From Candidatus Amesbacteria bacterium GW2011_GWC1_47_15 (GTDB lineage Bacteria > Patescibacteriota > Microgenomatia > CAZETR01 > Amesbacteraceae): 41,203 nucleotides of DNA. The translations under genes and the position numbers were made by a program. Where the stretch lies: assembly GCA_001001375.1 (NCBI GenBank), contig LCNU01000008.1:1-41203 (forward strand). The letters run 5' to 3'. Within the stretch, counting starts at the first letter, position 1. Every line of letters starts with the position of its first letter. Positions 1 through 41,203 of this stretch are shown one piece after another. The notes under the pieces were generated by a model. It saw nothing but the letters and a program-made list of their open reading frames with translations. It was not told where the DNA came from and did no database searches.

Positions 1-108
1 TGGCAATTGCCGGACAGAAATAAATGGTTGGGTTACATGTTTGGAGGTTTGTACGCCAGATGGTGTATAGGAATGATGTTAAAAAGCGTAAGAGAGAGGT
101 TCGGATAA
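1..108 (+). CDS. Partial CDS, C-terminal 35 residues, unknown
   Basis: Frame 1 is open from the first base of the window to a TAA at 106-108, and the other two plus frames close earlier. The fragment is rich in aromatic and basic residues (for example GGLYARWCIGMM) and ends 38 nt before the response regulator start. It may be the tail of a gene lying mostly outside the window. The family is not recognisable from so short a piece, and a 35-codon open frame can arise by chance. Confidence 0.35.
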   Translation, partial: WQLPDRNKWLGYMFGGLYARWCIGMMLKSVRERFG

Positions 109-146
109 CTGTAAAAGATGAAGTTTGGGCCATAAAGAATTAAAAT

Positions 147-824
147 ATGAAGGTGAGACTTTTGGTAGTCGAGGATGAGGAGAATTTACGCGATTCAATA
201 AAAAGAGGCCTGAAAGAGGCGGGATATGCCGTGGACGGAACCGGAGACGGAGAAGAAGGGCTGCACTTGGCGGAAAACGAACCTTATGACTGCATAGTGC
301 TGGATATAATGCTGCCGAATCTGAACGGATTGGATTTATGCAGACGTATCAGGGAAAAAAATATCAGGACACCGGTCCTGATGCTGACTGCCAAGAATTC
401 TATAGAAGACATTACAACCGGTCTGGACAGCGGAGCGGACGATTACCTGACAAAACCTTTTTCATTTGCAGAGTTGAAATCCCGGATAGCGGCGCTGATA
501 CGCAGAGGCCAGCCTGAAACCTCAATGATTCTGAAAGTCGCCGACCTGGTAATGGATCCGGTAAAACATACCGTCTACCGGAGAAATAATAAAATAGACC
601 TGACACCAAAGGAGTTTTCCATTTTGGAATACATGCTGCGGCACAAAAACGAGGCTGTAACCAGAACTATGATTATAGAACACATATGGGATATAAATTA
701 TGATTCCATGAGCAATGTGGTGGACGTATTTATAGCTACTCTACGGAAAAAAATTGACAAAAACTCAAAAAGCAAACTTATCCTAACCATTCACGGTGTG
801 GGATTTAAAATTTCCGATAAATGA
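147..824 (+). CDS. OmpR/PhoB-family response regulator
   Basis: This is a DNA-binding response regulator of 225 aa, the usual family length. The receiver domain (about 1-118) has the acidic pair E9/D10, the phospho-acceptor Asp53 in VLDIMLP, the switch Thr81 in LTAK and Lys103 in TKPF. A winged-helix trans_reg_C domain follows (about 130-223; DLTPKEFSILEYML, then the recognition region NVVDVFIATLRKKI). The stop TGA overlaps an ATG (ATGA at 821-824), the usual coupling to a partner kinase, which follows. The copper operon downstream and the repeat at 2032-2051 suggest it is a copper or envelope-stress regulator of the CusR/CopR/PmrA type. The signal itself is inferred. No clear promoter is visible in the 38 nt upstream. 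Confidence 0.95.
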   Translation: MKVRLLVVEDEENLRDSIKRGLKEAGYAVDGTGDGEEGLHLAENEPYDCIVLDIMLPNLNGLDLCRRIREKNIRTPVLMLTAKNSIEDITTGLDSGADDYLTKPFSFAELKSRIAALIRRGQPETSMILKVADLVMDPVKHTVYRRNNKIDLTPKEFSILEYMLRHKNEAVTRTMIIEHIWDINYDSMSNVVDVFIATLRKKIDKNSKSKLILTIHGVGFKISDK

Positions 825-884
825 CAAAAATATTCAGCCTATTCTGAAAATACCTTAAGAGCGAGTTTTGAATCCATACCCGGA

Positions 885-2039
885 ATGATAATCGCAATCA
901 CCGATGCAAGCGGGCAAATCCGGGTATCCTCCTCACTATCATCTGAGGATTTAAACACCCTAAGCGACGTGGTAAAAACCCAAAAATCTATTAAAGACCC
1001 CTTTTTTTCGAGTAAAAAATTAAGTAATTCAAATTTCCGGTTGGGGGTAATTCCGCTTACGGGTGAAAACACTCAATCCCTGATAATCGTAGGGCACCCG
1101 ACAGATGTGATCGACCATGCTATGTCTCGCCTTTTGGCAACTCTTTTTGTAGTAACCGGGCTGGTTTGGATCCCGGCAGCAGCCGGCGGGTGGATTGCGG
1201 CCAAAAGCGCGCTTAAACCTGTAAAATCCCTTTCCGAAAAAATGAAAAAAATAGACAGCGGGAATTTGAAAGACAGATTGGAAATAAAAGAAACAGGAGA
1301 CGAAATTGAAGAATTGTCCCACAGTTTTAACTATCTGCTTTCAAGGCTGGAAGAGTCATTTGACAGAGAGAGGCAGTTTATCGCAGACATAGCCCACGAG
1401 CTAAAGACTCCGCTGACTATTATCAGATCGTCCATGGAGGTGGTCCTCGGAAAAAACAGGAGCAATAATGATTACAGACAAACCATGGAAGAAACCGTGA
1501 GGGTGGTTGACAGATTGTCCGGTGTCGTAAACGACGTATTGGAACTGGCCAGATCAAAAACAGAACAGGACAGTAATCTTTTCAAAACGGCAGATTTGAC
1601 CTCAGTCGTAAGAGATATAAGCGAGCTGACAGAAAAACTGGCAGTGAGTAAACGGATAAGCGTAAGCCAAAAGATAACATCGGGAGTAACCATACCGGGA
1701 GAAAGACAAAAATTGTTCAGAGCGCTGTTTAACCTGGCCGACAACGCTGTGAAATATACCCCAGCGTCAGGCAAAATCGGAATCCGCCTGGAGAAGGAAA
1801 AAGACCATGCTCTCTTTGAGATAAGCAACACCGGAAAAGGGATCCAACCTGCTGAACTGCCAAACATTTTCAACAGGTTTTACCAGGGGACAGGAGACAG
1901 AGATACTCAAGGATCAGGATTAGGACTGGCTATCTGCAAATCTATAATTGAAGCCCATAAAGGGAAAATAAGTGTATTTAGCCAGCCGGGAAAGACGACT
2001 GTTTTTAAAATCCACCTTCCGCTCACCAAACATTCTTAA
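885..2039 (+). CDS. Sensor histidine kinase, apparently N-terminally truncated
   Basis: This is the membrane sensor kinase paired with the preceding regulator. Visible domains are an extracytoplasmic segment (about 1-70), one transmembrane helix (about 74-98), a HAMP linker (about 100-155), a HisKA domain with H171 in IAHELKTPL, and an HATPase domain with the N box LADNAVKYTP, G1 box NTGKGI, F box FNRFYQG and G2 box GSGLGLAI. The first membrane helix expected before the sensor segment is missing. The natural start ATG at 821, overlapping the regulator stop, encodes only MTKIFSLF before a TGA at 845. The kinase frame is open back to 825 but has no ATG, GTG or TTG before 885. The catalytic core is intact, so the lesion affects only the sensor end. 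It may be a real mutation, an assembly error or an unusual start. Confidence 0.88.
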   Translation: MIIAITDASGQIRVSSSLSSEDLNTLSDVVKTQKSIKDPFFSSKKLSNSNFRLGVIPLTGENTQSLIIVGHPTDVIDHAMSRLLATLFVVTGLVWIPAAAGGWIAAKSALKPVKSLSEKMKKIDSGNLKDRLEIKETGDEIEELSHSFNYLLSRLEESFDRERQFIADIAHELKTPLTIIRSSMEVVLGKNRSNNDYRQTMEETVRVVDRLSGVVNDVLELARSKTEQDSNLFKTADLTSVVRDISELTEKLAVSKRISVSQKITSGVTIPGERQKLFRALFNLADNAVKYTPASGKIGIRLEKEKDHALFEISNTGKGIQPAELPNIFNRFYQGTGDRDTQGSGLGLAICKSIIEAHKGKISVFSQPGKTTVFKIHLPLTKHS

Positions 2040-2051
2040 TAAATTCTTAAT
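2032..2051 (+). promoter_or_regulatory. Direct repeat ATTCTTAAT x2, 11-bp period (candidate response-regulator operator)
   Basis: ATTCTTAAT occurs at 2032-2040 and again at 2043-2051, giving CTTAAT-N5-CTTAAT. OmpR/PhoB-family regulators bind tandem half-sites with an 11-bp period, and the half-site resembles the PmrA/QseB box (YTTAAK-N5-YTTAAK). The second copy ends 10 bp before the -10 hexamer at 2062, the position used by class II activators of this family. The kinase stop codon lies inside the first copy. A palindrome TTTAC-A-GTAAA (2055-2065) follows. The operator role is inferred. Confidence 0.6.
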
Positions 2052-2061
2052 TAATTTACAG

Positions 2062-2067
2062 TAAACT
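2062..2067 (+). promoter_or_regulatory. -10 element TAAACT of the copper operon
   Basis: TAAACT is followed by 7 nt and then the ATG at 2075. There is no Shine-Dalgarno and no good -35 hexamer, which fits an activator-dependent promoter making a leaderless transcript. Confidence 0.5.
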
Positions 2068-2074
2068 AAGCCTT

Positions 2075-3745
2075 ATGCCTTCGTGCCGAGTTTTTATAAA
2101 AGGGATGCACTGCAGATCCTGCGAACTGCTGGTCGAAGATGAACTATTGAAGGTAAAGGGTGTGGAAAAAGCCACCGTAAACCATATGAAAGCCAAGGCT
2201 GAGCTGCAATACAGCGGGCCTCTGGATAAAAACGGCATAGAACGGGCAGTGAAAAATGCCGGGTATAAACTGGGGGTGGAAAAGACAAGAATATTTTCGA
2301 ACAATCCGGCAGATTATAAAGACCTGGGGATAGCAGTATTTATCGCCGCAGTGCTGTACCTGGCAGCAAGACAACTTGGAATTTTTAATTTGGGGGGTAA
2401 CACAGGAAGCAACCCGACAGGACTGGGAGCGGTATTTATCATCGGACTGACGGCCGGTGTATCCACCTGCATGGCACTTGTCGGCGGACTGGTCCTGGGT
2501 GCGGCGGCTAATTTTGCCAAAAAACACCCGGACAGCACGGGAATCCAAAAATTCAAACCGCATTTGTTTTTCAATGCAGGAAGAATTGCAGGGTATTTAA
2601 TTTTCGGAGCGATCATCGGATATCTGGGATCCGTCTTTCAGTTGTCCGTGTCTATCCTGGGACTGTTGACAGCAGCGGCGGGTCTGGCGATGCTGATTTT
2701 GGGCGGACAACTGATTGAAATTCTACCTTTTTTGAAAAAAGTGTCGTTTTCCCTGCCGGCCGGTATTGCCAGAAAAATGGGAATTCAACAGCAGGCTGAA
2801 ACGGAATACAGCCATACAAATTCAGCGGTAATGGGAGCAATGACTTTTTTTCTGCCATGCGGTTTTACCCAGGCGATGCAGCTTTTTGCCATGTCCACCG
2901 GGAACCCTATCCAGGGGGCGATGATTATGGGAGTATTTGCATTGGGAACAGCGCCGGGACTACTGGGGGTAGGAGGAATGTCCGCTGCGGTAAAAGGCTA
3001 CGCCGGGAAGTTGTTTTTTAAAACTGCGGGTGTCGCGGTAATCATGCTCGCCTTTTTTAACCTGGCAAACGGATTGAACCTGCTGGGGATAAATCCTGTC
3101 CAGGGATTTTCCCAAAGGGCGGCGGCCAGTTCCACGGATGATCCCAACGTAAAGCTAGTATCCGGGATGCAGGAAGTCAGAATGAATCAATTGGCTAATG
3201 GTTATTCGCCAAATAAATTTACGATAAAGAAAGGTATACCCGTCCGCTGGATAATTAACTCCAAAGACAGCAATACCTGTGCATCAAGCATTCTGGCAAG
3301 CAAGATCGGGGTAAGAAAAACCCTGACACCAGGTGAAAATATAATAGATTTTCTGCCGGAGGAAGCGGGGACGATCAGATTTACCTGCAGTATGGGAATG
3401 TATAGCGGAAGTTTTGAAGTGGTGGGTGACCAGGCTATACCTACACCTGCCGGCACGGGTGAGACCGGCAATACGAAGATATTAAAGGCGGTTTATACAA
3501 CTTCGGATGATATCGACCCCAACACATTTACGGTAAACGAGGGCGATAAAGCCCGGCTGGAAATTGAAGCCAGAGACAGCGGTTACGGATGTATGGGGAG
3601 TGTGACTATTCCGGGACTTTCTGACCAGGTCGAAGTATTTGAGGCGGGAGAAACATTGAAACTTGATTTTACGGCCGATAAACCGGGCAGGTATCCGATC
3701 ACCTGCGGTATGGGTATACCCAGGGGAGTGATAGAAGTCATATGA
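2075..3745 (+). CDS. HMA - DsbD/TauE-like membrane - double cupredoxin fusion protein, copper handling
   Basis: This is a three-part copper protein of 556 aa. Residues 1-68 form a heavy-metal-associated domain with MHCRSC (Cys13, Cys16). Residues about 83-350 form a polytopic membrane unit of the DsbD_2/UreH or TauE/SafE type, with conserved cysteines in VSTCMALVGG and FLPCGFTQ. The C-terminal part holds two cupredoxin-like beta domains (about 360-465 and 470-556). Both end in matching TC(S/G)MGM/I metal-ligand motifs and carry an extra upstream Cys (NTCASS, GYGCMGS). The likely role is to take copper at the cytoplasmic HMA domain, pass electrons or metal through the membrane part, and bind it outside on the cupredoxins. 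It is the first gene of the operon and overlaps the next by ATGA. The architecture is visible; the route of copper is inferred. Confidence 0.85.
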   Translation: MPSCRVFIKGMHCRSCELLVEDELLKVKGVEKATVNHMKAKAELQYSGPLDKNGIERAVKNAGYKLGVEKTRIFSNNPADYKDLGIAVFIAAVLYLAARQLGIFNLGGNTGSNPTGLGAVFIIGLTAGVSTCMALVGGLVLGAAANFAKKHPDSTGIQKFKPHLFFNAGRIAGYLIFGAIIGYLGSVFQLSVSILGLLTAAAGLAMLILGGQLIEILPFLKKVSFSLPAGIARKMGIQQQAETEYSHTNSAVMGAMTFFLPCGFTQAMQLFAMSTGNPIQGAMIMGVFALGTAPGLLGVGGMSAAVKGYAGKLFFKTAGVAVIMLAFFNLANGLNLLGINPVQGFSQRAAASSTDDPNVKLVSGMQEVRMNQLANGYSPNKFTIKKGIPVRWIINSKDSNTCASSILASKIGVRKTLTPGENIIDFLPEEAGTIRFTCSMGMYSGSFEVVGDQAIPTPAGTGETGNTKILKAVYTTSDDIDPNTFTVNEGDKARLEIEARDSGYGCMGSVTIPGLSDQVEVFEAGETLKLDFTADKPGRYPITCGMGIPRGVIEVI

Positions 3746-3948
3746 TTACCACCCTGAATATTTCCGGACTACACTGCCCGGCGTGTGAAAAACTGACGGA
3801 AAAAAGGATCTTTGCTATTTCCGGAGTTAAAACCGTGAGGGTAAACTCGAACAACGGAAAAGCCGTGATTGAAGCGGACAGAAATCTCGATGATACAGAA
3901 ATTAACCAAGTATTAACAGGACTTCCATATCATGCGAAAAATAACTAA
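3742..3948 (+). CDS. copZ: CopZ-like HMA metallochaperone
   Basis: This is a single heavy-metal-associated domain of 68 aa, the usual size of CopZ/Atx1 copper chaperones. The metal site is GLHCPACEK (Cys12, Cys15), and the beta-alpha-beta-beta-alpha-beta pattern can be followed to the end. CPAC differs from the more usual MxCxxC because a Leu replaces the Met. The gene overlaps the upstream fusion gene by 4 nt (ATGA) and the downstream ATPase by 17 nt, so translation is probably coupled. It would deliver Cu(I) to the HMA domains of CopA. The symbol is given by family resemblance. Confidence 0.85.
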
Positions 3949-6900
3949 CAGCGATAAAATTTATGATTTTCAGGTTGACGGTATGCACTGCCAGTCCTGT
4001 GAAACGCTGATAACAGAAGAGCTTTCTAGTATAAAGGGTATCAGCAATATATCCGTAGACCATAAAACTGGAAAAGTGAGCCTGAAAATGAACGGGGCTG
4101 CAACAGCCGAGCAAATTGCCCAGGCGGTAATTCGGGCAGGGTACAAGGCAAAAATCGATTCCCCGACGGCTGTATCCGCTCCCTACCCCCTGCCCTCTTC
4201 ACTGGGTATCGAAGGTAGGTTAAAAAAAGACACAAGTGGTGAATATATTTTTAAAGGCAAGTTGACTGTAAACGGGGAAAATGAATTTGAAGACGGCAGT
4301 CTGGCTGCGGCCAGCAGAAGAGTATCTCTGGATATTTACGGCATGCATTGCAGTTCCTGCGCAGGCCTAATCGAAAAACAGCTGAAGAAGACCCCGGGAG
4401 TGACTACGGCGGGTGTGAATTTCGCTGCTGAAAAAGCCAGCATAGTGTACACAGGAAACAATGAATCAGAATTGATCGCTGCAATAGAAAAATTAGGATA
4501 CAAGGCCGCTTTTACAATGGCCGAAGATTCGACGGTTCAAACAGCAAGACAGGAATCTGAGATCAGGCGCCAACTGAAAATATTTTTGTTCAGCCTCGTC
4601 CTTTCCTCTCCGATGATCTATTTCATGATGATGGACTTTTTTCCCGCGTTATACGCGTCTTCCACACTATTTCCCTTTGTGGGGATTGTTTCGGCAATAT
4701 TGGCCACTCCGGTACAGTTTATTGCCGGACGCGGGTTTTATAAGGGCACCTGGTCCGCACTGCGGATGAAAACTTTTAATATGGACAGCCTGATTGCCAT
4801 CGGCACGTCCGTGGCATATTTTTACAGCCTGGTAAACCTGACAGGACATTACCTGAGATACGGAACAATTTTGGGTATCGGAGGAGCTAAAGTCCCGGAA
4901 TTGTATTTTGAGACTGCAGCTTTTTTGATAACTTTTGTTATCCTGGGTAAATATCTTGAGGCTAAAGCTAAAGGACGCACCTCTGAGGCGATTAAAAAGC
5001 TGATGGGACTTTCGGCTAAAACAGCCCGAGTCAAACGCGGTGAATTTACAACCGACATACCTATAGAGGAAGTAGTCAAAAACGACATAGTTATAGTCCG
5101 CCCGGGAGAAAAAGTCCCAGTGGACGGGGTAATAATTAAAGGCATGTCCTCCATTGATGAGTCCATGATAACCGGCGAAAGCCTGCCTTTAGAAAAAAAC
5201 GACGGAGACCATGTGATCGGAGGCACTATTAATAAAACCGGAAGTTTTGAATTTCAGGCAACCCGGGTAGGAGCGGAGACAACCCTCTCCCAGATAATCC
5301 GTCTGGTGGAAGAGGCCCAGGGATCCAAGGCCCCGATACAAGCGTTTGCGGATAAAATTTCCGCCAAATTTGTACCAGCTGTAATCATACTGGCACTTGC
5401 GACTTTCGGAATATGGTTTTTCCTGTTGGGAGCTTCTTTGGCCTTTTCCCTGATGGCTTTCACTGCAGTTATAGTCATTGCCTGCCCTTGTGCGCTGGGA
5501 CTGGCTACACCTACAGCTATCATGGTAGGGACGGGAAAGGGAGCGGAAAATGGAATATTGGTCAAAGGCGGTGAACCGCTGGAAGCTGCAGGGAAAATCA
5601 AGACAATTATTTTCGACAAGACCGGGACGATCACAAAAGGCAAGCCGGAGGTAACAGACATAGTCCCGGTAAGCGACCAGGTAAATTATAACCGTCTTTT
5701 GCAGATAGCAGCCAGTATGGAGAAACAGTCCGAACACCCTCTGGCTGAGGCAATTTATATGCACGCACAGTCATTGAACTCAAACTTGCTGACTGTAGAT
5801 GGTTTTGAAGCTATTCCCGGACACGGAGTAAGGGGAACTATAGACGGAGAAACATATTATTTCGGAAACACCCGTCTGGCCTCGCGAATAGCCGAAACCG
5901 GCCAATACGAATGGCAAATCCGACAACTGGAGGAGCAGGGCAAGACTGTAATGCTTTTGACTGACCAGAAACAAATTTTGGGATTGATCGGAGTGGCTGA
6001 TACGGTCAAAGAGACTTCCAAAGAGGCTATAGAGAAACTGCAAAAACGGGGAATTGAAGTGTGGATGATAACCGGAGATAACGAGAGAACAGCCCGGGCT
6101 ATAGCCGGACAGGTCGGGATTAGCAACGTGATGGCCAACGTCCTTCCTCAGGATAAGGCAAATGAAGTAAAAAGGCTGCAGAGTGCCGGAAAACGTGTAG
6201 CCATGGTCGGCGATGGTATAAACGACGCGCCTGCGCTGGCTCAAGCAGACCTGGGAATAGCCATGGGGTCCGGGACTGACGCGGCTATGGAAACAGGCGG
6301 AATTGTAATTATGAAAAGCGACCTGAGGGACGTACCGGCGGCGTTTGACCTGTCTGCTGAAACGATGAACAAAATAAAACAGAACATGTTTTTTGCCCTG
6401 TTTTACAATGTCATGGGTATCCCGGTCGCCGCCCGGATGTTTGCCTTTGCGGGGCTGGTACTCAAGCCGGAACTGGCCGGTTTGGCTATGGCCTTAAGCT
6501 CGATTTCGGTAGTGGGAAATTCGCTGCTTCTGCGCGGCTTCCGGCCGGGAAGAAAGAATTATATTTCTTCGCTAGCACCGGTCGTAATGGTTATCATTTT
6601 TACCATAATATTTTTAACTTTTGCCCGCTTCAGTTCCGGTATGGCTGAAGCAGCGGATATGACAATTGAGGCAAACAACGAAATGCAGCCGGAAAACCCT
6701 CAGGTATTTATGCTGAGCGCACCAGACGGAATAGACAAAAAATTCATCCGGGTGGAAGGAGCATTACCGGAAAATCTGAAAGGCGAAATCCCTTCGGACG
6801 GGTTTGCCCCCGTGTATATCGGAAATAAAAAATATCTGCCGGTATATCTGGGGGCCAAAGAGGCCAAAGTAATGATGGAGGAAAATATATTCGAAAAAGA

Positions 6901-7021
6901 AGGCGATCTGATCCCCCAATTTTTCGGCAACGATTTGATAGTCTCAATGATCCTGCCGGAAACCGGCACTGGATTGGACGAGTACCATATCGTGGGAGAA
7001 GAGTTTAGAAAACCTGAATAA
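3932..7021 (+). CDS. copA: Copper-translocating P1B-type ATPase with C-terminal extension
   Basis: This is a Cu(I)-exporting P1B-1 ATPase of 1029 aa, longer than the usual 750-850. There are two N-terminal HMA domains (MHCQSC, Cys20/Cys23; MHCSSC, Cys140/Cys143) joined by a linker of about 55 residues. Further motifs are the actuator TGES at 414-417, the membrane copper site CPC at 518-520, the phosphorylation site DKTGT with Asp562, the P1B SEHPLAEA motif and the hinge GDGINDAPA from G760. The last membrane helices contain the N and S residues expected for Cu(I) ([30 protein letters not shown]). After these comes an extra hydrophobic helix (about 888-905) and a soluble tail of about 120 residues that I do not recognise and that has no HMA or Cys motif. 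Operon context supports copper efflux. Confidence 0.95.
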
Positions 7022-7030
7022 GATGAAATT

Positions 7031-7525
7031 ATGGTTTTAAAGTATAAACCCCGGAAATGGGAATATTTTGTACTTAATTTCAGTTTTTATCTGAAGAATA
7101 AGTTTTTTTGGCTGGGGTTATTAACGATCAATCTTTACGCCAGCTATTTATTCCGGGAGCAGTTACCATCGGGTGTTTTTGATACAGCGGTAGTATTTAT
7201 CGGTTCCCTATTATATTTTACGGCCATAACATTTGTATTTTTGGCGGTATTCATGGCGGTGAAAATTTATAATTTCGGGACTGCCTTTAATGAAACCCAT
7301 GAGTTCCGGCTGGATAATTACGGGGTAACATTAATAAGCCAAAATATAACCACCTCTATAAATTGGAATGGGTTTAAAAGGATTTATGAAACACGCAGTG
7401 CCTATTGGTTTCAGATCCAAAACAATTTGGGGCCGCAATTGTATATTCCAAAGCGGCTTTTTAATCAGGTAGCGAGAGAACACATAAAAAAAATAATCCA
7501 GGAAAATACGGATTTTAAATTGTGA
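7031..7525 (+). CDS. YcxB-like two-helix membrane protein
   Basis: This is a 164-aa protein with two N-terminal hydrophobic helices (about 25-45 and 55-80) and a C-terminal soluble domain (about 95-160). The soluble domain resembles the YcxB-like family (EFRLDNYGVTL... INWNGFKRIYET... YIPKRLF). The function of that family is unknown. It follows copA by 9 nt and may be the last gene of the copper operon, although TAAGAT ends 6 nt before its ATG and could be a separate -10. Its stop codon overlaps the 3' end of the convergent tRNA-Glu gene by 3 nt. Confidence 0.75.
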   Translation: MVLKYKPRKWEYFVLNFSFYLKNKFFWLGLLTINLYASYLFREQLPSGVFDTAVVFIGSLLYFTAITFVFLAVFMAVKIYNFGTAFNETHEFRLDNYGVTLISQNITTSINWNGFKRIYETRSAYWFQIQNNLGPQLYIPKRLFNQVAREHIKKIIQENTDFKL

Positions 7526-7596
7526 CCCCGGAGGGAATCGAACCCTCGATTTCCTGGATGAAAGCCAGGCGTCCTAGGCCGCTAGACGACGGGGCC
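7523..7596 (-). tRNA. tRNA-Glu (anticodon TTC)
   Basis: On the minus strand a full cloverleaf is readable. The acceptor GGCCCCG pairs with CGGGGTC, allowing one G-U pair. The anticodon stem CCTGG/CCAGG encloses loop CTTTCAT with anticodon TTC, and the T arm is GAGGG TTCGATT CCCTC. CCA is not encoded. The 3' base overlaps the stop codon of the convergent YcxB-like gene. Confidence 0.95.
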
Positions 7597-7606
7597 AAAC
7601 TATCTT

Positions 7607-7612
7607 ATTTTA
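7607..7612 (-). promoter_or_regulatory. -10 element TAAAAT of tRNA-Glu
   Basis: TAAAAT on the minus strand ends 10 nt before the mature 5' end of tRNA-Glu. The same 10-11 nt spacing is seen for tRNA-Lys, tRNA-Asp and tRNA-Gly, implying precursor leaders of only a few nucleotides. Confidence 0.55.
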
Positions 7613-7625
7613 CCGTATTTAATGT

Positions 7626-8321
7626 TTAGGAAAAAGCCCTCAACCTGTGCATACTGTCTACTGCCTGCTGTAAATCTTCTTGTTCCATGACTACCACTCC
7701 GGGCCATTGCGACAACACATCAACCAACTCCTTCCAAATACCAACTCCCAATGCACAGGCACAATCCCGGTATGGCCGATTCCATGAAGTCCGGTCTTCT
7801 ATATGGATTATGTCCTTGTCCGGCCTTAAAGAACCTATGGTTTTAAGCACAAAATCAATAAGTTTTTTTTGACCTACCTTGTTTACAGGATATACGGACC
7901 TGCCATAATCATATGCGAAAAATGCACCATCCAGCCTCGATTGTTTAATAGTATCTTCAATGTGGCTAGGATCATGTTTTCCTGTAACTGAGTTTTCCCA
8001 CCCCATAACTGCCCCTTTAATATCGGGGAGAGTTTTTGCAGGAAGATGGTGAATCAGCATTTTTGTTCCGGGGTGCTTCCCGGTAATGCTTATTGCGGCG
8101 GTTAAATCCTCCAGTGTCATTACATTTGGTAAGTGAACTATCAGTCCTAACCTGGCAACAGATAGATTTTTCAGCGCCTCAATTATATAAGCGGTCTCCT
8201 GATATCTAATATCCAAATACAACTGCGCTCCGTCAAATCCAAAGTCTTTTGCGGCCTTTATTGTTTCCAGACCGTCAAAACCAGGAGACAAAGCTGAACT
8301 TGCTAAATAAACTTCAGACAC
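7626..8321 (-). CDS. TIM-barrel-like protein (xylose isomerase/sugar epimerase-like), function unknown
   Basis: The ORF track starts at 8429, but the first 36 residues look non-coding. A consensus TATAAT ends exactly 6 nt before an in-frame GTG at 8321, so I take that as the start (231 aa). The N-terminus SEVYLASSALSPGF... GFDGAQLYLD and the later strands LIVHLP, MLIHHLP, FFAYDYG, IIHIEDR and VVMEQED alternate with helices. This resembles a beta/alpha barrel of the AP-endonuclease-2/sugar phosphate isomerase type with His, Glu and Asp residues at strand ends. The substrate is unknown. The fold call is a reading of pattern only. Confidence 0.55.
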   Translation of the reverse strand: MSEVYLASSALSPGFDGLETIKAAKDFGFDGAQLYLDIRYQETAYIIEALKNLSVARLGLIVHLPNVMTLEDLTAAISITGKHPGTKMLIHHLPAKTLPDIKGAVMGWENSVTGKHDPSHIEDTIKQSRLDGAFFAYDYGRSVYPVNKVGQKKLIDFVLKTIGSLRPDKDIIHIEDRTSWNRPYRDCACALGVGIWKELVDVLSQWPGVVVMEQEDLQQAVDSMHRLRAFS

Positions 8322-8327
8322 GGTTAA

Positions 8328-8333
8328 ATTATA
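8328..8333 (-). promoter_or_regulatory. -10 element TATAAT of the TIM-barrel-like gene
   Basis: A perfect TATAAT on the minus strand is followed by TTAACC and then GTG at 8321. The 6-nt gap puts transcription start at or next to the start codon, which predicts a leaderless mRNA and decides the start. Confidence 0.65.
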
Positions 8334-8352
8334 CCATCGTAGACCTATAATT

Positions 8353-8615
8353 ATGGTCTGGTTTGTATTACTGCTAATTATCGACCTATTGGTATCTCTA
8401 TTCGCATACGGGAAAATAATTAATAACAAAAATTATTACGGCCTGACCCCTTGGCTGAAACAGCTTTCGGGTCTAAACAAAAACCCTCCTGAAAGACAAA
8501 AAACCTGCACAGGATTTTCGGCGGTGAAGCGGAATGGTTTGTTTACCAAGTGATCTGGCAGTGCGTATTGGTAATTTCTCTTGTAACCTCTATTATTCTG
8601 GAGAAACGTATTTAG
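8353..8615 (+). pseudogene. Two-helix membrane protein split by a frameshift at an A6 run
   Basis: Frame 1 from ATG 8353 encodes a hydrophobic helix (WFVLLLIIDLLVSLFAYG) and then a basic linker (LKQLSGLNKNPPERQK) up to the six adenines at 8498-8503. It then runs into an unconvincing tail ending at 8553. From the A run, frame 0 encodes a sensible continuation (NLHRIFGGEAEWFVYQ) and a second hydrophobic helix (CVLVISLVTSIILEKRI), stopping at TAG 8613-8615. Joined, they give a small protein with two membrane helices. This could be a mutated gene, a homopolymer sequencing error or slippage on Lys codons. The family is not recognised. Without this reading, 8322-8665 would hold only promoters. Confidence 0.45.
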
Positions 8616-8649
8616 CTTCAAAAGTATGGATTGACGTCCCAGATAAGGG

Positions 8650-8655
8650 TATAAT
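8650..8655 (+). promoter_or_regulatory. -10 element TATAAT of tRNA-Lys
   Basis: TATAAT ends 10 nt before the mature 5' end of tRNA-Lys. TTGACG lies upstream at 8631, but the spacer is only 13 nt, too short for a normal -35. Confidence 0.6.
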
Positions 8656-8665
8656 TTGGATGTGA

Positions 8666-8737
8666 GGGGCGGTAGCTCAATGGTAGAGCACCAGCCTTTT
8701 AAGCTGTGGGTTCTGGGTTCGAGTCCCAGCCGCCTCA
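8666..8737 (+). tRNA. tRNA-Lys (anticodon TTT)
   Basis: The acceptor GGGGCGG pairs with CCGCCTC, followed by discriminator A. The D arm is GCTC/GAGC, the anticodon loop is CTTTTAA with TTT, and the T arm is CTGGG TTCGAGT CCCAG. CCA is not encoded. The last 15 bases plus 2 following nt recur at 8885-8901. Confidence 0.93.
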
Positions 8738-8835
8738 CCCTTCGACAACCTCAGGGTTTGACTCATAATCTCAAGCAAAGATTAAAATCCCACCAAAATA
8801 AAGAAAACACAGGAACTAAAGAGTTTTCTGATCTC

Positions 8836-9024
8836 ATGATGGTTTATCATGAAGAATTTCAAACACGGAAACAAGCAGCGAACCGTCCCAGCCACCTCAC
8901 CAAGAACGTTATGTATATTGCTGTGAATATTATGCATGAGAGTAGGACAATCGGTGAGTTTACTGCTTCCTCAATAGCTGCCGAGGTTGGTAAAAGCATC
9001 ACAGATCAAAAGGAGGGTTTTTAA
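8836..9024 (+). CDS. Hypothetical protein, 62 aa, function unknown
   Basis: The ORF track begins at 8656, but its first part is only a translation of tRNA-Lys. The first sensible start is the ATG pair at 8836/8839. The predicted protein (MMVYHEEFQTRKQAANRPSH...) is mostly helical and polar with no motif I recognise. Its stop TAA shares a base with the ATG of the next gene (TAATG), so the two are likely to be translated together. A copy of the tRNA-Lys 3' end lies inside its coding sequence. No promoter of its own is seen, so it may be read from the tRNA promoter. It could also be non-coding remnant sequence. Confidence 0.45.
   Translation: MMVYHEEFQTRKQAANRPSHLTKNVMYIAVNIMHESRTIGEFTASSIAAEVGKSITDQKEGF
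8885..8901 (+). repeat. Partial duplicate of the tRNA-Lys 3' end (att-like)
   Basis: GTCCCAGCCACCTCACC matches 8723-8739 of tRNA-Lys with one mismatch in 17 bases, in the same orientation and 162 bp downstream. The next base is A, so the copy reads as a tRNA 3' end including CCA. Direct duplication of a tRNA 3' end is the mark left by site-specific integration, but no integrase is seen. Confidence 0.5.
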
Positions 9025-9392
9025 TGTCACGAAGAACGGAAGTTGAGATACGGCCAAAAACAGTTCAAATCTCATTTGGAACTATTTTTACTGTTCGATC
9101 TTTTGGTAAAGAGACAAACAGAGAGGATTGTATTATTGACATTGGCGAAGACAACTATTTTTATGCAGGGCAGTTGACCAAATCAAAGAGAGGTAAACCT
9201 AAACTTGTGCATACGGCAACCGGCAGCCCTGAAGTGTTTGGAAGGCTGGTTGGCCTAATGTCAACGGAAGATGTTATTGAGGCATTTCGAGAAGGCGCAA
9301 GAGATGGATGGATATTTACAGATGTGATGGAAGGTTATGTCAGGCAATCGGCGCAAAAAGGTTCTAGGATGTTGTTATTAAACAGGGATTAA
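9024..9392 (+). CDS. Hypothetical protein, 122 aa, function unknown
   Basis: The start is well supported by AGGAGGG at 9011-9017, 6 nt before the ATG. It is the strongest Shine-Dalgarno in the window and overlaps the end of the upstream gene (TAATG). The protein has an N-terminal beta-rich half (VEIRPKTVQISFGTIFTVRSFG... DCIIDIGEDNYFYAGQL) and a helical C-terminal half (TEDVIEAFREGARDGWIFTDVMEGYVRQ). There is no membrane segment or signal peptide. I do not recognise the family. With the 62-aa gene it forms a pair directly downstream of tRNA-Lys, a typical landing site for acquired genes. Confidence 0.65.
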   Translation: MSRRTEVEIRPKTVQISFGTIFTVRSFGKETNREDCIIDIGEDNYFYAGQLTKSKRGKPKLVHTATGSPEVFGRLVGLMSTEDVIEAFREGARDGWIFTDVMEGYVRQSAQKGSRMLLLNRD

Positions 9393-9489
9393 GACGTCGT
9401 TACTCCATTTCTTTTAGTAGAGAGGCGAATAATAATAAATGCCGGTAGTATTGTTCGTTTATTTGGTTATTAAGATTAGACCTGAGGGA

Positions 9490-10077
9490 TCAAAGGGTAA
9501 TAGCTTTGCTGTAGCTTTTAATATCTTCAAACCGGCTTAATTCCTGTAAGTCTGAAGGATCGATTATTTTGCCGCTTTTAAACTTATTATTTTTATCGTA
9601 CGCATAGACGTCTCTTTGATATATTGTTTTACTTTTTTCGGTGCCTTCTTCTATTGATTTCGCTGAAAGTAGAATCGAAAATGTCTCCGGATCTGCGGAA
9701 TTTATAACTTTCCCCCTGATATAAACTTTGTATTTGTCTTTGGCATAGTCGGAAGGTGTACCGTTCTTCCCGCCAAATATTTGAAATGATCTTAAATCCG
9801 CACCCTCAAGTTTTTTGAAGCTTTTGGAAAAGCAGATGTCCAGACAACCGGTAGTGCTATTGTAATAAACGCCATCCAAACCCCGGTAATAAAAAGTATT
9901 TCCGGCCAGGGGTCTGTGAATGACCTTTTCGTTTATGTAGTTATATGCAAACAAAGGGGAAAACAATACAACCCCAAAAACTCCCGGAGCCAAAAACATT
10001 GTCAGAATTATAAAAACAACAAAAGCGACCGGGAGAAAAATCAGCCATTTGATACGGGTGATTTTAAATGGAAGCAT
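9490..10077 (-). CDS. Membrane-anchored DKNYY-repeat-like protein
   Basis: This is a 195-aa protein with two hydrophobic segments near the N-terminus (about 10-30 and 33-45) followed by a soluble domain. The soluble part shows the recurrent pattern of the DKNYY family: YYRGLDGVYYN, LEGADLRSFQIFGG, YAKDKYKVYIRGKVI, NSADPETFSIL, DVYAYDKNNKF. The aromatic pairs, K/R-x-I-x-x-ADPETF units and YAKDK turns are characteristic. The family function is unknown, and these proteins are usually exposed at the cell surface or envelope. The gene stands alone, divergent from the 79-aa gene at 10154 with a 76-bp gap. The 97 bp before its stop (9393-9489) hold nothing I can support. Confidence 0.7.
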   Translation of the reverse strand: MLPFKITRIKWLIFLPVAFVVFIILTMFLAPGVFGVVLFSPLFAYNYINEKVIHRPLAGNTFYYRGLDGVYYNSTTGCLDICFSKSFKKLEGADLRSFQIFGGKNGTPSDYAKDKYKVYIRGKVINSADPETFSILLSAKSIEEGTEKSKTIYQRDVYAYDKNNKFKSGKIIDPSDLQELSRFEDIKSYSKAITL

Positions 10078-10153
10078 GATTCATTTTTGCATTAATCTTA
10101 TCAATTATTGAAATTAATAATGCTGTCTTAATCTGAAGTATAATCCATTGTTA

Positions 10154-10393
10154 ATGGCCAAGGAAAATTTTCTTAATCTATATTTAGGAAGAATAAGAAG
10201 AAGGGCAACAATTAACCTAAAGGCGGAAAAAGAGGGAATCGGATCGGCAGGAGACATATTGAACCGCTTGTTTGAGATGAATGCTGAAGCTGAAGGTAGG
10301 AAACCTGATATTCGTAAGATAAATAGACAAAAAAGACTTGACAGGCAAGCGGCATTATTGAAAAAGATAATGGAAAATCCCCGCTTGAATTAG
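10154..10393 (+). CDS. Hypothetical basic protein, 79 aa
   Basis: The ORF track starts at a TTG (10148), but ATG 10154 fits better. TATAAT at 10139-10144 ends 9 nt before it, leaving a leader of about 2-3 nt. The protein is rich in Lys and Arg, predicted all-helical and soluble (LGRIRRRATINLKAEKEG... NRLFEMNAEAEGRKPDIRKI), with no motif I recognise. Its stop is 23 nt before the obg start, which has its own -10. A ribosome- or nucleic-acid-associated role is possible from its charge and its neighbour, but that is only a guess. Confidence 0.6.
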   Translation: MAKENFLNLYLGRIRRRATINLKAEKEGIGSAGDILNRLFEMNAEAEGRKPDIRKINRQKRLDRQAALLKKIMENPRLN

Positions 10394-10403
10394 AAGGATA
10401 GAA

Positions 10404-10409
10404 TATACT
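10404..10409 (+). promoter_or_regulatory. -10 element TATACT of obg
   Basis: TATACT is followed by 7 nt and then the obg ATG at 10417. No Shine-Dalgarno lies at a usable distance, so a leaderless transcript is predicted. Confidence 0.5.
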
Positions 10410-10416
10410 GGCTTGA

Positions 10417-11361
10417 ATGCTGATCGATGAAGTAGAAATAACAATCAAGGCAGGGCATGGCGGACCGGGGATGTCTTCATTTGGCGGACACGGCCCGGAC
10501 GGAGGCAACGGAGGAAAGGGGGGGGATGTGTATATTTCCGTCACATCCGACCTGAGGGCACTTAACCAATTTTCGGCGGAAAAAAATATCTCTGCTGAAA
10601 ACGGAAAGGCGGGCGGCAAAAATAGGGCTGACGGCAAAAACGGAAGAGATACGGAATTGGAATTGCCTCTGGGAAGCGTACTTGCAGATAAAGCATCCAG
10701 AGAAGAAATAGAACTTACGGACCTGCAGACTAAAATCCTGATCTGCAAAGGAGGACTGGGGGGGAAAGGAAACTGGGAATTTAAATCCGGGAAAAAACGC
10801 TCCCCTACTTATGCACAGCCAGGCCTGACAGGTGAGAATAAAAAATTTAATATCGTACTTAAATACCTGGCTGATTTCGGACTGATCGGCTTGCCCAATG
10901 CCGGGAAAAGCAGCCTCTTAAACCAGCTAACGAACGCGCGGGCAGAAGTGGGGGCATACCCATTTACCACGTTGGAGGCGAATCTCGGTGTGTTGGAGGG
11001 AAAAATTATCGCCGATATCCCCGGTTTGATCGCCGGTGCATCCGCCGGGAAAGGGCTGGGGATAAAATTTCTTAAACATATTGAAAAAGTAAAACTACTG
11101 CTGCATTGCATAGCTGCTGATTCGGAAAATATCGAGAATGATTATCACACCATCAATAAGGAACTGGCTTCTTTCAGTCCCGACCTGGCGAGCAAACCAC
11201 AGGCGATTCTGCTGACAAAGACAGATCTTCTGAATCCCGAGCAGACCGCTTCCCAGAAAAAACTGCTGGAACAGTTTAATCATCCGATACACGAAGTCTC
11301 AATTTATATGCCGGAAAGCATTAAGTTACTTAAGAAATATATTTTGGAAAGAGAATTTTAA
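10417..11361 (+). CDS. obgE: Obg family GTPase, short form without C-terminal domain
   Basis: This is a ribosome-associated GTPase involved in large-subunit maturation. The glycine-rich Obg fold spans about 1-155 (GHGGPGMSSFGGHGPDGGNGGKGG). The G domain follows with P-loop GLPNAGKSS, switch I region YPFTT, G3 DIPGLI and G4 TKTD (Thr in place of the usual Asn of NKxD). At 314 aa it lacks the C-terminal OCT/TGS-type domain that brings other Obg proteins to about 390-430 aa, and it ends shortly after the G domain. Upstream is a -10 with 7-nt spacing, so obg is probably transcribed on its own or with weak read-through from 10154. Confidence 0.93.
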   Translation: MLIDEVEITIKAGHGGPGMSSFGGHGPDGGNGGKGGDVYISVTSDLRALNQFSAEKNISAENGKAGGKNRADGKNGRDTELELPLGSVLADKASREEIELTDLQTKILICKGGLGGKGNWEFKSGKKRSPTYAQPGLTGENKKFNIVLKYLADFGLIGLPNAGKSSLLNQLTNARAEVGAYPFTTLEANLGVLEGKIIADIPGLIAGASAGKGLGIKFLKHIEKVKLLLHCIAADSENIENDYHTINKELASFSPDLASKPQAILLTKTDLLNPEQTASQKKLLEQFNHPIHEVSIYMPESIKLLKKYILEREF

Positions 11362-11381
11362 TACTTCTTTCAGAGAACCAG

Positions 11382-11411
11382 TTGCTACTTTGCGCACCGA
11401 AGGATTAAAAT
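11382..11411 (+). promoter_or_regulatory. Promoter of the 69-aa gene: TTGCTA-N18-TAAAAT
   Basis: TTGCTA (11382-11387) and TAAAAT (11406-11411) are 18 nt apart. The -10 ends 6 nt before ATG 11418 and there is no Shine-Dalgarno. Confidence 0.55.
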
Positions 11412-11417
11412 CTTGGT

Positions 11418-11627
11418 ATGTCTGAACTACCTGCACTGAACCAACTGCAAATGCAGAAAGCTCTCGAGCTGGTTTTACGGACAGATATCGAAACATGCCG
11501 GGTAGTGGTAGAACATGTAAAGAACGTGCATTATCTGGCTCCCGAACCGGGAAAAGGAATCTTTAACCCGACACATCTTTTTATGGTGAAGCTTCTAGCA
11601 CATCACCTGGCAAGACATGCAGACTGA
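11418..11627 (+). CDS. Hypothetical protein, 69 aa
   Basis: This is a small, probably helical soluble protein with several His residues near the C-terminus (PTHLFMVKLLAHHLARH). I do not recognise the family. It has a clear promoter with a -10 ending 6 nt before the ATG, which argues that it is a real gene. The next gene begins 5 nt after its stop, so the two form a small operon. There is no membrane segment and no paired Cys that would suggest a metal site. Confidence 0.6.
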   Translation: MSELPALNQLQMQKALELVLRTDIETCRVVVEHVKNVHYLAPEPGKGIFNPTHLFMVKLLAHHLARHAD

Positions 11628-11632
11628 CGTTT

Positions 11633-11929
11633 ATGGGAGATAGATTAAGAGTCGGTTCAATAATTCCTGTTGAAATTGAGGGAGCTGCTGATATGGTAAC
11701 AGGTGTTGTTACCAAGGTCAGGGAAAAAACGATAGAAGGTTTCTGGCTGGCGAAAGATATTAACGGGAAGGCAGATTTCGGACCGTTGGGAACCACGAAT
11801 ATTGATCAGTTACCCGCTGAAGAAGGTTATATGAGCATGGAGGATTTAGGAATTAAAATCGCTAATATTATCGGTATTACTGATGCCGAAGGCATGAAAA
11901 GTTTGATCGCAGAATTTGAAAGGTCATAA
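11633..11929 (+). CDS. Hypothetical protein, 98 aa
   Basis: This is the second gene of the small operon, 5 nt after the 69-aa gene. Strand-rich N-terminal residues (RLRVGSIIPVEIEG... VTGVVTKVREKTIEGFWLAKD) suggest a small beta-barrel such as an SH3- or OB-like fold. A helical tail follows (MEDLGIKIANIIGIT... GMKSLIAEFERS). The fold is a guess and no family is recognised. No Shine-Dalgarno is visible, so it may depend on coupling to the upstream gene. It converges with the HD-domain gene, leaving a 20-bp gap. Confidence 0.6.
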   Translation: MGDRLRVGSIIPVEIEGAADMVTGVVTKVREKTIEGFWLAKDINGKADFGPLGTTNIDQLPAEEGYMSMEDLGIKIANIIGITDAEGMKSLIAEFERS

Positions 11930-11949
11930 AAAAAGTATTGAAAAGTAAT

Positions 11950-12573
11950 TTAGACGCTGTTTTTGGTTTTTTGCCCTAACAATTTATTCAGATCTTTTGC
12001 GGCATCGTTATCCATAAACTGGGACCACCACCATTCGTTGGGGTGGCTGTCTTTTAAAGACAGCGCCAGTTTTTTGGCCGAGGCGGTAAACATGCCGGGA
12101 ACACGATCATTGAAATCCGAATCGAACCACATCTTTGCAAGCTTGTTCCCCTGCCAATAAAGCACCCATTCCGTATATATCTGCTGAAGACTGTCTGCAT
12201 CTTTCACACAGCGGGAAACGGGGGTAACCCTGGCTTCGTATTCTTCTATAAGTTTCCCCAGATCCGACCCGAAGTCTAAACCTGAAAACTGATCTTTGAC
12301 CGCACGAGTATCGTCCTGGGTAACGTAATGCTTTTCGATGAAATTTGCGTCACCGGAACGGGCTTCCGCCAGGTCGTGAAATACGGCCATGGTAACGGCT
12401 TTTTGAGCATCCGCATCCGAAAAACTCTCCATGCGACAAAGGCAATAAGCGATAACTGCGGTCTGGTGGCTATGCGAAGCTACATTATCGTAGGAGGATC
12501 CTAATTGTTTCAGAGACCGCCTGATATTGAAGAGCATTCCGGACTGCTGGATGAGGTAAAGAACTTTTTTCAT
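11950..12573 (-). CDS. HD-domain phosphohydrolase (HDDC2/YfbR-like)
   Basis: The ORF track starts at 12660, but the promoter geometry and family N-terminus favour ATG 12573 (207 aa, MKKVLYLIQQSGMLFNIRRS). The HD metal-site series is visible: SHSHQTAVIAY, FHDLAEARSGD (HD followed by E) and VKDADSLQQ (the distal Asp). These order and spacing features match the HD_3/HDDC2 group, whose characterised members are 5'-deoxynucleotidases. The substrate here is inferred from family only. It is divergent from the bpsA-like gene, and the two start codons are only 21 bp apart across a shared symmetric -10. Confidence 0.8.
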   Translation of the reverse strand: MKKVLYLIQQSGMLFNIRRSLKQLGSSYDNVASHSHQTAVIAYCLCRMESFSDADAQKAVTMAVFHDLAEARSGDANFIEKHYVTQDDTRAVKDQFSGLDFGSDLGKLIEEYEARVTPVSRCVKDADSLQQIYTEWVLYWQGNKLAKMWFDSDFNDRVPGMFTASAKKLALSLKDSHPNEWWWSQFMDNDAAKDLNKLLGQKTKNSV

Positions 12574-12582
12574 CTTCGAAGG

Positions 12583-12592
12583 TATAATTATA
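12583..12592. promoter_or_regulatory. Symmetric -10 TATAATTATA shared by two divergent genes
   Basis: The 10-bp palindrome contains TATAAT on both strands. On the plus strand it ends 6 nt before ATG 12595 (bpsA). On the minus strand TATAAT (12592-12587) lies 13 nt before ATG 12573, allowing a leader of about 6 nt. One opened region could serve both directions. Confidence 0.6.
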
Positions 12593-12594
12593 TT

Positions 12595-13575
12595 ATGCAT
12601 GCAGACATAAAGCAGATACAAGCCGAAATTTCGCGAGCCGCGGAAAAAACCGGGATCCATGCCGGGAAAATATATGATTTTTTGTATTACCTGAAAGACG
12701 GACCTATCGAAAACAACCTGCTTTTGGCCAAGACAGGTATTGCGAAAAATGCATTGAACTTATTAAAATCAGAATTAGCCGGGTGGCTATCGCCGGCCGG
12801 GGCAAAAACCGGACTTGGAGTAAAAGGGAAGGAAGTACTTGCGACAGCTGAAATTAAAACCGCCACTGAAAACATGCATGATTTCCTTAAAGAGACGGAA
12901 AGCTACAAAAACGCCATTGCCTTGCTTTTGAAGTACAAAAATTTACGGGTAACTCCCAAAAGGGAATATGATCAGTTTAACGCCACGCCAGAGTCGACAG
13001 CCCTGCGATGTGCCCTCCTGGAGTTTGTGGGAGATATACAGGGAAAAAGATTGCTGTTCTTGGGCGACGACGACTTTACCAGCGTGAGCCTGGCGGTGAC
13101 TCATAGTCCGGGACGGATACAGGTACTGGATATCGACGAAGATATTATGAAAAACCTAAGTAAAATTGCCAAAGAGGAAACACTACAAATATCGGCGGAA
13201 AGATATGACGCCAGAAACACACTGCCTAAAAGATATGTCGGATCTTTTGATACTGTATTTACGGACCCGCCATATACAACAGCCGGCATTTCCCTGTTTT
13301 TGTCCCGGGCAGTGGACGCGCTCGACCGGAGCAATAAATCTGCCAGAATATATCTGTGCTACGGAAACAGCGACTTGGCCAAAGAAAGATTTTTGCCTAT
13401 ATATGAAGCGATTATCCGGTCCGGGCTGATGCTGCGCTGGGTATTTGACAAATTTAACCGCTATAGCGGAGCTGAGGCAATAGGAAGTGCGAGTACGTTA
13501 TTTATCTGTGAGACCACCCCGAAAACAAAACCGTTAATCAAAGGAGAATATGCAGAAAACATCTTCACTGCCTGA
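12595..13575 (+). CDS. bpsA: BpsA-like N4-bis(aminopropyl)spermidine synthase (branched-chain polyamine synthase)
   Basis: The start is moved from 12505 to ATG 12595 because TATAAT ends 6 nt before it (326 aa). The N-terminal part (about 1-90) looks like a winged-helix region. The C-terminal part is a Rossmann-type aminopropyltransferase of the BpsA (former DUF43) family, with LFLGDDDFTS (GDDD at 157-160), the next acidic strand QVLDIDED, and FTDPPYT (Asp224). Known members in thermophiles add two aminopropyl groups from decarboxylated S-adenosylmethionine to one nitrogen of spermidine. The overlapping speD-like gene would supply that donor. No spermidine synthase is present in the window, so spermidine may be taken up. 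Substrate preference is inferred. Confidence 0.83.
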   Translation: MHADIKQIQAEISRAAEKTGIHAGKIYDFLYYLKDGPIENNLLLAKTGIAKNALNLLKSELAGWLSPAGAKTGLGVKGKEVLATAEIKTATENMHDFLKETESYKNAIALLLKYKNLRVTPKREYDQFNATPESTALRCALLEFVGDIQGKRLLFLGDDDFTSVSLAVTHSPGRIQVLDIDEDIMKNLSKIAKEETLQISAERYDARNTLPKRYVGSFDTVFTDPPYTTAGISLFLSRAVDALDRSNKSARIYLCYGNSDLAKERFLPIYEAIIRSGLMLRWVFDKFNRYSGAEAIGSASTLFICETTPKTKPLIKGEYAENIFTA

Positions 13576-13897
13576 TAAGCCGTTTACCCAACATTTTGTA
13601 ATCTGGGTATATAAACCCAAGGTCATGCCCAAAACTGAAACGGAAGTTGTTTATTTGCTTTCTGAACTATGCAGACGATTAAACCTGACCCTGATAAGCA
13701 CGGTGGTTAATTTGTTTTCACCGCACGGAATAACGGCTGCGGCAATACTTTCCCAGTCCCACTTGGTAATTCATACTTGGCCGGAGCGGGAATACCTGCG
13801 AGTGGATCTGGTAATATGCGTGAATCAGGAACACGACACAGTAGAACGAGAACTGAGTATAATATTTGAGCCGGAGATGATTATGGTAACCGCCTAA
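13550..13897 (+). CDS. speD: SpeD-like S-adenosylmethionine decarboxylase proenzyme
   Basis: This is a 115-aa pyruvoyl-enzyme precursor of the short prokaryotic AdoMet decarboxylase type. The signature SQSHLVIHTWPE gives Ser70 (future pyruvoyl group) and His75, and Cys90 sits in VDLVIC. The Ser-His-Cys spacing of 5 and 15 is the same as in known SpeD enzymes (63/68/83 in Thermotoga). The residue before the cleavage Ser is Gln69, where most members have Glu. The gene overlaps the end of bpsA by 26 nt, and AGGAG is placed 3 nt before its ATG. The likely product is decarboxylated AdoMet for BpsA. Some SpeD homologues have become arginine or ornithine decarboxylases, so the substrate should not be taken as settled. 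Confidence 0.85.
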   Translation: MQKTSSLPDKPFTQHFVIWVYKPKVMPKTETEVVYLLSELCRRLNLTLISTVVNLFSPHGITAAAILSQSHLVIHTWPEREYLRVDLVICVNQEHDTVERELSIIFEPEMIMVTA

Positions 13898-13914
13898 ATT
13901 ATTGACAATTCATT

Positions 13915-13956
13915 TTACTTTTGACGTTTTGATTTATGGCGAGACTTGTGAGGCAT
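13915..13956 (-). CDS. Possible 13-residue basic micropeptide
   Basis: One nucleotide after the stop of the HlyD-like gene (TAA-C-ATG) an ORF encodes MPHKSRHKSKRQK and stops. Eight of the 13 residues are Lys, Arg or His, and the tight stop-start spacing would permit reinitiation. It is too short to judge by composition and may be chance. Confidence 0.25.
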   Translation of the reverse strand: MPHKSRHKSKRQK

Positions 13957-13957
13957 G

Positions 13958-14662
13958 TTAATCCAACAATACAGCATCCACGGTTTCTCCGGGAAAGATA
14001 TCTTCTTTAAACGCAAAAGGGATTTCGATAAAGAATTTGGCTGACGTTGACTTGGAATAAGAACCTGGAATATGAGGCATGGAGGAAGCAGGAATTTCCC
14101 GGGTGGGGGAAGTAAAGCGGAGAGTGAATTTACGGGAAGCGGTGAAAGAACTCAGTTTGTCCTGGGTGATTTCCAGACGAACAGAGTAGGATGAATAGTC
14201 CAGAACCTGAAAGGGATTGGATGCGGGGGTAACATTCAGACCGGGATAATTACCACCGTTATCCACCACAATTCCCTCAACGGGTGAAATGAGATCTGCC
14301 TGATCCAGATGAAATTTTGCCAGTTCAACATCTTTTACCGATGCATTTAAACGGGCCTGTCGTGCGGTCTTCAAGTATTTTACGATATCGTTAAAAGGCC
14401 CGGGGTGCTCAAGATTGAATATCTCAAACTCTGCCCGCTGACGCTCGTAATCTGACAGCTGGCGGTCCAGCTCCGTCTGCAGGACTTTGCGGTCCAGGGA
14501 AGCCAAAGGCTGACCTTTTTTGACTGAGTCACCTGATTTTTTGGTTAAGGAAGCGATTCGGCCGGAGAACGCGAAACGGACGTCTACTGTCCGAGCATGA
14601 ACAACACCGGGAAATGTTTCGGCCACCGGAAACAGGATAATTGTTTTTAAAAAACGAATCAA
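13958..14662 (-). CDS. HlyD/RND-type membrane fusion (adaptor) protein
   Basis: The 234-aa protein follows the HlyD pattern. A first lipoyl-like half (VRFAFSGRIASLTKKSGDSVKKGQPLASLD) leads to an alpha-hairpin (LQTELDRQLSDYERQRAEFEIF... ARQARLNASVKDVELAKFHLDQ). Then come the second lipoyl half (ADLISPVEGIVVDNGGNYPG) and a beta-barrel with the tail FPGETVDAVLLD. It is shorter than most (300-400 aa) and has no clear N-terminal membrane anchor, only a weakly hydrophobic start. The start codon would be TTG at 14662; no ATG gives a better N-terminus. No transporter partner (ABC or RND) lies next to it, so its partner is unknown. Confidence 0.75.
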   Translation of the reverse strand: MIRFLKTIILFPVAETFPGVVHARTVDVRFAFSGRIASLTKKSGDSVKKGQPLASLDRKVLQTELDRQLSDYERQRAEFEIFNLEHPGPFNDIVKYLKTARQARLNASVKDVELAKFHLDQADLISPVEGIVVDNGGNYPGLNVTPASNPFQVLDYSSYSVRLEITQDKLSSFTASRKFTLRFTSPTREIPASSMPHIPGSYSKSTSAKFFIEIPFAFKEDIFPGETVDAVLLD

Positions 14663-14702
14663 GTCCTATCCGATGTTTGACCGGCTGTGATTAAATAACT
14701 TG

Positions 14703-15071
14703 ATGTCTGAAATCGAAAAAGCAGTTATAGTACTCATTGAAGACGACGCAGAGAATGCGCGGAAAATCCGGGATATATTGCATCAAGGCGGTCATGCAAT
14801 AATTGAAGAACTATGCTGGGTGGCGACTGCTATGAATGCAGTGGATACCTTTGAAGAGTTAGGGGTTAACGTTGTACTTTTGGATAGAGATATATTTGGA
14901 GGAAATATAGTTGATGCCGGTTTTATCAGCAGAACAAGAGAATTTGCCCCGGGTGTGAGAATTATAGGAACAGCGGCAGATCCAATTGAAGAAGTAGATG
15001 TTGATTTGACAAAAAAAGGTATAGAAAAACTGAACGAAGTTATTACGATCCTGCTTGATAAAAAGGGCTGA
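14703..15071 (+). CDS. Stand-alone receiver-domain protein A
   Basis: This is a single receiver domain of 122 aa without an output domain. Acidic residues E13, D14 and D15, the phospho-acceptor D61 (VVLLDRD), T81-region IIGTAAD and the Lys of DLTKKG are in the right order. ATG 14703 is preferred over the TTG at 14700, with TTAAAT ending 6 nt before it. It aligns without gaps from residue 13 to 67 with the next gene, including the shared EEL-x-WVATAMNAV. No histidine kinase is adjacent, and the only kinase in the window is at 885. It probably acts by protein contact, like CheY or Spo0F. Partners are unknown. Confidence 0.8.
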   Translation: MSEIEKAVIVLIEDDAENARKIRDILHQGGHAIIEELCWVATAMNAVDTFEELGVNVVLLDRDIFGGNIVDAGFISRTREFAPGVRIIGTAADPIEEVDVDLTKKGIEKLNEVITILLDKKG

Positions 15072-15098
15072 AATAAGTCATTATTTAATTAATAGTGA

Positions 15099-15104
15099 TA
15101 AAAT
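15099..15104 (+). promoter_or_regulatory. -10 element TAAAAT of receiver gene B
   Basis: TAAAAT ends 6 nt before ATG 15111 with no Shine-Dalgarno, so the second receiver gene appears to have its own leaderless promoter rather than depending on gene A. Confidence 0.5.
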
Positions 15105-15110
15105 ATTACT

Positions 15111-15488
15111 ATGGTCAAAAAAGAAGGTGTAAATGTAGTAATTGTAGAAGACGATCGAGATTACTGTGCGTTGTTGAGAGCTATGTTGAAATATGGCGGC
15201 CACCGTGTAGTGGAGGAATTAACCTGGGTGGCGACTGCGATGAACGCTGTAAATGAGTTCAGAAAACAGCGAGTCAATGTGATTACTCTGGACCAAGATT
15301 TGTTTGGAGGAGATGTGGTAAGGGCGGGTTTTATAAAAGCAGTCAGGAAGCAGGTCCCAGATGTAAAAATTATCGGTATGTCAGGATGTGAAATTATGGG
15401 CGGCGAGGTGGACACAGATCTCACGAAAACTGGGTTATGCATTTTGAACACCACGATTGCAAGGCTAATCAGTAAGTCCAAGCAATAA
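15111..15488 (+). CDS. Stand-alone receiver-domain protein B (paralogue of A)
   Basis: This is a 125-aa receiver domain and a tandem copy of the previous gene. Conserved sites are E13, D14, D15, D61 (ITLDQDLFGG), IIGMSGCE at the switch position and the Lys in DLTKTG. D61 and the EEL-x-WVATAMNAV block fall at identical residue numbers in both proteins. The switch residue differs (Thr-Ala in A, Ser-Gly in B), as do the surface residues after D61, which suggests different partners. There is no output domain. It ends directly against the stop of the convergent GH15-like gene. Confidence 0.8.
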   Translation: MVKKEGVNVVIVEDDRDYCALLRAMLKYGGHRVVEELTWVATAMNAVNEFRKQRVNVITLDQDLFGGDVVRAGFIKAVRKQVPDVKIIGMSGCEIMGGEVDTDLTKTGLCILNTTIARLISKSKQ

Positions 15489-16541
15489 TCAATTGCGATC
15501 CATTTCGTAGAGGGCGACGATGAAGAGGGATTCGGACCAGCCAAGGGGAGTGTTTTCGTTGTATTCCGGAGAATTGGAAAAATACAATTCGGGTAAACCT
15601 TCCGGTGTATCCTCCGTGATAAGATTTTTTAACAACTCCCGGGCCTTGGCCTTGCCCCCCATTTTTTCATAGATTATCGCCAACCATGAAAGGCCGAATG
15701 TCCATTCCGCTTCTTCGCTGACACCGTCAGGGTTTTTATTGTAGTATTTGTCTCCTTTATAGCGAATGACCCCCCTTTCCCTTAAGAGATGGTATTCGAC
15801 ATTTTCCAGAATTTCATCCCGTTGATCCCGGTTGACGATATCGTATGGCCAGATGAGGGAGAGCAGTGAGAGATCCACAAATTTACGCTCGGATTCGCGG
15901 GGCAGAAGGCGGGAGAGAGATTCCATCCCGGCCGTAGTCAGTTCTTCAGGTACAAAGATATGGGGCAATCGGGAAACAGACCGTAGGCCGGCCGTACAGG
16001 CGCCCACAGATGAAGCATGAAGCTCCTCGTCCTCCTCCCACATACCTGAATCCCTATCCTGCCAGTATTCGATGGAATCGAGGTAACGAATTAGTTTGTT
16101 TACAATTCGGAAATGTTGGGGAGATGATAACAGGCAACCAGGACGGCGGGTTTCCAACTCTCCCACCCGGAAAAGGATACAGCCGACTGCGTCGTTTTGT
16201 TTGTTTCCCCAGGATTCCCAGAACTCATTAAAGGTTTCGGGGTGGAAACGGGCATGGATATACTGGAAAGCGGCTGAAGGCTTATTGGCGATAGCCCAGT
16301 CGATTTTGGGTTCGTGAAGCAGAAGAACCTGAAGCAGAGCTTTATAGGTCTTTTCAACAGTCGGCCAATCCCCCAGAACTTCAAAAGCGATAGTCTCATA
16401 AAAATTATCCCGCAGCCAGGATTTGTCATAGCCGGTTGGACTGTCTTTTTTTGAAGCGGAAAAAAGGCCGGATGGATACTGCAGGGCTTGAAGTATACCC
16501 AAATGGCGGTCTATTAACTGCTGATAAGTCAACCGGGCCAT
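15489..16541 (-). CDS. Glycoside hydrolase family 15-like (alpha,alpha)6-barrel protein
   Basis: This 350-aa protein resembles the glucoamylase / phosphorylase-kinase-alpha group (GH15-like). Typical elements are the N-terminal WLRDNFYETIAF, the central RDSGMWEEDEELHASSVGACTAGL with acidic residues at the likely catalytic site, EEAEWTFGLSWLAIIYEKMG, and the C-terminal ENTPLGWSESLFIVALYEM. There is no signal peptide, so it would act in the cytoplasm on a glucan, maltodextrin or trehalose-like substrate. That is inferred, and a non-catalytic role is possible. It is a single gene with its own promoter, divergent from the 75-aa Cys-rich gene. Confidence 0.8.
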   Translation of the reverse strand: MARLTYQQLIDRHLGILQALQYPSGLFSASKKDSPTGYDKSWLRDNFYETIAFEVLGDWPTVEKTYKALLQVLLLHEPKIDWAIANKPSAAFQYIHARFHPETFNEFWESWGNKQNDAVGCILFRVGELETRRPGCLLSSPQHFRIVNKLIRYLDSIEYWQDRDSGMWEEDEELHASSVGACTAGLRSVSRLPHIFVPEELTTAGMESLSRLLPRESERKFVDLSLLSLIWPYDIVNRDQRDEILENVEYHLLRERGVIRYKGDKYYNKNPDGVSEEAEWTFGLSWLAIIYEKMGGKAKARELLKNLITEDTPEGLPELYFSNSPEYNENTPLGWSESLFIVALYEMDRN

Positions 16542-16547
16542 AAATTT

Positions 16548-16553
16548 ATTTTA
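16548..16553 (-). promoter_or_regulatory. -10 element TAAAAT of the GH15-like gene
   Basis: On the minus strand TAAAAT ends 6 nt before ATG 16541 and no Shine-Dalgarno is present, which predicts a leaderless transcript. Confidence 0.55.
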
Positions 16554-16571
16554 TCCCCTTTTAATATTAAT

Positions 16572-16600
16572 TTGTATTTTGTAAAAAATATTTGTATTAT
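16572..16600 (+). promoter_or_regulatory. Promoter TTGTAT-N17-TATTAT
   Basis: TTGTAT (16572-16577) and TATTAT (16595-16600) are separated by the optimal 17 nt. The -10 ends 7 nt before ATG 16608 and there is no Shine-Dalgarno. Confidence 0.6.
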
Positions 16601-16607
16601 GTCGTGA

Positions 16608-16835
16608 ATGGAAACAGTCAGAAAAGAAACTCAATTACCAGAGGATTATCTGTTGCGTTTAAAAGTCCACGAAAAATTTGATGCAAGGGACGGGATTTGT
16701 CCGAACGGCGGATGTTTTTGGACTCTTAAAGGGATTTTTCCTCAAGCTCTTTGCCGAATGCACTACTTAGACAATTCAGCCCACGGGAAATGCCTGAAAA
16801 GTGTGATTGATCGCAATCTTCCAATCGCCGGATAG
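16608..16835 (+). CDS. Hypothetical Cys-rich protein, 75 aa
   Basis: This small soluble protein has a good promoter. Four Cys and two His in the middle and end (GICPNGGCFW, LCRMHYLDNSAHGKC) could form one zinc site, but the spacing fits no zinc-finger family I know. The N-terminus is charged and helical. The protein is followed by about 90 bp with no gene, before the convergent ZnF-UBP gene. Function is unknown. The promoter geometry is the main argument that it is expressed. Confidence 0.6.
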   Translation: METVRKETQLPEDYLLRLKVHEKFDARDGICPNGGCFWTLKGIFPQALCRMHYLDNSAHGKCLKSVIDRNLPIAG

Positions 16836-16924
16836 GTAAACGTATTATTTAAACGCGTCGATAATTGCCCGGGGTATACTTTTGATTATAGTTCCGGTCC
16901 CGGTATTTTTCTTTCATACGAGGA

Positions 16925-17185
16925 TTATAGCAATATTTCGTCCACGTAGCACCACATCCAGGATTCTCCCGGTTCGAATGAACGCATAACCGGGTGCCTC
17001 GCAACCTTGAAATGCTTTGTCGCGTGCTTGTTTTTTGAATTGTCGCAGCAGCCGACATGACCGCATGTAAGACAGAGTCGCAAGTGGACCCAGTTGTCCC
17101 CTATTTTCAAGCAGTCCTCGCAACCCTCGGCAGAAGGAGTAACCTGTTTAATTTGATCCAGATGGGTACATACAGCAGCAGGCAT
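16925..17185 (-). CDS. UBP-type zinc-finger protein
   Basis: The start is taken at ATG 17185 (86 aa) instead of 17293, because TATAAT ends 10 nt upstream and the family begins near this point. The protein is a single ZnF-UBP domain with VCTHL, GCEDCLKIGDNWVHLRLCLTCGHVGCCD, then HATKHF and HPVMRSF and a terminal WMWCYVDE. These supply the usual Cys and His zinc ligands in order. In eukaryotes this domain binds free C-termini of ubiquitin. In bacteria it occurs as short stand-alone proteins of unclear role. It is divergent from a small zincin-type metallopeptidase. Confidence 0.88.
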   Translation of the reverse strand: MPAAVCTHLDQIKQVTPSAEGCEDCLKIGDNWVHLRLCLTCGHVGCCDNSKNKHATKHFKVARHPVMRSFEPGESWMWCYVDEILL

Positions 17186-17195
17186 AACTGAAAAA

Positions 17196-17216
17196 ATTAT
17201 ACTATTGGGGTAAACT
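17196..17216. promoter_or_regulatory. Divergent -10 elements of ZnF-UBP and zincin genes
   Basis: TATAAT on the minus strand (17201-17196) serves the ZnF-UBP gene with a 10-nt gap to its ATG. TAAACT on the plus strand (17211-17216) ends 9 nt before ATG 17226. The two promoters sit back to back within 21 bp. Confidence 0.45.
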
Positions 17217-17225
17217 AGCGGATAC

Positions 17226-17585
17226 ATGAAACCGGAAGAATTTGAGGAAATCGTGGCGCAGGCGCTGGACGGATTGCCGGAGGAATTTGCCAAAGCACTG
17301 GAAAATGTCGCTGTAACCGTAGAGGAATGGCCGACACCTCAGGATTTGAGAAGCGTCGGTATCAGCCACGGAACTCTTTTTGGGCTGTACCGGGGAGTAC
17401 CAAAACCTGCCCGGGCCGGAATACCCCCAGTGGTTCCAGATAAGATCGTAATTTTTTCCGGGCCGATATTGGCATTTTCCTCTGATCCGAATGCGGCAAG
17501 AGAGCAGATCAGAAAAACCGTGCTGCACGAAATCGGACACTATTTCGGAATGAGCGAAGAAGAGATAAGGAGATCAGGAAATTAG
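17226..17585 (+). CDS. Small zincin-type metallopeptidase family protein
   Basis: This is a 119-aa protein of the minimal zincin family (Zincin_1, MMP37-like). The metal motif HEIGHYFGMSEEE (HExxH followed by Glu) lies near the C-terminus. The N-terminus MKPEEFEEIVAQALDGLPEEFAKALENVAVTVEE is typical of the family. LFGLYRG and PDKIVIFSGPIL complete the family pattern. It has no signal peptide and no membrane anchor, so it is cytoplasmic. Substrates of this family are unknown. It converges with the GT-C gene downstream across 74 bp without other features. Confidence 0.88.
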   Translation: MKPEEFEEIVAQALDGLPEEFAKALENVAVTVEEWPTPQDLRSVGISHGTLFGLYRGVPKPARAGIPPVVPDKIVIFSGPILAFSSDPNAAREQIRKTVLHEIGHYFGMSEEEIRRSGN

Positions 17586-17659
17586 GATCAATTACGGATA
17601 AGAAATGGCATGGGGATGGGTAGAAAAAAGTGGGTGGCCAGGCCTGACGGAATCGCCGT

Positions 17660-19333
17660 TTAAGGGGAAGTGGGTGTAGTGAAGATGTAGAAAGCCGGCC
17701 GGGAGTCCGGATAAAAAAGTGTCTGCAAATAACCTTCATGGACTGCTTTTTCAAACAGGAGTGCGTCCGCAATAACCAAATTTTTGCCTTTTAGCCTTGA
17801 AAAATCCATTTTCAGCCAATCACGGGTACCGGGTGGAAGAATATAAATGTTACCCATGCGCAGTCCATCCAAACCGGGCATAATTTCCTCGCTTTGTAAT
17901 GGGTGGGACTGCTGAAACCGGCGGGGATCCGGCCGGGCTTCAAACATATAGGCCATAAGTGCTGTCTGGTCGTACATGTCCAGAAATATCCGGTCATATG
18001 ACTGAGAATTGTCCAGCGCATAACGGACAGCCTGGGAATATCCGAAATTGAAAGACCTGAAACTTTCGGAGCGATAAGAGGTGAAATAGTAGAAAGAGAA
18101 CAAGAATAAAGAGACAAAGAAAAGTGAAAGATAGGACACAATTAGGATTTTCGAAAATATTAATCGACGCAGGCCAAGGGCGATAACAATGGAAACAACG
18201 GGTAGCAGAAATATCAGGCGCAGGGAATGGGTGCCGCCGTCCCGCGTGATGACGGAAGACAAAGGAGCAAGCAATAATAAGCAAACGATCAAGCGGGAAT
18301 GCGGACGGGTAACGTAGGTTAGCGAGAACAGGGCAAACAGGCCAAATAAGAAGGGGGCAAGGTCTATCAGGTGGAACTGGGCATATGCAGTTTCTGAAGG
18401 AGAATGACGAGGTTGAGGATCGCCCCTGACAAAAAGAAATTCGGTAGAAAGCGATGAGACATAGTTATTTAAAACAGCGGAACCCCAGAATGTTAATTTG
18501 TTGTAGACTAAGCGGGCCTGAAGGCTGGGGGACATACCAATGGAGCGTTTGAAGCCTGCAGCCAAGTCTACCAGCTGGCGCTTGGAATCCACTTCTGCAG
18601 AGGTAACAGGGTCGGTGAATACCAATAGTTCCCTCAGGCGCATGGATGCAGGACCGAAGGTTGAAGAATAAAGAATCGGAAAGGATAACAAGAATACAAG
18701 AATTAACGAATTAAAGATATAATGCCGAGGGAGCAAAATGATTTGGCGAAAATAAATAATAAACAGGAGCAAGAGAGTGAGGGGGACGAAAAGTTTGGCA
18801 GGACTGTATGTCCAGAAAGACAGGCCAAAACCCAAAGCAGATATAATAAACCACCGGGGGCGGTAAAAGCCGCGGTAAAAAGCCGCCAACCCGAGAAGAT
18901 ACAAAGCTAAAAGGGTGGTAGTCTCGAACGCGATCCGACTCAGGTGTAAATGCCAGGGAGACAGAGCCATCACCGCCGCAGGCAGCCAGGAGTATTTACC
19001 CAGCCTAAGCAACAACACGGACAAAACATATAACACAGCTATACCGATAAGTCCCATCAAGGCTGAAGTAAGCCGAACAGAAAATGGGTTGAGGCCGAAG
19101 AGCTCCACCAAGGGAACTGTCAGGTATATATAAAGCGGAGTCCGGTAATCGGCAAAGGAATGCACATGAACGGGAATGGGGTTGTTGAAATAATCCTTTC
19201 CGGTTTTTAGTAAAGAATAAGCCTGATAACCCACATCCATTTCATCCCAATACAGAGCTGAAGGATGGGAGGGAAAGTAAAAAAAACGAAGAAAAAGCGA
19301 GAGGGCTACAAGGAAAGCCAGGGCAGCCTTCAT
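17660..19333 (-). CDS. GT-C fold membrane glycosyltransferase (PMT/ArnT-like)
   Basis: This is a 557-aa integral membrane protein with about 11-13 hydrophobic helices. The first extracytoplasmic loop carries the acidic pair of the GT-C superfamily ([22 protein letters not shown]) and the aromatic-basic motif [16 protein letters not shown]. The last third (after about 430) is a soluble extracytoplasmic domain ([18 protein letters not shown]... TRDWLKMDF). Such enzymes transfer sugars from polyprenyl-phosphate donors to glycans, lipids or proteins outside the membrane. Donor and acceptor are unknown. Its start overlaps the rplS stop by 4 nt (ATGA), so it is translated together with a ribosomal protein, which is probably a chance operon arrangement. 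Confidence 0.85.
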
Positions 19334-19659
19334 GAAGTTGCCTGGGTAATTTGGGCGACTTTGCGGGCAGACTGGGAGCGGACGTAATGCAGTTTGGCCC
19401 GGCGGACAGAACCAGATTTTTTGACCTCAATTTTGGAAATCCAGGGTGAAAAAACCGGAAGAATACGTTCCACCCCGATACCACCAGCAGCCATCTTTCT
19501 GACCGTAAAGGTTTGGTTCTCTCCCCTACCCCGGATACCGATCACAAGACCTTCGAAAATCTGGATACGCTCCTTACCGCCCTCCAGAATCCGCAAATGC
19601 AAGCGGATGAGATCTCCGACATGGAACTCGGTTTCTTTAATAGTAATTCTATTGGCCAT
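19330..19659 (-). CDS. rplS: 50S ribosomal protein L19
   Basis: This is a 109-aa protein matching bacterial L19 over its length: [68 protein letters not shown], then the basic [10 protein letters not shown]19 lies at the interface of the ribosomal subunits. In many bacteria rplS sits with rpsP, rimM and trmD. Here it is instead between dnaE (30 bp upstream) and a GT-C gene (overlapping). No Shine-Dalgarno is obvious. The short tail after HYVR ([15 protein letters not shown]) is a family-typical variable end. Confidence 0.97.
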
Positions 19660-19688
19660 ATATTAAGGGCTATAACGTCAATTTTAGC

Positions 19689-22600
19689 TCAGGAGGGGTT
19701 TTTTAACAAGGCATCGATCTTATTTTTTAATTGTTCTGACCAATCCAGGCCGTAGGGCAGAGGAAGGATTTTGGAAGATCCATTGCGGTAAAAGACCAAC
19801 TGAACAGGCTTATCCCCTTTATTTTCCTGAAGAAGCTGATTAAGAGCGACCAGGCGGGCGGAAGGGAATGAGGAAGGGATTTCTATAGTGACTACAGAAG
19901 TATTGATTGAATTGCCGTTGCCGTTGTTTGTTTGAGGAAGGGCCGTGTCAGGACCTGTAAATGCTACTGCTGATTCCACTACCAAACTCAAATCGCGGCT
20001 TGTATCCGGGTTTTCGTCGTCCGATTCCGACGAGCCGCGAACTTCAAGACGACCGGAAACCAAAACAACGGTGTCCGTCTGCCATACATCTGAAGTTGCC
20101 GCGAATATTTTGGGGAAAACTACAACTTCTACATAACGGCCTAAATCTGTAATCCTGGCAAAACACATCTGCTGGTTTGAGGTCCTGGTGACAACATTAC
20201 GGCAGGATTCAATTATTCCTCCGGTGATGACGGACTGTCCTGAATGGGCTTCGAGATAAAGATTTGAGATAGAGACTGAAATTTTGGACTTTAACAAATC
20301 TAATTTTTCCGCATGGGGGTGTTCCGTAAGATAGAAACCCAATAGTTCTTTTTCCAGGGTAAGCTTCTGCTGTTTTTCAAACTCCGGAATATCGGGAAAA
20401 TTGTCCGAGGGGTCCGACTTTTCGTCCGATCCGAAGAGGCTCCCCTGACCCATACTTTTGAGCTTGCTTAAAGTTGTCCCCATTTCCCGGATCTTATCCA
20501 GAGCAGCCAGCATGGCAGAACGCTTACCGAATGAATCCAGCCCACCTGCCTTAATGAGACTTTCGAGCACTTTACGGTTTACTTTCTGGCTGTCCACACG
20601 GAGAATAAAATCTGTAAGCGACAGAAACTGTCCCTTGGCCCGGGCCTCAAGAATGAGTTTTATGGCTATATCACCCACATTTTTGATAGCAGACAGACCA
20701 AATCGGATCGCCCGGCCGTCCAATGATTTAACGTGGAGCTCTATCGTAAACCCGAAATCTGAACTATTGATATCCGGAGGCAAAACCTTGATTTTCATAC
20801 GGCGGCATTCTTCGATAGCTTCCACTACCTTTTCGGTATTACCCGACTCCGCCGATAGTAGGGCAGTCATGTATTCCACCGGATAGTGGGCTTTGAGGTA
20901 TGCAGACTGATATGACACAAGTCCGTAAGAAGCGGCATGGGCTTTGTTGAAACCGTAACCCTGAAAGGGTACAAAAAGTTCCCATAATTTTTCCGCTTCA
21001 GCTGCGGTCATGCCCGAGTGTTTGACACAGCCGGCAACAAATATTTCATGCTGCTGGGCCATTTCCTTGGGCTTTTTTTTACCTATAGCGCCTCTGAGCG
21101 CATCTACTGAACCCCAATCGTAACCTGCCATTTCCAGAGCTGTAAACAGGACGTCTTCCTGATATACCAAAATCCCAAATGATTTATCCAGAAACTTCTC
21201 CATTTTGGGATGCATATAAGTCACGGGAGAACGGCGGTTTTTGCGGGCGATGTATTCGGGAATGTTTGCCATGGGACCGGGACGGAACAAGGCAATCATA
21301 ACCATGATATCTTCTATACGCGTTGGTTTGAGCTCACGCAGCCACTTGGTCATACCGGATCCACCAAGCTGAAATACTCCCATAGTTTCACCTCGAGACA
21401 ACATACTGAACGTCTTTTTATCATCCAGGGGAAGATACCCGAGATCTATCCGGGTGGCTCGTGTCTTTTCCACAATATCCCTTGCAGCGCCGAGAATTGA
21501 TAAGTTGCGAATACCCAGAATATCGAATTTGACCAGACCGACGTCTTCGCAAGCGTGCATTTCATACTGGGTAATCAATTTACTGCCGTTTGGTTCCAAT
21601 TGCAGTGGGGTGTAATCCGTCATAGCTGTGGGGGAAACAACCAACCCCGCTGCATGGACAGATGAGTGCCGGGCATTTCCTTCGATCTGACGGGCCAGAT
21701 CTATAAGCTGACGGGCGGCCGGATCCGAGTCGTAGAGGATCTTGAGTTCGGGACTTATCTCCAGTGCGTGTTCCAAAGTCATGGGAAAACCCTGGGAACC
21801 CATAGGTACCAGCTTGGCAATTTTATCCGGAAAAGAGTAAGGATGGCCCAGGACACGACCTACATCACGTACAGCCGCCCGAGCCAGCATGCGGCCGAAG
21901 GTACAAATCTGAGCGACTTTGTCTGCACCGTATTTTTCGACGATATTTGCAATCAATTCTTCGCGCCTGTCGTCTGCAATATCCAGATCGATATCCGGCG
22001 GTTTGGGACGATAAGGATTAAGGAACCGTTCAAAAGGCAGTCCGTATTTGACCGGGTCAACCGTCGTGATACCGAGTACATATGAGACCAGCGAACCGGC
22101 CGCAGAACCCCGGGTATTTGTAATTATTCCCAATTCGGTACACCAGTTGACCATGTCCGCCATCATTAAAAAGTACGGAGCATAACCTTTGGTGATAATA
22201 ACTTCAAGTTCAAATTCCAGACGCCGATTTAGTTCCTCTGAAGCGCCGGGAATTTTTTCCTGAAGGCGGGACAGGGACAGACGTCGCAGATGATCCGGGG
22301 CGGAGACATTTTCCGGAAGATCAATATTAGGAAAATGCCATTGTCCCAGCTCAATTGCCAGATCCACCTTTTCGGCGACCTGCAGCGTGTTTTCCAAAGC
22401 ATCCGGTACATCGGTAAATATATCCGCCATTTCGGCACCGGAACGCAAATGAAAAGTGGGAGTATCTACATAGCGCATCCTTTCGATATCCGAGACGTTT
22501 TTCCCTGTGGAAACGCAAACCAATACATCCTGGGCAACAGCATCCATCTGCTGAAGATAATGGGAATCATTGGTAGCCACCAGTTTGATACCCAAACGGC

Positions 22601-23258
22601 GACTGAGACTGATAATTCCTTTTACCCAGGCATCTTCCGTTTGCTGCATCCTGGTTAACTGATCTTTTATTTTTGAGTCTGAAGCGGAACCGACGTAATC
22701 GGAAAACTGATGACGCTGGATTTCCAGATAGTAATCGTCACCGAAGACCTCCTGATACCATTGGACTGCAGGAACTGCCTTTTCCACTCCACCGGAGACA
22801 ATAATCTGGGCAATTTCTCCCTTGGGGCAAGCGGAAAGACAAATAAGCCCTTCACTATGAAGGGCCAAGGTATTCTTATCAAAACGCGGGCGGTAATAAA
22901 ATCCTTCAAGGTGAGCTATCGTGGAAAGCTTCATCAGGTTGCGGTATCCTGTGTGGTTTTTGGCAATCAGGACCAAGTGATAGTTTTCCTTATCTGCTCT
23001 GCTTTCTTTATTTCTGAGATCGCCGGTTACCATATACCCCTCCATTCCGATAAGCGGTTTTATCTTTTCCTTTTTGCATTCCTTATAAAATTCAATCGCA
23101 CCATAGATTACTCCATGATCCGTAAGCGCTACAGACCGCATATCCATATTTTTGGCAGTGGTTACGAGATTAACCGGACTATGATCTCTGGAGATTTTAG
23201 ACAGACCGTCCAACAGTGAATATTCGGAATGGCAGTGAAGATGAATAAACCCGGGCAT
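19689..23258 (-). CDS. dnaE: DNA polymerase III alpha subunit
   Basis: This is the replicative C-family polymerase. The ORF track begins at 23306, but ATG 23258 (1189 aa) has AAAGGA placed 6 nt upstream and gives the family N-terminus MPGFIHLHCHSEYSLLDG. The PHP domain (about 1-280) keeps its metal-binding motifs HLHCH and LTDHG, so intrinsic exonuclease activity is possible. The palm carries the catalytic Asp pair in PDIDLDIADDRR and the third Asp in VKFDILGIRNL. Next come the helix-hairpin-helix region (FGFNKAHAASYGLVSYQSAYLKAHYP... VNRKVLESLIKAGGLDSFG) and an OB domain (ITGGIIESCRNVVTRTSNQQM). The C-terminal tau-binding-like part is present. It reads into rplS after 29 bp. Confidence 0.97.
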   Translation of the reverse strand: MPGFIHLHCHSEYSLLDGLSKISRDHSPVNLVTTAKNMDMRSVALTDHGVIYGAIEFYKECKKEKIKPLIGMEGYMVTGDLRNKESRADKENYHLVLIAKNHTGYRNLMKLSTIAHLEGFYYRPRFDKNTLALHSEGLICLSACPKGEIAQIIVSGGVEKAVPAVQWYQEVFGDDYYLEIQRHQFSDYVGSASDSKIKDQLTRMQQTEDAWVKGIISLSRRLGIKLVATNDSHYLQQMDAVAQDVLVCVSTGKNVSDIERMRYVDTPTFHLRSGAEMADIFTDVPDALENTLQVAEKVDLAIELGQWHFPNIDLPENVSAPDHLRRLSLSRLQEKIPGASEELNRRLEFELEVIITKGYAPYFLMMADMVNWCTELGIITNTRGSAAGSLVSYVLGITTVDPVKYGLPFERFLNPYRPKPPDIDLDIADDRREELIANIVEKYGADKVAQICTFGRMLARAAVRDVGRVLGHPYSFPDKIAKLVPMGSQGFPMTLEHALEISPELKILYDSDPAARQLIDLARQIEGNARHSSVHAAGLVVSPTAMTDYTPLQLEPNGSKLITQYEMHACEDVGLVKFDILGIRNLSILGAARDIVEKTRATRIDLGYLPLDDKKTFSMLSRGETMGVFQLGGSGMTKWLRELKPTRIEDIMVMIALFRPGPMANIPEYIARKNRRSPVTYMHPKMEKFLDKSFGILVYQEDVLFTALEMAGYDWGSVDALRGAIGKKKPKEMAQQHEIFVAGCVKHSGMTAAEAEKLWELFVPFQGYGFNKAHAASYGLVSYQSAYLKAHYPVEYMTALLSAESGNTEKVVEAIEECRRMKIKVLPPDINSSDFGFTIELHVKSLDGRAIRFGLSAIKNVGDIAIKLILEARAKGQFLSLTDFILRVDSQKVNRKVLESLIKAGGLDSFGKRSAMLAALDKIREMGTTLSKLKSMGQGSLFGSDEKSDPSDNFPDIPEFEKQQKLTLEKELLGFYLTEHPHAEKLDLLKSKISVSISNLYLEAHSGQSVITGGIIESCRNVVTRTSNQQMCFARITDLGRYVEVVVFPKIFAATSDVWQTDTVVLVSGRLEVRGSSESDDENPDTSRDLSLVVESAVAFTGPDTALPQTNNGNGNSINTSVVTIEIPSSFPSARLVALNQLLQENKGDKPVQLVFYRNGSSKILPLPYGLDWSEQLKNKIDALLKNPS

Positions 23259-23532
23259 ATTTTGTCCTTTGTTGACAGCGGACCAGCCGCAGTTTCCGTA
23301 ACTCATTTAATTTACTCATTTGCCAAGCATTTTTCAACCGCAGTTTACTCAACTCTTACTGAGCTCTTGGGAAACCAATGCAGAATGAGTAATTACATAA
23401 GAGAAAATAATGAGCGATATTTAATCTGAACCATATATCCCTGCCCGAATATCCCGGGAGTTTGACAGGCTGGCGATAGAAAAGAAACCGGGAGTTCCGA
23501 TTTATTCAACATTAGCCCAAGGACTTCTGGGA

Positions 23533-23868
23533 TTGGATTTCGGATCAGCCGAGGCAAATGAATATGCCGTGATATCCGCCTTGGCTATTTCCGATAAAAA
23601 CAGGGTGAAAAAAAGACAGGCAGAGTTGGACAGACTATTAGAGTCGGCCATAGTAAAAGGTTCATATACTTTATTCGAGGCTAGGGAAAAACTCAAACTG
23701 CAGAAAAGGCTGGAGGAAATGGAAAAAACAGCCGAAGAGACGCTACGTATACTGGAAAAGAGACGGCAGGAGATGAACTACTCAGGAATTCTAGACCGAA
23801 CAAGAATGCAGTCAATTGAAAAAACCCTGGAGAAACATTTCCAAAAAGGAAAAAGTAAACATGATTAG
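23533..23868 (+). CDS. Hypothetical coiled-coil protein, start uncertain
   Basis: The ORF track begins at TTG 23533 (111 aa), with AGGA 9 nt upstream. The C-terminal two thirds is a long charged coiled coil (REKLKLQKRLEEMEKTAEETLRILEKRRQEM). The same frame is open upstream to a TAA at 23422, and this stretch also reads like protein (PYIPARISREFDRLAIEKK, then IYSTLAQGLLGL). Before the TAA lies an ATG (23410) four codons away. The gene may therefore have lost its first codons to a nonsense mutation, or it starts at TTG. Its stop overlaps that of the convergent gatB. The 274 bp between the dnaE start and 23533 hold no other gene. No function can be assigned. Confidence 0.6.
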   Translation: MDFGSAEANEYAVISALAISDKNRVKKRQAELDRLLESAIVKGSYTLFEAREKLKLQKRLEEMEKTAEETLRILEKRRQEMNYSGILDRTRMQSIEKTLEKHFQKGKSKHD

Positions 23869-25187
23869 GAAGATTTTCCGGAAAGGTTATCCATTATCAG
23901 TTTTTGGGTGGCGGATGGATCGGCGTCCGGCAGGCGGCGCCTGACCTGACCAATCAGAAAGCCAATTGATTGCTGTTTGCCGGATTTAAATGAGGCGACT
24001 GCTTCGGGATTTTGAGCGATAATTTCTGAAACTACAGGAAGTAACACAGACTCTTCTGATTGGACGGAGTTGGCGGATTTAACTAATTTGATAAGCTCAG
24101 ACGGAGAATCAGGAAACCTGGTGCCGTATTTTTTATTGACCAAAAAGTCAGCCAAGGTTTTGGCCGCTATTTCGCCTATTTCTGCTGCCCGGATAAATAT
24201 TGTGCGCATAGTATCGTTTGAACTAATAATGTATGCATTTGAAGCAGAAAGACCGTATTTTTCCATTAATTCCAAGCGATTTTGAATAGGCAGGACAGGC
24301 AATTGCGATTGCCACTCCTTGATTTTGTCCACCTCAAAACTGAAAGGGGGGATGTCGGGTTCCGGGAAATAACGGTAATCGTCGGCTTCCTCTTTTGTCC
24401 TTTGGGAAAAGGTTTCTCCTTTGCTTTCATTGAATCCGCGGGTTTCCTGAACAGGACTGGCACCTGATTCCAATATTCTGGTTTGGCGCAAAATTTCGAA
24501 TTCTACAGCTTTTTTTATAAACCTGAATGAATTGACATTTTTGATTTCCACTTTATATTCCGGCAGTCCAGACTGATTTTCCGGCCTGACAGATATATTT
24601 GCCTCAAGTCGCATTGAACCTTTTTCCATGTCAGCGGAAGAAATTTTCAGGACCCGGACAATCTGCTGGAGTTCTTTGAGAAATTCTGAAGTTTCCTGAG
24701 TATTGCTAAAGTCCGGTTCAGTCACCACCTCTACCAGGGGAACGCCGGAACGATTAAAATCGACCAAGGTTACTTTTTCCCCGTCATTTATCACGGCATG
24801 CTGAAGTTTTCCCGTATCTTCTTCCATATGGACTCGGGTAATTTGGATGCGTTTTCCTGAAGAAAGATCCAAAAATCCCTGCTTGCAGAACGGCAGGTCG
24901 TATTGACTGATCTGATATCCCTTGGGAAGATCCGGGTAAAAGTAATTTTTACGGTCGAATTTGGAAAACAGATTTACCTCACAGTTTAGCGCCAAACCGA
25001 GTTTGATACACCACTCAATCGCCCTGGAATTTGGGACAGGCAAAGCACCAGGAAGGCCGAGGCAGACAGGGCAAGTCTGAGTGTTCGGAGATTTACCGAA
25101 ATGGTCCGCAGGGCAGCCACAAAACATCTTGGATTTAGTGGCAAGTTCGATGTGGACTTCAAAACCAAGGACCGGTACGTATTTCAT
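23865..25187 (-). CDS. gatB: Asp-tRNA(Asn)/Glu-tRNA(Gln) amidotransferase subunit B
   Basis: This subunit binds and phosphorylates mischarged Glu-tRNA(Gln) or Asp-tRNA(Asn), which is then amidated with ammonia from GatA. The sequence shows the GatB start LGFEVHIELATKSKMFCGC, the Cys-rich zinc site (FCGC... CPVCLGLPGALPV), the kinase core motifs KNYFYPDLPKGYQISQYD and HMEEDTGKLQH, and the C-terminal tRNA-binding YqeY-like domain (ADFLVNKKYG... IGQVRRRL). ATG 25187 (440 aa) is preferred to the upstream TTG and follows the MFS stop by 2 nt. It is slightly shorter than typical (about 475-480). It is separated from gatA by an MFS gene. Confidence 0.97.
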   Translation of the reverse strand: MKYVPVLGFEVHIELATKSKMFCGCPADHFGKSPNTQTCPVCLGLPGALPVPNSRAIEWCIKLGLALNCEVNLFSKFDRKNYFYPDLPKGYQISQYDLPFCKQGFLDLSSGKRIQITRVHMEEDTGKLQHAVINDGEKVTLVDFNRSGVPLVEVVTEPDFSNTQETSEFLKELQQIVRVLKISSADMEKGSMRLEANISVRPENQSGLPEYKVEIKNVNSFRFIKKAVEFEILRQTRILESGASPVQETRGFNESKGETFSQRTKEEADDYRYFPEPDIPPFSFEVDKIKEWQSQLPVLPIQNRLELMEKYGLSASNAYIISSNDTMRTIFIRAAEIGEIAAKTLADFLVNKKYGTRFPDSPSELIKLVKSANSVQSEESVLLPVVSEIIAQNPEAVASFKSGKQQSIGFLIGQVRRRLPDADPSATQKLIMDNLSGKSS

Positions 25188-25189
25188 TG

Positions 25190-26431
25190 TCAATTATTAT
25201 TTAACTTATTTTTCAAATAGGAATCTGCTTTGGTTCGGGCCAACCAAAAGCCAGCCAATATTAACAGAGCAAGCAGACCCATCATAGTCCCTACCCCCAC
25301 AATATCCGCGATTGAGGAAACTACCAACAGCGGGACAGCAGTGGTAATGGTCATTAAAAAACCCAAAAGGCCATATACCTGCCCCCGGAAACCTTCAGGA
25401 GTATACTCTTGAAGAAGAGTATGAGCCGGAGACAGAATTGAAGCCACTGCTGTGCCGAAAAGCAAAGCGATAAACGGAGAAAAATAGACTTTCAGCGACC
25501 CGACGAAACCTATAAGGAATAACAAAAAAAGGGATATACCTGCAACCAGCAGGCCGCTTTCGATGACGGTTTTTTTACGATGGCGTTTGACTACTGCAGG
25601 AAGACGTGATGTCAGCCAGACAGCGCCTAGAGCAGCTGGGACGATAAGAAGAAGGCTGGTATGATTCAGGTCCAATCCCAGAACCTGAAAAGTATAACTG
25701 GGCAGGAGAAGGGCAACGATGGTAATAAACACCTGGGATATGACAACCAACCCCATAGGGAACTGAACTCCGGGATGAGACATGATAAAGGAATAACTGT
25801 TTTTGATATTACCCACTACACGGTCTAAAAATGGACGGAGGTCCGGTTTTTTAATATCCGACGGAAGGAAATATACTGAAGCTGCAGCCAGCAGGAGAAA
25901 GGCTGCTGAAATCATTATTGTCAGGCTGTGGCCCAACAAAGTCAGAAAAATGCCTCCCATCCCAAATCCGACTAAAAACGACCCCTGCTGAGTCAATAGA
26001 AAAATTCCGTTGGCGACAGGCAGGAGATCTTTAGGAACCAGCCATGGGATAGCAGCCTGCTGCGCGGGAATATATAATTGGTCTAAAGCTGAATAAAGAA
26101 AAACTATTGAGTAAATCAAAAACAACTGATCCGTCGTAAGTAAATACATTGCAATGACAAGAGACTGGAGCAGATTTGTAATCAACATGGTCTTGCGAAG
26201 GGAAAAATTGTCTACTATGCTGCCTGCAAAAAGCCCGAAAAACAATGCCGGAAGAGAATACGCCACCCATAACAGCGAAACGGCAATGGTGGATCGGGTG
26301 AGAAAAAATATTCTGGTAAGTAAGGCAAAATTTACCAGATTGATAGTCAACTGGGATAAAAGTTGAGAAGTCCAAAGCCTACGGAAATTTGAGTTTTTCA
26401 GCAAGAGACGGAAGGGCAGAAGGTCGGGCAT
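25190..26431 (-). CDS. MFS transporter
   Basis: This is a 413-aa major facilitator protein with 12 predicted helices and the MFS_3/EntS-like N-terminus (FRRLWTSQLLSQLTINLVNFALL). The loop 2-3 motif is degenerate (GSIVDNFSLRKTML in place of GxLaDrxGRR). The loop in the second half (EYTPEGFRGQVYGLLGFL) is typical of drug or siderophore exporters of this branch. The substrate is unknown. It sits between gatA (12 nt upstream) and gatB (2 nt downstream), so it is probably co-transcribed with tRNA amidotransferase genes. No specificity can be drawn from that. Confidence 0.88.
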   Translation of the reverse strand: MPDLLPFRLLLKNSNFRRLWTSQLLSQLTINLVNFALLTRIFFLTRSTIAVSLLWVAYSLPALFFGLFAGSIVDNFSLRKTMLITNLLQSLVIAMYLLTTDQLFLIYSIVFLYSALDQLYIPAQQAAIPWLVPKDLLPVANGIFLLTQQGSFLVGFGMGGIFLTLLGHSLTIMISAAFLLLAAASVYFLPSDIKKPDLRPFLDRVVGNIKNSYSFIMSHPGVQFPMGLVVISQVFITIVALLLPSYTFQVLGLDLNHTSLLLIVPAALGAVWLTSRLPAVVKRHRKKTVIESGLLVAGISLFLLFLIGFVGSLKVYFSPFIALLFGTAVASILSPAHTLLQEYTPEGFRGQVYGLLGFLMTITTAVPLLVVSSIADIVGVGTMMGLLALLILAGFWLARTKADSYLKNKLNNN

Positions 26432-26443
26432 ACCTGAAGTATG

Positions 26444-27832
26444 TCAAGTTAATGAAGGACGGGCAAGATGCCAATCCACTGCTGACTGATACTCTAAAGC
26501 AACCCGGAAGACTGATTCTTCCCCTCCCTGCGGTCCGATTATCTGAAGGCCTATAGGCAGACCATCTACAAAACCGCAGGGGACACTGATGCCGGTAAGT
26601 CCGGCGATACTGCTCGGTTCGACCAGGATATCCTCCATCTCACCAAACATCGGCTGATTCCTGGATGCCCCGACCTTTAAAGCAGGACCAGGGGAGGTGG
26701 CACCGATAACGAGATCGACCTGCCGGAAGGCCCTGTTGAAATCTTCTATAATCATAGTCCTGACTTTTAGGGCCTTCTGATAGTACTGGTCATAGTAACC
26801 GGAAGATAATGTATACGTGCCCAGCATGATGCGCCTTTTTGCCTCCTCCCCAAAGTGTGACCGGTCAAGACCGTATCTGATCCCGTCGTAGCGGGCAAGG
26901 TTTGATGATACTTCGGAGCGCTGGACTATAGTATACACTCCGACGGAGTAATTCGGGTCCATTAACGAAATATCCTCCACTGACATACCCAACCGCAATA
27001 ATACGCCCGCAGCTTCACGGATGAGTTTTTTGACTTCGTCCTTCATTTGCGGCAAAAGATACTCCACAGCAACACCGATTTTTAATTTTTTACCATTTTT
27101 GGGCAATATTTTTTGATAATTACCGGGAATAGTCGTCGCGTCTGAAGGATCTTTTCCTGCCAAAAGGGACGTGATTGTCGAAGCATCAACCGCAGTCTTA
27201 GTAAGCGGACCGGGTGAGTCAGTAGAGGAAGCCATAGCAATAACTCCATACCGACTGATCCGGCCATAGGTGGGCTTGAAACCAGTTATTCCGCACCAAG
27301 CCGCGGGCTGACGAATAGAACCTGCAGTTTCACTGCCGATTGCGAAAGTACACATGTCGGCTCTCACAGCAGCAGCGGAACCTCCGGATGAACCTCCAGG
27401 AAGATGCCCAGTATTCCAGGGATTCAGCGTAGGACCGTAATCTGAAGTTTCCGTAGAGGAACCGTGAGCCCACGCATCCATATTTGTTTTACCCAAAATA
27501 ATCGCCCCGGCTTTTTTCAGTTTTTCAACAACTGTTGAATCGTATTGGGGAATATAATTATCCAATACTTTTGAAGAGGCCGTAGTTCGCAATCCTTGAG
27601 TAAGAAAGTTGTCCTTAATTGCCATCGGTATTCCCCCTAAAGGTAAATTGATGTCTGCCTGATCAGCTTCCTCCAAAGCATGTTCATTAAGAGTCAGAAA
27701 TGCGTTTATTCCGGAATTATGCTTTTGGATTTGATTCAAACAGGATTTTACAAGTTCCCGGGAACTGAATTTTCCGCCACGCAGACCCGCACTGGCCGCA
27801 GAAATGTCCAGATGATGCAAATCCGAAGACAT
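26444..27832 (-). CDS. gatA: Asp-tRNA(Asn)/Glu-tRNA(Gln) amidotransferase subunit A
   Basis: This is the amidase-signature subunit that releases ammonia from glutamine. The Ser-cisSer-Lys triad is visible: Lys in PMAIKDNF, then PGGSSGGSAAAV (cis-Ser) and GSETAGSIRQPAAWCG (nucleophile Ser), followed by GFKPTYGRISRYG. At 462 aa it is near the family length. It follows gatC by 3 nt and is followed by an MFS gene. With gatB and gatC it makes a complete GatCAB, which suggests the organism makes Gln-tRNA and/or Asn-tRNA by the indirect route. Confidence 0.97.
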   Translation of the reverse strand: MSSDLHHLDISAASAGLRGGKFSSRELVKSCLNQIQKHNSGINAFLTLNEHALEEADQADINLPLGGIPMAIKDNFLTQGLRTTASSKVLDNYIPQYDSTVVEKLKKAGAIILGKTNMDAWAHGSSTETSDYGPTLNPWNTGHLPGGSSGGSAAAVRADMCTFAIGSETAGSIRQPAAWCGITGFKPTYGRISRYGVIAMASSTDSPGPLTKTAVDASTITSLLAGKDPSDATTIPGNYQKILPKNGKKLKIGVAVEYLLPQMKDEVKKLIREAAGVLLRLGMSVEDISLMDPNYSVGVYTIVQRSEVSSNLARYDGIRYGLDRSHFGEEAKRRIMLGTYTLSSGYYDQYYQKALKVRTMIIEDFNRAFRQVDLVIGATSPGPALKVGASRNQPMFGEMEDILVEPSSIAGLTGISVPCGFVDGLPIGLQIIGPQGGEESVFRVALEYQSAVDWHLARPSLT

Positions 27833-27835
27833 AAA

Positions 27836-28114
27836 TTAACTGAAAACGGCAGGGACAACAAAAAAACCGTTGTATATGCGGGGCGAGTTGGACAACGCCT
27901 GTTTTTGGGAAAGGATTTTATCTGGATTAAGTTCGTCCGGCCTGGTAACGTTTACCAAACCCGTAACCTGATAAGTGGACTCTGTCTCTGAAGTGTTCAG
28001 ACGGTTAATCAGGCTTATCGTCTCCAAAGTTTGTGCAAATTGGACAGAAAATTTGGATTCTTCTTCGGGCGAAAGAGGTAAATTTGCCAGGTTTGCAACG
28101 TGCTTTACGTCCAT
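27836..28114 (-). CDS. gatC: Asp-tRNA(Asn)/Glu-tRNA(Gln) amidotransferase subunit C
   Basis: This is the small clamp subunit that joins GatA and GatB. ATG 28114 (92 aa) gives the family N-terminus MDVKHVANLANLPLSPEEESKF. The longer ORF start at 28165 would overlap clpB and adds non-family residues. The middle helix (FAQTLETISLINRLNTSETESTYQV) and the loop LVNVTRPDELN match the family. The start is 19 nt after the clpB stop, and TAAACT ends 7 nt before the ATG, so gatC may have its own leaderless start in addition to read-through. Confidence 0.93.
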   Translation of the reverse strand: MDVKHVANLANLPLSPEEESKFSVQFAQTLETISLINRLNTSETESTYQVTGLVNVTRPDELNPDKILSQKQALSNSPRIYNGFFVVPAVFS

Positions 28115-28121
28115 GGACTCA

Positions 28122-28127
28122 AGTTTA
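28122..28127 (-). promoter_or_regulatory. -10-like TAAACT before gatC
   Basis: On the minus strand TAAACT ends 7 nt before ATG 28114, inside the 19-bp clpB-gatC gap. It is the same hexamer and spacing as at the copper operon. The call is weak because no -35 is evident and clpB read-through is possible. Confidence 0.35.
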
Positions 28128-28133
28128 TCACAT

Positions 28134-30701
28134 TCAGGCGAAGACGATTTTACCGTTTTTGGCATCTACCAAAACCTTGTCACCCGGTTTGACCTTGCCT
28201 TCGATAATACGAAGGGCGAGTTCATCCAGTATCAAATTCTGAATAGCTCTCTTTAGCGGACGGGCGCCGTAATCCGGATCAAATCCCTGGGAGGCGATCA
28301 ATTTTTTCGCTTCGGAGGACACTTCCAATGATATTTGCTGGCGGGAAAGCCGTTCCTGGACTCTTTTCAGCTGTAAATCGACAATTTGCGAAATCTGTTC
28401 ACGGGATAAAGGATCGAAGACGATAATCTGATCCACCCGGTTGAGAAATTCCGGGCGGAAAGTCTTTCTGATAAGGACCCACAATTTTTCCTGTTGCCTG
28501 GCATTATCTTTTTCATTCTGGATTATATCGCTACCGAGATTTGAGGTCATGATAATCACGGTGTTTTTGAAATTGACTACCCTACCCTTGCCGTCCGTCA
28601 GCCGGCCATCGTCCAATATTTGCAGGAAAAGATTAAAGACGTCCGGATGGGCTTTTTCCAGTTCATCAAAAAGAATAATGGAATATGGCTTACGGCGTAC
28701 GGCTTCGGTCAGCTGGCCGCCTTCTTCGTAACCGATATAACCCGGAGGTGAACCGATAAGCCGGGCAACGGAATGCTGTTCCTGATATTCAGACAAATCT
28801 ACTCTCACCATGGCGTTTTCATCATTAAAAAGACTATCCGCCAATACCCGGGCCAACTCCGTCTTGCCGACTCCGGTGGGACCTAAAAATATAAAGGAGG
28901 CTAAGGGACGGTTTTCTTCTGAAATTCCAGCCCGTGAACGGCGTATGGCATTGGCAACTTCAGAAATAGCTTCTTTCTGTCCGACCACCCTACCGGACAA
29001 CTCGGATTCCAACCGGGTGAGTTTCTCCGCCTCGCGGGAAACCAGACGGGAAACGGGAATACCTGTCCAGCGGGATACAACCCGGCCTATATCTTCTTCA
29101 GTAACTTCTTCTCGCAGAATTTTCAGTTCCGGGGGAACCGACTGCCAGGCGACCTCAGCCTCCTTTAATGATTTATCCAACTGGGGTAATTTGCCGAATT
29201 TGATCTCGGCGGCTTTTTCCAGCTCAACAGCTCTTTCGGCCTTTTCCAGATCGAGACGCAGAATGTCGCGCTGTTCGCGTAATTTTTGAATCGTTTTTAT
29301 GAGCTCCTTCTGATTTTTCCAGGCTAATTCCTGAGCAGAAATCTTTTCCCTGAGATCCGCCAATTCCTTTTCCAGGCCCTGCCTACGTTTTGCAACCGTT
29401 TCCGGTTTTTCCCGCTTGAGCGCGGCGAGTTCAATTTCAATTTGGGTGGCCCGGCGTTTGAGCGCGTCCAGGTCTGCAGGCAAAGAATCGATATCCATTC
29501 TGAGGCTGCTGGTGGCTTCGTCTATCAGATCTATGGCTTTATCCGGAAGGAAACGGTCCGGAATATATCGGACGGAAAGCGTGACCGCGGCGATTATCGC
29601 ATCGTCCGTAATCCTGACTCCGTGATGCAGCTCATAACGTTCTTTGAGGCCGCGAAGGATGGCAATACTATCTTCTATAGAAGGTTGGTCTACCAAAACA
29701 GGTTGGAACCGACGTTCGAGCGCAGCATCTTTTTCTATATGACGACGGTATTCCTGGAGAGTCGTGGCGCCTATAGCATGAAGCAGCCCGCGGGCAAGAG
29801 CAGGCTTGAGGATATTGGCGGCATCCACCGCCCCTTCCGCGGCCCCTGCACCAACAAGAGTATGTAATTCATCAATGAATAGCAGATATTTTCCGGCTCC
29901 AGCCTCTATCTCTTTTAGGACGGCTTTAAGCCGGTCTTCGAACTCGCCACGAAACTTGGCACCCGCCAACAGGCTGGCCAAGTCTAGGCCTAGAAGTTCC
30001 TTATTTTTCAAGGTTTCCGGGACGTCTCCGGAGACAATTCTCTGCGCCAAACCTTCCACAATGGCCGTCTTTCCCACCCCGGGGTCCCCAATGAGGACCG
30101 GATTGTTTTTGGTACGCCGGGAAAGGATCTGCATAATCCGGCGGATTTCCTCATCCCGCCCGATGACCGGATCCAACCGCCCCAGCCGCGCCAAAGCGGT
30201 CAAATTTTGGGTGTATTTTTCAAATACCCCGTATGTGCTTTCCGGGTCCTGACTGCTTGCTTTTTGCGTACCCCTGATATCCATTATATTATTGTATAAA
30301 CTGTCATGGGTAACCCCGAACCTTTTCAGGATATCCCATGCCTGGCACTCTGTCAAGGAGATTGCTAATACAAGGTGTTCGCGACTTATGAAGGTGTCAT
30401 CCATCTTTTTTGCCTGTGCATCAGCGTTGATAAATATATTTTGTGATTCCTGTCCAAAAACGGGTTTTATCCCTTCTTCTATGCGAGGAAGCAGAGATAT
30501 TTGCTTTTTCAGATCTGATTTTAGAGCCGATATATCCAACTTTAGTCTCTCAAAGAGCTGAAACACGATACCCGACTGATCAGATAGTAGGGCAAGAATT
30601 AAATGCAGCGAATTTACCTCTGAATTACCGGATTCCCCTGCCAACCGGAGGGAGGACACCAGTGTCTCTTTGGAGCTTTCGGTTAATTTTTCCGGATCCA
30701 T
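28134..30701 (-). CDS. clpB: ATP-dependent disaggregase ClpB
   Basis: This is a Hsp100 chaperone that pulls proteins out of aggregates together with DnaK. It has 855 aa, the normal length. The N domain spans about 1-145 ([17 protein letters not shown]... EHLVLAI). NBD1 has Walker A GDPGVGKT near residue 205 and Walker [11 protein letters not shown]. The coiled-coil M domain (about 400-520) distinguishes it from ClpA/ClpC. NBD2 has Walker A GPTGVGKT near residue 605, Walker [16 protein letters not shown], and sensor 2 in [11 protein letters not shown]. No CIRCE element (TTAGCACTC repeat) is seen upstream. AATAAT ends 7 nt before the ATG and may be the -10. The 126-bp gap before it shows nothing else. 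Confidence 0.97.
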
Positions 30702-30827
30702 AGTTTACATTATTAATAACAAGTGAATTTTATGATAACCCGGCTCTTTTTTCCATCTCAATCTGATAATAAACCGGTTAAAAAATACTGATCTGCATAC
30801 CAGGTGATTGTAGGCCTGTAGTATTGA

Positions 30828-31775
30828 TCAGGACATTCTTTCCAGGACTTTAATCCTTTCCGCCAAAGGGGGGTGGGTATTAAACAATCCGGCTAACCAG
30901 TCAACCGACCTACCGCCGGATAACGCACTGCCGGCTATATCCGCATGAAAGGGATTTACGATGTATAAATGGGCTGTGGCTTTATTGGCTGCCTCCAAAG
31001 GCTCCCTGTCTGCGCCCAGTTTGGCCAATGCGGAAATTAGACCGGACGGCTGACGGGTGAGTTTGACACTGGAAGCATCGGCCAGAAATTCACGCCGCCG
31101 GGAAATTGCCAACTGGATCAATTTTGCAATAAAGGGCGATAATATGGCCATAATCATACCTACAACCAAAAAAATTCCCCCGTTTCCCCTGTCTTCCCGG
31201 CGTGACCGGCCGCCATACCAGCCGGCTCGGAGCAACCAATCGGCCAGCAGAGTGATCAACCCCACCAGGACCGTGACTATGGACATCAATCGGATATCAT
31301 AATTTGCCACGTGTGACAGTTCATGGCCGATAACACCTTCGAGTTCCGTGCGGTTCAACCTGGAAATAATGCCTGTCGTGGCACAAATCACTGCATGCCG
31401 GGGATCCCTGCCGGTAGCAAAAGCGTTCATTGCCGTGTCCTCAATGACATAAAGCCGGGGCATGGGGAGACCAGAAGCCAAACTTAGGTTTTCGGTGACG
31501 GTAAAAAGCAGGAAATCACGTTTTTTGTCCGCAGGGCGCGCACCTGATATCCCCAAAATAATCGAATCGCTGAAATAATAAGATGCAAAACTCATAATCC
31601 CTGAGATTAACATCGCGATACCAGTAAGTTCCAAACCTGAGGACTCGTAGCCATAATATGAAGCTAATCCCCTGGCTATGAAAACAGAGGAGATGAGTGT
31701 GAAAAGAATGAATACAATTATTACCAACAAACTTTTTCGCTTATTGGCTGATACTGACTCGTAGACATTTTGCAT
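30828..31775 (-). CDS. htpX: M48 family membrane zinc protease HtpX
   Basis: This is an envelope quality-control protease. It has two N-terminal helices (about 15-37 and 50-70), then the zinc site GHELSHVANYDIR (HExxH), two more helices, and the third ligand region SRRREFLADASSVKL. The active site faces the cytoplasm in E. coli HtpX. The 315-aa length and the C-terminal FNTHPPLAERIKVLERM are family-typical. A clear Shine-Dalgarno AAAGGGAG precedes the ATG. The gene follows lemA by 11 nt; lemA-htpX is a widespread conserved pair. Confidence 0.96.
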   Translation of the reverse strand: MQNVYESVSANKRKSLLVIIVFILFTLISSVFIARGLASYYGYESSGLELTGIAMLISGIMSFASYYFSDSIILGISGARPADKKRDFLLFTVTENLSLASGLPMPRLYVIEDTAMNAFATGRDPRHAVICATTGIISRLNRTELEGVIGHELSHVANYDIRLMSIVTVLVGLITLLADWLLRAGWYGGRSRREDRGNGGIFLVVGMIMAILSPFIAKLIQLAISRRREFLADASSVKLTRQPSGLISALAKLGADREPLEAANKATAHLYIVNPFHADIAGSALSGGRSVDWLAGLFNTHPPLAERIKVLERMS

Positions 31776-31786
31776 AACTTCTCCCT

Positions 31787-32380
31787 TTAAATTGATATTT
31801 TAGGGGTTCTGGTGTCTGCGGTTGAGACTGTCAGGTGTTCTCCGGATGTCGGTGTTTCAAGCCCTTTTTCTGACTTGAACCCAAACATATCAGCTACCAG
31901 ATTGCTAGGAAAAGTGACCAGACGGACATTGTAGTCCGCCGTCAGGTCGATGAGAGTCCTACGGGCATACATTACCTTGTCCGATGTGTCCCTGAGCTCG
32001 TCCATCAAACGGGTAACAACATCCGCTCCTTTGATCTGCGGGTTGCTTTCAACTACAACCTGGATTTGAGGTAAAAGCTGGGCTACACGGTCCCCGGCGG
32101 AGGCCATTTGGCCTAAGTCCCCGGATTTGACAGCTGAAGCTACTGCTTTTCTGGCTTCGGCGAGCATTCTGATAATCTCTTTTTCGTGCCTGAGATAGCC
32201 CTTTGCGGATTCTTCAAGATTGGGAATTAGTTCCGCCTGCCGCTTAAGCTGATTGCCGATCTCCTGGACTGATGCCTGGATACGGGTGCGCACAGTTGCC
32301 AGCCAGTTGTAGGTGGAAATTACGTAGACAATCAAGCCTAAAACCAAAAGCCCTAATATAAACGGTATTGACAATTTCAT
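31787..32380 (-). CDS. lemA: LemA family membrane protein
   Basis: This is a 197-aa protein with one N-terminal helix (about 4-24) and a long helical-bundle domain on one side of the membrane. The LemA pattern is clear: YNWLATVRTRIQASVQEIGNQLKRQAELIPNLEESAKGYLRHEKEII, later ARRTLIDLTADYNVRLVTFPSNLVADMFGF. ATG 32380 is chosen over the adjoining GTG 32383. Its exact role is unknown. Pairing with htpX suggests that it assists envelope proteolysis or presents substrates. The C-terminal about 25 residues are variable. Confidence 0.94.
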   Translation of the reverse strand: MKLSIPFILGLLVLGLIVYVISTYNWLATVRTRIQASVQEIGNQLKRQAELIPNLEESAKGYLRHEKEIIRMLAEARKAVASAVKSGDLGQMASAGDRVAQLLPQIQVVVESNPQIKGADVVTRLMDELRDTSDKVMYARRTLIDLTADYNVRLVTFPSNLVADMFGFKSEKGLETPTSGEHLTVSTADTRTPKISI

Positions 32381-32397
32381 CACCCCCCATCAGATAT

Positions 32398-34188
32398 CTA
32401 CTTTTTAGTTTTAATCAATTTTTTAATTTCTGTCAAAGACAGCGTGTTGATGATATCATAATTTTTTGCCCAACCCCTCCTGGCTACTGAAACACCGTAT
32501 CTCATGTATTTCAGATGTTTATGGGAATGGCTATCTGTATCGACGATCAGCTTAATACCGAATTTAAGTGCATCCCTGACCAGAGTATCCGGCAGGTCAA
32601 GCCGGTTCGGCCAACCGTTTATTTCCAGCCATTTGTTATTTTTGAGGCAAAAATCAAAAATCTGATCCCATTCCAAGTCTATCCCCTCACGGGAACCCAG
32701 CAATCGGGCAGTAGGGTGGGCAAAAAAGCGGATTTTCGGATGGTCCAGCGCGCGCAATACACGGGCAGTAATTTCTTTCCTGCCCTGCCGGAAACTGGAA
32801 TGAATCGAGACACAGGCGAAATCCAACAAATCCAGGGCGGATTCCGGTAATGCCCTGGTACCGTCAGGAAGAATGTCTATCTCCAAGCCGTTGAATATAT
32901 ATGGTACTCTTTTTTCACCCCTGTTTTCATGAGAAGTATTAAACACATTCACTAACTCGGTTTTGTGTTTAATCAAATTTAAAATCTGCTTTTGGGTATG
33001 GCCTGAAACGCTGGGGTTATGCTCTGTAATCCCTAAATATTGGTAATTCAAACTCTCGGCAGTTTCAGCTAGTTGAGTCAGGGAACTTTCTCCCAAATCG
33101 TGACCGGGCTCAACGTCTATATTACTGTGGATTTGAAAATCTCCTTTAATATCATCTAATTCGACTAATTCGGGTAAGCTGTTTGATTGAGCAAAGCGGA
33201 TCTCATCATGACCTTCTCTGAGCTCCGGGGGAATATACTGCAACCCGAGGAAATTGTAGAAAGACTCTTCGTCTGAGAATTTAGTCAGGGATTTGGATAA
33301 TTTCCGTATCCCGTATTCGGATAAGGAATATCCTTTTTTCAGAGCAAATTCCCGAAGAAGGATGTTGTGATGCTTGGAGCCTGTGAAGTGCTGGAGAAGT
33401 GAACCATAGGAATCCGGAGGCTGGATCATGAGATCCACCTGATAACCGTTACCCAAAATGAGGCTGGAAGTATGTTGCCCTGCTTCTAAAACACGGGATT
33501 TTTTAGGGTACCGGCCAAAATGTTCAATTACTGCAGCAGAGTTATCTGAAGCGGCTGAAATATCCACGTCCCCGACCGTAGAAGCCTGGCGGCGCAGGCT
33601 TCCCAAAGGATCCGCGCGTTTGACATGGGGAGATTTACTAAGCCATTCGATAACAGAGTCGGCAATCTCCTGGGCTACAGGCAGCAGCATACGACGGGAC
33701 CTGCCACGAAATTCGGCAATGGATTTGATGATTGCTGACTGGGAGTCCTCACCAAAACCCTCAATATGGACTATTAGGCCCGCTGCAGCGGCTTTTTCCA
33801 GTTGGGATACAGCTGTATTAGCCTGAGTGATCTTCAGGGCTTTTGAGAGCTTCAGAGCGTTTTTCGGTCCAATGCCGGGGATCCGGATCAGTTCGAAGAC
33901 CGAAGAAGGAAAAGGTTTTATGATTTTTTGGAAATGAGCCACTTTTCCCGTCCGGAACAATTCGTCCAGATGAGAAGCTATACTCTCACCAATTCCTGCT
34001 AGATCAGACAGTTTGCCATCGTCCCAAAGGTCCTTGATTTCCGAGGAGGAATGCTCAACTGCGTCCGCTGCACGCTCGTATGCTATTGTCCGGAAACGGT
34101 TGTCGCCTATAGTCAGGCTAAGAGCGGCAGCCACAGCCCGAAGAAGCTCAGCGACCTCCAGATTCGTCATATTTTTGTGCATGAGCAT
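32398..34188 (-). CDS. polX: Family X DNA polymerase with PHP domain (PolX)
   Basis: This is a repair polymerase with a possible 3'-5' exonuclease domain, 596 aa. The N-terminal 8-kDa-like region has helix-hairpin-helix motifs (LAGIGESIASHLDEL; IRIPGIGPKNALKL). The palm carries LGSLRRQASTVGDVDIS (two catalytic Asp) and the third Asp in YQVDLMI. The C-terminal PHP domain runs from about 350: GDFQIHSN, GITEHNPS, GLEIDILPDG, HPTARLLGSREGIDLEW, VDTDSHS. The first PHP motif is altered (FQIHSNIDVEP in place of the usual LHTHTxxSDG), so exonuclease activity is less certain. Starts at 34188, 34182 or 34170 are all possible. A TTAAAT lies 5 nt before 34188. Confidence 0.93.
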   Translation of the reverse strand: MLMHKNMTNLEVAELLRAVAAALSLTIGDNRFRTIAYERAADAVEHSSSEIKDLWDDGKLSDLAGIGESIASHLDELFRTGKVAHFQKIIKPFPSSVFELIRIPGIGPKNALKLSKALKITQANTAVSQLEKAAAAGLIVHIEGFGEDSQSAIIKSIAEFRGRSRRMLLPVAQEIADSVIEWLSKSPHVKRADPLGSLRRQASTVGDVDISAASDNSAAVIEHFGRYPKKSRVLEAGQHTSSLILGNGYQVDLMIQPPDSYGSLLQHFTGSKHHNILLREFALKKGYSLSEYGIRKLSKSLTKFSDEESFYNFLGLQYIPPELREGHDEIRFAQSNSLPELVELDDIKGDFQIHSNIDVEPGHDLGESSLTQLAETAESLNYQYLGITEHNPSVSGHTQKQILNLIKHKTELVNVFNTSHENRGEKRVPYIFNGLEIDILPDGTRALPESALDLLDFACVSIHSSFRQGRKEITARVLRALDHPKIRFFAHPTARLLGSREGIDLEWDQIFDFCLKNNKWLEINGWPNRLDLPDTLVRDALKFGIKLIVDTDSHSHKHLKYMRYGVSVARRGWAKNYDIINTLSLTEIKKLIKTKK

Positions 34189-34230
34189 GTGGAATTTAAA
34201 TCGATTGTATCAGGTGGAAGAAAATTATTG

Positions 34231-34236
34231 TAAAAT
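34231..34236 (+). promoter_or_regulatory. -10 element TAAAAT of tRNA-Asp
   Basis: TAAAAT ends 11 nt before the mature 5' end of tRNA-Asp, the same layout as the other tRNA promoters in the window. Confidence 0.5.
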
Positions 34237-34247
34237 ACTGAAGAATT

Positions 34248-34322
34248 GGGGCTGTAGCGCAGTCCGGTTAGCGCGTCTCCCTGTCAAGGAGAAGGTCGCG
34301 GGTTCGAGTCCCGTCAGCCCCG
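34248..34322 (+). tRNA. tRNA-Asp (anticodon GTC)
   Basis: The acceptor GGGGCTG pairs with CAGCCCC, followed by discriminator G, the Asp identity base. The anticodon stem TCTCC/GGAGA encloses CTGTCAA with GTC, and the T arm is GCGGG TTCGAGT CCCGT. CCA is not encoded. Confidence 0.96.
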
Positions 34323-34358
34323 CAAAATTTTGTTTAAGTCTTAAGATCTATTCTGGTA

Positions 34359-34631
34359 TTAGTTTGTTTTTCTTTCCGATCTTAACTCCTGCAACCGGTT
34401 TAACCTTGATTCTAGAAAGCCAAAAGCCAATAAACTTGCCGCGATGAGTTGGATTGCGTAAGCCTTAATTATTGTCGGAGCGGTTTCTGGTGGAAGCAAT
34501 CCGATTGCAATAGGTGTAACAATCGTTAAAACAGCTTCGCCGTAAATAAGCAGATCTTTTGTCTTGTGAGCAATACTGATCTGCGTATCTGCTCCAGAAG
34601 GCCTGTTGAACAGATCCTTAACTCCAGCCAT
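34359..34631 (-). CDS. Small two-helix membrane protein, unknown
   Basis: This is a 90-aa protein with a polar N-terminus (about 1-28), two hydrophobic helices (about 28-46 and 55-76) and a basic C-terminal tail (SRLNRLQELRSERKTN). The positive tail and N-terminus suggest both ends are cytoplasmic. I do not recognise the family. TATAAC ends 6 nt before the ATG on the minus strand, which supports expression and the start. It stands alone, convergent with tRNA-Asp and divergent from the DEAD-box gene. Confidence 0.65.
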   Translation of the reverse strand: MAGVKDLFNRPSGADTQISIAHKTKDLLIYGEAVLTIVTPIAIGLLPPETAPTIIKAYAIQLIAASLLAFGFLESRLNRLQELRSERKTN

Positions 34632-34637
34632 ATCCGT

Positions 34638-34643
34638 GTTATA
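34638..34643 (-). promoter_or_regulatory. -10 element TATAAC of the 90-aa membrane protein gene
   Basis: On the minus strand TATAAC is followed by ACGGAT and then ATG 34631, giving the same 6-nt leaderless spacing as other first genes. Confidence 0.5.
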
Positions 34644-34709
34644 TCACGGAATATTTTAAATTGCACTACCGAGGTTTTTAGCCTTGAATATGCAAAATTC
34701 CCATAAGTA

Positions 34710-34718
34710 TGCTATAAT
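34710..34718 (+). promoter_or_regulatory. Extended -10 TGC-TATAAT of the DEAD-box gene
   Basis: A perfect TATAAT (34713-34718) is preceded by TG one base upstream (TGnTATAAT). Such promoters need little or no -35. Transcription should start near 34725, about 156 nt before ATG 34881. Confidence 0.6.
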
Positions 34719-34724
34719 TCTAAA

Positions 34725-34880
34725 TACAGATTTGAATCTACGAATCTGTTTAAATCTGATTTGTATTTAAAGCAGGCAAGATAAAGATACCCCAGAAACG
34801 TATTTTTGACTTTTGTATCTTTCTTCCGGTTTAGAGAAATATCTTATTTAGGCAGTTTTGTGGGTTCAAATCCCCGAATT
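34725..34880 (+). promoter_or_regulatory. Long structured 5' leader of the DEAD-box helicase gene
   Basis: Two inverted repeats can be read. ACAGATT (34726-34732) pairs with AATCTGT (34743-34749) across a 10-nt loop. An alternative outer arm TAAATACA (34721-34728) pairs with TGTATTTA (34762-34769) and competes for ACA. Further on, AAAGATAC (34783-34790) pairs with GTATCTTT (34815-34822). There is no Shine-Dalgarno before the ATG. A leader this long is unusual beside the leaderless genes and suggests post-transcriptional control, perhaps by the helicase itself. It matches no riboswitch I know. Confidence 0.5.
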
Positions 34881-36038
34881 ATGAACCGCTTTAACCGCTA
34901 TCCCACCCGACAGCCCCGTCACCGGATCAAGTCTTTTGACCCGTCATTTCTGGTAAAAAACGGCACCAACGGACACACTCCCGCAACAGAAACAGTCTAT
35001 TCCATCCGTAACAGTTTTTCCGACTTCGGATTTCAAAACCAGCTGATGAATAATATAAACTACCGACAGTTTCCCAAACCCACGCCAATTCAGGACCAGG
35101 TAATTCCACTGCTTTTGACCGGAAAGGACGTAGTTGGACTGGCTAATACCGGCACAGGCAAGACAGCGTCATTTTTGCTTCCGTTGATCCAAAAAGTATC
35201 ACAGGACAGATCACAAAAAGTACTTATTATGGCCCCAACCCGGGAACTGGCCACGCAGATAGAGGAAGAACTGAGATTATTCTCGCGGGAAATGAGAATA
35301 TACAGTGCGTTATGTATCGGGGGAGTAGGCATAAACGGCCAAATCCATAGACTCAGATTTAATCCCAACTTCGTGATCGGAACCCCCGGCAGACTTAAAG
35401 ATCTCCAGCAACAGGGAAAAATCAGTTTTACTGAATTTAACAATGTTGTTTTGGACGAGGTAGACAGGATGCTGGACATGGGATTTATCCACGATATGAC
35501 ACAAATCCTTTCTGCCCTGCCGGTACGCCGCCAATCCGCATTTTTTTCGGCTACAGCCAGTCCTGAAGTTCTCAGAATTATGAACAGATTTCTGACACAG
35601 CCTACAACGATTTCTATCAAAACCAATACAGTGCTGACAAATATTACCCAGGAAGTAGTAAAAACAAACGGTCAGGACAAGGTCAATGTATTGCATGACC
35701 TGTTGGTACAACAGGGATTTGACAAGGTATTGGTATTCGGCAGGACTAAATGGGGACTGGAAAAACTAGCCAACGACCTATCCCGAAGAGGCTTTGCCGT
35801 AGCCTCAATCCACGGAAATAAAAGCCAGGGTCAACGAAAGCGTTCGCTTGAAGAGTTTAAAAGCAACAGGGTAAAGGTGCTTCTGGCCACGGACGTAGCA
35901 TCCAGAGGACTTGATATCGATAACATCACCCATGTCATTAACTTCGATTTACCGGAGTCCTACGACGATTATATTCACAGGATCGGAAGAACCGGCCGTG
36001 CGAATAAAAAAGGTAAAGCAGTAACATTGATTCCGTAA
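34881..36038 (+). CDS. DEAD-box ATP-dependent RNA helicase (DEVD variant)
   Basis: ATG 34881 (385 aa) is preferred to the TTG at 34806, which lies inside the leader. After a basic tail of about 70 residues come the Q motif (FPKPTPIQDQVIP), motif I ANTGTGKT, Ia PTRELATQ, TPGRL, II DEVD in place of DEAD, III SAT, V ATDVASRGLD and VI HRIGRTGRA. The protein ends just after motif VI (KAVTLIP), so it has no C-terminal RNA-binding domain. The basic N-terminus may substitute for it. Such helicases assist ribosome assembly and RNA turnover, often under cold stress. The precise member of the family cannot be named. Confidence 0.94.
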   Translation: MNRFNRYPTRQPRHRIKSFDPSFLVKNGTNGHTPATETVYSIRNSFSDFGFQNQLMNNINYRQFPKPTPIQDQVIPLLLTGKDVVGLANTGTGKTASFLLPLIQKVSQDRSQKVLIMAPTRELATQIEEELRLFSREMRIYSALCIGGVGINGQIHRLRFNPNFVIGTPGRLKDLQQQGKISFTEFNNVVLDEVDRMLDMGFIHDMTQILSALPVRRQSAFFSATASPEVLRIMNRFLTQPTTISIKTNTVLTNITQEVVKTNGQDKVNVLHDLLVQQGFDKVLVFGRTKWGLEKLANDLSRRGFAVASIHGNKSQGQRKRSLEEFKSNRVKVLLATDVASRGLDIDNITHVINFDLPESYDDYIHRIGRTGRANKKGKAVTLIP

Positions 36039-36116
36039 TCATAAAAGTCGCTCTTGCAAAATTACGCACGTAGTATTATCATCTCTTCAATTCTCCTGCC
36101 CGAAGAGAGGGCATTT

Positions 36117-37007
36117 GTGAAAGACTGGTTAAAACGTCTTAAATTAAACGAAGAAAAAATAAGTATCCTTTTAGGAGCGGTAGTATTGGTATTGGTAGGA
36201 GTGCTGCTTTTTAATTATTTCGGAAATGTCAATAAACCTGCAGAGGAAACAACCTCCTCCGCATCCACCGAAGTTACCAACCAGCCAGTAACCAGTCTGC
36301 CTAACCAAAATGACCTGCCGGTAACTTATATCGTCCAAAAAGGCGACAACCTATGGAACATCGCTCAAAGAGTTTACGGGGACGGATATAAATGGACAGC
36401 CATATTAGGATCTAATGAAAACTTGCGTGAAAATGCTGAAGTGTTGAACGAAGGAACGGAAATATTGCTACCCCGACTTGATTTAACGCTAGCTCAGGCA
36501 ACCGGCAGCCCACAGGCTACAAACACCCCTCAGCCTTCGGTTACATCCGCCCAGCCTACTCCTACGCCGGAACCAACAAAGGCTGATATAGCATCCCCTT
36601 CCAACACACCTGAACCTAATGTTAACCCTCAGCCTACCGGGACTACAACCCAAGCAGGCAATTACGAAGTGCAAAGAGGCGACTCTCTATGGAAAATTGC
36701 TGAAAAAACTTATGGCTCCGGTTATAAATGGGTGGATATTTACAATGCGAATAAGTCTCAAATCCAGGATCCTGACTTGATTTACTCTGGAACAACCCTG
36801 AATCTTCCGGCAGGAACTAGTATTGCTTCTGATACATTGCCGGGTGCCAATATTACCCATACGGTTTCACAGGGTGAAAACTTGTGGGTTTTGAGCGTGA
36901 AATATTGCAATGACGGTTTTACCTGGCAAACAATAGCGACTGCCAATAACCTATCTAATCCAAGAGTAATTGAGCCTGGACAGAAACTTGATATCAGATG
37001 TAAGTAA
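36117..37007 (+). CDS. Membrane-anchored protein with three LysM domains
   Basis: The ORF track starts at TTG 36054, but GTG 36117 (296 aa) has GAGAGGG at 36105-36111 and a TATTAT at 36074 upstream. The new start gives a basic cytoplasmic N-terminus (KDWLKRLKLNEEK), one helix (about 17-36) and an extracytoplasmic part. LysM units are YIVQKGDNLWNIAQRVYGDGY, YEVQRGDSLWKIAEKTYGSGY and HTVSQGENLWVLSVKYCNDGF. They are joined by Pro/Thr-rich linkers, the longest between units 1 and 2. LysM binds N-acetylglucosamine in peptidoglycan, so it may tether the membrane to the wall. No catalytic domain is present. Confidence 0.9.
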   Translation: MKDWLKRLKLNEEKISILLGAVVLVLVGVLLFNYFGNVNKPAEETTSSASTEVTNQPVTSLPNQNDLPVTYIVQKGDNLWNIAQRVYGDGYKWTAILGSNENLRENAEVLNEGTEILLPRLDLTLAQATGSPQATNTPQPSVTSAQPTPTPEPTKADIASPSNTPEPNVNPQPTGTTTQAGNYEVQRGDSLWKIAEKTYGSGYKWVDIYNANKSQIQDPDLIYSGTTLNLPAGTSIASDTLPGANITHTVSQGENLWVLSVKYCNDGFTWQTIATANNLSNPRVIEPGQKLDIRCK

Positions 37008-37036
37008 TGACGGGATTCAGGTTTTAGGATTTGGGA

Positions 37037-37042
37037 TATAAT
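37037..37042 (+). promoter_or_regulatory. -10 element TATAAT of tRNA-Gly
   Basis: TATAAT ends 11 nt before the mature 5' end of tRNA-Gly. Confidence 0.55.
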
Positions 37043-37053
37043 AACTAATGGTC

Positions 37054-37124
37054 GCGGGATTAGTTGATCGGCTCAACATCACCTTCCCAAGGTGGAAAGA
37101 GGGGTTCGACTCCCCTATCCCGCT
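37054..37124 (+). tRNA. tRNA-Gly (anticodon CCC)
   Basis: The acceptor GCGGGAT pairs with ATCCCGC, then discriminator T. The D arm is GTTG/CAAC, the anticodon stem TCACC/GGTGG encloses TTCCCAA with CCC, and the T arm is AGGGG TTCGACT CCCCT. CCA is not encoded. It is convergent with tRNA-Thr, 7 bp away. Confidence 0.92.
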
Positions 37125-37131
37125 CAAAGTG

Positions 37132-37203
37132 AGCCGAGGGTGGGATTTGAACCCACGGCCGGCGGTTTACGATACCGCTGCTCTACCCCTGAGCTACCTC
37201 GGC
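37132..37203 (-). tRNA. tRNA-Thr (anticodon CGT)
   Basis: On the minus strand GCCGAGG pairs with CCTCGGC, then discriminator T. The D arm is GCTC/GAGC, the anticodon stem GCGGT/ACCGC encloses ATCGTAA with CGT, and the T arm is GTGGG TTCAAAT CCCAC. CCA is not encoded. I see no good -10 at the usual 10-11 nt upstream. Confidence 0.94.
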
Positions 37204-37213
37204 AAATATCGGC

Positions 37214-37243
37214 TTGCAATTATTTTAACTTAAAAGCTACAAT
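37214..37243 (+). promoter_or_regulatory. Promoter TTGCAA-N18-TACAAT of the Ig-like protein gene
   Basis: TTGCAA (37214-37219) and TACAAT (37238-37243) are 18 nt apart. The -10 is followed by CAGGCC and ATG 37250, a 6-nt gap with no Shine-Dalgarno. Confidence 0.6.
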
Positions 37244-37249
37244 CAGGCC

Positions 37250-37972
37250 ATGAGACGGCAGACATCGCGCCTGACGCGACTTGAAGAAAAACGGAATATA
37301 CGCAAAGCCGCCTTGCTGGTAACAGGTACAGCCGTCGTAGCTATCCTGGGAATAACCATCGGTGTAAAAGTATTAGCAAGAATTGCCGGTTTTTCAAACA
37401 CTCTAGGATCTGCGGGACAACCGATCGATAAAAACGACAATATCCCTCCCGGTCCTCCCCTGCTCCTGATCGATTTTGATGCAACCAGCAGCGCCAGGAT
37501 GACCGTAAACGGCACATCTGAGCCAGGTTCTACAATATTCCTCCTCAATAACAAGGAGTCTGTAGGAAACGTCGTGACAATGGAGGACGGTTCGTTTGTC
37601 TTTTCATCTGTAACATTAAACGACGGAGAAAATAGTTTTGTGGCCGTGGCGGTCGACCAGGCCGGGAATAAAAGCAATGAATCGGGAGAAGTAAAGGTTT
37701 ATTTTTCCACAATAGTACCCTCATTGTCACTGGAAACCCCTACCGATAGGCAAATATTCACCGGAAAAGATAATAATATAATTACTATCAAGGGAAAGTC
37801 AGACCCGGGAATCAGAGTGAATGTCAACGGCCGGGTATTGATTGTAAACCAGGAAGGTGAATTCAGCGGACTTTACAACTTGAACGAAGGGGAAAATAAC
37901 CTGATAATAACAGCTACAAGTAAAACAGGAAGCCAAATCCGGAAGGAACTGATGGTGGAGTACAGGCCATAA
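37250..37972 (+). CDS. Membrane-anchored protein with two Ig-like domains
   Basis: This is a 240-aa protein with a basic cytoplasmic N-terminus (about 1-18), one membrane helix (about 20-45) and an extracytoplasmic part. The outer part holds two beta-sandwich repeats of the bacterial Ig-like type (about 60-150 and 155-240). Both carry matching units: MTVNGTSEPGSTIFLLNN... GSFVFSSVTLNDGENSFVAVAVDQAG and ITIKGKSDPGIRVNVNG... GEFSGLYNLNEGENNLIITATSKTG. Such modules serve in adhesion or as spacers. No enzymatic domain is visible. It has a good leaderless promoter and converges with the O-antigen-ligase-like gene. Confidence 0.8.
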   Translation: MRRQTSRLTRLEEKRNIRKAALLVTGTAVVAILGITIGVKVLARIAGFSNTLGSAGQPIDKNDNIPPGPPLLLIDFDATSSARMTVNGTSEPGSTIFLLNNKESVGNVVTMEDGSFVFSSVTLNDGENSFVAVAVDQAGNKSNESGEVKVYFSTIVPSLSLETPTDRQIFTGKDNNIITIKGKSDPGIRVNVNGRVLIVNQEGEFSGLYNLNEGENNLIITATSKTGSQIRKELMVEYRP

Positions 37973-37984
37973 AAATGTTTTATG
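37968..37984. other. Palindrome CATAAAA-ATG-TTTTATG spanning two convergent stop codons
   Basis: A 7-bp perfect inverted repeat with a 3-nt loop contains the TAA stops of both convergent genes (37970-37972 plus, 37982-37980 minus). It is AT-rich and has no GC stem, so it would be a weak bidirectional terminator at most. Confidence 0.35.
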
Positions 37985-39128
37985 AATTAGGTTTCAGAGC
38001 TGTAAGGAGTGCAAGCCATACCAAGACGAAAGGATAAAATAACGAATTGAGAAAGAAACTATGCACAATAATCCCGACCAAAGATGTATTAATCACCGGT
38101 GAAAATAGTGAAAACATTCCTGAAAGATACCATAAGTATAGCAAAAAACCCAATATTCCCGTCGTAGCTGCCACAAAAAGCAGGGAAGCATCCGGGGCGG
38201 AACCTGAATGAGTAGTTTGCCAATTTACTCCCGTCAGATATCCTGCTTGATTTTGAGCAAAACGATAGGTATTGAATCCTACACCAAATAAAGGCCGGTG
38301 AATGAATATCGACCATCCCGTGTTCCAACTGTCCGCGCGGGCGGTAATAGATCCCGTACGCTCCAGTTTTACGCCTTCACCGTCCGATGCACGGGGAAGA
38401 TGGTAAACGGTTCCAGCGATCAATAATAAAGACAACACAATTACGGCCAGCGAACGCCGATAATAAGATATAGCAGCCATCGAGAACAAAAAGGCCAGAA
38501 AACTGCTTCGAGAATATGTCAGGGCTAATCCCAAATATGAAGCAGACCAAAGCAGAAAGTTGAATTGCGGGTTACGAAGGGGGTTTACAGCCAGATATAC
38601 CAGGCTTAAAACAAACATCAATCCGGCAAAACCGGGGTCCAAAAACTGACCCAGAACACGATAGTAATGATCGTCCCAACCATAAAATTTAATAAATCTC
38701 GTGTCAGGAAGTAAAAAGTACTGTAGAAGACCTCCCAGGACTATTAAAAATCCGCAACTGATTAGCATGCGCTTCATCTGAACTGTCGAGAAAAGATTAA
38801 ACAAGAAAAGAGGCAAGATAGAATACGCTAAAAACCTGATCCAATATGATAATCCAACCAATTGAGCCTCCAACCCGAATTCTTTTCCCGAAACTACCAA
38901 AGTAAGAAGTGAAAAAATCAAAAATATCACTAACGGCTTGAGCCATACTTTAAATGACTGAAGTGCCTGTTTTTTTTTCCTTAAAAGTTCGGGCAAACCT
39001 AAAATTATGAGAAGAATAACGGCAATGTCCAGAATTGATATTCTTATCTGAGGAGAAAATAATGATATTTTGAATACGTTTCCGGCAGCAAAAGAAATAG
39101 GAATTAGCCAAACCGACCAGGAAATCAT
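37980..39128 (-). CDS. O-antigen ligase/polymerase-like membrane protein (Wzy_C family)
   Basis: This is a 382-aa protein with about 10-12 hydrophobic helices. The family region is clear: YYRVLGQFLDPGFAGLMFVLSL, then SYLGLALTYSRSSFLAFLFSM (the conserved Arg/Ser cluster) and the large outer loop SWNTGWSIFIHRPLFGVGFNTYR... HSGSAPDASLLFVAATTGILGFLLYL. These fit the O-antigen ligase family, which joins or polymerises lipid-linked glycans outside the membrane. The acceptor is unknown, and a lipopolysaccharide role should not be assumed. It overlaps the GT2 stop by 4 nt (ATGA), so it is part of the glycan operon. Confidence 0.85.
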   Translation of the reverse strand: MISWSVWLIPISFAAGNVFKISLFSPQIRISILDIAVILLIILGLPELLRKKKQALQSFKVWLKPLVIFLIFSLLTLVVSGKEFGLEAQLVGLSYWIRFLAYSILPLFLFNLFSTVQMKRMLISCGFLIVLGGLLQYFLLPDTRFIKFYGWDDHYYRVLGQFLDPGFAGLMFVLSLVYLAVNPLRNPQFNFLLWSASYLGLALTYSRSSFLAFLFSMAAISYYRRSLAVIVLSLLLIAGTVYHLPRASDGEGVKLERTGSITARADSWNTGWSIFIHRPLFGVGFNTYRFAQNQAGYLTGVNWQTTHSGSAPDASLLFVAATTGILGFLLYLWYLSGMFSLFSPVINTSLVGIIVHSFFLNSLFYPFVLVWLALLTALKPNS

Positions 39129-39874
39129 GAATCAGAAACACCCTTGGTTAATAGATAATGCTTTCCTCTGACCAAAAATACGTGAAAAGACATTATTACG
39201 GCGTGAATAAAACCTGGAAGACCGTCCCGGAAACCCATTTTAATCAACCAATTAAATAAAAACTTAAAAACGGGATAAAAAACAACTGACAGAATTCCCG
39301 ACTTTCTGCCGCGGTCGTAGAGTTCCCGTGCACGAATAGAGGTATAGCGGTTTATTTTGTGCAAAAAAGAGGCTGTATCCTGATGGGGGTAATGTAGCAA
39401 AGGAGATTCTAGAGTCCCTAGGGGAGGAGAAATATTCCAAACTTCATGAACTTTTCCCTTCCAAATACCCGCGTCATGTTTACCCAACCGAAGAATCCGG
39501 AAACCATACAAATCACCATATTTCAAACGCCGTTTCCACACAATATCTTCTCTTTTTAAGAAATATCCCTTGACTGAGGAATCTTGAGGCAAATTAGCAA
39601 TCTCCCTGGAAAGCTCCCAGCTTACTTCTTCATCCGAATCTACGAAAAGTACCCATCCGGTTTTTACCAGCGATAGAGCATAATTTCGCTGGGCTGAAAA
39701 GTCTCCATTCATGGACCGGCGGAAGACTTTTGCTCCGTATGTGCGGGCTACCACACTAGTGTTATCCGATGAGTCATCGTCTATTAATAAAATCTCGTTA
39801 CAAAATCTTAATGATTTCAGGCATTGAGGTAAATTGTGAGCCTGGTTTCTAGCCAGAACGACTGCGGTTAGCAT
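39125..39874 (-). CDS. Family 2 glycosyltransferase (WaaE/KdtX-like)
   Basis: This is a 249-aa GT-A fold enzyme with the GT2 N-terminus LTAVVLARNQAHNLPQCLKSLRFCNEILLIDDDSSDNT. The metal-binding motif is in WVLFVDSDEEVSWEL, and the acceptor-side region is YFLKREDIVWKRRLKYGDLYGFRILRLGKHDAGIWKGKVHE. The pattern FSAQRNYALS together with VHE is typical of the WaaE/KdtX (lipopolysaccharide core beta-1,4-glucosyltransferase-like) branch. There is no membrane helix apart from a hydrophobic stretch near the C-terminus. It would build a lipid-linked glycan on the cytoplasmic face. The sugar is unknown. Confidence 0.9.
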   Translation of the reverse strand: MLTAVVLARNQAHNLPQCLKSLRFCNEILLIDDDSSDNTSVVARTYGAKVFRRSMNGDFSAQRNYALSLVKTGWVLFVDSDEEVSWELSREIANLPQDSSVKGYFLKREDIVWKRRLKYGDLYGFRILRLGKHDAGIWKGKVHEVWNISPPLGTLESPLLHYPHQDTASFLHKINRYTSIRARELYDRGRKSGILSVVFYPVFKFLFNWLIKMGFRDGLPGFIHAVIMSFHVFLVRGKHYLLTKGVSDS

Positions 39875-39882
39875 CCTGATGT

Positions 39883-41142
39883 CTATTCTAGCACCCTGAT
39901 TGTTTGGTCCGGCTCATTAATGAGAAACCCTGAATGTTTACCAGAAGGACTAATATCACGAGATAGCCACCAAATAAGATAAAGATACGGATCATCGTAA
40001 CTTTCGTATTTGTTGCCCGGTCCCGACATTACTATCTCAGGCTGTAAGGTATTACTTAAACTAAGAATTTTTTTGGCCAATTTTATACGGCTTTCCAACG
40101 AAGGTCCGTATCCACCCTTGCCTAACAAATATTGTCGGCTGATAAGAAAATATGAATTAGAAACGCAATATATCAATATTAAAATATACAATAATTTACG
40201 TGGGAAACGTGAAAACATATTTGCCAATATGATTATCAAAGGAACCTCTATGAGATGAAAATATGCTTCCGAAGGGGTGCGGTTGATAATTAGCGCTAAT
40301 GACAGAAAGAAAAACCATAAAAATATTTTCCGGAAACGGTGAAGGGCAAAAACAATTGCCGTCAAAATCATTAGCCTAATTGCTATATCAGGTAATTGAG
40401 GAAATATAAACCTCGATATTAACAGAGTATATAAACTACCCATTGATACCGTGGTGTTAGAGTGAAAAACCAAGTGATATATCGACCAGACGAACACTCC
40501 CGTACCCTGGATCCATCCTGATGCTAACAAGGGAAGGATAGCGATAACCATTGCCCCATAATCCAGCAACCGAGGTTTGGACTTATTGGAAAAGATATAA
40601 TAACCCACAACGGGCCATAAAACGACGGATGCCAATTCCAGCTGGTAAAGAAAACCTAAAAATAAAAAGGCCAGAAACCAGCGTTTTTTGTATACAAGCA
40701 ATAGAAAAAGCGAGAAAAATATAGGGATAGGGGCTGTATGGTAAGCTGTGCGTGCATGTATGACCGCCAGAGGGCTGAATGAATATAAAACAGCTGCTAT
40801 TAGCCCAGCTTTACGCCCCAGCCAAATGCGGCCAATCCAATAGACCAATAATATTCCTATTACTCCCAGCCCCGCAGTCAGTACAGCCCCGGAAGCGGGA
40901 TGGTAACTTGCAATTGACAGCGCAGGTATGAGAAGATATGTAAACAGAGAACCCTGGTGCAGCCAGACAACACTTGAGGTAATACCCGTAAGTGGAAAAG
41001 TGCCTGTGGTAAGAGAATTTATCGCGGAAAGGTAAAACCAACCCTGATCAGCAATCAATGGTACATTAGTGCTAATTTTATAGTACCTAAGAAAACTACC
41101 GATAAATAGGCATAAAATAAAAATTACACCATTCTTAGCCAT
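39883..41142 (-). CDS. GT-C membrane glycosyltransferase (PMT-like)
   Basis: This is a 419-aa protein with about 10-11 hydrophobic helices. The first outer loop carries an acidic residue in the position used by GT-C enzymes (PLIADQGWFYLSAINSLTTGTFPLTG), followed by WLHQGSLFTYLLIPAL and the later helix-loop LYSFSPLAVIHARTAYHTAPIP. A short outer tail follows the last helix (SLSNTLQPEIVMSGPGNKYESYDDPYLYLIWWLSRDI). It would use a polyprenyl-phosphate sugar outside the cell. It starts 8 nt inside the partial upstream frame and is followed by the GT2 gene after 8 nt, so the cluster reads as one operon. Confidence 0.82.
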   Translation of the reverse strand: MAKNGVIFILCLFIGSFLRYYKISTNVPLIADQGWFYLSAINSLTTGTFPLTGITSSVVWLHQGSLFTYLLIPALSIASYHPASGAVLTAGLGVIGILLVYWIGRIWLGRKAGLIAAVLYSFSPLAVIHARTAYHTAPIPIFFSLFLLLVYKKRWFLAFLFLGFLYQLELASVVLWPVVGYYIFSNKSKPRLLDYGAMVIAILPLLASGWIQGTGVFVWSIYHLVFHSNTTVSMGSLYTLLISRFIFPQLPDIAIRLMILTAIVFALHRFRKIFLWFFFLSLALIINRTPSEAYFHLIEVPLIIILANMFSRFPRKLLYILILIYCVSNSYFLISRQYLLGKGGYGPSLESRIKLAKKILSLSNTLQPEIVMSGPGNKYESYDDPYLYLIWWLSRDISPSGKHSGFLINEPDQTIRVLE

Positions 41143-41203
41143 TATTTCGTTGTGACATCATTTTTCGGGCTACATATCGCGAATATGACTCGTTTAACAC
41201 CTC
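41135..41203 (-). CDS. Partial CDS, C-terminal 22 residues, unknown
   Basis: On the minus strand a frame is open from the window edge to a TAA at 41137-41135, overlapping the start of the GT-C gene by 8 nt. The residues (for example SYSRYVARKMMSQRNNG) look like a helical C-terminus. The overlap fits the tight spacing of this cluster, but the piece is too short to identify. Confidence 0.4.
   Translation of the reverse strand, partial: EVLNESYSRYVARKMMSQRNNG

Follow-up and report, generated by a model that had tools for sequence, protein, structure and literature searches.

What do two overlapping genes, one encoding a protein of the branched-polyamine synthase (BpsA) family and the other a relative of the AdoMet decarboxylase SpeD, accomplish together in a bacterium with a small genome? 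The genes are located in a 41,203-nucleotide stretch of contig LCNU01000008.1 from Candidatus Amesbacteria bacterium GW2011_GWC1_47_15, the whole of which is referred to here as the window. A sequence-only reading had taken the pair for a branched polyamine operon that might indicate a hot habitat. The bpsA-like gene (plus strand, 12595..13575, 326 amino acids; PF01861, DPPYT subfamily) is followed by the speD-like gene (plus strand, 13550..13897, 115 amino acids; PF02675, class 1b), and the 26-nucleotide overlap noticed in that reading is exact (plus strand, 13550..13575, frame +1) and is kept in relatives. A putative ribosome-binding site of speD, AAAGGAGA (plus strand, 13540..13547), can be recognized in the sequence within bpsA, upstream of the ATG at 13550. 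A longer version of the synthase starting with a TTG at 12505 was dropped; the ATG at 12595 agrees with the start in relatives. Upstream of the pair lie obgE (10417-11361) and, in divergent orientation, an HD-domain gene (11950-12573); downstream is a convergent HlyD-like gene. With these neighbors, the pair is a unit of its own. No Rfam elements were found across the operon, and a promoter scan produced only weak matches (6 against 3.2 expected).

So is the synthase a BpsA? Both family assignments stand: the synthase scores 150.5 bits against Pfam BpsA_C (PF01861, DUF43; cut-off 27) and SpeD scores 61.9 bits against AdoMet_dc (PF02675; cut-off 25). A phmmer search with the synthase retrieves the PDB entries 6j28/6j27 (E 3e-25) and 5xnc (E 1e-23), and its AlphaFold model (pLDDT 90.4), in which an N-terminal helical region, winged-helix-like by inspection, is joined to a Rossmann aminopropyl/methyltransferase domain, has 5xnc as the top fold match (E 6e-23) and the rRNA m6A methyltransferase METTL5 as the second best. 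With the characterized N4-bis(aminopropyl)spermidine synthases of T. kodakarensis (Tk-BpsA, 5xnc) and T. thermophilus (Tt-BpsA, 6j28), the window synthase shares the full-length fold, membership in PF01861 and, by alignment, the GDDD motif (residues 157-160; plus strand, 13063..13074), the aspartate of the DPP motif (Asp225 in Tk-BpsA) and Tyr290. Asp159 and Asp160 of the GDDD motif are equivalent to the residues that, in Tk-BpsA, hold the aminopropyl group of decarboxylated AdoMet (dcAdoMet) (PMC12979288). In several other respects, however, the protein departs from these enzymes (EC 2.5.1.128). The DPPET of Tk-BpsA and the DPVEG of Tt-BpsA align with DPPYT (residues 224-228; plus strand, 13264..13278), the position of Glu259 is not clearly acidic, and the C-terminus, ...GEYAENIFTA, is devoid of the cluster of acidic carriers (Glu339-Glu345 in Tk-BpsA) to which a review attributes the carrying of the aminopropyl group in Tk-BpsA (PMC12979288). 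The cluster is not conserved in the relatives either, and the synthase of locus L079, where SpeD is intact, has no acidic residue among its last 12. Archaeal and Firmicutes members end with a zinc-ribbon-like CxxC...CxxC tail that the CPR members lack. Linkage or fusion to SpeD, a mesophilic-looking host and a separate place in the tree complete the list of differences. To our knowledge, no DPPYT-type protein has a known enzymatic activity.

In the synthase tree, which is unrooted and excludes the GDDD columns, one clade (support 99/95) unites Tk-BpsA and Tt-BpsA with the DPPET paralogues of Methanothermococcus; the window synthase falls outside it, in another clade (100/98), and the union of these two clades in a single group is rejected by the AU test (p-AU 0.029). 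Phylogeny had been named beforehand as the test of the 'branched polyamine operon', and its outcome, along with the DPPYT motif and the absence of the acidic carriers, counts against that label. The DPPYT type is not a single clade in the unrooted tree, where the canonical group adjoins the methanogen DPPYT copies. Methanothermococcus, a thermophilic methanogen, possesses both DPPET and DPPYT paralogues (L116, L119), and the presence of the two types within one methanogen suggests that they have different jobs. Judged by its sequence, the window synthase is a DPPYT-type paralogue, not CHARACTERISED BpsA. With this position in the tree, this motif and no acidic carriers, an aminopropyltransferase-like action is still likely, whereas the identity of a branched-polyamine synthase is not supported. 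Elsewhere in the family, one CPR genome (G186) carries three PF01861 genes (L012, 1138-2307, and two more), of which one, with a DPTPT motif, falls in the canonical BpsA clade. Actinobacterial DUF43 proteins of 510-673 amino acids are lengthened by a long extension at the C-terminus, and their GDDD motif is replaced by GDHD (L127, L129, L130, L133-L135, L140, L141, L143-L145, L147, L148); the extension of L129, the sole actinobacterial one scanned, has no Pfam match.

Is the second protein, then, an AdoMet decarboxylase? Its score against the NCBIfam AdoMetDC equivalog TIGR03330, 60.1 bits, is below the cut-off of 75.65, and its PDB matches are 2iii (E 2e-9) and 1tlu (E 3e-9). The predicted self-cleavage site, Gln69-Ser70 (plus strand, 13754..13759), aligns with Glu62-Ser63 of T. 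maritima SpeD, which makes Ser70 the predicted pyruvoyl precursor. The triad is intact in the alignment (Ser70, His75 and Cys90, corresponding to T. maritima Ser63, His68 and Cys83), and Phe49, Trp70, Pro71 and Glu72 (T. maritima numbering) are present as well, the same residues as in the class 1b enzymes of T. maritima (1tlu) and A. aeolicus (2iii); the roles of the triad residues in cleavage and catalysis follow PMC10407285. Unlike these enzymes, the window SpeD is shorter, has Gln (mostly Asn in the fusions) for Glu before the cleavage Ser, and is partnered with a BpsA-like protein rather than with SpeE. Its branch is long, 1.59 against a median of 0.29. The linked CPR SpeDs, operon and fused types together, comprise one supported clade (41 rows, 99/92) in which the processing triad, Phe49, Trp70, Pro71 and Glu72 are kept with few exceptions and several members have Glu62; a separate clade of unlinked CPR SpeDs mostly has Phe70 and often misses Phe49 or Glu72. 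In the model of a fused protein, the SpeD domain matches T. maritima SpeD (1vr7/1tlu) at 2.2 A over 106 columns.

How general is the pairing? PF01861 proteins above the cut-off are found in 29 of the 380 genomes of the phylum, and among the 79 named loci of a species collection, an intact speD adjoins the synthase gene in 33 and is fused with it into a single protein in 16. Fifteen of the fused proteins are from Patescibacteria, mostly WWE3, and one is from Lokiarchaeota, with at least three independent origins of the fusion (the WWE3-type clade, Shapirobacteria L096 and Lokiarchaeota L146). In L091, the sister of the fused L096, the genes overlap by 1 nucleotide, and several other Shapirobacteria have an overlap of 8 nucleotides; 14 further loci of the Microgenomates type show overlaps of 20-32 nucleotides with the reading frames offset in the same way, so the one in the window is not due to chance. 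Adjacent pairs are present also in Bathyarchaeota, Heimdallarchaeota and Lentibacillus. In the nearest relative, L070, speD is truncated. For the gene pairs with measurable dS, dN/dS is 0.06-0.24 for both genes, indicative of purifying selection. The bpsA-speD pair is old and selected. In one Shapirobacteria locus, an AdoMet synthetase gene (PF01941, 276 bits) lies 427 nucleotides downstream of the pair. Four loci (L070, L077, L080 and L084) have folE, queD, queE-like and queC genes downstream of the pair and co-directional with it, and three of them (L070, L077 and L084) have a carbamoyltransferase gene farther along.

A precedent is provided by SpeD-SpeE operons and fusions, in which the donor-making and donor-using enzymes are likewise co-produced, but here the donor is used by a BpsA-type transferase, and the characterized enzymes of this type follow a ping-pong mechanism, unlike SpeE. 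Fusions of SpeD1 with SpeD2 are also described (PMC10407285). The donor-maker and donor-user logic proposed in the sequence-only reading is reinforced by the recurrent fusions. A search of largely open-access literature found no paper that deals with a SpeD-BpsA pairing or reports branched polyamines from CPR.

The genome (52 contigs totalling 914 kb; completeness 88%) belongs to a Microgenomates/CPR lineage near Ca. Amesbacteria, a CPR origin having been considered in the sequence-only reading, and the bacterium is probably host-dependent. The closest synthase is that of Ca. Amesbacteria RBG_19FT_COMBO_48_16 (61%); the synthase of L008, from genome G013, which belongs to the same family as the window, is identical to that of L070. 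The suggestion of a hot habitat receives no support. Thermophile 16S genes usually have a G+C content near or above 60%, whereas the 16S gene on contig C4 has 53.5%, which fits a mesophile, and the pair-bearing relatives include Lentibacillus, MAGs whose titles point to groundwater or aquifers, and others. Unlike the C4 copy, another 16S-like match (G000:C21:3836-6040, L011) is divergent, has 43% G+C and contains an insertion of several hundred bases; it possibly lies on a contig of foreign origin or is a gene with an intron.

Where could the substrates come from? All absences from this 88% complete MAG are provisional. Beyond the locus, where speE had already been noted as missing, the genome yielded no SpeE with the GGGDGG motif: the only PF01564 match is weak and has GGGGY instead. 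The protein in question (G000:C19, L009 646-2181) has 511 residues and combines a multi-membrane part with a spermidine-synthase-like domain without the catalytic motif, and proteins resembling it occur in other CPR genomes. No GGGDGG SpeE was seen among the PF01564 matches that were read in the BpsA-bearing CPR genomes, where weak matches of about 230 amino acids have LGLGGG and miss the catalytic Asp. A profile search limited to the PLP-dependent ornithine/arginine decarboxylases of PF02784, as distinct from the OKR-type PF01276, found none in the genome, and a genome-wide search detected neither type of MetK (PF02773, PF01941). Supply of AdoMet by MetK was rejected: PF02773 is found in 152 of the 380 phylum genomes and in 0 of the 29 that carry BpsA (a hypergeometric value of 2e-7 that takes no account of ancestry, many of the 29 being WWE3), and the archaeal-type PF01941 in 2 of 34. 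Since none of the searched families for synthesis of AdoMet, putrescine and spermidine was detected, AdoMet and the acceptor are probably imported, in keeping with the dependence on outside precursors suspected earlier.

Does the synthase itself reveal its donor? With Actinobacteria excluded, Asp159 is kept in all 65 rows from SpeD-bearing genomes and lost in 6 of the 10 rows without an intact SpeD (Gly in L074 and L105, Tyr in L112, Ala in L088 and L003, Ser in L131), being kept in the other 4; Fisher's test gives p 1e-6, uncorrected for ancestry, and once ancestry is taken into account, only some 3 independent pairs show a difference (median p of 0.25 in a sign test). Remnants of speD are detectable in L072 and L082 by tblastn and in L074 by eye. 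Actinobacterial relatives have His159 with or without SpeD, which is absent from 9 of 13 of their genomes and coexists with His159 in the other 4. The tracking of Asp159 loss with SpeD absence is suggestive of dcAdoMet as the donor, and, with so few independent events under ancestry correction, suggestive is the appropriate word.

Taken together, we favor, with moderate confidence, the view that the pair is a module for the production and use of dcAdoMet, in which SpeD makes the donor by decarboxylating AdoMet and the BpsA-like partner passes its aminopropyl group on to an acceptor. Going by its residues and linkage, SpeD would cleave itself to form the pyruvoyl group and then decarboxylate AdoMet; the BpsA-like enzyme, as homology and residue covariation suggest, would bind dcAdoMet via GDDD, aminopropylate an amine and release methylthioadenosine; and the overlap, or the fusion in relatives, would hold the two enzymes together at a fixed ratio. 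The likeliest acceptor is a scavenged polyamine, a branched product not being implied. Under this scheme, the partner would supply the missing consumer of dcAdoMet, where PMC10407285 takes a SpeD without SpeE as a sign of new function.

Could the product be a branched polyamine after all? The synthase would then be a true branched-chain polyamine synthase that, with SpeD as the source of the donor, converts imported spermidine to N4-aminopropylated spermidines. This is what the shared fold and Pfam family and the retained GDDD, DPP aspartate and Tyr290 would lead one to expect, but it sits poorly with the placement outside the characterized clade, with DPPYT in place of DPPET or DPVEG, with a position 259 that is not clearly acidic, and with the missing C-terminal carriers, of which L079 lacks any trace in the last 12 residues despite its intact SpeD. 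Separate jobs are also suggested by the two methanogen paralogues (L116, L119), and according to a 2026 review (PMC12979288), BpsA is restricted to thermophiles. We consider a branched product unlikely. Another idea is that the target of the BpsA-like enzyme is not a polyamine but a nucleobase, RNA or some other molecule, with either dcAdoMet or AdoMet as the donor. It draws on the resemblance of DPPYT to DPPY, the target-base motif of amino-methyltransferases, on METTL5 as the next-best fold, on the zinc-ribbon-like tail of the archaeal and Firmicutes members and on the folE-queD-queE-queC genes that follow the pair. Yet the tail is wanting in CPR members, the preQ0 genes accompany the pair in four loci only and not in the window, and there is no sign of nucleic-acid binding, which leaves modification of this kind quite improbable in our estimate.

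The remaining alternative shifts the novelty to SpeD, which would be a neofunctionalized ornithine or arginine decarboxylase (SpeDC/SpeDA) yielding putrescine or agmatine, the BpsA-like enzyme using AdoMet itself. In PMC10407285, a SpeD homologue without SpeE, as in this CPR genome, is a flag for such enzymes, which occur in CPR, and Gln, found before the cleavage Ser in the window, is one of the four ODC-diagnostic residues given there (Gln, Thr, Phe, Tyr), its position being matched from the text only. As far as the positions can be matched in this way, though, the window SpeD has Trp70 and not the diagnostic Phe; equivalents of both Pro51 and Pro71 are present, the AdoMetDC-diagnostic Pro (gamma) being likewise placed from the text alone. 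The linked SpeDs also differ from the described SpeDC/SpeDA, to the extent that these can be compared, in residues and clade: Phe49, Pro71 and Glu72 are kept, the clade is apart from the Phe70 group, and Glu62 is present in several linked relatives. The residue pattern of the partner, a BpsA-fold enzyme that retains Asp159 and is fused to SpeD in relatives, points to dcAdoMet. A switch of SpeD to ornithine or arginine thus appears very unlikely to us.

If the dcAdoMet module is real, a SpeD-coupled BpsA-like system in small, mesophilic-looking genomes, where searches for the polyamine and AdoMet synthesis families came back empty, would imply either a polyamine-type product or a dcAdoMet-dependent modification that is new, and would offer an alternative to ornithine/arginine decarboxylation for some speD genes without SpeE. 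The natural fusions present a single expressible enzyme with both predicted activities, and the Asp159 pattern translates into a sharp prediction on donor choice. The spread of the pair and its frequent fusion could not be seen from a single window. A bolder proposition, which we offer tentatively and regard as doubtful, is that the DPPYT proteins are a distinct, unrecognized class of dcAdoMet-dependent aminopropyltransferases, present in CPR and in Asgard and Bathyarchaeota archaea and repeatedly fused to their own AdoMet decarboxylase, and that their target is not N4 of spermidine but, for instance, another polyamine, RNA or a nucleobase, or a metabolite of the 7-deazaguanine type. Among the archaeal members, L102 (4686-6341) and similar Bathyarchaeota synthases are BpsA-like proteins with a C-terminal zinc-ribbon-like stretch and a GNAT acetyltransferase domain. 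All 12 BpsA-linked SpeDs of Bathyarchaeota and Heimdallarchaeota (L099, L102, L103, L104, L106, L108, L113, L114, L115, L122, L123, L136) have Thr at the pyruvoyl-forming Ser63 (ETH, not ESH), which, if processed, would give a 2-oxobutanoyl rather than a pyruvoyl group.
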